This document shows, piece after piece, positions 1-42,462 of a DNA stretch of 42,462 bases (the first letter of the stretch is position 1; each line of letters opens with the position of its first letter). The notes beneath the pieces were generated by a model, which was not told the DNA's origin, did no database searches, and was given only the letters and a program-made list of their open reading frames with translations. Both the position numbers and the translations under genes were made by a program. The DNA lies in contig JAHFMR010000002.1 in the NCBI GenBank assembly GCA_023267755.1, forward strand, positions 1 through 42,462, written 5' to 3'. The stretch is from a bacterium. Its GTDB lineage: Bacteria; Patescibacteriota; Minisyncoccia; Phycocordibacterales; Phycocordibacteraceae.

Positions 1-1619
1 TTCTTTTCTTTTTCTACGATTCCATGAGCGGTCGTCACCTCCTTAAGCGTAGCCGTGGTTTCCGCAATCTTCGCCTGTTCTTTCTCAGACAGCGGTGCTT
101 CTTTGTGCGCCACTTCAATCGCCTTAACAGCATTTTCGTGATCTTCAATATTACGCTTGCGTGCTCCAACAAAACCATCCTTGGCCACTTCCCCAGCGTC
201 GATACCACCGCCAGGCATATTCTTAAGTGCGCCAGTGCCTCGCACATCGAAGCTTCCTGTTGCGGTGCGATCGAGCGTACGAGAAACTGCTCGTCCAGTA
301 ACTGCATCGAACTTGTTAAACAACTTACTCTGTCGCAATCCTCGTCCAGCATAATATGCTCCACGCCCAATAGTTCTGCTTCCTGCCCATCCAACCGCAC
401 CAAACGACAGTTTGCCCGCGAGCTTGGTCGCGCCAGAGGCGCCAGCGGCAGAGAGATTCTTGGCCTGAATAACGACCAGGAGGAGGAGGCCCATAGTAAC
501 CATAAAGGTAAGCAGCGCCGAAGCAAGGCCAGGAATATTGTAGGTGCCGACATACCCTGTCCAATCCGGACTCGCTCCATATCTCCCCATTTCTGTAATA
601 ACTCGGAGCGCGATATAGAGCAGGAGGAAGAGGATTGGCGCAGTGACCGTCTGTTCGAAGAGCTTATCCCACCACTGATCCGCCCGCTTCTTCAGCATCG
701 GGACAGCGAGTCCCGCAAAGCCGATAGGAGCGAGGATAATGAGGAAGATAAGCACCACAAAGCGCGCTACCAGCACAAAGGCAAGGGTGAAGAGGACAAA
801 GGCGAGCACGATAAAGAGGATGATGCTCATAAAACCAATAATCCAGGAGGATTGACCCTTGAATATACCCCCGGCCTTGGTGGGGTCTTGCGCATCGCCA
901 TAGATCGTCTGGAGCCCGAGCTTGTTCATAATTGTGCTCGATATCCCCTGATTTAACAAAGTGCTCTCTGTCGGTAGACTGCCGCCATTGATCTGCGTAT
1001 AGAACTGCGTCGCGAAGAGATTACCAGTGTCGATAACCGCCTCGGAGATGAAGAGGGAGAAGTTGAGGAAGACCGCGGCCACCAACATCATCGGGAGCAT
1101 CTTCTTACCGCCGCCGTACCACTCGACGCCGATGATGGTGGTAATCCCCACCGCGAGGAAGCCGAAGATAAGCATAATATTCCCGAGATCACGCAGGACA
1201 GTCCAGGTAACGCCAACGGCAGAGAGCTCTTTCACATAGGTCCCCATATCGACAACGGTGTAGTACGTCGCGTAGTTGAGCGCAACCATCGCGACGCCGG
1301 CGAGCCAGGCGAAGAGGCTCACGATCCATACCATCAACCCACCGAACTGCGCTTCCTGAGAGGTATCCTTCTGTACCGGCTGACTGCTTGCCTGATTGAT
1401 TTTGGCCCTCTGTGCGTCAGTTAATGAGCCGTCTGGATTATATCCCGCTTGCACATTAGCTGCTTCCCCTGCGGCATTATTTGCCACATCGGCAGCACTT
1501 GCCGCTTCTTGCGTCGGAAATTCATTGCCATAAGCATCCCAAAATTGGGCATGCACAACCTGCGCACCACCTACCAGAAGCAGGAGAGTGAGGAGTGAGG
1601 AGGTGAGGAAGCGGTTCAT
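1..1619 (-). CDS. Polytopic membrane protein, VirB6/TrbL-like (T4SS-like), C-terminus truncated by window edge
   Basis: Open minus-strand frame from ATG (cat 1617-1619) through position 1 with no stop; starts MNRFLTSSLLTLLLLVGGAQVVHAQFWDAYGNEFP..., then several hydrophobic helices and a Gly/Ala-rich charged tail. Absent from the ORF track because it has no stop in the window. Confidence 0.75.
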   Translation of the reverse strand, partial: MNRFLTSSLLTLLLLVGGAQVVHAQFWDAYGNEFPTQEAASAADVANNAAGEAANVQAGYNPDGSLTDAQRAKINQASSQPVQKDTSQEAQFGGLMVWIVSLFAWLAGVAMVALNYATYYTVVDMGTYVKELSAVGVTWTVLRDLGNIMLIFGFLAVGITTIIGVEWYGGGKKMLPMMLVAAVFLNFSLFISEAVIDTGNLFATQFYTQINGGSLPTESTLLNQGISSTIMNKLGLQTIYGDAQDPTKAGGIFKGQSSWIIGFMSIILFIVLAFVLFTLAFVLVARFVVLIFLIILAPIGFAGLAVPMLKKRADQWWDKLFEQTVTAPILFLLLYIALRVITEMGRYGASPDWTGYVGTYNIPGLASALLTFMVTMGLLLLVVIQAKNLSAAGASGATKLAGKLSFGAVGWAGSRTIGRGAYYAGRGLRQSKLFNKFDAVTGRAVSRTLDRTATGSFDVRGTGALKNMPGGGIDAGEVAKDGFVGARKRNIEDHENAVKAIEVAHKEAPLSEKEQAKIAETTATLKEVTTAHGIVEKEK

Positions 1620-1622
1620 ATT

Positions 1623-3284
1623 TTAAGGAGGGGTGGTCGTCGAGCAGTTCGCAGAGAGCGCTTGCGCATTTGTGGCGATGAGATTCATCTGGTCGACATA
1701 CGAGCCGCCCAAGACTCCGAGCGAGCCGGTTGGAATCGCCACAGCAGCACCGGCTGTTGTTATGGACTGTGTTTGGGCAGTTGTCATATCAACCGGCGTG
1801 GGCATCATCGCCGAGAGTGTCTGGACATCGGCGCTCAGTGTAGACGCATTGCTTGCTGCCTCCTGTAAAACAGTCTGTGCAAAGGTCTGTGTAACAGAGA
1901 CGAGGGCTAGGTTCGTCTGCGACTGTGTGATGAGCGGGGTTATGATAGTGCCGAGTGCCAGTTGTGCTGCTGCACCCCACTGACTCGCACAAGCAGCCCC
2001 AAGTGCAGTGACCTGTGTCGACGCACTGTTTGCTGCGTTCCCGATAGTAGTCCACGCAGTGGTATATGTAGTAGCAGAGGCGATCTTGTTGTTTACAACT
2101 GCTCTAGCATTATTGATAGAATTTGTGTTATTTGTCGCAGTCGAGTAGATTTGTGAGGTAATCGCTTGCGGTCGGATACTTGAGGCACTTGCACTCCCCG
2201 AAAGCCCCCCTGCTAGACTATCTATAGTAGTGTTAACCAGCGCACTGATGATTGCTCCAATCGCTGAGTCCAGGTCGTTTGAATTAACAAGCTGGTCAAG
2301 ACCTGCATCAGTGACCGCGCTCTTCGTGAAGTCGTGTATGACTGAACCGGGCGTTTTAATCGTGCCCGATACGCCATTTTGGTCGGTGCACGTATCGCCG
2401 GGGTTGGTCCCCCCAGATGCTCCTGTCTCGTTGCAATCAGAGTCATCGGAATTCTGGGCACAATACGCAGCCCGTTTCGCATCCGCTTCGGCGGTGGTGC
2501 CGCACCACGAGAGGAACCCTCCCGATTGGGTTAAGTCCTGCTTCCTGTTCGTCTGCGCTTCGGCCTTAATACGGTCAAGCTGCCGATCTGCCGCGTAGTA
2601 GAGCGCGTAGGGGTTATTCTCGTTCTGTGTCGTGAGCGAGAACCAGGCGGGGATTCCTCCCTGCGAGAAGGTGCCCCCCATAAACGCGCTCGGATTCGGT
2701 GAGACCCGCCCGAGCGTGCTCTGGTTAGCTGCGAGGAAGCCGCCCACACTCGTCTGCTGGGCATAGTTGGTGAGGAGTGAGGAGGCTATTGACGCACCGA
2801 AGGCCGGGTTAAGTACCATCCGGATCTTAGCGATAAACGGGAGCACGACCGAGTCTCCGAGCTGCTGCAGGTTAAGCGAGAGATTCACCACGAAACTCGG
2901 CTGACCGGTGCCATTTCCACTGCCACAACTCCCGCCGCCTTTTATCCAGCAAATTGTGTTTGATGTAATCTGTTGGATAAGCTGCCGTATGAGCTGCCGC
3001 GCGATAGGCTTTATTATTAATTCGGTAACACAGGTGCCCGCAGTCGTACCAGCCGTAACAGTATTTATCAAATTACCAAGCCAAGTATTGGTAGGAACCG
3101 CCGTAGCAGCAGCACCGGCATTGCTACCGATGCTAGCAGCGCCAGCGAGAGCACCTCCCGTACAACTAACTAGCCCGCTCGTCTGGGCAAACGCCTGTTG
3201 TGGCGCGATAAAGAACGCTGCCGGAACGATAAAAGTGGCGGCGAGCAATATCGCGAGAGAACGCGTAGCTACGATCTTGCTCAT
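1623..3284 (-). CDS. Secreted protein, 553 aa, signal peptide, Ala/Thr/Ser-rich, clustered with the VirB6-like gene
   Basis: Full ORF; N-terminus MSKIVATRSLAILLAATFIVPAAFFIAPQQAFA. Confidence 0.75.
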   Translation of the reverse strand: MSKIVATRSLAILLAATFIVPAAFFIAPQQAFAQTSGLVSCTGGALAGAASIGSNAGAAATAVPTNTWLGNLINTVTAGTTAGTCVTELIIKPIARQLIRQLIQQITSNTICWIKGGGSCGSGNGTGQPSFVVNLSLNLQQLGDSVVLPFIAKIRMVLNPAFGASIASSLLTNYAQQTSVGGFLAANQSTLGRVSPNPSAFMGGTFSQGGIPAWFSLTTQNENNPYALYYAADRQLDRIKAEAQTNRKQDLTQSGGFLSWCGTTAEADAKRAAYCAQNSDDSDCNETGASGGTNPGDTCTDQNGVSGTIKTPGSVIHDFTKSAVTDAGLDQLVNSNDLDSAIGAIISALVNTTIDSLAGGLSGSASASSIRPQAITSQIYSTATNNTNSINNARAVVNNKIASATTYTTAWTTIGNAANSASTQVTALGAACASQWGAAAQLALGTIITPLITQSQTNLALVSVTQTFAQTVLQEAASNASTLSADVQTLSAMMPTPVDMTTAQTQSITTAGAAVAIPTGSLGVLGGSYVDQMNLIATNAQALSANCSTTTPP

Positions 3285-4375
3285 GGTTGGGTTGCCGTCA
3301 ACCGCTTAGCGGTGTCGGTGATAGTATTCAGGTAGGAAGCCCCTGGTGCTCCTGTGGGAAGCGCTACTCCGACAGTGGCATACACATTGCTTATATCAAC
3401 AAAGGTCCCGGCGAGCGATTGATCAAGTTGTAAATACTGATCGAGCGCGAACATCGTCGCGAGCGGGTCGATATTTACCCGAGCAAAGTCGCTCACGATC
3501 CCGCTCTCGCGCATCAGCGCATTGATAAATGCGAGATCGCCCGCGGCGAGCTCGGCAGGCACCGGGAGTGCAGCGAGCCCGGCGGCGATGCCTCGGTACA
3601 CCTTCGCGAGCTCCACCAGATGCGGGAGCGCACTAGTATCCTCGTTTTGAATCATGTCCTGCAAGTAACCAAGTTCGTTCTTAGTGGCTATCATCCCCTT
3701 CTTATTTTTAATAAATACTTCTTCCGCGCTCGCGGCAAACGCCTTAAGCGCGTCAGCCCCCGAGCCAGAGACAGTGAGGTCGCGGGCAGTCTTGAAGTCG
3801 GGTGCCGCGACGTCCATATCCGAGAGGTTCGCAATCGCCTTGGCGGCCAGATCGTTCACCTGCGCGCTCGTGAGCTCCACGCCCCCACTCGCCTGCTTAG
3901 CGGCGATATATAGGGTGAAAAATGATTTGGAGAAGAGGTCAGTGAGCGTCCCCTCTGGAGAGGCGGGCGGGAGTGAGGGGTCGATAGAAGTCATCTGGCC
4001 GGTAGAGGTCGTTACCGCGATATCCGCTATGGCCTTCGGCACGATAAGCCCCTTGGCCACCGCCTCGGCGTCGGTCATCCCGAGATGAAAGTAGTCAGTC
4101 GTGGTGGCGTTAAGCGGGATGCCGTAGAGCGACTTCTGCCAGTCGGGGAGGCCATCTCCGGTCGAGTCCCGGGTCGCTATCGCCTGAAGGAGCGCTGTCT
4201 CGGTAGAGGCCTCGGCTACAGAAGGTGCCTCTACTCCCCTTGCGAACAGGTAGGCACCCCCGATTAGAATCACCGCGAAAAGTGTCGACGCGAGCACCCG
4301 CCAATTTCTTAGTATTTCCCCCATAGTATCAATACAAAGTATACCCTGTGCGGTGTGCAATTCCACGTACACCAC
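3281..4375 (-). CDS. Membrane-anchored hypothetical protein (likely start MGEILRNWRV, about 4321)
   Basis: Full ORF, overlaps the next gene by 4 nt (ATGA); N-terminal TM segment. Confidence 0.7.
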   Translation of the reverse strand: MVYVELHTAQGILCIDTMGEILRNWRVLASTLFAVILIGGAYLFARGVEAPSVAEASTETALLQAIATRDSTGDGLPDWQKSLYGIPLNATTTDYFHLGMTDAEAVAKGLIVPKAIADIAVTTSTGQMTSIDPSLPPASPEGTLTDLFSKSFFTLYIAAKQASGGVELTSAQVNDLAAKAIANLSDMDVAAPDFKTARDLTVSGSGADALKAFAASAEEVFIKNKKGMIATKNELGYLQDMIQNEDTSALPHLVELAKVYRGIAAGLAALPVPAELAAGDLAFINALMRESGIVSDFARVNIDPLATMFALDQYLQLDQSLAGTFVDISNVYATVGVALPTGAPGASYLNTITDTAKRLTATQP

Positions 4376-4421
4376 AGTGAATAAGTACCTGCATCATTCT
4401 GACTGATGCTATCCTGAAGGG

Positions 4422-5543
4422 ATGCAGAGACTCTTTTCCTTCTTAATCGCCACATCAGTATTCTTGTGTGGCGTAGCGGTGAGTGCGGAAACAGTCACCT
4501 TCACCGACAACCTCTCTCTCGGCGCGAGCGGGCCCCAAGTGACAGCGCTCCAAAGAGCTCTCAACCAAGACCTCGCGACCCAGGTCGCGAATACTGGGAC
4601 AGGTTCTCCAGGAAACGAGTCTAGTTATTTCGGAGCACGCACCAAGGCGGCGGTCGCCCGCTTCCAGGAGAAGTATCCGAGTGATATCTTAACCCCCGCC
4701 GGCCTCACTCGTGGCAATGGCGCTGTCAGGGCGCGCACACGAGCGAAGCTGAACGCGCTCTTCGCCACAGCATCTTCCAACCCTATCGGAACAATCAGTT
4801 CAACAACATCAACCATCGCCACCACATCTCCAGCAGCGCCGTACCTGGTGAAGGACAGTGAGAAGATTGATATCTATGTAGGAGATAAAATGCTTGGGAG
4901 TGTACAGAGTAGAATTTCCAGTGCGATTAACGCTACTATCACCTCTCAAGGTAAAATACCAATAAAAATACCGACTATAACATCTGCAGATGCACCAAGT
5001 GTCTCCATCGGAAATCCATCGCCTCGCTTTGGGGTCCCAAGCACCTATATCTCCTTTAAAGGTAACGGAGTCTCTCCCGACAGTGTTCTATATTTTGGGA
5101 GTAATTATATTGTCCGTTCGATAACCAAAGGTGGTGGCGACAATTTCGTTTTCGTCGTTCCACCTATCCCGCCAGGGCGTTACGACATTGCCGTTAAGAC
5201 AAATGGAACAATCTCCAACACAACTATGTTTGTCGTCCGCGACCCAAAGAGTCCTATCGTACATATACAGAGTGCCTCCCCCACCACTCTAAAATATGGG
5301 GACACATTGATAATTATCGGTTCGGGCTTCACGCCAGAAAACAATATCATCATCATCTCCGGCGAGAAATTCGCGAGTGCGCCTTCAACTGACGGGAAGA
5401 CACTTGCGGTGCAATTCATTCCAAAAGGGCTTCAGGCATACGCCACAAAAAATACAGGTATAATCAAGACACCTCTATCCCTGTCTGTTGTAAATGATTA
5501 TGGGTTCTCTGATTCTGAAAAAACGCTTATTATATCGTTATGA
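4422..5543 (+). CDS. Secreted protein with peptidoglycan-binding domain and IPT/TIG-like domain
   Basis: Signal peptide; LSLGASGPQVTALQRALN...SSYFGARTKAAVARFQEKY (PG_binding_1 pattern); C-terminal 'PTTLKYGDTLIIIGSGFTPENNIIIISG' IPT/TIG-like. Confidence 0.75.
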   Translation: MQRLFSFLIATSVFLCGVAVSAETVTFTDNLSLGASGPQVTALQRALNQDLATQVANTGTGSPGNESSYFGARTKAAVARFQEKYPSDILTPAGLTRGNGAVRARTRAKLNALFATASSNPIGTISSTTSTIATTSPAAPYLVKDSEKIDIYVGDKMLGSVQSRISSAINATITSQGKIPIKIPTITSADAPSVSIGNPSPRFGVPSTYISFKGNGVSPDSVLYFGSNYIVRSITKGGGDNFVFVVPPIPPGRYDIAVKTNGTISNTTMFVVRDPKSPIVHIQSASPTTLKYGDTLIIIGSGFTPENNIIIISGEKFASAPSTDGKTLAVQFIPKGLQAYATKNTGIIKTPLSLSVVNDYGFSDSEKTLIISL

Positions 5544-6046
5544 AAAGAATCATTTTTGGCACTCTCTTTTTATTTTATATAACCGTGTTGCCCTTTTTTG
5601 CACATGCCCAAGCTCCATTTGGAGGCTTTGATTCTTTTAGATTCCCAAATCCAGAAGAACCAGAACTCTGTGGGTGCATTCCTTCTCCTGCTTCCCAATT
5701 TCCTGAGATTGTATTTATACCTCCAGATGGTCCGATTATGTGTGTTCCTGCCACACCGCCACTTGACCCTACCGTAAATTTCTTTGATTTTTTCTTCGGT
5801 TATACTACGGGATTTCTTGCTGTCCCTTTCACACCATTATTATTCCCGAGCTATCACATAGCTCCCGGGCAGCAGGGACTTGGGTTTTTCACTCCTGGCG
5901 TTGCTCCAGTGTGTGGGCTAATCGTTCCATTTGAAATCCCGGATTCGGTTGATTGTGGACCCTTTCTTTGCATCGCAATTCCCCTTCCCGTGATTGGTAC
6001 ATTGGATCCAATGACCGGATCTTCTCCTCCAGACACTCTTCCTTAG
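5540..6046 (+). CDS. Small secreted Pro/Phe/Cys-rich hypothetical protein
   Basis: ATGA overlap with upstream ORF; signal peptide MKRIIFGTLFLFYITVLPFFAHAQ. Confidence 0.6.
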   Translation: MKRIIFGTLFLFYITVLPFFAHAQAPFGGFDSFRFPNPEEPELCGCIPSPASQFPEIVFIPPDGPIMCVPATPPLDPTVNFFDFFFGYTTGFLAVPFTPLLFPSYHIAPGQQGLGFFTPGVAPVCGLIVPFEIPDSVDCGPFLCIAIPLPVIGTLDPMTGSSPPDTLP

Positions 6047-6807
6047 GTGACAGCAGACAACTGAAGCCACTTCGCAAGTCCCACGTCCTCCGCCCGTGCT
6101 TTCTCGGGGATATTCTCCATCGCCTGTTGATGTCCGACATCCACAAGATTCTTCCGAAGGAATTTTCGCTTATGTGCGAAACCGGCGTGCAGCAGTTCGA
6201 AGAAATATTCTTCTTGCTCGCGTGATGAGAAGTTTTTACGCAAGATATTGCGGACAGTTAGCACTGCCGAGTCTACCTTCGGCGCAGGGCTGAACGCGCC
6301 ACGAGGCACCGTGAACTCATACTTCGGTTCTCCATAGGCCTTCACTGAGAGCGAGAGAATAGACTCTTTCTTTGCCCGAGAGATGCGTTCAGCAACTTCT
6401 TTCTGCACTAGAAGAGCCATCGTGCTTGGCTGATTGTCAGCAGAAAGGAACATCCTGAAAATTTCTCCAGTGAGATAATAGGGGATGTTCGCCACAAGCG
6501 CGTACCCCTTTGGGAGCGTGTTGATATCAAAAGTGCGTATGTCGCCGTAGATAAGCTCGAGCTTTCCACCTGCAATCTCACTCGCAAAATCTGTTTGCAG
6601 TTTCTCATAAAGCTCCGCATCTGCTTCAAGCGCAATTACTTTTTTCACTAACTTAAGCAGTTCTCGTGTGAGCATCCCTGTACCAGGCCCGATCTCAAAC
6701 ACTGTCATGTCCGGTGTAAGATGCGCCGTAAGCGCGATTCTCTCGGCGATGCGCGCGTGCATCAGGAAATTCTGCCCGAGTGATTTCTTCGCTTGCATGA
6801 TGCTCAT
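6043..6807 (-). CDS. rsmA: 16S rRNA (adenine-N6,N6)-dimethyltransferase RsmA/KsgA
   Basis: MQAKKSLGQNFL, FEIGPGTGMLTREL, VANIPYYLTGEIF, LVQKEVAERI motifs. Start at 6807 or 6798. Confidence 0.92.
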   Translation of the reverse strand: MSIMQAKKSLGQNFLMHARIAERIALTAHLTPDMTVFEIGPGTGMLTRELLKLVKKVIALEADAELYEKLQTDFASEIAGGKLELIYGDIRTFDINTLPKGYALVANIPYYLTGEIFRMFLSADNQPSTMALLVQKEVAERISRAKKESILSLSVKAYGEPKYEFTVPRGAFSPAPKVDSAVLTVRNILRKNFSSREQEEYFFELLHAGFAHKRKFLRKNLVDVGHQQAMENIPEKARAEDVGLAKWLQLSAVT

Positions 6808-6824
6808 GGTAACACAGGCACATA

Positions 6825-6852
6825 TTGACAACAGTGCCAGATATGCTATACA
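6825..6852 (+). promoter_or_regulatory. Sigma-70-like promoter TTGACA-N16-TATACA
   Basis: TTGACA 6825-6830, 16-bp spacer, TATACA 6847-6852, upstream of the lipoprotein gene. Confidence 0.65.
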
Positions 6853-6931
6853 TGCAGCAGATGCTGTTGTATTGAAACACCCAATCTGCCGGCTCAGGGG
6901 AGCCGATCCTCACAACCTGAAGGAGATCAAC

Positions 6932-7327
6932 ATGAAAAAGATTCTCGCAGCGTGTTCCCCGTTTTTTGTCATGATCCTGCTTTCTGCGTGCGCCAATATC
7001 CAATCGGCACACGGCACGAAAATCGAACATTCCCAGGTCGACTTCATCCAGAAGGGCATAACTACCCGAACCGAAGTCGAGGAAAAGCTCGGCAAACCGA
7101 CGGCAGTGACTATTTCTGGCAACGGGGGGAGAGTAGCGGTGTACTCATATTACGAAATGAATGTAAGTAATGTCTCCTTTGGCCTTGCAAAAATGAGGAC
7201 CATCCAAGGCTCTCTGCAGGTGATTTACTCGAAGGACAATGTGGTTATGGACTACGAACATAACCAACGCAACTCCACAACCCTTGTGGACTCCTTCGGC
7301 GGGAGAAGGGAAGTCAAAGAAGAATGA
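6932..7327 (+). CDS. Lipoprotein with SmpA/BamE-like motif
   Basis: Lipobox LLSAC; 'IQKGITTRTEVEEKLGKPTAV' resembles SmpA/OmlA/BamE-type repeat; SD AAGGAG before ATG 6932. Confidence 0.6.
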   Translation: MKKILAACSPFFVMILLSACANIQSAHGTKIEHSQVDFIQKGITTRTEVEEKLGKPTAVTISGNGGRVAVYSYYEMNVSNVSFGLAKMRTIQGSLQVIYSKDNVVMDYEHNQRNSTTLVDSFGGRREVKEE

Positions 7328-7348
7328 CCCGGGTGGCTCCGCACCGTT

Positions 7349-7374
7349 AAGGCCTCGCTCTGCGAGGCCTTTTT
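7349..7374 (+). terminator. Intrinsic terminator
   Basis: AAGGCCTCGC-TCT-GCGAGGCCTTTTT. Confidence 0.8.
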
Positions 7375-7378
7375 CATA

Positions 7379-10300
7379 TCAAAATAAGATATCGTGTCCC
7401 TCCGTTTCATCCTGGAGCATAAGCGAGGAGTCGATATCCGCGAGGAAGGAGGAGGGTTCAGAGTAGGTGTCGCTGCCGTAGATCTTACGTACGCGCGCGA
7501 GAGTGAGGACGAGCCGTTCCTTGGCGCGCGTCATCGCCACATAGAAGAGCCGCCGCTCCTCCTCTTCATCGCGCGCGCTCTCGCCACCCATCCCCTGATG
7601 CGGGAAGAGCCCTTCCTCCATACCGCTCACAAACACCGTGTCGAACTCGAGCCCCTTTGCTGCGTGGACAGTCATCAGCATCACTCCCCGCTTCTCGTTC
7701 GTGTCTCGTCGAGGCGGGTGATCTATCTCGTCTTGGTCTCCCGCGAGCGCCGCTTCAGCGAGAAAGGCGGCTATGGACTCCTTCCCGGCGAGTGTGTCGT
7801 GCCGTGCGGCTACCGACGCGAGCTCCTCCACGTTTTCAAAACGTTCACGGTCTTCTGCACTACCCTCATCGACCAGCGCGCGGCGCATACCGCTCTTCTC
7901 TATCACCAGCTTCACGAATTCAGACGGGATACGTGTGTCGGTAGCGCTGGCGAGCTCGGCGATAACTCGCTCAAAGGCCTCCACCTTAGCGAGCTCGCCA
8001 GCGCGCAACGCTGCACGTCCTCCCGCAGTGAGCTTACCGAGAGTTACTTTACCGATGCCGCGCGGCGGCGCGGCGGCGGCGCGCAGCTTGTCGCTCTCGC
8101 GCGAGGGGTCCATCGCGAGCCGCATCCACGCGAGAGCATCCTTCACCTCCTTACGCGCGAAAAAATGCGTCCCGAGCAGCTTATAGGGCACGCCAGCACG
8201 AAGCAGCCCCTCCTCGAGGGCGCGTGACTGGAAGTTGGTACGGAAGAGGATAGCGATATCTTCTGGCTTAGTACCCGCGCGCATCAGCTCTCTTATCTTC
8301 AGCGCGACCCAACGCGCCTCGTCCTCGGCACTCATCGCGATATGGAGCGTTATGCGCTCTCCTGCCTCACGCGTGGTCGTGGAGTACTTTTCCTTGCGGT
8401 TCTTATTTTTCTCAATGACTGCATTTGCCGCGTTGACCAAATTCTTCGTTGAACGATAGTTCTGCTTGAGAATAATCGTCTGCGACTGGGGATACGTCTT
8501 GTCGAACTCGAGCAGGTTCTCTATCGTCGCTCCGCGCCAGGTATAGATACAATTGTGCGTAACAATGCCATTCGCAATGAAGTTGTGCGTATTCTCGACA
8601 TCCAGATCGTATACTCGTGTCTTCCCCGTACTCACGCGTTCGACTCGAACTACGACATCCCATTTTCCTTCTGCGTCGAACACGGCCATACCCCTTTGTA
8701 CAGATCCAGCGGGAATAAATGGGAGTGAGTTACCATTTCTCGGATTTTTTTTATACCCGCCAAGTCGTGCAGTCCGCACGATAACACTGTCGGGGAAAAT
8801 CTCTCTAAGTGCTCCTACTCGCGATAAGAGTGCGCCGAAGTCTCTATGTGCTGATTCAAATCTCCAGCCTTTAGAAGATTTTGCCGATCTCACAGAGAAA
8901 CCGGCTTTTTTGAGCATCTGCTTCCCGATCACATCACTTCCCGCAACAGAAATGCGATGCATCGGTGTCTTTCCTCGGTGTTCACCACAAAGAGTTACAA
9001 CAATATTGCGTCGACTACTTCGAGTGACTTGTGCACGATGATGCGGATACTCAACTGAAAGCCCCTGATTCTTCAGAAGCTTCCGAGCTCCTTCTCCTGT
9101 ATCGAACGTTAAGAAAATGTTATCTAAGACCCCTTGGTCGTGCACATATCCGCCAACACTTCCTTTCCGCGCGATAAACGGTAATGTTGGGATTGCGTAT
9201 TGAAGTGAGAGCTTATATTCGAGAATACGCGCCTCTTGCTGGGAATCGTGAACGCCAATCACCCATACCGAATCTCCGTGCTCTTGGTTGCATCGCTGTT
9301 GAAATCCGATTGTCGGCCGATATTGTCCTTTTGTATACGTCTGCGAAACGCCGATTCTCCACCCCTTTTCTCGTTTGTGCATGAGATAGGTGAAATGGAG
9401 TTGAGGCGTCTCGCCAAGGCGGTATCCCGCGAAGTGAATATGATCCGGGGTACTCGTGAGTATATTTCCTGTGCGCGTCGTCAGGCAAATCAATTCGCCT
9501 CGCACGCTTCGTGCGGTCGCTCTCGTTACTCGTGCAGGGCGCATATCGCCACTCCCATAATTCGATAGCACGAGATCCCCCTTCTTTAGATTCTCTATCG
9601 CCCGTGTCGATCCTTCAGGCAAGAGTACTTGCGTTCCTGCGACAAGACACTGATCGATATCTCCTACTACAAACACGTTGTGGTGTTTCTCCGCGAGAAT
9701 GTTCGCGAGCCGCCCCTGGAGTGCGTTAGTGTCCTGATATTCATCGATATGGATGTACTTCCATCGATCTTGAGCGAGTGCGCGGATATCGGCGTGTTCT
9801 TCGAGCATCCTGAGCGGGAGAGCGATAAGGTCGTCAAAGTCGAGCGCCTTCTCTGCCGCAAGCGTCTTCTCGTAACGCAGCCACACCTCGGCGACAATCC
9901 GATTACCGAATCCGCTCCGCGCATACTTCTCATAAAACTCACTTGCACGCATCCCCTCACCCTTGGCTCGCGAGATACGCCCAAGCACCGCGCGTGGCGA
10001 AAGCTCTTTGGCACCCACATCAAGCGCTTTGAGCGCCGCGCCAATCGCCTTCTCCGAGTCATCGCGGTCGTACACGCTGAAGAATCGCGGAACCCCAATC
10101 GCTTTGCCATAACTCTCCAGAAGTTCCCGGCCGAGACCGTGGAAGGTAGCGATAAGCGGCACTGTTTTATCATCCCCGAGCATTGCTCGGACGCGCTCGC
10201 GCATCTCCCGCGCCGCCTTGTTGGTGAAGGTGACCGCGAGAATCTCACGCGCCGGTACTCCTTCACGGATTAAATGATAAATACGCGTCGTGAGCACGCG

Positions 10301-10399
10301 CGTTTTCCCGCTTCCTGCACCAGCGAGAACGGAAACAGGGCCGTGCATCGCAAGAACGGAGCGTTTCTGATCTTCGTTCAGGCCTTCGAGATATGTCAC
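7379..10399 (-). CDS. UvrD/PcrA-family SF1 DNA helicase with an in-frame intein
   Basis: LAGAGSGKTRVLTTRI, VTFTNKAAREMRERV, IHIDEYQDTN, VGDIDQ...CIYTWRGA, LKQNYRS, LMTVHAAKGLEFDTVFVSGMEEG. GTG at 10399 (VTYLEGLNEDQ) preferred over the 10417 track start. Confidence 0.92.
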   Translation of the reverse strand: MTYLEGLNEDQKRSVLAMHGPVSVLAGAGSGKTRVLTTRIYHLIREGVPAREILAVTFTNKAAREMRERVRAMLGDDKTVPLIATFHGLGRELLESYGKAIGVPRFFSVYDRDDSEKAIGAALKALDVGAKELSPRAVLGRISRAKGEGMRASEFYEKYARSGFGNRIVAEVWLRYEKTLAAEKALDFDDLIALPLRMLEEHADIRALAQDRWKYIHIDEYQDTNALQGRLANILAEKHHNVFVVGDIDQCLVAGTQVLLPEGSTRAIENLKKGDLVLSNYGSGDMRPARVTRATARSVRGELICLTTRTGNILTSTPDHIHFAGYRLGETPQLHFTYLMHKREKGWRIGVSQTYTKGQYRPTIGFQQRCNQEHGDSVWVIGVHDSQQEARILEYKLSLQYAIPTLPFIARKGSVGGYVHDQGVLDNIFLTFDTGEGARKLLKNQGLSVEYPHHRAQVTRSSRRNIVVTLCGEHRGKTPMHRISVAGSDVIGKQMLKKAGFSVRSAKSSKGWRFESAHRDFGALLSRVGALREIFPDSVIVRTARLGGYKKNPRNGNSLPFIPAGSVQRGMAVFDAEGKWDVVVRVERVSTGKTRVYDLDVENTHNFIANGIVTHNCIYTWRGATIENLLEFDKTYPQSQTIILKQNYRSTKNLVNAANAVIEKNKNRKEKYSTTTREAGERITLHIAMSAEDEARWVALKIRELMRAGTKPEDIAILFRTNFQSRALEEGLLRAGVPYKLLGTHFFARKEVKDALAWMRLAMDPSRESDKLRAAAAPPRGIGKVTLGKLTAGGRAALRAGELAKVEAFERVIAELASATDTRIPSEFVKLVIEKSGMRRALVDEGSAEDRERFENVEELASVAARHDTLAGKESIAAFLAEAALAGDQDEIDHPPRRDTNEKRGVMLMTVHAAKGLEFDTVFVSGMEEGLFPHQGMGGESARDEEEERRLFYVAMTRAKERLVLTLARVRKIYGSDTYSEPSSFLADIDSSLMLQDETEGHDILF
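8552..9649 (-). mobile_element. Intein (366 aa) inserted between GDIDQ and CIYTWRGA of the UvrD-like helicase
   Basis: Starts CLVAGTQVLLPEGSTRAIENLKKGDLVLS (block A), GNILTSTPDHIHF (block B), ends RVYDLDVENTHNFIANGIVTHN followed by Cys+1 (blocks F/G). Boundaries counted residue by residue (257-622 of the track ORF). Confidence 0.93.
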
Positions 10400-10449
10400 T
10401 CTCGAAATATACCCCAAAAACCGCTCTCCACAGGTATAAAACTGCCCGA

Positions 10450-10477
10450 TTGACTCTCAATCTCACTGGTCTATACT
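10450..10477 (+). promoter_or_regulatory. Promoter TTGACT-N16-TATACT upstream of LysM/M23 gene
   Basis: TTGACT 10450-10455, TATACT 10472-10477. Confidence 0.65.
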
Positions 10478-10508
10478 CGACATATAGTCTGATACGGAAG
10501 CACTCAAG

Positions 10509-10541
10509 GAATGGCTTATATACAGCGTATGTAAGCCATTC
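10509..10541 (+). repeat. 15-bp hairpin in the 5' leader of the M23 gene
   Basis: GAATGGCTTATATAC-AGC-GTATGTAAGCCATTC, one T/G wobble. Confidence 0.7.
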
Positions 10542-10637
10542 TTGTATTAAGAAAGCCCCACCGACCACCCCCGTTTACCTATCAAATTCGCCCCCCAATT
10601 CATCATACTTAGTATCGCGACCGCCCTTTCGGTCGTT

Positions 10638-11654
10638 GTGCTCACCCCAAGTCGCGCAAGCGCCTTTTGGCCTTTTTATACAAATGCAGGTGCCACAGCG
10701 GTAGCGAGCGTCCCCTACCAAACAGAATCCCCGACGTTTATCCGTGCAGCGACAAATATCGACCCCAATCCAAATAAAGGTCTCGGTGCTAGTCTCCAAA
10801 CAAGCGGCGGGCGGGCACTCCTCGCGTATGCTGGCCCCTCAGGCACGATAGCGGATGTCGCGAGCTCGACACCGCCTGACCGAATCTCGATATATGTCGT
10901 ACGAGCGGGCGACACGCTCTCCGAGATTGCTGATATGTTCGGAGTATCAGTGAACACAATCCTCTGGGCGAACAACCTGAAGGGTGCTCAAAGCGTACAT
11001 CCAGGCGACACGCTCATTATCCTCCCAATCTCGGGTATCGAGCACACGGTTGTTAAGGGAGATACGCTTAAGTCGCTCGCCAAGAAGTATGGTGCCGATG
11101 CAGACGAAATCGCCCAGTACAACGGTCTCGACACCACCATACCGCTCATCGTCGGCTCGAGCTTGCTCATCCCTGGTGGTGAAATCGGGACTCCTGTCTC
11201 TTCTGCGCCAGCCTCGACAAAACGCCCGGCGAGCCGAGATCCGTACCGCGGCGGTGGCGGCGCGCTCTTCGCCGGTTATTTCAGTAATCCAGTCCCGGGC
11301 GGCACTCTTACTCAGGGTGTTCACGGATGGAATGCTGTCGACATCGGTGCTGCACGCGGCACGCCTATCTACGCTGCCGCCGATGGCATCGTTATCATCG
11401 CGCGTACAGGCGGCGGATGGAACGGCGGCTACGGCAATTACGTCGTAATCACACACAACAATGGCACCCAGACGCTCTACGCTCATATGCGCTCCGCTAT
11501 CGTGAGCCCTGAGCAAGCCGTCTCTGCCGGACAGCTCATCGGCTACGTCGGTATGACTGGCCACACGACTGGTCCACATCTCCACTTCGAAGTCCGTGGT
11601 GCGCAGAACCCGTTTGCAGGATGCTCTGTCGGTTCTGTCTGTCAGCCGCAATAA
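10638..11654 (+). CDS. LysM-domain M23 metallopeptidase (true start probably upstream, see findings)
   Basis: Two LysM-type repeats (IYVVRAGDTLSEIADMFGVSVNTILWANNL; HTVVKGDTLKSLAKKYG) and M23 motif GYGNYVVITHNNGTQTLYAHM...GHTTGPHLHFEVR. Confidence 0.9.
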   Translation: MLTPSRASAFWPFYTNAGATAVASVPYQTESPTFIRAATNIDPNPNKGLGASLQTSGGRALLAYAGPSGTIADVASSTPPDRISIYVVRAGDTLSEIADMFGVSVNTILWANNLKGAQSVHPGDTLIILPISGIEHTVVKGDTLKSLAKKYGADADEIAQYNGLDTTIPLIVGSSLLIPGGEIGTPVSSAPASTKRPASRDPYRGGGGALFAGYFSNPVPGGTLTQGVHGWNAVDIGAARGTPIYAAADGIVIIARTGGGWNGGYGNYVVITHNNGTQTLYAHMRSAIVSPEQAVSAGQLIGYVGMTGHTTGPHLHFEVRGAQNPFAGCSVGSVCQPQ

Positions 11655-11665
11655 AGCGTCGTTTT

Positions 11666-13234
11666 CTATTCAAACCCAAAGAGTCCACGCGGGCGATACT
11701 GTAGTGCTTCGTGAATACAGGCGGGCGTAACTGTTTCAGCCCCTGCGAGGTCGGCGATAGTGCGTGCTACTCGCATTGTGCGGTGGTAGCTCCTTGGTGA
11801 GAGATTGAGCCGCGCAGCGGCAGTGGTGAGCGCTTCCTTTGCCGAGCTGGTAAACCCACTTTTCTCGTCGAGCTCGCGCCCGGTAAGCGCGGCATTTGCG
11901 TATCCCCTCTTGCCGGTGCGCTTCTCAACGCGCGTGCGAGCAGCGACAACCCGCTTACGTACATCGCTCGAGAACTCGCCACTGCTTAGTTTCGCGAGCG
12001 TGTCGTGCGGCACAAGCGGTACTTCTATCCAGAGATCAAGACGGTCGACGATAGGGCGCGATATGCGCCGTGCTTGCTTTGCGGCCGCACGTGCCGCGGC
12101 ACGTGCGTCATCAGAAAGTGTGTGCGCCGGATTCATCGCGGCAACAATCATACAGTCTGCGGGGAAGGTGACAGTCGCGCGTGCGCGCGAGACGGTAACT
12201 ACCCTGTCTTCAAGCGGCTGACGGAGCGCTTCGAGTGTTCGTGAATCAAATTCTGGGAATTCATCAAGAAAAAGTACTCCCTTGTGCGCGAACGTCACCT
12301 CTCCTGCCTTGGGGAAAGTGCCGCCGCCCACTATCGCCACGTGCGATATCGAGTGATGCGGCGCACGGAAGGGCGGCCAGTACACTGCCTCTCCTTCGGA
12401 GAGAAGACCTGCTGTTGAGTGTATCGCGGTAACCTCGAGCATATCGTCGTCGGTAAGTGGCGGGAGGATACCCGCGAGCGCTCGCGCGAGCATCGTCTTA
12501 CCGGTGCCTGGAGATCCATAGAAAACGATATTGTGCCGACCGGCCGCGGCTATCTCGAGCGCACGCTTCGCACTCTCCTGCCCCTTTATATCCGCCAGGT
12601 CGAGAGCGGGTGGTGGTGGTGCGATACGGCGATCGCGTACTAAACGTGGAAGTAGCTTCTCCCCTTTCAGGTGCTGGAGGAGTTCTGCGAGAGAGGCAGG
12701 TGAGAATATCTTCAAGCCGTCTGCCAGAAGCGCCTCGTGCGCATTCCCGGGCGGGACAAACACCGTCTTGGTGCCGTGACGTTTAGCAGCAAGCACTTGG
12801 GCGAGGACGCCGCGTACGGTCCGAATTGTTCCATCGAGTGCGAGTTCCCCAATAAAGAGCATTTCTTCTGACAAGGAGCTAATTTCTCCAGCAGCGATAA
12901 GATACGCGAGTGCAAGCGCGAGGTCGTAATGCGACCCTTCCTTCTTCAGATCTGCCGGCGAGAGTGAGAGCACAATGCGTTTGTTCTGCTGCTTGGGCGA
13001 CTTGAATCCGGAATGACGTATCGCAGCACTCACCCGATCACGCGCCTCCTCTACTGCCTTATCTGCGAGCCCTACCACCGAGAACGCGTGGAGTCCACGC
13101 GTCAGATCAGCCTCGACCGTGACGAGCTCTGCTCCAGGCCCTACCGGCTGGGCGGCAAGCGTCTTTGCGTAGCCGTGTTTGGGGAGCTCTGCAGTTGTAC
13201 GCACCGACACTGACTTCGGCTTACCTGCATCCAT
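11666..13234 (-). CDS. comM: YifB/ComM-family Mg-chelatase-like AAA ATPase
   Basis: [66 protein letters not shown]. Confidence 0.92.
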
Positions 13235-13242
13235 ACGATTTT

Positions 13243-13590
13243 CTACAAATGCTCGACGCAGGTTGTTGCGGCAGGATCAGCGGTAAGACGCGCCTCTGAG
13301 ATCTTCTCGCCACAGACCTCACATATGCCGTACGTATTCTTCTCTATCCGAACGAGCGCAGAGAGAACGGTGTCGTAGCGAGCCTCAAGATCAGCGAGGA
13401 TAGCAGCGTTCCCCTCACGACTCATCACCACGTCGGCCTGATCAGCCAGATCTGCTTCCATCCCTATTTCTGATGGTATAGGTTCCCAGTCATCTGGCAC
13501 GCTTGGGTTACGGCGTCCGACCGTCCCCATCTCTGACTCGAGTCGCGTTTTCTCCGCTTCGAGCTCCTTTTTAAAGGGTTCTGTTTTCAT
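13243..13590 (-). CDS. DksA/TraR-type zinc-finger protein
   Basis: [28 protein letters not shown]. Confidence 0.8.
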
Positions 13591-13607
13591 TCAGGAATAA
13601 TACCAGA

Positions 13608-14735
13608 CTACGGCGTCCGTGCGGTGGCGAGCCTCCCGAGAATCTCGGTAAACGTTGGGATATCACGAGCAATAACCATCGTTCGATTATTCCAATAGCC
13701 GTACACAAGGATGATGCGCCCTGCAGCGTCACGATAAGCGCGAGCATCGTGATTTGCGATCGTTATATCAAAGAATCGTGGTGGGACAGGAGCACTAGAA
13801 GCAGCGATTGAGGACGTGGCCACTTTGTTCACTGGGGCTGTTGATGTGGCAGTCGAAGAAGCAGTACCCACTTCCGTTGTCGCAGCCGTAGGAGGATAGA
13901 GGTCGGTCAAGTAGAGCGGCATCACTGGCTCCCACGAGAGCATACCCGAGAAGGTGTCACTGTAGGACACGACCGACAATACGAAAAAGGGGCTCTGGAC
14001 GCTATTGATATGTATCACGCCCGCCATACTGCCGTTTGCGCTCACGTTTCGCACCAAGACGTCAGGCGCCGAAACCGCAGAGAGCGCCGCAAAGACATTG
14101 CCTGAACTCGTGGTGCTCGCTATCGTCAGAAGTCGGACTGTATCTGCGGTAAGCGGGCGGGCCACTGAAGCCTGTATTGCCTTGATGAGTTCTCCCCCTG
14201 TTCCTGAGACTTCCTCGCGTTCGTTGACAAAAATCGGCGTCGACACCACCGGAGCGACCACGGCCGGTGCTGCCACCGTCTGATAATGTGCATACGCTGC
14301 ATAGATACCGCCGATTCCGGCAATAACCAGCACACCTCCCGCGATAAGATAGCTCAGGTTCATACGCGAAACGGTCTCAGGCTCCACCGAGACAGCCCGA
14401 GGCGATGCATCCTGCTCGGCGGCGAGCACGGTTGCTGTTGATGCGTGCGTCTCCTTCACCCGATCGGAAAAATCACCCGAGTATGTCTTAAGCGGATTCT
14501 CAGGTGGCGCCTTCGGCGCTGCTGTAGGCAACGAGATCGAATCAGCAATTGATATTTGCGGCGGAGTCGATACTGGTAGCGCTGCAGGCGCTGCATCAGA
14601 GGCGGCGTCAAGCGGAGTGAGGTCAGGCGTTCCTCCCTTCTTGAGGATTTCCATATCTCCCTCAAACGTGCGGATATACTTCTCCGGCTGATCGTCAGTC
14701 GGAGATACGTTTCCGTTCGTCGCTTGAGTCTCCAT
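13608..14735 (-). CDS. Single-TM hypothetical protein
   Basis: Full ORF; TM segment LSYLIAGGVLVIAGIGGIYAAYAHY. Confidence 0.7.
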   Translation of the reverse strand: METQATNGNVSPTDDQPEKYIRTFEGDMEILKKGGTPDLTPLDAASDAAPAALPVSTPPQISIADSISLPTAAPKAPPENPLKTYSGDFSDRVKETHASTATVLAAEQDASPRAVSVEPETVSRMNLSYLIAGGVLVIAGIGGIYAAYAHYQTVAAPAVVAPVVSTPIFVNEREEVSGTGGELIKAIQASVARPLTADTVRLLTIASTTSSGNVFAALSAVSAPDVLVRNVSANGSMAGVIHINSVQSPFFVLSVVSYSDTFSGMLSWEPVMPLYLTDLYPPTAATTEVGTASSTATSTAPVNKVATSSIAASSAPVPPRFFDITIANHDARAYRDAAGRIILVYGYWNNRTMVIARDIPTFTEILGRLATARTP

Positions 14736-14774
14736 TACCCCTATAGTAACGCATCAGATGCGTGCTGCTCGATG

Positions 14775-15290
14775 TTATGCGCGTGAACTGATTGTGAACT
14801 TGTGCGGCTCGTCGCACATATCGGTGAAGGCGTGTGCTGCTTCCTTCAGCTTGCCCGAGGACGACTTCCCGAAGGAGATAACCTCTACCTGACATCCCTC
14901 GTTCATATCGAGATACTGGATGAGTGGAATAAAGTCACCATCGCCCGTCGCGAGAATGACCGTGTCGAGTTTGGGAGCGAGCTTTACCGCGTCAATAGCG
15001 AGCCCGACATCCCAGTCGGCCTTCTTAGCGCCATCGGCAAAGACCTGGAGGTCTTTAACCTTGGTCTCGATGCCGATCTTTGTAAGCGCTTCGAAGAAGT
15101 TCTTTTCTTCACCACTCTCGGTGGAGATAACATATGCAATCGCACGGACGAGGATACGCCCGCCGACCGCCTCTTCGAGCACTTTAGCGAAGTTTACCCG
15201 CGCCTTATAGAGATGCTTAGCGCTGTGATAGAGATTCTGTGTGTCAATGAATACGCCGACACGCTGGGCTGGATGTTTGATAACTGCCAT
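14775..15290 (-). CDS. NYN (LabA/DUF88-like) domain protein
   Basis: VGVFIDTQNLYHSAK, DWDVGLAIDAVKLAPKLDTVILATGDGDFIPLIQYL. Confidence 0.85.
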   Translation of the reverse strand: MAVIKHPAQRVGVFIDTQNLYHSAKHLYKARVNFAKVLEEAVGGRILVRAIAYVISTESGEEKNFFEALTKIGIETKVKDLQVFADGAKKADWDVGLAIDAVKLAPKLDTVILATGDGDFIPLIQYLDMNEGCQVEVISFGKSSSGKLKEAAHAFTDMCDEPHKFTISSRA

Positions 15291-15368
15291 ATAAATAGCT
15301 TATGAAAAACAAGATAATAAAACGTAGCAGAACGCTACTTCTCCTATGATACCAGAAAAGACACGGTG

Positions 15369-15635
15369 CTATTTCTTCAAACCAAGCTTCTTGATAAGCG
15401 CGTTGTAGTGGCGCTTGTGATTAGTTTCGAGGTAGCGCAGGTGCGAGCGGCGATCAGCCACCATCTGGAGCAGACCGCGGCGAGAATGGAAGTCCTTCGG
15501 ATTCTTCTTGAGGTGCTTGGCGAGCTCGTCAATCTGCTTGGAAAGGAGCGCGACCTGCACATCGGCCGAGCCGGTGTCAGTATCGTGTCGAGCAACGTTC
15601 TTAATGACCGTCGCCTTTTTCCTCGTCGTAAGCAT
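15369..15635 (-). CDS. rpsO: 30S ribosomal protein S15
   Basis: DTGSADVQVALLSKQIDELAKHLKKNPKDFHSRRGLLQMVADRRSHLRYL; start MLTTRKK. Confidence 0.93.
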   Translation of the reverse strand: MLTTRKKATVIKNVARHDTDTGSADVQVALLSKQIDELAKHLKKNPKDFHSRRGLLQMVADRRSHLRYLETNHKRHYNALIKKLGLKK

Positions 15636-15728
15636 AGGTAGCACCACACTACCACGCCTTGTGAAATTGTGCAAGTGTCGCGAAGTTTACTCCAAGTGCG
15701 CACAATATTGGGTGCTACACTACCCTCT

Positions 15729-16646
15729 ATGGACGCAATAGCGGCAAAACGGCAATTCCTAGAGCATATCGAGATTGAGCGCGGTCGCGCGGTGAAGACG
15801 GTCGAGAATTATGACCACTACCTCTCCCGCTACTTCGAGCAGATGCAGGTAAAAAGCGTAAGCGACATCACCGAGCAGAATATCCGCGAGTTCCGCCTGT
15901 GGCTCAATCGCCAGCCCGGCACTAAAAACGACTCGATGAAGCGTCGGACACAGAACTACTATATGATCGCGCTCCGGGCTTTCCTTAAGTTCCTTCGGAA
16001 ACGTGATGTCGAGGCTATCTCCCCCGAGAAGATAGAGCTCGCCAAGCTCCCCGAGCGCCAGATAGACCTGATTACCTCCGCCGAGCTCGAACGTCTGATG
16101 AAAGCGCCGGAAGAAGCGCTCGCGAAGGAGACCAACGAGCACAAGAAGCTCGCCTGCCTGCGCGACCGCGCTATTCTCGAACTCCTCTTCTCCACCGGAC
16201 TGCGCGTCTCCGAGCTCTGCTCGCTCAACAGCGACCTCGATCTCACCCGCGACGAGCTCTCGGTGCGCGGCAAGGGAGAGAAGGTGCGAGTCGTCTTCCT
16301 CTCTGGTGCTGCTAAGGAGTCTGTGCGCGATTACCTGACGGCGCGTAAGGATATGGAGGAGGCACTCTTTGTCGACGGACGACCGGACAAGCTCCATCGG
16401 ATTATCCCCCGCGACGTGCAGCGCCACCTGAAGCGCTACGTCGCCCTCGCTGGCATCACGAGCGTCGTCACGCCCCACACGCTCCGCCACGCCTTCGCCA
16501 CCGATCTCCTCTCAAATGGCGCTGATATCCGCAGTGTCCAGCAGCTTCTCGGCCACGCTTCTATCAATACCACCCAGATCTATACGCACATCACCGACTC
16601 GCACCTGCGCGAGATTCATAAAAAGTTCCACTCGCACAGCCGCTAG
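15729..16646 (+). CDS. Xer-type tyrosine recombinase
   Basis: LLFSTGLRVSELCSLN, HTLRHAFATDLLSNGADIRSVQQLLGHASINTTQIYTHI; start MDAIAAKRQF. Confidence 0.92.
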   Translation: MDAIAAKRQFLEHIEIERGRAVKTVENYDHYLSRYFEQMQVKSVSDITEQNIREFRLWLNRQPGTKNDSMKRRTQNYYMIALRAFLKFLRKRDVEAISPEKIELAKLPERQIDLITSAELERLMKAPEEALAKETNEHKKLACLRDRAILELLFSTGLRVSELCSLNSDLDLTRDELSVRGKGEKVRVVFLSGAAKESVRDYLTARKDMEEALFVDGRPDKLHRIIPRDVQRHLKRYVALAGITSVVTPHTLRHAFATDLLSNGADIRSVQQLLGHASINTTQIYTHITDSHLREIHKKFHSHSR

Positions 16647-16700
16647 AATTTGTGCAAAGCGGTACTTAGGATTAGCATCTCTTCTAGAGAGGAGAGTGCT

Positions 16701-16898
16701 ATGGGAAAGAAAATCCAGAAGTATGTACCACCGCCCGTGCCTGACGTCTCGCCTGAAGAGGCGGTGGCACGCGAGGCAGAGCTGCGGAAACAGGCTGATT
16801 TATGGGGATACCTTCAAGGCGACCCTCCCGACACTGTATCTAAGAACAGATTCATCGACTGGCTCCTCCCGCCGCGCAAGCGTCAGAAGAGCCCCTGA
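16701..16898 (+). CDS. Small Pro-rich hypothetical protein (65 aa)
   Basis: GAGAGGAGAG SD before ATG 16701; terminator directly after the stop. Confidence 0.6.
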   Translation: MGKKIQKYVPPPVPDVSPEEAVAREAELRKQADLWGYLQGDPPDTVSKNRFIDWLLPPRKRQKSP

Positions 16899-16925
16899 GC
16901 CCGGAACATATCCCGGGCTTTCGTT
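16899..16925 (+). terminator. Intrinsic terminator
   Basis: AGCCCGG-AACATAT-CCCGGGCTTTCGTTTT. Confidence 0.7.
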
Positions 16926-16945
16926 TTGCATAGTAGAATACTGAT

Positions 16946-17713
16946 ATGAAAATCGTGTCGTGGAATGTGAACGGACTCCGCTCCTTGGCTAAGGATGATC
17001 TCTGGGGAGCGTTTATAAAGACGGCGAAGCCAGACATCTTCTGTCTTCAAGAGACCAAAGCTTCGCCCGACCAACTCTCTGAAACGTTCCTCTCCCCCGC
17101 TGACTACTCTGGCTTCTTCTCTTCCTGTCAGATTAAGAAGGGCTACAGCGGCGTCGCGCTCTACTCCAAGAGTGAACCACTGAAGGTCATCTACGGTATG
17201 GGGATTAAAGAATTTGACCAAGAAGGCCGCGTGATTGGTGCAGAATATGCCGACTTCTGGCTGGTGAACGCCTACTTCCCCAACGGCGGCCAAGGGCCCG
17301 AGCGGCTCGATTATAAACTCCGCTTCTATGATGCCTTCCTGCAGTTCGTAGAGAAGCTGCACGAAGAGAAGCCGATCATCTTCTGTGGGGATGTGAACAC
17401 TGCCCACGAAGAAATAGATCTCGCCCGGCCGAAAGAGAACGAAGAGAACACTGGCTTCCTTCCCGAAGAGCGAGCGTGGATTGATGAAGTGGTGAACGTT
17501 GGCTACATCGACACCTTCCGCCACTTCTTCCCCCAGAAGTCGGGTGCCTATACCTATTGGGATATGAAGACGCGTGCACGCGACAGGAACGTCGGCTGGC
17601 GCCTCGACTACTTCTTTGCTGCACAAGAGTGTATGAATCGGATTACCAAGGCCGATATTCTCCCCGACATCTACGGCTCCGACCACTGCCCTATCTCGAT
17701 TACGCTGTCATAA
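16946..17713 (+). CDS. xth: Exodeoxyribonuclease III (AP endonuclease family)
   Basis: MKIVSWNVNGLRSL, IFCLQETKA, SGVALYSK, IFCGDVNTAH, WRLDYFFA, GSDHCPISI. Confidence 0.92.
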   Translation: MKIVSWNVNGLRSLAKDDLWGAFIKTAKPDIFCLQETKASPDQLSETFLSPADYSGFFSSCQIKKGYSGVALYSKSEPLKVIYGMGIKEFDQEGRVIGAEYADFWLVNAYFPNGGQGPERLDYKLRFYDAFLQFVEKLHEEKPIIFCGDVNTAHEEIDLARPKENEENTGFLPEERAWIDEVVNVGYIDTFRHFFPQKSGAYTYWDMKTRARDRNVGWRLDYFFAAQECMNRITKADILPDIYGSDHCPISITLS

Positions 17714-17720
17714 AAGACAT

Positions 17721-17741
17721 TTCGACAGGCTCGGTGCGAGC
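17721..17741. repeat. REP-like 'TTCGACAGGCTCGGTGCGAGC' element
   Basis: Resembles the dispersed TTCGACAGGCTCAG-type palindromic repeats of uncultivated bacterial genomes. Confidence 0.4.
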
Positions 17742-17762
17742 AAGTTATCCACAGAGGTGTCC

Positions 17763-18025
17763 TTTACACTGTCCTTGACTGCGCTATCTTTAACAAAGGA
17801 CGGGATGATCTTTCATAGCTCTGTCAGGTGTTGATGCGCCAAGAGAGGTTCCTGCCTCCGCTCCGCGGCGATCCGCGATACAAGCCCCACGGCACGTGTC
17901 CCAAACGGAAGCGCTGAGACACACAATCAGTACATACAAAAACCGCCCACATTTCTCTGGTCGAGGCCCCATGAATTACGCCCCTTTGCTCCTTTTTTGC
18001 CTCAACCGCCCTGGGCGGTTTTGTT
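17763..18025 (+). ncRNA. Candidate non-coding transcript: promoter, no convincing ORF, terminator
   Basis: TTTACA-N16-TATCTT (17763-17790); GC-rich body; terminator AACCGCC-CTG-GGCGGTT+TTTG (18004-18023); alternative 11-bp pairing 17939-17949 / 18012-18022. Confidence 0.35.
18004..18023 (+). terminator. Intrinsic terminator
   Basis: AACCGCC-CTG-GGCGGTTTTG. Confidence 0.65.
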
Positions 18026-18080
18026 ATTGAGAATGGCCGCCTTTCATGGCCATTCGAAATATTGAGCGTCAGCGAATGTA

Positions 18081-18096
18081 TGTTCCACGTGGAACA
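18081..18096. promoter_or_regulatory. parS: parS site (ParB-binding)
   Basis: TGTTCCACGTGGAACA, a perfect 16-bp palindrome matching the established consensus TGTTNCACGTGNAACA. Confidence 0.85.
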
Positions 18097-18132
18097 CTTT
18101 TCACATCTAATCCCTCGACTTCCTCGGGACTT

Positions 18133-19596
18133 TCAGCACACGTGATGCTTCTCCATAATATGCTTTATTTCCTCATCTTCAGCCGCTTCTCTCCTCTTCT
18201 TCCCTGCTTCTCCGAGCTTCTGTAACTCTTCGTCCGTCAGCTTTAGCAGTTCTTCTGTCCGAATATCGAGGTATTCAGTAGTGTTTTTATCAGAATCATC
18301 AAGTATCTCCTCGAGGAGTGCGTTTAGCGCCCAGCCGATACGGGGACCTGGTTTCACCTGAAACTTATCCATAATCTGGCTCCCATTGATCTTAAGCATA
18401 GTGACCGAGATTGGGTCGCGGAGTGCTTGGTCTACCATCGCCTTATACTTACGGAAGCGGAATGGCTGTTCCTTAGGCCGGCCGGTGCCGACGCGGTCGC
18501 AGATACGGAGATTAAGGAGATTCTCGATATTTTCCTCTCCTACGTTCGTAATCATCCGGCGGACTGCTGAGAGGGTAATCTGGTCAGGATCAGAGAAGAA
18601 CATATGCCAACGGACCAATTTAGCCACTTTCTCTATAGTCTCTCGAGGGAAGCGGAGGTCCTCGAGCGCCTTTTTTGTTACACGTGAACCAACGACATCG
18701 TGCCCGTGGAAGGTCCATTCCTTCTTTTCGTCCGACCAGCGTCGCGTCTCTGGCTTGGCGATATCGTGGAAGAGACCCGCGAGGCGGATATCAAAGTCCC
18801 AACCCTTATCAGCCCCGTGCTGCATCGTGCGTAGATTGTGTTCAAAGACGTCATAGCTGTGGGCCTGATTCTGTTCGACACCGATACCGCGAATAAGATC
18901 TGGGACGATGAACTTCAAGATGTCGAGCTGCTTAGCGAGGACAAGTGCATCCATCGGCTTCTTAGAGTTGAGTATCCTCACCAGCTCGTCCTTAACCCTT
19001 TCACGTGAAACGTGGCTTAAATGCTCACTATTTTTGCTTATTGCGACGGCCGTCTCACCATCGATGCCGAAGTTAAGCTCGGCGACAAACCGAACCGCGC
19101 GCAACATACGCAGTGCGTCTTCATTAAAACGATCAGCGGCAACACCCACTGCGCGCACCAGCTTGTCCTTAATGTCCTTTTGACCGTCATAGGGGTCTAC
19201 TATCTGTCCTTTACTCTCGTCATAGGCGATTGCGTTAATCGTGAAGTCTCTCCGGGCAAGGTCTCCAGAGAGGGAAGTGCCGAACTCAACTTTGTCGGGG
19301 CGACGCTTATCAGAGTATTCTGACTCGGTGCGATAAGGAGTTACCTCGATAATAGCGAGCCGTGGGTCCTCTGATTCAGTCTTCACACCGACGGTTCCAT
19401 ATTCGTTCTCATAAAAGGAGTCGCTGAAGAGGGTCTGGATCTGCTCTGGGAGCGCATTGGTGGTGATGTCCCAATCCTTAGGTTCTAGGCCGACAATTAG
19501 ATCGCGGACGCAGCCGCCTACTAGATACGCCTCAAATCCCGCCTCGCGGAGCTTGGAAGAGACTGTGATGACCTCTTTGGGGACTAAATGCTTCAT
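18133..19596 (-). CDS. cca: CCA-adding enzyme / tRNA nucleotidyltransferase with HD domain
   Basis: YLVGGCVRDLIVGLEPKDWDITTNALP, RRDFTINAIAYD, ALRMLRAVRF, LFHDIAKPETR. Confidence 0.92.
   Translation of the reverse strand: MKHLVPKEVITVSSKLREAGFEAYLVGGCVRDLIVGLEPKDWDITTNALPEQIQTLFSDSFYENEYGTVGVKTESEDPRLAIIEVTPYRTESEYSDKRRPDKVEFGTSLSGDLARRDFTINAIAYDESKGQIVDPYDGQKDIKDKLVRAVGVAADRFNEDALRMLRAVRFVAELNFGIDGETAVAISKNSEHLSHVSRERVKDELVRILNSKKPMDALVLAKQLDILKFIVPDLIRGIGVEQNQAHSYDVFEHNLRTMQHGADKGWDFDIRLAGLFHDIAKPETRRWSDEKKEWTFHGHDVVGSRVTKKALEDLRFPRETIEKVAKLVRWHMFFSDPDQITLSAVRRMITNVGEENIENLLNLRICDRVGTGRPKEQPFRFRKYKAMVDQALRDPISVTMLKINGSQIMDKFQVKPGPRIGWALNALLEEILDDSDKNTTEYLDIRTEELLKLTDEELQKLGEAGKKRREAAEDEEIKHIMEKHHVC
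18676..18691. promoter_or_regulatory. Degenerate parS-like site
   Basis: TGTTACACGTGAACCA; 13 of 14 fixed consensus positions match. Confidence 0.4.
18997..19012. promoter_or_regulatory. Weak parS-like site
   Basis: CCTTTCACGTGAAACG; core TTTCACGTGAAAC intact, outer positions diverged. Confidence 0.25.
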
Positions 19597-19651
19597 AGCG
19601 AGATACTAGCATGTCTGCTAGGCTTATTCTTATCTTGCCTGTGGCAAGTGA

Positions 19652-19726
19652 GCCCCGATGGTGAAACGGATATCACAACAGTCTTCGGAACTGTCGGTCC
19701 AGGTTCGATTCCTGGTCGGGGCACCA
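19652..19726 (+). tRNA. tRNA-Arg(TCG), CCA encoded
   Basis: Acceptor GCCCCGA/TCGGGGC, D-stem GTGA/TCAC, anticodon arm ACAGT-CTTCGGA-ACTGT, T-arm CCAGG-TTCGATT-CCTGG, then ACCA. Confidence 0.93.
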
Positions 19727-19739
19727 ATGAGTGAAAAAG

Positions 19740-19810
19740 TGCGGGTAGGGAGAATCGAACTCCCATCATCTGATTGGCAACCAGATGTTCTACCATTGAA
19801 CCATACCCGC
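19740..19810 (-). tRNA. tRNA-Gly(GCC), CCA not encoded
   Basis: Minus strand GCGGGTATGGTTCAATGGTAGAACATCTGGTTGCCAATCAGATGATGGGAGTTCGATTCTCCCTACCCGCA. Confidence 0.93.
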
Positions 19811-19885
19811 GCTGTACGTCATGATACCACGACACCTGTTTTCTTTTCCAGTATGAAAGTTAATTTGACGCTTTGTTGAAGCGTG

Positions 19886-19921
19886 CATACAAAAACGGCC
19901 CGTCTGGGCCGTTTTTGTATG
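19886..19921. terminator. Bidirectional intrinsic terminator, 16-bp perfect stem
   Basis: CATACAAAAACGGCCC-GTCT-GGGCCGTTTTTGTATG. Confidence 0.8.
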
Positions 19922-20035
19922 TCTTTTGGTTCTGTGCTGTAAGTGGATAACCTAGGGGATAGTGGGGATAAAAGACAGCAGACATTTTGGCTAGTCCGTG
20001 AAATAGTAAGTATATGAGCCATATTTTAAAAAGCC

Positions 20036-20431
20036 GTGGACGTATCCACTAAGAGTCGCAAAGAGGTTGGCTCTCTGGGGGAGCGGGTAGCGGCTCTGTA
20101 CCTCACCCGCCACGGATTCTCTATCCGCGACCGCAATGTCGCCCGCAAGACTGGCGAGCTCGATCTTGTCGCCGAGCGAGAAGATACCCTGCATTTTGTT
20201 GAAGTGAAGACGATTATTGTTGACGACTTTTCTAACGAAGAAACCGTGGGCGACGAGTACGATCCCTCGGCTAATCTGCATGAAGCGAAGATCAGGAAGG
20301 TCGCGCGCACGGGCGAGTGGTATGTCCTAGAGAAGAAGTGGGAAGGGGAGTGGCAGGTGGACGGCTGTCTCGTGTGGCTGCGCCGGCGCGATGGCGCAGC
20401 TCGCGTCCGCTACCTGCCACAAATCGTCTGA
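20036..20431 (+). CDS. YraN/UPF0102 family endonuclease-like protein
   Basis: GSLGERVAALYLTRHGFSIRDRNVARKTGELDLVAEREDTLHFVEVKT; GTG start. Confidence 0.88.
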   Translation: MDVSTKSRKEVGSLGERVAALYLTRHGFSIRDRNVARKTGELDLVAEREDTLHFVEVKTIIVDDFSNEETVGDEYDPSANLHEAKIRKVARTGEWYVLEKKWEGEWQVDGCLVWLRRRDGAARVRYLPQIV

Positions 20432-20435
20432 ATCA

Positions 20436-20506
20436 TCGGGCCGCCGGGAATTGAACCCGGTCTACATCCTCCCAAAGGACGCGTACTACCGGCATACTCC
20501 GGCCCG
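20436..20506 (-). tRNA. tRNA-Pro(TGG), CCA not encoded
   Basis: Minus strand CGGGCCGGAGTATGCCGGTAGTACGCGTCCTTTGGGAGGATGTAGACCGGGTTCAATTCCCGGCGGCCCGA. Confidence 0.9.
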
Positions 20507-20535
20507 TTACGCACATCCTAACAGCTTTCTCTCTA

Positions 20536-21720
20536 TTAGGGCAGGTTGGCGGTGATGATTGCCTCAAGCGTGGGGATCTTGGAGGAGAACTCGGAGACGG
20601 TCGCTGAAGACGGCTCTGCGAGGAGCGCGTCGAGCGGCCTGCCCATTTCGCTCTCGTATTCTCCGCGGATATAGGCGGCAGTGATGGCGCTCAGTCGGCG
20701 GGTGTCGGTCGCACCCTCGGTGGTGCTCGTGGTAATCGTGCCGACAAGCGCGCCCGAGGCGTCAGCGGCACCGCCACCTGAGGATCCTTCTTGTGCTGCA
20801 GCCGAGCCCCCAAGCGAGAGCACGTCAATGGTGTTGGTGTGGAAGGTGAAAACGTCCTTCACCGTACCAAAGACGACAGTGGGAAAGAGTCCGGACTGTA
20901 TCTGACCCGCCTCGAGGAACTGGGCGCCGTAGGTCGCGATAACGATTGGTGTCTCGACGTTTGACGCTACTGTCGCGAGCGCTATCGAGGAGAACATCGT
21001 GGGCAATGTGCCACCTGCTACGCTCTTGGTTATTGCGAGAAGGGCGAAGTCGTATTCGCCAGTGCCCGTTGGTGCGATCTGGGTAATCGATGCTGCATTC
21101 GTTCGGAGCCATGAGGGTGATATATACACGAGCGTGGCGCCATATTTGGTCACCGCAGGGCTCCCAGAGCGGATAGAGCAAGTGACCCCTCGATCGGCGA
21201 GGAGGAAGTACTGTGCGATGTGTGCATTGGTGAGGACAATCCCTTTTGAATCGATAAAAACGCCACTCCCGCTGATAGAGTGGATACCGCTCGCAGGGGG
21301 CGCGTAGCAGATAATATTTACCAATGCATCGCGCAGCAGTGTGGCTGATGCGTCGAGGCCGATATTGCCCGAGGGAGCAAGCGCCGGGGGCGCTGATGAC
21401 TTGATAATAATCGTCGCTGGCGATGTTGAGGCAACTGGAACTGTCGCGACCTTCTTTGTGGGCAAGACCACCTTCTTCGGAGCGACGGTCGCTACCGGAC
21501 GCGTCCCAGTCGCAACAGAGGCGGAAGCATCTGGCTTCAACCCGAGGTCTGGTACAACCACTGACGGCAGCGTAAACGTCGGCACGACAGCGGGCGTCGA
21601 GGAGGCAGTGTGCGTTTGTGGCACGACGCGCTCCACTCGCCCCGTGGCAAAGTAGGAGATGAATAAGAAGCTGGCCACGAGGGCGACGACACCCCCCAGA
21701 TAAGGCGCGAAGCGCTGCAT
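20536..21720 (-). CDS. Membrane-anchored trypsin-like serine protease
   Basis: N-terminal TM; GSGVFIDSKGIVLTNAHIAQ (His), GEYDFALLAI (Asp), EGSSGGGAADASGALVG (Ser). Start ATG at 21720. Confidence 0.82.
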   Translation of the reverse strand: MQRFAPYLGGVVALVASFLFISYFATGRVERVVPQTHTASSTPAVVPTFTLPSVVVPDLGLKPDASASVATGTRPVATVAPKKVVLPTKKVATVPVASTSPATIIIKSSAPPALAPSGNIGLDASATLLRDALVNIICYAPPASGIHSISGSGVFIDSKGIVLTNAHIAQYFLLADRGVTCSIRSGSPAVTKYGATLVYISPSWLRTNAASITQIAPTGTGEYDFALLAITKSVAGGTLPTMFSSIALATVASNVETPIVIATYGAQFLEAGQIQSGLFPTVVFGTVKDVFTFHTNTIDVLSLGGSAAAQEGSSGGGAADASGALVGTITTSTTEGATDTRRLSAITAAYIRGEYESEMGRPLDALLAEPSSATVSEFSSKIPTLEAIITANLP

Positions 21721-21837
21721 ATTCAAAGGCTAGCGCAAAAATGTCCTGAAAGACAGGGTGTTTGCAGATTTTTAAACTAGCACCTGGTGTGCATATCGAA
21801 CTACCACATATGGTATACACAGATATATAATCTAATG

Positions 21838-22524
21838 ATGCACACTCAATCCATCAGAGAAAGAGCTTTGGCTTTAAGAAAAAGTGGATTTTCTTACACC
21901 TATATTTCATCTAAAACTGGGCTGTCAAAAAGCACGTTAAGTGGATGGCTTACAGAAATCCCTTACAATCCAAACAAGGAAACAATAGCTTCATTTGGAA
22001 AGGCTCGGGCTGCAGCTAGTGCTCGTCGGGCTGAACTGCGTCAGCAATCAATTCAGGAAATACGAAAAATAGCAGTTAAAGAAATCGGCAAAATAAGCCG
22101 AAGGGATCTTTTTATATTCGGTCTTGGTCTCTATTTGGGAGAAGGATGCAAGACAAACAGTCAGATTCGTATGATAAATTCAGATTCGCACATTATCAAA
22201 GCGACTATTGCTTGGTTCAAAATGCTCGGAGTGAAGAAAGAACAATTTCGAATGCGTTTACATCTTTATCCAGACAGTGATGTAAATCAATGTTTGCAAT
22301 TTTGGTCTCGTACCACTAGCATTCCAGTATCCCAATTCCAGAAACATCAGGTTGATAAGCGTACGGACAAGAAAGCCAAGATGCGACACAAGCTTCCTTT
22401 CGGCACAGCGCAACTGACTGTTCAAAGTGGAGGGAGAAAAGAATACGGAGTTCTCTTTTTTCGGAAAATAAAACTCTGGAACGAAGTGCTCTTATCAGGA
22501 ATCAAAAATGCGGACGTGGTCTAA
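21838..22524 (+). CDS. HTH plus LAGLIDADG-like endonuclease-family protein
   Basis: HTH IRERALALRKSGFSYTYISSKTGLSKSTLSGWL; 'LFIFGLGLYLGEGCKTNSQIRMINSDSHIIKATIAWFKMLGVKKEQFRMRLHLYP' resembles LAGLIDADG-type (GLYLGEG) domains. The last 5 codons lie in the adjacent tRNA. Confidence 0.6.
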   Translation: MHTQSIRERALALRKSGFSYTYISSKTGLSKSTLSGWLTEIPYNPNKETIASFGKARAAASARRAELRQQSIQEIRKIAVKEIGKISRRDLFIFGLGLYLGEGCKTNSQIRMINSDSHIIKATIAWFKMLGVKKEQFRMRLHLYPDSDVNQCLQFWSRTTSIPVSQFQKHQVDKRTDKKAKMRHKLPFGTAQLTVQSGGRKEYGVLFFRKIKLWNEVLLSGIKNADVV

Positions 22525-22580
22525 TGGTATGACGGCTGCCTTCCAAGCAGTCAGCGCGGGTCCGATTCCCGCCGTCCGCA
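22510..22580 (+). tRNA. tRNA-Gly(TCC), CCA not encoded
   Basis: GCGGACGTGGTCTAATGGTATGACGGCTGCCTTCCAAGCAGTCAGCGCGGGTCCGATTCCCGCCGTCCGCA. Confidence 0.92.
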
Positions 22581-22691
22581 CAATTTGAGTTTTGATGCAA
22601 ATTAAGGTAGATTCATTGATGTTCCACTAAAAGCATTGAGTGCTGATTGGGGATTCAAAAATCGGATATAATAAATAGGGATTCCTACTGA

Positions 22692-22776
22692 GGTGAGCTG
22701 TGGACCGAGGGGGAATTGCACCCCGGACCCAGTTTTGGAGACGAGACCTTCGCTTGAACTCGGCCCACGGCTCACC
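22692..22776. other. Long imperfect 18-bp stem with tRNA-like interior (possible degenerate tRNA-Trp or structured RNA)
   Basis: GGTGAGC-T-GTGGACCGAG ... CTCGGCCCAC-G-GCTCACC; minus strand contains CTCCAAA and T-arm-like CGGGG-TGCAATT-CCCCC. Confidence 0.4.
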
Positions 22777-22799
22777 CCGTTAGGGGTGGAACATAAGTC

Positions 22800-23000
22800 T
22801 TACGACTTTTGCTTGGGATGAACGCTCTTACTCTTGTAGGGTTGGGAGCGTTTTCCCTTTTTGGAACTCTTCTTTGCGACACCACGGATTGGGAAGCATT
22901 TGTATCCGTAATCGGATGCATAAATCGTGCGACCATTCCTGGTGATACTCGCAACGCAAATATCACTCATAAAGAACAGAACTAAGCTAATAATGCGCAT
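22800..23000 (-). CDS. Small basic secreted hypothetical protein
   Basis: MRIISLVLFFMSDICVASITRNGRTIYASDYGYKCFPIRGVAKKSSKKGKRS...; signal-like N-terminus. Confidence 0.4.
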   Translation of the reverse strand: MRIISLVLFFMSDICVASITRNGRTIYASDYGYKCFPIRGVAKKSSKKGKRSQPYKSKSVHPKQKS

Positions 23001-23038
23001 CACGGTTGATTAACCGCCGGGGAATGACGCCTGATAAA

Positions 23039-23082
23039 AGCCCCCGAGACAATTGCCGATATCGGCCTCTGTCTCGGAGGCT
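23039..23082 (-). terminator. Intrinsic terminator of the DUF5343-like gene
   Basis: Minus strand AGCCTCCGAGACA...GCCGATATCGGC...TGTCTCGGGGGCTTTTATC. Confidence 0.65.
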
Positions 23083-23087
23083 CTTGC

Positions 23088-23822
23088 TTAGGCCTTTCCC
23101 TCCGTTAACGAGTCATTCTCCTTGGGGATTCCGTACTTCTCGGCAAAAGCCTTAACGGAGCGGACGAGTATGCGCATATCCGCATTCAGGTCATCATTAT
23201 TCCAAGCCCGGTCTTGTATATCCTTCGAAATACGGAAAACGACTTCCGAGGTTCCCGTATCTATATGTATCAGATCATCCCTCTCGGAAGAACGGCCGCG
23301 CGAGGACTGTGATTCAGAGCCGGACTTTGTGTTAGTAGTTTGACCTGACTTATTGCTTCCTTCAGTGCGCTTGCGGCCAACAATGGAACCCTCCTCTTTG
23401 AGACCGGCGTACTCGCAAAGTTTTAGGAAAGCAAGGGTGGCTGGCTTCGAGACTCGTGCACTTAGCCCATATATACGAGCGAGATCATTTGTGAGTTCAT
23501 TGATAGGAAGATCCTGGGGAGCTTCAACTGTCCCGAAGAGCTTCGCATAAGCAGGGCGAATGATTTCTTCGATGCCCTTCTTTCTACTCTCGCCCAGTAC
23601 CTGAAACTTTCGGAATGTCTCTTGGATGACTTTACCATTCTCATCAGCTACACCGAGAAACTTAAGCATGTTAACTGCGAGAGAGGCATCTGATTGATTA
23701 AACTTATGTGCAACAAAGAACCCACTGCTCACATCAGTCAGTGATCGTTTCGATATGAGTTCGATTACCTGATCAAGTCTCGTGATTGGAAGGTATACTG
23801 GCAATGTTTCTTTTGAGGCCAT
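23088..23822 (-). CDS. DUF5343-like protein
   Basis: LPVYLPITRLDQVIELISKRSLTDVSSGFFVAHKFNQSDASLAVNMLKFLGVADENGKV...IRPAYAKLF; start MASKETLP (near 23822). Confidence 0.6.
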   Translation of the reverse strand: MASKETLPVYLPITRLDQVIELISKRSLTDVSSGFFVAHKFNQSDASLAVNMLKFLGVADENGKVIQETFRKFQVLGESRKKGIEEIIRPAYAKLFGTVEAPQDLPINELTNDLARIYGLSARVSKPATLAFLKLCEYAGLKEEGSIVGRKRTEGSNKSGQTTNTKSGSESQSSRGRSSERDDLIHIDTGTSEVVFRISKDIQDRAWNNDDLNADMRILVRSVKAFAEKYGIPKENDSLTEGKA

Positions 23823-24066
23823 GGTTTTGATATTAATGGGTAACAATGAGACACTAGCAGACGCACGGATTTTCGTCAAGACCCTAATCAAACATTTGGA
23901 TGATTGCTCTGAATATGGTCTGTGCTCAGTGTATTGATGTGCCACATGATTGTTCATGTGTGTACTCAATTTTGTGCTACTTTTCTATTGTATAACTATC
24001 TCTCAAACATAGTTAGCACTAATCCATTAGGGCGCACAAAATTTCAGAGAGGAGTACCATAGTGAT

Positions 24067-25203
24067 ATGGAACCTCTCGCCGTACGAATCAGGCCACAGA
24101 CGATTGACGAAGTCGTGGGACAGGAGCACCTGGTGGGGGAGGGGAAGCCGCTGCGGGTGGCGATAGAGAAGAAGCATAAGTTCTCCTTCATCCTCTGGGG
24201 CCCGCCGGGGACCGGCAAGACGACCATCGCGCGCATCTATGCGCGAGCGCTCGATGCCGAGCTCTATGAGCTCTCGGCGGTCTCAGCAGGGAAGGAGGAT
24301 ATACGGAAGATAGTGAGCAGTAAGCAGGAGCAGGTGACAGGGAAGGAGAAAATACTCTTCCTCGATGAGATACATCGTTTTAATAAAGCCCAGCAGGATT
24401 TCTTATTACCCTATGTGGAGAGCGGGGAGCTGACCCTCATCGGCGCGACGACCGAGAACCCCTCGTTTGAAGTCATCCCGGCGCTCCTCTCGCGCTCTCG
24501 CGTCTTCGTCCTCGAGCCGCTCTCTGAAGAAGCGTTAAAGGCGATCGTGAAGAAGACGAGGGTGAAAATAGGGAAGGGCGCCTTTGACTGGCTCATGGGC
24601 TATGCGAGCGGAGATGCGCGTAAAGTGCTCGGGATGATCGAGGGCGCACAGAGTCTCTATGGGGAAGTGACTGTCGAGACGCTCAACTCGGCGCTCGAGT
24701 CGCCGCATCTGCGTTATGACAAGAAGGGCGAGGAACACTACGACACTATCAGCGCCTTTATTAAAAGTATGCGCGCCTCACAGGCCGACGCCGCGCTCTA
24801 CTACCTGGCGCGGATGGTCGAAGCAGGTGAGGATCCGCTCTTTATCGCGCGGCGGATGGTGATATTCGCCTCTGAAGATATCGGCCTCGCCCAGCCCACT
24901 GCGCTCGTGGTGGCCAACGCGGTCTTCCGCGCCTGCGAGACTATTGGTTACCCCGAGTGCGCGATTAACCTCGCGCATGGTGTCGCCTATCTCGCGAGCG
25001 CCAAGAAAGATCGCTCTGCCTATGACGCGCTCCGCGCAGCTCAGGCGGATGTGCGCACCTACAGCAACCTCCCGGTCCCCAAGAAGATCCGCAATGCGCC
25101 AACCAAGCTGATGAAAGAGCTCGATTATGGTAAAGGGTATGAAAAATATGATGATGAATCGTATCTCCCCGACAAACTCAAGAAAAAGAAGTATCTGAAA
25201 TAA
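24067..25203 (+). CDS. rarA: Replication-associated recombination protein A (RarA/MgsA AAA ATPase)
   Basis: [82 protein letters not shown]. Confidence 0.94.
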
Positions 25204-25240
25204 ACAATCGCGGCGTCTCTCGGCGCCGCGATTGTTTTAA
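25202..25240. terminator. Bidirectional terminator, 14-bp stem
   Basis: AAACAATCGCGGCG-TCTCTCGG-CGCCGCGATTGTTTT. Confidence 0.8.
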
Positions 25241-25252
25241 CAAGGGAATCCC

Positions 25253-25525
25253 TTATTTTACTGCGTCCTTGAGTGCCTTGGCTGCACGGAACTTCGCGGT
25301 GCGAGTGGCATTGATGTGAATCGTCTCGCCCGTGCGCGGATTGCGGCCCTGACGTGCCGGGCGTGCCTTGGTCGCGAAGATGCCGAGGCCGGCAATCGAG
25401 ACTTCATCACCGCCCTTGAGGCCGGAGACGATAGAGTCGATCATCGTCTCGACAGCGCGCTCAGCATCGGCCTTGGTCGAGCCGAGGACGCCGTGCACCT
25501 TGTCGACAATATCTGCTTTGTTCAT
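25253..25525 (-). CDS. hup: HU-family DNA-binding protein
   Basis: MNKADIVDKVHG...GLKGGDEVSIAGLGIFATKARPARQGRNPRTGETIHINATRTAKFRAAKALKDAV. Confidence 0.95.
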   Translation of the reverse strand: MNKADIVDKVHGVLGSTKADAERAVETMIDSIVSGLKGGDEVSIAGLGIFATKARPARQGRNPRTGETIHINATRTAKFRAAKALKDAVK

Positions 25526-25640
25526 GAGAATCTGCTAGTTGCTAATCCCCACGGCCGGGAGGGGGTGGGTATGAAGAAAGTATAGGAAATGCGCCATTTT
25601 GTGCAATGGGGCTTTACAACAGTGCGTGGATAGCGTGAAA

Positions 25641-27170
25641 TCAGCGTGCAAACTCGACAACGCGATTCTCGCGAATGATATTCACTTTAATCTCGCCCGG
25701 ATATTTGAGCTCTTCTTGGATACGCTTGGCGATATCGCGAGCGAGCTTGTGCATCGTGAGGTCGCTTACCTTGCCCGGATTCACAAAGACGCGAATCTCG
25801 CGGCCAGCGGCAATCGCGTACACCTTTTCAACCCCCGGGAAGGTAGCGGCAAGGCGCTCTAGGTCGCCCAAGCGCTCCAAGTAACGATCGACCGTGTCGC
25901 GACGTGCGCCCGGACGACCGCCCGAGATAGCGTCAGCGACCTGTACGATGACCGCTTCTGGCGTCTCGTAGGGATGCTCGTCGTGATGCGACTGCATCGC
26001 GAGAATGATCTCTCTGCTGACACCGAACTTTTCGAGGATGCGTCGCCCTATCTCCACGTGCGTGCCCTGGACCTCGTGATCGACCGCCTTGCCGATGTCG
26101 TGGAGGAGGGCAGCGGTGCGCGCAGTCTCGGCGCTCGCTCCGAGCTCTGTCGCGAGCATCCCCGCGATATGCGCCATCTCGATCGAGTGGGTGAGTACGT
26201 TCTGTCCGTAGCTGGTGCGGAAGTGGAGCCGGCCCAGGAGCGCGACGAGCTTAGGATCGAGCCCGATAACACCCGCCTCGTAGGCAGCAGCCTCGCCCTT
26301 CTGTTTGACAATATCGGCGACCTCGACACGTGTCTTCTCGACGGTCTCCTCTATCTTGGCGGGCTGGATGCGTCCGTCGGCAATCAGCTTCTCGAGCGCT
26401 ATTTTCGCGATAGCGCGGCGGAGCGGATCGAAGGAGGAGAGTGTGATCCGGTCGGGAACATCGTCGATAAGCACATCCACACCCGTGGCGCGCTCAAACG
26501 CCTTGATATTGCGGCCTTCCTTACCGATAATCTTACCCTTCACCTCTTCAGAGGGGAGCGCCACCGAAAGCGAGAGTACGTCGGCATTTACCGCGTTGCC
26601 GAGACGATGGATGATGGTAGTCAAAATATTGCGTGCCTTGTCTTCAAGTCGCTCGCGGCCATTGGCGGCAAGTTTCTGGAGACGAAGCAGTATCGCCTCC
26701 TCGTGGGTGCGCTCTATCTCGGAGAAGAGTTGTTCACGCGCCTTCTCCTCGGAGAGATGCGCAACGTTCGCGAGCTCCTTGGAGCGCGCCGCAGTCAGCT
26801 TATCTGCTTCATTCTTAGCGTGGAGCGCCTGCTGCTCTCGAGAACGCACCTCCACCTCTTTATCATCAAGATCGCGCTGGCGTGAATCGAGGAACTCTTC
26901 GCGCGCGGCGAGACGCTCCTCGCGGAGCGTTATCTTCTCCTCGCGCTCCTCCACTGGGGCGAGGCGCTCGGTCTCGACAACCTCGCCCCGGAACTCGGCC
27001 TCGGCGATAATCTTAGCCGCCTTCTCTTGCGCTTGGAGCAGCTTCTGCTTGATATCGAGCTCTATCGAGCCGCGCTGAGCGAGGCCAATAAGCACGCGTA
27101 GCACGTAGCCGAGCACGACGCCGCCGACACCCGAGAGTGCCAACATAATCAATATAATGTTGAGTGACAT
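25641..27170 (-). CDS. rny: Ribonuclease Y
   Basis: N-terminal TM, coiled coil, KH (GKIIGKEGRNIKAFERATGVDVLIDD), HD (LLHDIGKAVDHEVQGTHVEIG). Confidence 0.95.
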   Translation of the reverse strand: MSLNIILIMLALSGVGGVVLGYVLRVLIGLAQRGSIELDIKQKLLQAQEKAAKIIAEAEFRGEVVETERLAPVEEREEKITLREERLAAREEFLDSRQRDLDDKEVEVRSREQQALHAKNEADKLTAARSKELANVAHLSEEKAREQLFSEIERTHEEAILLRLQKLAANGRERLEDKARNILTTIIHRLGNAVNADVLSLSVALPSEEVKGKIIGKEGRNIKAFERATGVDVLIDDVPDRITLSSFDPLRRAIAKIALEKLIADGRIQPAKIEETVEKTRVEVADIVKQKGEAAAYEAGVIGLDPKLVALLGRLHFRTSYGQNVLTHSIEMAHIAGMLATELGASAETARTAALLHDIGKAVDHEVQGTHVEIGRRILEKFGVSREIILAMQSHHDEHPYETPEAVIVQVADAISGGRPGARRDTVDRYLERLGDLERLAATFPGVEKVYAIAAGREIRVFVNPGKVSDLTMHKLARDIAKRIQEELKYPGEIKVNIIRENRVVEFAR

Positions 27171-27370
27171 AAGCCCGTTTGGTTATTCCTGTGCCCGCGA
27201 GGGCGCGAGGGGTAGTGTTCTAAAGAGGGGGAGGCGGGTATTCTTCCGAAGCGGTCAGTCAGCGAATCAGTGTGTGTCTTACGCTACCACATCTTAGAGG
27301 AATTGCCCCATCGTTCTGGGCGTGCTATAAGAATGAAGGAATTTTGTAAACCATCACTGGGAGCATACAG

Positions 27371-27694
27371 ATGTTAAAAAAGATTGTTAAAAGATTTTTG
27401 CGACAGCGCCGGGAACGGAAAATTTCCGAACGGGAAGCACGTCGAAGAAACCTCATTGCCCAAGCTTGCGAGCACGGCTGCGTATGTGTGGTGCGGCCCC
27501 TTATTGAAAAAGGACATATGGACGCCGCCCAAGCGAAAATTAACCTCTGCGCCGAATTAATCCGCGAGGCTCGGGAGATCGATCGACACAGACATAATGA
27601 TCGGAAGACGGAGATTCACGTGCGTCTGAGAATCGCCCGCGATGAAGTTCATTCTGCGAGAAAACTGCTCATCGAGGCGGCCCGCGCTTCTTGA
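27371..27694 (+). CDS. Small basic hypothetical protein (107 aa)
   Basis: SD GGGAG 8 nt upstream of ATG; followed by terminator. Confidence 0.55.
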   Translation: MLKKIVKRFLRQRRERKISEREARRRNLIAQACEHGCVCVVRPLIEKGHMDAAQAKINLCAELIREAREIDRHRHNDRKTEIHVRLRIARDEVHSARKLLIEAARAS

Positions 27695-27712
27695 TTGAGC
27701 CCACTAATCACA

Positions 27713-27747
27713 AGGGCCGGTCGCATCAAGCGACCGGCCCTCATTCT
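27713..27747 (+). terminator. Intrinsic terminator
   Basis: AGGGCCGGTCGC-ATCAA-GCGACCGGCCCTCATTCTTT. Confidence 0.75.
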
Positions 27748-27767
27748 TTATCTTCTCGTCTTGAACC

Positions 27768-28367
27768 TTATTTATAAACCTGATCGACAATGCCGTACTT
27801 CTTGGCCTCGTCGGAACTCATAAAGAAGTCTCGCTCGACATCCTTTTCAATCTTCTCGAGCTTCTGTCCGGTGTTCTTAGCGAGAATGCGATTAAGCCGT
27901 TCTCGAAGCTTTAGGATCTGCTTAGCGGTAATCTCGATATCGGTCGCCTGACCCTCGGCGCCGCCGTGGGGCTGATGAATCATCATCTCGGCGTTCGGGA
28001 GCGCGTAGCGCTTGCCCTTCTCGCCCGCAGAAAGGATGACTGCTGCGGCAGAAGCCGCCATCCCGACACAGACGGTGGAGACCGGAGGCTTCACGTGATT
28101 CATCGTGTCGACGATAGCGAGACCCGCGGTGACCACGCCGCCAGGAGAATTGATATAGAGGGAAATATCCTTCTTCGGGTCCTCGCTCTCGAGGAAGAGG
28201 AGCTGTGCGATGACGAGATTCGCGACGTCGTCGTCAATAGGTCCGCCGAGGAAAATAATCCGCTCCTTGAGGAGACGCGAGTAAATATCATAAGCACGCT
28301 CGCCGAACTGGCTCTTCTCGATAACCATCGGGATGAGCATCGACGCACGCGGTTGGGTGTTCTTCAT
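27768..28367 (-). CDS. clpP: ATP-dependent Clp protease proteolytic subunit
   Basis: [64 protein letters not shown]. Confidence 0.94.
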
Positions 28368-28377
28368 AGAATAATTG

Positions 28378-28572
28378 TTATTGCTCCGCTGCGGGGACGG
28401 TGAGCGCCTCATTCTGTGCGATGCGCTCTCCCCACGCGTAGAACGCGCCGATAATAATCATCAACACGATGATGACAATCGAAATCACCACGCCCCATTG
28501 CTGTGCCTGCGGCGAGGGCAGACCGAGCTGTGGATCTGATTCGCCCGAAGGGAGAAGCTTCTCGTCGTTCAT
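28378..28572 (-). CDS. Small single-TM hypothetical protein
   Basis: [51 protein letters not shown]. Confidence 0.6.
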
Positions 28573-28573
28573 A

Positions 28574-29098
28574 TTATTGTTTCTCGCTATAGAGCGTACG
28601 GGAACGCTCGAACGCAGCCTTCGCCGCCTCGGCACCCTCGTAGCCGTTTATCTCGACCGGGGCGGGCTTCCCCTTGAGCACTTTGTACGTCTCGAAGAAG
28701 TGTACGAACTCCTTCAGCTGGTGCTGATTGACATCACTAATATCTTGCACATCATCCCAGCGCTTGTCGTCGACCGGTACCGCGATAATCTTCTCATCAG
28801 CATCACCGCCATCAACCATATGAAGAATACCGACCGGGCGCGCCGCCACGAGGATGCCGACGTTAAGCGGGTAGGTGGTGAGCACGATGACATCGAGTGC
28901 GTCGCCATCATCCCAGAGCGTCTGCGGGACAAAGCCGTAGTCAAACGGGTAGGCAGCCGCCGAGTAGTTGGCGCGATCAAGCTTAATCAAGCCCGTCTTC
29001 TTGTCTATTTCGTACTTGTTGTGCGAATCCTTCGGGATCTCGATGATGACATTCATCGCGTCCTTTGTACCTGGGTCAATATCGTGAAGTAGGTTCAT
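28574..29098 (-). CDS. ppa: Inorganic pyrophosphatase
   Basis: VIIEIPKDSHNKYEIDKKTGLIKLDR, YPFDYGFVPQTLWDDGDALDVIVL. Confidence 0.95.
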   Translation of the reverse strand: MNLLHDIDPGTKDAMNVIIEIPKDSHNKYEIDKKTGLIKLDRANYSAAAYPFDYGFVPQTLWDDGDALDVIVLTTYPLNVGILVAARPVGILHMVDGGDADEKIIAVPVDDKRWDDVQDISDVNQHQLKEFVHFFETYKVLKGKPAPVEINGYEGAEAAKAAFERSRTLYSEKQ

Positions 29099-29112
29099 AG
29101 AGCTTCAGTATA

Positions 29113-30477
29113 TTATTCATCCTTCGCTTTGTCGCGATCTTCTTCAGCTTCAGCGACTGTCTCGTCACTCGCGGGGAGCTCAGTGAGCTCCTCCTCGGCC
29201 GGCAGGGTGGTAACTTGTGGCGCTTCATCGGTGATGAGTTCGACGCTCTCAGTAGGCATCACACCCGCTGCTTCAGCAGGATCCTCTTCCGGTAGAGTGA
29301 CCGCAACTGAGGTGCCGTCGCTCTCGGCGACTTCTGACCCGCCCGTGGAAATGATATCGATATTCCAGCCCGTGAGCTTCGCTGCCAACCGCACATTCTG
29401 ACCACCGCGACCAATCGCGAGTGACTGTTCATCTTCGGCGACCGTCACCTTAGCGCGGTGCTCCTCTTCTTCGAGGATGACCTCAATGGGAGTAGCGGGG
29501 GAGAGTGCTTCTTTCACAAATTCCTTCGCGTCGTCATTCCATTCGATGATATCGATACGCTCGCCACCGAGCTCGCTCATCACGGTGGAGACACGTACGC
29601 CGCGCTGACCCACCAGGGAGCCAACCGGGTCGACATGTGGATCGAGTGAAGAGAGCGCGATTTTGGTGCGGCTGCCTGGCTCGCGTGCAAGTGCCTTGAC
29701 CTCGATAGCACCGCTGGCGAGTTCTGGTGCCTCCATTTCGAAGAGCTTCACGACGAACTTCGGATGCGCGCGAGAGAGGCGTAGATAGACGCCGCGGAAC
29801 CCTTCATCGACCGCGTAGAGGTAAGCGCGAATGCGCTCGCCCATGCGGTAACGCTCTCCCGGAATCTGCTCCTCGTAGGGGATGATGCCGGTCGTGCGTC
29901 CGAGATCGACGAATATAGCGCCCCGCTCCATGCGCTGGACGATGCCGCCCACAATCTGTCCCTTCTTCTCGCCGAACTCCTCCATCATCGAGAGCTTCTC
30001 GGCCTCACGCACCTTCTGAATCACCACCTGCTTGGCCGTCTGCGCCGCGATGCGTCCGAAGTCGTCCTGTGGCTCGAGCGGGAAGATAATCTCCTCGCCG
30101 AGCGTGGCACCGCGCTTCATCAGCTTGGCGTTCTCGAGCAGGATATGCTTCTCGGTGTCGAAGCGGGGGAGCTCGCCCTCGGCAAGCTGTTCCTCTTCAG
30201 CATGGAAGGCGTGCGCGTGCAGATGCTCCTCAGGGAGCTCTTCGCCCTCAAGCGGGAAGCGCACCGTCGTCTCGTCGACCACTGTCTTTACTTGTTCAAA
30301 GGAGATAGTGCCGGAATTGAGGTCGAGCTTGGCGTGGATAACTTGTCCGCGCTTACCGTATTCACGCTTGTAGGCGGTGGCCATCGCGTTCTCGATGGCA
30401 TCAATCATCGTCGCGCGGCTGATACCGCGATCCTCAAACTCTCCGAGCACTGCATTGATGGTTTTCAGGTCAATCAT
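29113..30477 (-). CDS. nusA: Transcription termination/antitermination protein NusA
   Basis: S1 and KH motifs: VDLGRTTGIIPYEEQIPGERY, VDPVGSLVGQRGVRVSTVMSELGGERIDIIEW, AIGRGGQNVRLAAKLTGWNIDI. Confidence 0.95.
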   Translation of the reverse strand: MIDLKTINAVLGEFEDRGISRATMIDAIENAMATAYKREYGKRGQVIHAKLDLNSGTISFEQVKTVVDETTVRFPLEGEELPEEHLHAHAFHAEEEQLAEGELPRFDTEKHILLENAKLMKRGATLGEEIIFPLEPQDDFGRIAAQTAKQVVIQKVREAEKLSMMEEFGEKKGQIVGGIVQRMERGAIFVDLGRTTGIIPYEEQIPGERYRMGERIRAYLYAVDEGFRGVYLRLSRAHPKFVVKLFEMEAPELASGAIEVKALAREPGSRTKIALSSLDPHVDPVGSLVGQRGVRVSTVMSELGGERIDIIEWNDDAKEFVKEALSPATPIEVILEEEEHRAKVTVAEDEQSLAIGRGGQNVRLAAKLTGWNIDIISTGGSEVAESDGTSVAVTLPEEDPAEAAGVMPTESVELITDEAPQVTTLPAEEELTELPASDETVAEAEEDRDKAKDE

Positions 30478-30511
30478 ATGGGTTGTGTATGTCGCACTTT
30501 TTATAAAGAAA

Positions 30512-30525
30512 GCCCCGGAAGGGGC
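30512..30525 (-). terminator. Terminator-like hairpin in nusA leader
   Basis: Minus strand GCCCC-TTCC-GGGGC followed by TTTCTTTAT; lies between the nusA promoter and its start codon. Confidence 0.5.
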
Positions 30526-30540
30526 AATCAGGTGTTGGTA

Positions 30541-30568
30541 AGTATACCAGACGCCTCCCCCTCGTCAA
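30541..30568 (-). promoter_or_regulatory. nusA promoter TTGACG-N16-TATACT
   Basis: CGTCAA 30563-30568 and AGTATA 30541-30546 on the plus strand. Confidence 0.65.
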
Positions 30569-30634
30569 CTTTATGTACGTCAGGTGTGTACTGCACACGT
30601 TAGTGGAGCCGGCGCACGCTATACTTTACTCTAT

Positions 30635-32383
30635 ATGCACGTTTCGGAGGGAGAGCTGAAAGAATTCATCATCGACTCAGGGCTCGTCGCGAAGAAGGAT
30701 ATCGATGCGGCGGCTGAAGAGGCGAAGACGCGTGGCCAGTCGCTCGGCGATATCCTCGTCTCGCGTGGCTCGCTGACCGAAGACGCACTTCGGCGCATTC
30801 AAGCCTACGTGCTCGGTATCCCGTTTGTAAATATGAAGGAGCACCGCATCCCCACCGACGTGCTCGCTCTCATCCCCGAGCCTATTGCCCGGACGCATAA
30901 CATCATCGCCTATAAGAAAGAGGGGGGCTCACTTGAGGTCGCGATGCTCGACGTCGACGATCTCGCCTCAATAGACTCGGTGCGCAAGAAGACCGGCCTT
31001 AAGATCTTGCCGCGTCTCACCGACACCGACAGCATCAAATCGTCGCTCCTCCAGTATCAGAAGTCGCTTAAGGACGAGTTCGGCGATATTATCTCGGCCG
31101 AAGCGGGGAAGATCCGTGTCATCGCAGAAGGGAATAAGGATCTCTCAGGAGATGATCTCAAGAAAATGGCGGAGGACTTGCCGATTGTGCGCATCGTCGA
31201 CACTCTGCTCCGACACGCTATTGTCCAAGGTGCTTCTGACATCCATATCGAGCCGATGGAGACTGAAGTGCTGGTCCGCTATCGCATCGACGGCATCCTC
31301 CACGATGCGATGACGCTCCCTTCTTCTGCGGCCGCAGGTATCGTCGCGCGCATCAAGGTGCTTTCCAACTTGAAGCTCGACGAGAAGCGCCTTCCGCAGG
31401 ACGGACGCTTCAAGATGGAGACCGAGGCCGAGAAGGTGTCTTTCCGTGTGTCTATCCTCCCCACCTTCTTCGGCGAGAAGACCGTGATGCGTCTCTTGCG
31501 CGAGACAGGGGAGGGCTTCACACTCGACGCGCTCGGCCTCCACGGCGAGAATATGGAGCGCATCCACCACGCGCTCTCGCAGACCACCGGCATCATCCTC
31601 ATCAGCGGACCAACGGGGAGCGGTAAGACCACTACGCTCTACACAATGCTCGATATCCTCAACCAGCCGGACGTAAATATTTCGACCGTTGAAGATCCAA
31701 TCGAATATCAGATGAAGCGAGTGAACCAGACCCAGGTGAACCCGCAGATAGGATTCACCTTTGCAAACGGACTGCGCTCGTTGGTGCGCCAGGACCCGGA
31801 CATCATTATGGTCGGCGAGATCCGCGACAGCGAGACCGCCTCACTCGCTATTAACGCCGCGCTCACTGGCCATCTCGTTCTCTCAACCATACACACCAAC
31901 AGCGCTGCCGGCGCTATCCCACGCTTAATCGATATGGGAGTGGAGCCCTTCCTTCTCGTCTCTACAATCCGCGTTATCGTCGGCCAGCGCCTCGTCCGCC
32001 GCCTCTGCGAGCCGAAGGAGGAGTATGCACTCACCAAGGCCACTCGTGCAAAGGTCGCGGGAGATGAGGATTTCAATATCGCGTTCAAAGCACTCAAAGA
32101 TGAGAAGTTAGTGAAGGAAAGCTCTTCTCTCGACGATCTCGCGTTCTATCGACCAACGCCTTCAGCCGCCTGCGAAGACGGCTACAAGAGCCGTATTGGT
32201 ATCCACGAAGTGCTCGCTATATCGCCCGCTATCCGCGAGGTTATGCTCTCTTCGAGCACGAGCGACGCGATAGAGGGTCAGGCGAAGAAGGAGGGGATGC
32301 TCACGATGTTCCAAGACGGGCTCTATAAAGCAGCGCGCGGTATCACGAGCCTCGAGGAGGTGCTTCGTGCTATCACTGAGTAA
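30635..32383 (+). CDS. pilB: Type IV pilus assembly / type II secretion ATPase (PilB/GspE)
   Basis: ASDIHIEPMETEVLVRYRIDGIL, ISGPTGSGKTTTLYTMLDILN, VEDPIEYQMKRVNQTQVNPQIGFTFANGLRSLVRQDPDIIMVGEIRDSETA. Confidence 0.95.
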   Translation: MHVSEGELKEFIIDSGLVAKKDIDAAAEEAKTRGQSLGDILVSRGSLTEDALRRIQAYVLGIPFVNMKEHRIPTDVLALIPEPIARTHNIIAYKKEGGSLEVAMLDVDDLASIDSVRKKTGLKILPRLTDTDSIKSSLLQYQKSLKDEFGDIISAEAGKIRVIAEGNKDLSGDDLKKMAEDLPIVRIVDTLLRHAIVQGASDIHIEPMETEVLVRYRIDGILHDAMTLPSSAAAGIVARIKVLSNLKLDEKRLPQDGRFKMETEAEKVSFRVSILPTFFGEKTVMRLLRETGEGFTLDALGLHGENMERIHHALSQTTGIILISGPTGSGKTTTLYTMLDILNQPDVNISTVEDPIEYQMKRVNQTQVNPQIGFTFANGLRSLVRQDPDIIMVGEIRDSETASLAINAALTGHLVLSTIHTNSAAGAIPRLIDMGVEPFLLVSTIRVIVGQRLVRRLCEPKEEYALTKATRAKVAGDEDFNIAFKALKDEKLVKESSSLDDLAFYRPTPSAACEDGYKSRIGIHEVLAISPAIREVMLSSSTSDAIEGQAKKEGMLTMFQDGLYKAARGITSLEEVLRAITE

Positions 32384-32388
32384 CTACT

Positions 32389-33603
32389 ATGAAATATCGC
32401 GTCACCATTCAGAAAGAAGGACTTCCCGATGAAAAGCGTGTCATCGAGGCCATCTCACACTTCGCTGTCTACGACCAAGTGCAGAAAGAAGGAGGTGTCG
32501 TCACTGAACTCCAAGAAGGAACGAGTTCTTTCGCCCTTCCTACATGGCTCAATGTAACCATTGGCACTGGCATCAAGCGTGTCGAGGTCATCCGTATGGC
32601 GCGGAATCTCTCCGCGATGCTTGGCGCTGGCCTCTCACTCTCCCACGCACTCTCGGTCATCGAACGTCAATCGGGTAACAAGTACCTTAAGAAGGTCGTG
32701 GGGAGTCTTTCCGGCTCGATTAAGCAAGGGTCGTCCTTCCACGAGGCGCTTGCCGCGTATCCTGCTATATTTCCCGCGTTATTCATCGCGATGACCAAGG
32801 CCGGCGAAGAATCGGGGTCTCTCACCGAAGCGCTTAATACTGTCGGCGTCCAGATGGAGCGCTCAGAAGAACTCACCCGTAAGGTAAAAGGTGCGATGAT
32901 CTACCCGTCGATTGTCGTGATAGCGATTTTCATCGTCGGCATCCTGATGCTCATCTATGTGGTGCCGACACTCACCAACACCTTCAAAGAACTCGGAGTG
33001 AAGCTGCCCCTCACCACTCAGATAATCGTCACTGTGTCCGACTTCATGGCGGCACACGCAATCTTGGTGCTCGGCCTGCTTGTCGCATTCATCGCGAGCG
33101 GCATCGCCTTCATCCGTTCGCGCGTGGGGAACCGCGTAGTGCTTGCCATCTCGCTCCGCCTCCCGGTAGTGGGCGAGCTTGTACGCGAAACCTACACCGC
33201 ACGTGCTTCGCGCACACTCTCTTCGCTCCTCTCCTCGAGCGTGCCGGTGCTTGACGCGCTCGCGATTACCAAAGAGGTTGTGCAGGCCGACAAGTTTGCC
33301 CGCGTTGTCGAAGAAGCTGAAGACCATGTTCGGAAGGGCGAGCTGCTCTCGACGGCATTTTCTGAACACGCGAATCTCTATCCGCTCTTGATGAGCGATA
33401 TGCTCGCAGTGGGGGAAGAGACCGGCAAGGTTGCCGAGATGCTGAAGCAGATTGCCGAGTTCTATGAGAGCGATGTTGCTGAAAAAACCAAAGACCTCTC
33501 GACGATTATCGAGCCCGTGCTGATGCTCTTCATTGGTACGGTCGTCGGCATCTTCGCCGTCTCGATGATTGGGCCTATTTATTCACTCTCATCAGCGTTC
33601 TAA
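32389..33603 (+). CDS. pilC: Type IV pilus inner membrane protein (PilC/GspF)
   Basis: Two GspF domains; FARNLSAMLGAGLSLSHAL-type motif; LSSLLSSSVPVLDALAITKEV; VGEETGKVAEMLKQIAEFYE. Confidence 0.94.
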   Translation: MKYRVTIQKEGLPDEKRVIEAISHFAVYDQVQKEGGVVTELQEGTSSFALPTWLNVTIGTGIKRVEVIRMARNLSAMLGAGLSLSHALSVIERQSGNKYLKKVVGSLSGSIKQGSSFHEALAAYPAIFPALFIAMTKAGEESGSLTEALNTVGVQMERSEELTRKVKGAMIYPSIVVIAIFIVGILMLIYVVPTLTNTFKELGVKLPLTTQIIVTVSDFMAAHAILVLGLLVAFIASGIAFIRSRVGNRVVLAISLRLPVVGELVRETYTARASRTLSSLLSSSVPVLDALAITKEVVQADKFARVVEEAEDHVRKGELLSTAFSEHANLYPLLMSDMLAVGEETGKVAEMLKQIAEFYESDVAEKTKDLSTIIEPVLMLFIGTVVGIFAVSMIGPIYSLSSAF

Positions 33604-33606
33604 TCT

Positions 33607-35373
33607 CTACTTTACGATTGCGTATGTGCCTGGAATAACGGTCCAGGAACCGCCCGGCCCGTTAGAGAAACTCACGTTTTGCAGACCGCTCCTATACGAA
33701 ATGCTTGAATTGTTGCTCAGCTCCAGATATTTCCCCGTCACTTGATTCGCGCTGGCGCCATTCTCGATTTGCACAGTGCCGTACGGCGCGTACAGAATGA
33801 CGCTAGTAGCATTGTTAGAAAGCTCGATTGCGTGCGAGCCTGTATTTGTCGTTATTATCATCGGATAACTGTTCGTCGTCCCGTTGCCGCTGATTGTTAC
33901 ATTGTTTGAGAGATTCACGATTCCCTTAAGAGCCGTATTGCCTGTGGCGTCTGCAATGATAATCGCTCCGCTCGAACCGGTGCTCGGTGAGACACTAAGA
34001 TATGCATTATTCGAAATCGTTACGTTTCCATTCACCCAAAGAGGACCGGACAAGATGAGCTTGGCTCCGTTCGTAACGCTCAAATCCCCGTCTATCTTCT
34101 TCGGACCAAGCGTTTTCGTCCCCGAAACAGAATAGGGTCCCGCAAGCGTCCCTCCCGCCGCCGCGATTGATTCCCAATCCGCAATTTGCGAATCTGAAAT
34201 AGGGAGAGGCACCGGCGCCGCCGGTGCCGTTCCCGGGTGTTTCGTCCCTGAAACACTGCAATTTGAAATCGTCTGATAGGAGGCGTTGCCGCCAATACTG
34301 CAGCTTGAGAGAACACTTGCCCAGACATTCCCTTGCACCGTGACCCCGGAGAGCGAGGTCGCGATGCCGACTACATACAGCATAAAATCGAGATCGCCAG
34401 TAATACTGTTCCACGCCGGGTTTTGCTGATTCCAGTTGCTGCTATATTTCGCCGCTCCTCTCGTGTATCCACCATTGCTGTCCAAACCCCAGATGAAATA
34501 ATTGGTTGCATTCGCCGGAATAGTTGCGATAACCCAGTATGTCTGATTTGCCGTAAGGGAAGGGGTGTTATCGAGCGTCGCGCTGGTGAGACCATATGCC
34601 GTTGTGATAAGTGAGGCAGGGATCGTACCGCTTGCGAGCACGGTGGTGGACGGCTTTCCGGCATTATCGCTCACGATCTTGATAGTCAAATCGCCCGGAT
34701 TACCCGCCTTCTTCAGATTCAGGCTTATCCCTGCAAGGGAGGCGCTCACGGACGGCTTGAATGCTTGCGCGACAGCCGTATGAGAAGCGGTATCACCTAT
34801 GTTGAATGCGCTATTCTGTGTCATCCATTGCTGGTCGGCAGTCGGGTCAACACCGACCGCGACTGTCGCGTCTCCGGTGATAGTGCCGCTCCCCGATATG
34901 TTGCCATTCGCAAATATATTCCCCTGGATGCTCGAACCGTTGCTCATCGTGACGCCGCCATTTCCGATTTGCACGCCATACCGAAACGATACGACGGAAG
35001 AATCGATGCTAGCGCTCGCCTGTACAATCTTCGTCGCAGTCGGATTCGTGCTATTCGGCACATTACCGGTCGCTGTAATGCGTTTCGTATTGCCGTCAAT
35101 GCTCGCGACCGAAATGCTGTAGGTTCCCGCGCCGAGCGATACATTGCTCTCTCCGGAATATGAAGAGTTCTGATTCAGCTCATAAATTGCCTTGTCGATG
35201 CCCGCTTCCGCAAGTGCGCGTGCTTGACTAGAAGCGAGTGCAACTCGTTCTGCGTGCACAGCGCTTCCGAAATAATTGAAGAAGCCGGTTGTTACCGTCA
35301 TAATAATGGAGCTTACGATGAGCGCGAATACGAGAACGGAGCCGCGGGTCGCGTGTGTGGAAAGTGGGGTCAT
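33607..35373 (-). CDS. Large PilX-like pilin-associated protein with choice-of-anchor-R-like and beta-helical regions
   Basis: N-terminus RGSVLVFALIVSSIIMTVTTGFFNYFGSAVHAERVALASSQARALAEAGIDKAIYEL; middle 'VAQAFKPSVSASLAGISLNLKKAGNPGDLTIKIVSD...'; Asn/Gly-rich repeats at C-terminus. Confidence 0.7.
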   Translation of the reverse strand: MTPLSTHATRGSVLVFALIVSSIIMTVTTGFFNYFGSAVHAERVALASSQARALAEAGIDKAIYELNQNSSYSGESNVSLGAGTYSISVASIDGNTKRITATGNVPNSTNPTATKIVQASASIDSSVVSFRYGVQIGNGGVTMSNGSSIQGNIFANGNISGSGTITGDATVAVGVDPTADQQWMTQNSAFNIGDTASHTAVAQAFKPSVSASLAGISLNLKKAGNPGDLTIKIVSDNAGKPSTTVLASGTIPASLITTAYGLTSATLDNTPSLTANQTYWVIATIPANATNYFIWGLDSNGGYTRGAAKYSSNWNQQNPAWNSITGDLDFMLYVVGIATSLSGVTVQGNVWASVLSSCSIGGNASYQTISNCSVSGTKHPGTAPAAPVPLPISDSQIADWESIAAAGGTLAGPYSVSGTKTLGPKKIDGDLSVTNGAKLILSGPLWVNGNVTISNNAYLSVSPSTGSSGAIIIADATGNTALKGIVNLSNNVTISGNGTTNSYPMIITTNTGSHAIELSNNATSVILYAPYGTVQIENGASANQVTGKYLELSNNSSISYRSGLQNVSFSNGPGGSWTVIPGTYAIVK

Positions 35374-35927
35374 AAATTTCGTAGGTAGATATGCTCTTGT
35401 AAATGCAGTCGTATCGTTTCCCCTTTCACGACGGCGCTTGTCGTAGCGTTGGCGATGACGCTTGCCGCCAAGGAGGGGCCGGCATTGTCGTACGTAAAAG
35501 TGAGGGCATCGAGATCATCTGTCAGAAGCTTCCGTCCGGAAGAACGCGTACTGCCCACCGCTGCATCAGTGATGTCGTACACACTCGTGCTGGAGGCGTA
35601 AATACCGATATAATCATACGTGTTCAGGATGACTGCGCCGGAAGAATCGATGGAGGGAATTTGGAAAATCGCCGTTGTCGTTCCCGAACTATAGCTGACA
35701 CCAGAAAAAGTATGCGATGCAGCCACCTGATTAGCCTGGAGGCCTGCAGTTCGTATGGCATCCATAACGTTGCTCCCCCCGAGCGCGATGCCGATAGATG
35801 ACTGCTGCAGAATAATCACCCGCCTGTACACGAGATATAGTTGCGTAACGGCGATTACGAGGACAACAAAAAGAGCAATGGTGATGATGACTTCGATGAG
35901 TGTAAATGCGTGCGGTGTGCGTCTCAT
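35370..35927 (-). CDS. Prepilin-type N-terminal cleavage/methylation protein
   Basis: MRRTPHAFTLIEVIITIALFVVLVIAVTQLYLVYRR. Confidence 0.85.
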   Translation of the reverse strand: MRRTPHAFTLIEVIITIALFVVLVIAVTQLYLVYRRVIILQQSSIGIALGGSNVMDAIRTAGLQANQVAASHTFSGVSYSSGTTTAIFQIPSIDSSGAVILNTYDYIGIYASSTSVYDITDAAVGSTRSSGRKLLTDDLDALTFTYDNAGPSLAASVIANATTSAVVKGETIRLHLQEHIYLRNL

Positions 35928-35937
35928 AACTAAAGTA

Positions 35938-36324
35938 TTAGAGGCCCCCTGATTGGGTAATGAGAGTGGTGAGCGAAACATATCGCGTTGAACCGTTTCC
36001 GCCGAGCCACGAAACGCCAACGGCGACCTGCTTCGTCTTTACATTCAAATTTGTCACGCTCGTGCTCGCTTGTCCTTGCGGCAAATTCGCAAGTTCTTGA
36101 TTAGAAAACGAGCCTCCCGCCAGCAGTGCGGTGTATCCGTCAGCGCGGAGCTCGTCGAGCTTACTGTCGGCGATACGAAATGCCGCGTTCTCATACGCAG
36201 CATCGCGCGTTACCTTAATCGTTCCCGCAACAAATGTCGTGAAAAGTGCCGTCACGCTCATAATAAGAAGCGCGACCAGCATTTCAATCAGGGTAAACCC
36301 GCGTTTTTTATTCTTTGAGACCAC
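35938..36324 (-). CDS. Prepilin-type N-terminal cleavage/methylation protein (GTG start)
   Basis: VVSKNKKRGFTLIEMLVALLIMSVTALFTTFV; GTG (cac 36322-36324). Confidence 0.85.
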   Translation of the reverse strand: MVSKNKKRGFTLIEMLVALLIMSVTALFTTFVAGTIKVTRDAAYENAAFRIADSKLDELRADGYTALLAGGSFSNQELANLPQGQASTSVTNLNVKTKQVAVGVSWLGGNGSTRYVSLTTLITQSGGL

Positions 36325-36329
36325 TCTAG

Positions 36330-36367
36330 AAGTATAGCAAGTGCCAGCAATCGGATTTGCTATACTT
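36330..36367. promoter_or_regulatory. Inverted repeat carrying divergent -10 boxes
   Basis: AAGTATAGCAA (36330-36340) ... TTGCTATACTT (36357-36367), perfect 11-bp inverted repeat; each -10 lies 6-7 nt from the flanking start codon. Confidence 0.65.
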
Positions 36368-36373
36368 TGCGCA

Positions 36374-37114
36374 ATGCTTATCGTCGCGAATTGGAAAGCG
36401 TACGTCGATGACCTCGCAAAAGCGAAGAAGCTTGTCACGGTGAGTAAACGGCTCGCAAGAGAGCACCAGAGCATTATCGTTATCGCTCCACCAGCACCAC
36501 TCCTCGGCGCACTGGCAGTTCGTCCCTCATCCGTCGCCTTTGCTGCACAGGATGTCTCACTCTCCAGCGGAGGCGCTCAGACCGGGGAGATAACTGTCGG
36601 AGCGTATAAAGCGGCGGGTGCTGCCTATGCCCTCATTGGCCACTCGGAGCGCCGAGCCCAGGGAGACACTGACGCAGTCGTCGCACAGAAGCTCGCTCAT
36701 GCGCTCACCAACGGCCTCACGCCAATCCTCTGCGTCGGAGAACGCGAGCGCGACGGGGAGGGGCGCTATCTTACCTTTGTGCGGGAAGAGCTCACGAGCG
36801 CGCTCGCCCCCCTTACGCCGAAGGATCGCGCGCGAGTAATCGTGGCCTATGAGCCGCTCTGGGCGATAGGGAAGACGTCCGCTTTTGCTATCGATCCGCA
36901 CGACCTCACCGAAATGGCGCTCTATATACGCAAAGTGCTCACTGAACTCCTCCCCGGGAAGAGCGCCGCATCTTCTCTAGTTCTCTACGGTGGCTCGGTC
37001 GACCCCGATGATGCACGTGTTCTCGCAGCGAGCTCCGGCATCGATGGACTTCTTGTGGGACACGCGTCAACCGATCCGCGACTATTCTCTCTCTTGGTAA
37101 AGCAGCTCGCCTAA
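36374..37114 (+). CDS. tpiA: Triosephosphate isomerase
   Basis: MLIVANWKAY, ALIGHSERR, AYEPLWAIGKT, LVLYGGSVDPDDA, DGLLVGHAS. Confidence 0.94.
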   Translation: MLIVANWKAYVDDLAKAKKLVTVSKRLAREHQSIIVIAPPAPLLGALAVRPSSVAFAAQDVSLSSGGAQTGEITVGAYKAAGAAYALIGHSERRAQGDTDAVVAQKLAHALTNGLTPILCVGERERDGEGRYLTFVREELTSALAPLTPKDRARVIVAYEPLWAIGKTSAFAIDPHDLTEMALYIRKVLTELLPGKSAASSLVLYGGSVDPDDARVLAASSGIDGLLVGHASTDPRLFSLLVKQLA

Positions 37115-37118
37115 CCTT

Positions 37119-38282
37119 ATGCGCACTGTCCGCGATATACAGTTCCTCAACAATATTCCTATACTCGTGCGCGCGGGATTGAACGTCCCCATCGAAAATG
37201 GGAAAGTTGCAAATGATTATCGCCTGCGTCGCGCGCTTCCGACGCTCCACCATCTCGCTGAGCGCGGCGCAAAAATAGTGATTGTGAGCCACATCGGCGA
37301 GCAGGGGACCGAGACCCTCGCGCCGGTGGCGGAAGCGCTCGGAAAGCTCATCGCGAATGTCTCGTTCTCTCCGGTCACCATCGGCGAGCAGACGCGTGCT
37401 GCTGTCCGTGCGCTCGCGCCCGGCCACATCCTCGTGCTGGAGAACTTGCGCCGCGATAGAGGTGAGCTGCGCAATGATGTAACCTTCGCGCGCGAGCTCG
37501 CCGCGCTCGGTGATATTTTCGTCCAAGACTCCTTCGACACCTGTCACCGCCCACATACCTCTATTATTGGCGTTCCGAAATTCCTCCCCTCCTACGCGGG
37601 ACTCCTTCTTGAAGAGGAAGTGCGCGAACTCTCGCGTGCACTTACTCCCGTCCACCCGGCACTCGCTGTTATCGGCGGCGCGAAGTTCGCGACGAAAGAG
37701 GCCGTCGTCACCACACTCCTCAAGACCTACGACCATGTCTTCGTCGGCGGTGCACTCGCAAACGACTTCCTCAAGGTCTCTGGACACGGGGTAGGACAGT
37801 CACTTATCTCTGGTACCGACACCTCCACGATACGAGCACTTCTTTCAAATCAAAAACTCGCATTACCGGTAGACTCGCTCGTCGTTCCGGCGAGTATCGC
37901 GAATACGCCCAACGCACGTATGCACGCGCGTATCGCGGCGGTGGGGCAGGTGCGCGATGATGAAGTTATTCTCGATCACGGCCCCGGCACGATCGCTCTC
38001 CTCACACATCTTGTGGAAAGAGCAAAGACCGTCCTCTGGAACGGCCCGCTCGGCATCTATGAAAAAGGGTTCATCGACGCGACCGATGCGCTCGCGCGTA
38101 CCATCGCCACCTCGGGCGCTTATTCTGTAGTCGGTGGTGGTGACACCGTCGCTTCTATCGAGAGTCTCGGTCTTATGTCGCACTTCTCCTTCGTCTCTAC
38201 CGGCGGCGGCGCGATGCTCGATTTCCTCGCCAAGGGCACTCTCCCCGGCATCGAAGCACTCACTGCTCACCCAAGCGCCTGA
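37119..38282 (+). CDS. pgk: Phosphoglycerate kinase, divergent
   Basis: ILVRAGLNVPIENGKVANDYRLRRALPTLHHL, GGAKFATK, VLWNGPLGIYE, VVGGGDTVASIE, VSTGGGAMLDFLAKGTLPGIEAL. Confidence 0.9.
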   Translation: MRTVRDIQFLNNIPILVRAGLNVPIENGKVANDYRLRRALPTLHHLAERGAKIVIVSHIGEQGTETLAPVAEALGKLIANVSFSPVTIGEQTRAAVRALAPGHILVLENLRRDRGELRNDVTFARELAALGDIFVQDSFDTCHRPHTSIIGVPKFLPSYAGLLLEEEVRELSRALTPVHPALAVIGGAKFATKEAVVTTLLKTYDHVFVGGALANDFLKVSGHGVGQSLISGTDTSTIRALLSNQKLALPVDSLVVPASIANTPNARMHARIAAVGQVRDDEVILDHGPGTIALLTHLVERAKTVLWNGPLGIYEKGFIDATDALARTIATSGAYSVVGGGDTVASIESLGLMSHFSFVSTGGGAMLDFLAKGTLPGIEALTAHPSA

Positions 38283-38629
38283 CGGATCTTTTGGGCATTG
38301 ACAGCGAGATCGTCCTTATCGCCCGTAGCCTCTTTACTGGGGAAGACCCAGATATGCGCGTGCGGGACTTCATCGCCAATGATCTTAGAGAGAATCCACT
38401 CGGTCCCAAACGCCTTGCGCTGTGCGAGCGCAATCTTCTTTGCTACTTCAAAATAGGCTCCGGCATCTGGCACATCCCACACATAGCGGTGGTGCTGTTT
38501 GGGGATGACCTGCACGTGTCCGGGCGTCTGCGGGTGAATATCGAGGAAGGCGATGAATTGTTCGTCTTCATAGACCTTCTCTGCGGGAATCTCTCCCGAA
38601 ACTATTTTACAGAAGATGCAGTCTTTCAT
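38267..38629 (-). CDS. HIT-family hydrolase
   Basis: MKDCIFCKIVSGEIPAEKVYEDEQFIAFLDIHPQTPGHVQVIPKQHH, EVPHAHIWVFP. Confidence 0.9.
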   Translation of the reverse strand: MKDCIFCKIVSGEIPAEKVYEDEQFIAFLDIHPQTPGHVQVIPKQHHRYVWDVPDAGAYFEVAKKIALAQRKAFGTEWILSKIIGDEVPHAHIWVFPSKEATGDKDDLAVNAQKIRQALG

Positions 38630-38656
38630 CGTTAGACAGTATACAATAGCCCTCAC

Positions 38657-40393
38657 ATGTTTCCCCTCCACGATCCGCTCACCGACGCATTGCGTCAAGA
38701 ACTCGCTTCCTATGACGACCTTACTGCCGCGCTCCTCGTCAGACGCGGCGTGATGACACGCGACGCGGCAGAACGATTCTTAAATCCCTCCTATGATCTA
38801 CACCTGCATGATCCACTCCTGATGAATGATATGCCGAAGGCCGCGCGGCGACTCGCCGATGCTATTTTGAATAATGAAAAAATTGCAGTGTGGAGTGATT
38901 ATGACTGCGACGGCATCCCGGGTGCCGTCGTGCTGCACGATTTCTTGAAGAAGGTTGGCGCCGACTTTGAGAACTATATTCCGCATCGCCATAACGAAGG
39001 GTACGGGATGAATGTCGTAGGTATCGAACAGCTCGCTGCAAGCGGCGTAACGCTCGTCGTCACGGTCGATTCCGGCATCACTGATAGTGAGCCCATTGAG
39101 CGCGCTCGCGCGCTCGGAATGGACGTTATCGTTACTGATCATCACTTGCCTGCCCTGAGCGAAGTCGAAGGGCCCGCACTCCCAAATGCGTTCGCGATAG
39201 TAAATCCCAACGCGCGTGCCGACGAAGCGTATCCCTTCCACGACCTCTGCGGTGCCGGTGTCGCATGGAAGCTCGTCTGCGCCACATTTGCTACTGAGCC
39301 GTCGCTCCGCGAGAAAGCTCCGCTCGGCTGGGAGAAATGGCTCCTCGATATGGTGGGTCTCGCGACCATCGCCGACATGGTAGGGCTCACTGGCGAGAAT
39401 CGCGTACTTGCGACCTATGGTCTCTTGGTTATGCGTAAGTCGCCACGCATCGGTCTACAGAAACTTTGTCGCACGATGCGTGTCGAGCAGCGCGCCATTA
39501 CTGAAGACGACGTCGGCTTTATGATCGCGCCGCGGGTGAATGCAGCGAGCCGGATGGGGGATGCCCGCGATGCGTTCCGTCTCTTCACCACCACCGACGA
39601 AGCCGAGGCCGACCTTCTCGCGAAGAAGCTCGAGAAGGCGAACCGCACTCGTAAGGCAGAGGCGGGAGCGATTACGCGCGCAGTGCATACACGTCTGAAG
39701 GAGCGCGAGCTGCGCAGTGTAATAGCGCTCGGGGACCCCGAGTGGCGGCCCGCACTCCTCGGCCTCGTCGCGGGGACCATTGCTGATGAATATGAGCGGC
39801 CTGTCTTCCTCTGGGGGAGAGAAGGGAATATGCGACTGAAAGGGTCGATGCGGAGCGGTGGTGACACGCACGCACTCGACCTGATGCGCGCGACAGTGGA
39901 CACCTTTGAAGGCTTCGGCGGGCACGCGGCCGCGGGCGGTTTCACTGTTCTTGATGAAGCTGTTTTCTATCTTGAAGATCGTTTGGTGACAGCCCACGCA
40001 CTACTTGAGACGCGAGAGAGCGACGACTTCTCCGAACACGCCGACGCAGTGATCACTCCCGAGGAGGCGACCGAGTCATTCTTGAAGAAGATAGAGAAGC
40101 TCTCTCCTTTTGGGATGCAGAACACCAAACCTGCGTTTCTACTACGCGAGGTGACGGTGCGTGGAGTTTCGCGCTTCGGAAAAGGGGAGGAGCATTTGAA
40201 GTTAAAAATTGATTCTTCTGCCGGGCGCGGGAGTATCGACGCGGTCACCTTCTTCGCCAAGGGCGCCGTCGCACGCGCTGCCTCGGAGCTATCAGCGGGG
40301 AGCCGCGCGCACCTGCTCGCGCATCTCGAACGCGACACCTTCAGTCGCGGCAATCCGGTGCGACTGCGATTGATTAATATCCGTTTGGTATAG
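38657..40393 (+). CDS. recJ: Single-stranded-DNA-specific exonuclease RecJ
   Basis: KIAVWSDYDCDGIPGAVVL, VTVDSGITD, VIVTDHHLP, LCGAGVAWKL, GGHAAAGGF. Confidence 0.94.
   Translation: MFPLHDPLTDALRQELASYDDLTAALLVRRGVMTRDAAERFLNPSYDLHLHDPLLMNDMPKAARRLADAILNNEKIAVWSDYDCDGIPGAVVLHDFLKKVGADFENYIPHRHNEGYGMNVVGIEQLAASGVTLVVTVDSGITDSEPIERARALGMDVIVTDHHLPALSEVEGPALPNAFAIVNPNARADEAYPFHDLCGAGVAWKLVCATFATEPSLREKAPLGWEKWLLDMVGLATIADMVGLTGENRVLATYGLLVMRKSPRIGLQKLCRTMRVEQRAITEDDVGFMIAPRVNAASRMGDARDAFRLFTTTDEAEADLLAKKLEKANRTRKAEAGAITRAVHTRLKERELRSVIALGDPEWRPALLGLVAGTIADEYERPVFLWGREGNMRLKGSMRSGGDTHALDLMRATVDTFEGFGGHAAAGGFTVLDEAVFYLEDRLVTAHALLETRESDDFSEHADAVITPEEATESFLKKIEKLSPFGMQNTKPAFLLREVTVRGVSRFGKGEEHLKLKIDSSAGRGSIDAVTFFAKGAVARAASELSAGSRAHLLAHLERDTFSRGNPVRLRLINIRLV
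39152..39173. repeat. REP-like palindrome inside recJ
   Basis: GCCCTGAGCGAAGTCGAAGGGC, translated in frame as ALSEVEG. Confidence 0.65.
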
Positions 40394-40401
40394 TTACCGC
40401 T

Positions 40402-40821
40402 ATGCAATTCACTATTCACGCCGATGGCGGATCGAGAGGGAACCCGGGGCCCGCGGGTGCGGGCGCGATGATCCGCGATGCGCTCGGCAACTCGGTCGCG
40501 AGCGTCTCCCAATTCCTCGGGACCCGCACCAACAACTTCGCCGAGTACGAGGCGGTCATCCTCGCTTTTACCGCGATAGCGAAGCTCGTCGGGGAAGGGG
40601 AGGTTGGCGCGACTGACGTGGCAGTAAAGATGGACAGTGAACTCGTAGTGAAACAGATGAAGGGTATCTATAAAGTGAAGCATCCGACGATGAAAGAGCA
40701 GTACGCGCGCTTAGTGCAGGCGACTGCTCCATTTAAGAGTGTCTCCTTCACCCACGTCCCGCGGGAAGAGAACTCTGACGCCGACGCCCTCGCGAACGAA
40801 GCGATGGATCGTGGGGCATAA
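40402..40821 (+). CDS. RNase HI-family protein
   Basis: IHADGGSRGNPGPAGAGAMI, TNNFAEYEAVILAF, KMDSELVVKQMKG, HVPREENSDADALANEA. Confidence 0.92.
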   Translation: MQFTIHADGGSRGNPGPAGAGAMIRDALGNSVASVSQFLGTRTNNFAEYEAVILAFTAIAKLVGEGEVGATDVAVKMDSELVVKQMKGIYKVKHPTMKEQYARLVQATAPFKSVSFTHVPREENSDADALANEAMDRGA

Positions 40822-40839
40822 ATGATTTCGCCGTTAATA

Positions 40840-40865
40840 AAAAGGACCACTCGCGTGGTCCTTTT
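40840..40865. terminator. Bidirectional terminator between convergent genes
   Basis: AAAAGGACCAC-TCGC-GTGGTCCTTTT. Confidence 0.8.
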
Positions 40866-40886
40866 GATTCTTGAGGTGATGTCCGG

Positions 40887-41180
40887 TCAATCCTCCATTT
40901 CAGGATCGCTCACAATGAGCGCCGCCGAGTGGGCTATAACCAGATGAGTGTCATCGTATTCCTTCACGATTTTGCCATCGACAGAGCATACTGCGACGCG
41001 ACCGGTCTTTTCTGGTGTTGATTTAACCACCATATAGAAACAATCGTCGTCTTTGCCCGCTAAAGCTTCAGAATATGAAGTACCTTGAAACCGAAACACC
41101 TTGCCGCTGCCAGGTTTCAAATCACCAAGCTTGGTAAGTTTTTCGGTCTTGTCTTGTTCAGCCATTCTGACTACTTTCAT
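40887..41180 (-). CDS. Small hypothetical protein
   Basis: GGAGGGAATT-ATG start (MKVVRMAEQDKTEKL), full ORF, own terminator. Confidence 0.6.
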   Translation of the reverse strand: MKVVRMAEQDKTEKLTKLGDLKPGSGKVFRFQGTSYSEALAGKDDDCFYMVVKSTPEKTGRVAVCSVDGKIVKEYDDTHLVIAHSAALIVSDPEMED

Positions 41181-41297
41181 AATTCCCTCCAAAATGAGCA
41201 TTTCGATTACCCTGTATATAGGGAGAGCTTGTACCGCGATTACCGTACCGCACATCTCGACAACTAGCAAGTTGCGCTGGCTTGCTACGATAGGGGT

Positions 41298-42462
41298 ATG
41301 AACTACCTCCTCGCCATCGTTTCAGGATTTGCGAGCGGAGTGTTCCTCCGCTCGCTTTTTTATGTCTCGTGGACACTGCCGGTGTTCATACTTTTACTTG
41401 CTGCGATTCTTATCACGGCCCCGCGGCTGCTCGAGGGGCAGCCGCGTCCCGCTTACTTACTCGGCGCATTATTCTTTTTATTTGTTGCGCTTGGCATAGC
41501 GCGAGCTGCTATTGCTGACACGCCGCTCCCCGACACCTTCGCTCGCGATCTGCGCCATCGCGTGTCGTATCACGCCACTGTGGTGGGCGACCCCGATCTT
41601 CGCGACGCGAACCAGCGTGTCTTGTTACGTGTCGAGACCTCTGATGCGACAACGCTTATGCTCGCGGTGGCGCCGCGTTTCCCGAGTGTCTCAGTGGGCG
41701 ACCAGGTATATGTGTCGGGTACACTCGCAGTGCCGCAGCCATTTGCGAGCGAGGGCGGACGTGTCTTCCGGTATGACAAATATCTGCAACGCGGAGGCGT
41801 GCGCTTCATTCTCAACTTCGCGTACCTGCGCGTGGAGTCATCAGCTCCGTGGTATTCAGTCTCCGCTGCGCTCGCGCGTATCAAACATCTCTTTCTCTCC
41901 GGTCTCCAAGCGACACTCCCCGAGCCCTACGCGTCACTCGCGAGCGGTGTCGTGATAGGAGGGAAGTCGGGGCTCGGTGCCGACCTACAACAAGCATTCG
42001 TCACGAGCGGCCTCGTGCAAATTATTGTTCTCTCCGGCTACAACGTGATGATCGTCGCCGAGTGGGTGATGGCTGGCCTCGCCCTCTTCGCGCTGTCACG
42101 CCGCTCACGCGCACTCGCTGGCGCACTCGCGCTTATCCTCTTCGTCGCAACTGCAGGATTCTCTTCGACCGCCGTACGCGCGATGATTATGGCGCTCATC
42201 GCGCTCTTTGCGCGCGCCACTGCGCGCACCTACGCCGCCAGCCGCGCGCTCCTTTTCGTGATACTTGTGATGCTGATCTGGAATCCGCTCTACCTCGTGT
42301 TCGATCCGGGCTTCGGCCTCTCAGTCGCGGCGACTGCCGGCCTTATTTGGCTTGCGCCGATCATTGAACGATGGTTAGGCGTGAGCTTCTGGAAGAACAT
42401 TTTGGCGACAACACTCGCTGCACAAATCGCCGTGCTCCCACTATTGCTCTATGACACCGGCA
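41298..42462 (+). CDS. comEC: ComEC/Rec2-family DNA uptake channel protein, truncated by window edge
   Basis: Open frame from ATG 41298 to the window end: MNYLLAIVSGFASGVFLRSLF..., FVTSGLVQIIVLSGYNVMIVAEWV, STAVRAMIMALIALFA, WNPLYLVFDPGFGLSVAATAGLI. Not in the ORF track (no stop). Confidence 0.9.
   Translation, partial: MNYLLAIVSGFASGVFLRSLFYVSWTLPVFILLLAAILITAPRLLEGQPRPAYLLGALFFLFVALGIARAAIADTPLPDTFARDLRHRVSYHATVVGDPDLRDANQRVLLRVETSDATTLMLAVAPRFPSVSVGDQVYVSGTLAVPQPFASEGGRVFRYDKYLQRGGVRFILNFAYLRVESSAPWYSVSAALARIKHLFLSGLQATLPEPYASLASGVVIGGKSGLGADLQQAFVTSGLVQIIVLSGYNVMIVAEWVMAGLALFALSRRSRALAGALALILFVATAGFSSTAVRAMIMALIALFARATARTYAASRALLFVILVMLIWNPLYLVFDPGFGLSVAATAGLIWLAPIIERWLGVSFWKNILATTLAAQIAVLPLLLYDTG

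Follow-up and report, generated by a model that had tools for sequence, protein, structure and literature searches.

A mobile class-1 intein in motif III of a Patescibacteria UvrD/PcrA helicase carries a predicted GIY-YIG-like homing endonuclease

Introduction

Intein homing has been described almost wholly through LAGLIDADG endonucleases and, rarely, through HNH endonucleases. LAGLIDADG enzymes are the usual endonucleases of inteins (PMC5050341). A 2006 survey states that no GIY-YIG member had been found in inteins (PMC1564403), and a split intein gene with a GIY-YIG nuclease located between its two parts has been reported (PMC7891396). Inteins of UvrD/PcrA helicases are themselves already known (PMC5874633). 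Some of those in phage UvrD helicases are annotated as inteins, and the nuclease type is absent from the annotation records examined.

Here we describe an intein that interrupts a UvrD/PcrA-type helicase gene on a Patescibacteria contig, the whole analysed stretch of which (42,462 nucleotides) we call the window. Like the LAGLIDADG inteins PI-SceI, Mtu RecA and the archaeal VMA inteins, it consists of a Hint domain with an insert between blocks B and F; unlike them, its insert has no LAGLIDADG motif, and the first of the two insert domains, domain A, is GIY-YIG-like. Domain A resembles I-TevI, Seg and URI-type GIY-YIG nucleases in its proposed residue order Tyr, x-x-Gly, Arg, Glu and in its modelled β-β-α-β-α arrangement, but differs from them in having Arg in place of the YIG Tyr, a long loop before the following Arg, and a location inside an intein. 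The AceL NrdHF split intein is likewise associated with a GIY-YIG endonuclease (PMC7891396); there, however, the nuclease sits between two pieces of a fractured gene, whereas the proposed one in the window is an in-frame part of a single continuous intein. In the openly accessible papers searched, no description of a GIY-YIG intein in one piece came up, a negative that covers this part of the literature.

The inteins of SPO1-like phages and of Justusliebigvirus (PaulScherrer, JohannJBalmer) resemble that of the window in occupying a UvrD-like helicase and in combining a Hint domain with a YLM...R-x-G insert, and the Justusliebigvirus intein lies at the same GDxxQ/C site. They differ in sequence, being 26–28% identical to the window's intein, and SPO1 has a shorter intein (275 aa), in which most of the second insert domain, domain B, is missing. 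A man-made counterpart also exists: MegaTev is an engineered protein in which the I-TevI nuclease domain is fused to a LAGLIDADG protein. Its layout would match a GIY-YIG plus LAGLIDADG-like insert of the kind proposed below, whose LAGLIDADG-like part is weakly supported, but unlike MegaTev the window's intein is natural.

Results

The host gene encodes a precursor of 1012 aa, predicted to be 646 aa once spliced; besides the Pfam UvrD-helicase match in Table 1 it matches UvrD_C (E 1.8e-67), and TIGR01073 pcrA is its top NCBIfam match. The source genome is a 583-kb metagenome-assembled genome (MAG) in 21 contigs with a completeness of 98.7%, in which the window is contig C19. This was the sole UvrD/PcrA-type gene found in that genome, picked up as its two halves; since motif III belongs to the ATPase core, and since no other gene of the type turned up, we infer, reasonably, that helicase function depends on intein splicing. 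About 5 kb from the helicase lies a tyrosine recombinase gene, possibly XerC/D-like (window 15669–16646, forward strand; Phage_integrase E 4.5e-42). The surroundings are otherwise ordinary, with genes for an rRNA adenine dimethylase, a ComM-like Mg-chelatase and a LysM-M23 peptidase.

Table 1 Features of the helicase gene and its intein, in window coordinates
Feature	Position	Strand	Evidence or remark
UvrD/PcrA-type SF1A helicase gene with in-frame intein	7379..10417	-	Pfam UvrD-helicase E 3.5e-71
N-extein, residues 1-256, last residues GDIDQ	9650..10417	-	
C-extein, residues 623-1012	7382..8551	-	
Cys+1, first C-extein residue	8549..8551	-	Thr, Ala, Asn, Ser or Cys in intein-free relatives
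Intein, 366 aa, residues 257-622 (between Gln256 and Cys623)	8552..9649	-	Intein profiles, splicing residues
Cys1, N-terminal splicing nucleophile	9647..9649	-	Invariant among relatives
Block B TPDH, Thr67-His70	9440..9451	-	Thr67 and His70 invariant
C-terminal splicing blocks F and G, last residues His365-Asn366	8552..8617	-	TIGR01443
Insert domain A, residues 82-172, proposed GIY-YIG-type nuclease	9134..9406	-	hhalign, conserved residues
Tyr88, putative equivalent of the Tyr in 'GIY'	9386..9388	-	
Arg98-Ile99-Gly100, equivalent of 'YIG', Tyr replaced by Arg	9350..9358	-	
Glu144, putative equivalent of the GIY-YIG metal-binding Glu	9218..9220	-	
Insert domain B, residues 173-312, possible DNA-binding module, LAGLIDADG motif absent	8714..9133	-	Models

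Read across the junctions, the frame runs VVGDIDQ / CLVAGTQV...GIVTHN / CIYTWRGA, which places the break in helicase motif III. The interrupting segment matches Pfam Intein_splicing (PF14890; E 4e-13, 49.9 bits against a cut-off of 35.8) and TIGR01443 intein_Cterm (E 3e-9, 36.7 bits against a cut-off of 15.6), and falls 0.2 bits short of the cut-off for TIGR01445 intein_Nterm (24.3 against 24.5 bits). The class-1 residue set is complete (Cys1, T67-H70, H365-N366 and Cys+1), and 12 relatives all keep Cys1, Thr67, His70, His365 and Asn366. An AF2 model of the intein (mean pLDDT 84.8) has Hint strands at both termini, and Foldseek comparison of the whole intein with solved inteins returned gp41-1 (TMt 0.83) and a C. 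thermocellum intein-like domain (TMt 0.82). Relatives of 358–369 aa occupy the same helicase site in independent MAGs; those named in the public collection come from Patescibacteria MAGs, several of which carry the label Kaiserbacteria. The exteins close cleanly at Q/C when aligned with uninterrupted homologues, as the 81 intein-free helicases of the family show no gap at Q/x.

The segment is a class-1 Hint-fold intein with an exact junction at Q/C, and from its conserved residues we predict that the helicase precursor undergoes protein splicing. The original prediction had placed a 366-aa Hint-fold intein with Cys1, TPDH, a terminal His-Asn and Cys+1 in this conserved ATPase-core motif; its coordinates were right to the base, and the residues, intein profiles and extein alignment all bear it out. 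What it missed was the insert of 230 residues, which we read as an endonuclease, and the horizontal mobility of the element.

That insert, between the two Hint halves, spans residues ~82–312 of the 366. We compared domain A with a GIY-YIG profile built from PF01541 and PF10544 matches in the Patescibacteria phylum, using hhalign, whose E-values here refer to a single template. Domain A matched it with a probability of 88.6 (score 35.9), and with 42 sequences the probability was 90.8 (score 38.0); control scores, from 18 slices of the helicase alignment and 60 column-shuffled versions of domain A, were at most 14.4. The match of a Patescibacteria-only alignment was weak (score 18.0, probability 4%).

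Across 20 sequences from bacteria and phages, with identities down to 22%, the invariant positions comprise Tyr88, Gly96, Arg98, Gly100, Arg119, Glu123, Glu144 and a few others, and their order is that of GIY-YIG nucleases: Tyr ... (Tyr to Arg)-x-Gly ... Arg ... Glu. All 20 have Arg98 where the YIG Tyr would stand, and the YIG Gly is invariant. Arg119 is tentatively placed across a long loop. In the insert model, domain A has the order β-β-α-β-α-α, containing the GIY-YIG β-β-α-β-α. Phage GIY-YIG homing endonucleases were among the Foldseek matches of this model at modest E-values (0.02–0.03); GIY-YIG structures were absent from its top 50 matches in the PDB.

A bridging relative, L226, has a textbook GIY-YIG start, VYLMEDKKLGWRIGITNNLKQRL; this related but incomplete intein, which lies in the second helicase of a different Patescibacteria genome, reads YVYLMEDKKLGWRIGITNNLKQRL. 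The sole Pfam match of its domain is GIY-YIG (E 0.002, 18.8 bits), under the curated cut-off of 22.6 bits, which none of the members reaches; the window's own insert has no Pfam endonuclease match. Searches of the insert with Pfam, PHROGs, NCBIfam and hhalign revealed neither a LAGLIDADG nor an HNH endonuclease, and a PDB sequence search with the insert profile gave no meaningful match. Taken together, domain A looks like a divergent GIY-YIG nuclease, as predicted from its profile match and residue order. Pfam matches such as 'Pertussis_S2S3', 'AXH' and 'TY-Chap3' occurred in 1–5 members below cut-off, and we rejected them as chance.

Domain B was modelled in the order α-ββ-α-ββ-α, as in a LAGLIDADG half. 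On another reading, the intein would be of the ordinary kind and its LAGLIDADG endonuclease would have diverged strongly: the two halves of the insert would be decayed LAGLIDADG repeats, and there would be no GIY-YIG domain. Such an enzyme would be the usual one for an intein (PMC5050341), LAGLIDADG inteins lead the Foldseek matches of the whole intein, and LAGLIDADG meganucleases lead the PDB matches of the insert model, albeit weakly (best E 5e-3; I-CreI was aligned over 79 columns with a probability of about 0.57). Against this, a LAGLIDADG motif or Pfam match is absent from 12 inteins and 20 inserts, and hhalign of either half to a LAGLIDADG_3 profile, made in the same way as the GIY-YIG profile, stayed at noise level (probability 0.1–1.3), whereas domain A scored far above its controls against GIY-YIG. 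The helix end before the domain B strands, moreover, has no conserved acidic motif, and EYPHHR stands there instead. We consider a diverged LAGLIDADG endonuclease unlikely; domain B may possibly be a DNA-binding module with a LAGLIDADG-like fold, as its model suggests. EYPHHR(AQ), from residues 200–205 onward (window 9028–9045, reverse strand), is strictly conserved in the bacterial members, and the phage counterparts of this motif have PH-W at most.

A helicase homologue was detected in 104 of the 106 genomes of the family, and we compared 94 helicases, 13 with a complete intein and 81 uninterrupted; a 14th carrier is truncated by a contig edge and stands outside the 13. On a 94-taxon FastTree helicase tree the 13 carriers require 13 changes, at least 11 of them forced by strongly supported branches, and are as scattered as shuffled labels, although change counts by themselves do not separate gains from losses. 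In AU tests, the alignment of the 13 inteins rejected the helicase (extein) topology (p = 5e-62) and that of the 13 exteins rejected the intein topology (p = 7e-4); this conflict between the intein and helicase trees shows horizontal transfer. Carriers L022, L019 and L013 have empty sister helicases of 94.7, 92.4 and 91.0% identity, and none of their inteins exceeds 78% identity with another intein of the set. Conversely, the intein of L021 is 55–58% identical to the others where its helicase reaches just 45–49%. The window's intein has a GC content of 49.4%, against 58.1% in its exteins, and a GC3 of 45% against 67%. The intein is a horizontally mobile homing element scattered in the family, and no relic. 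Codon-level identity profiles revealed no clear co-conversion tracts near the site; one pair had a low-identity patch at codons -15 to -8.

The residue that follows the Gln differs between empty and filled alleles. Among the 81 empty ones it is Thr in 44, Ala in 14, Asn in 11, Ser in 7 and Cys in 5; 12 of the 13 carriers have Cys and one has Ser. A native Ser changed to Cys through the third base, as originally proposed for the window, is wrong: the nearest empty relatives have Thr (ACN), two base changes away from TGY, and others have Ala, Asn, Ser or Cys. Ala and Asn are unfit as the +1 nucleophile in established intein chemistry. Carriers L017, L018 and L021 have close relatives with Ala or Asn at +1 and themselves have Cys or Ser; since Ala and Asn cannot support splicing, these three gained a suitable +1 residue at or before the arrival of the intein. 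Five intein-free helicases have Cys at +1 (L095, L124, L127, L142 and L150), and these could be scars left where an intein was precisely lost, or else sites that an intein could readily invade.

Loss scars of this kind would suit a different history, in which the insert is no longer an endonuclease but a degenerate or regulatory domain, and the intein is immobile, inherited by descent and lost many times; some of the 13 changes on the tree could also be losses. An immobile intein is, however, at odds with the strong conflict between the intein and helicase trees, and the carriers that stand beside Ala or Asn empty alleles imply that the intein arrived. Nor does a degenerate insert agree with the conservation of domain A, which surpasses that of the other parts of the intein (its mean pairwise identity is 77%, that of the Hint domain 64% and that of domain B 61%), with a low dN/dS of ~0.07 that was computed from dS values near saturation. 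We give this history a lower probability still than a diverged LAGLIDADG endonuclease.

Outside the family, nine sampled genomes of the phylum have strong matches over the full length, and in these the extein is interrupted at the same motif; one Rokubacteria MAG also has an intein of this type at this helicase site. The type also extends to phages: Justusliebigvirus and relatives, in which the gene is annotated 'intein-containing UvrD / Rep family helicase'; SPO1-like Bacillus phages, namely SPO1, whose gp34.33 is annotated as an intein, and CampHawk; and huge-phage contigs of 300–536 kb. Among the viral contigs of IMG/VR we found no close relatives of the window's intein, and queries with the SPO1 intein and with L046, from another family of Patescibacteria, had no matches there; a query with the phage alignment did. 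The source genome is a MAG in 21 contigs, yet an assembly artefact or a chance in-frame insertion with no splicing function deserves practically no credence, given the same arrangement in many independent MAGs and sequenced phages, an open frame of 1012 aa and significant intein profiles.

The genome that holds L226 (G220) contains both an intein-bearing UvrD (L045) and this second UvrD-type gene (G220:C21), which has the same kind of intein at GDDDQ/C. L226 ends at a contig end, and a partial match, L227 (G220:C25), which also lies at a contig end, could be its other half. Four Campylobacter phage records of ~146 kb (A150, A145, C3 and A110a; H50-H53) have a helicase intein nearly as similar as that of the Escherichia Justusliebigvirus; the host named for them may be incorrect, or the sequences may be contaminated. 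In a Providencia rettgeri plasmid (L073, 2113-4218), the same insert domain (YLM...RVG) lies within the intein of a DNA-methyltransferase gene with a ParB-like N-terminus, in a region where the plasmid table lists no gene. Unrelated intein-like matches are common in the phylum, with 59 of 380 sampled genomes matching at least the Hint ends (L026-L042, L052-L069). Four C-terminal splicing matches in one 2287-aa frame (G461:C7, ~30583-34635) suggest a protein with several inteins.

Discussion

We think it very probable that this locus is a mobile class-1 intein in motif III whose insert is a homing endonuclease, with a GIY-YIG cutter and a remainder that binds the target. The Hint domain (residues 1-81 and 313-366) would excise itself by means of Cys1, Thr67/His70, Asn366 and Cys+1, and excision would restore GDIDQCIYTWRGA in the helicase, judging from the conserved residues. 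In the 230-residue insert, the homing endonuclease of this scheme, a divergent GIY-YIG domain (Y-L-M ... R-I-G ... Arg119 ... Glu144) would do the cutting, and the 140 residues after domain A probably bind the uvrD target sequence. The endonuclease would cleave uvrD alleles that lack the intein, at the codons of motif III; the repair that follows would insert a copy of the intein and, with it, no less than the +1 codon, so that Thr, Ala or Asn would be turned into a splicing-competent Cys (or Ser). Both DNA cleavage by the insert and the assignment of each job to a domain are predictions from sequence.

A bolder version is possible, and we advance it tentatively as the less probable one: the intein may be a natural chimera, in which a GIY-YIG cutter is joined to a module of LAGLIDADG fold that has lost its catalytic motif and is left with reading DNA, and its lineage may shuttle between huge phages and Patescibacteria by way of the conserved UvrD motif-III site.

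If the intein does carry a GIY-YIG homing endonuclease, this one-piece arrangement would widen the set of nucleases captured by inteins, and Hint domains would seem to accept quite different endonuclease folds. Domain A could also find application as a compact site-specific nuclease. Phages, in which this intein type occupies the same site, are a possible vehicle. Closely related empty and filled uvrD alleles within one Patescibacteria family form a natural series in which homing, +1 conversion and loss can be studied in bacteria whose genomes are very small.
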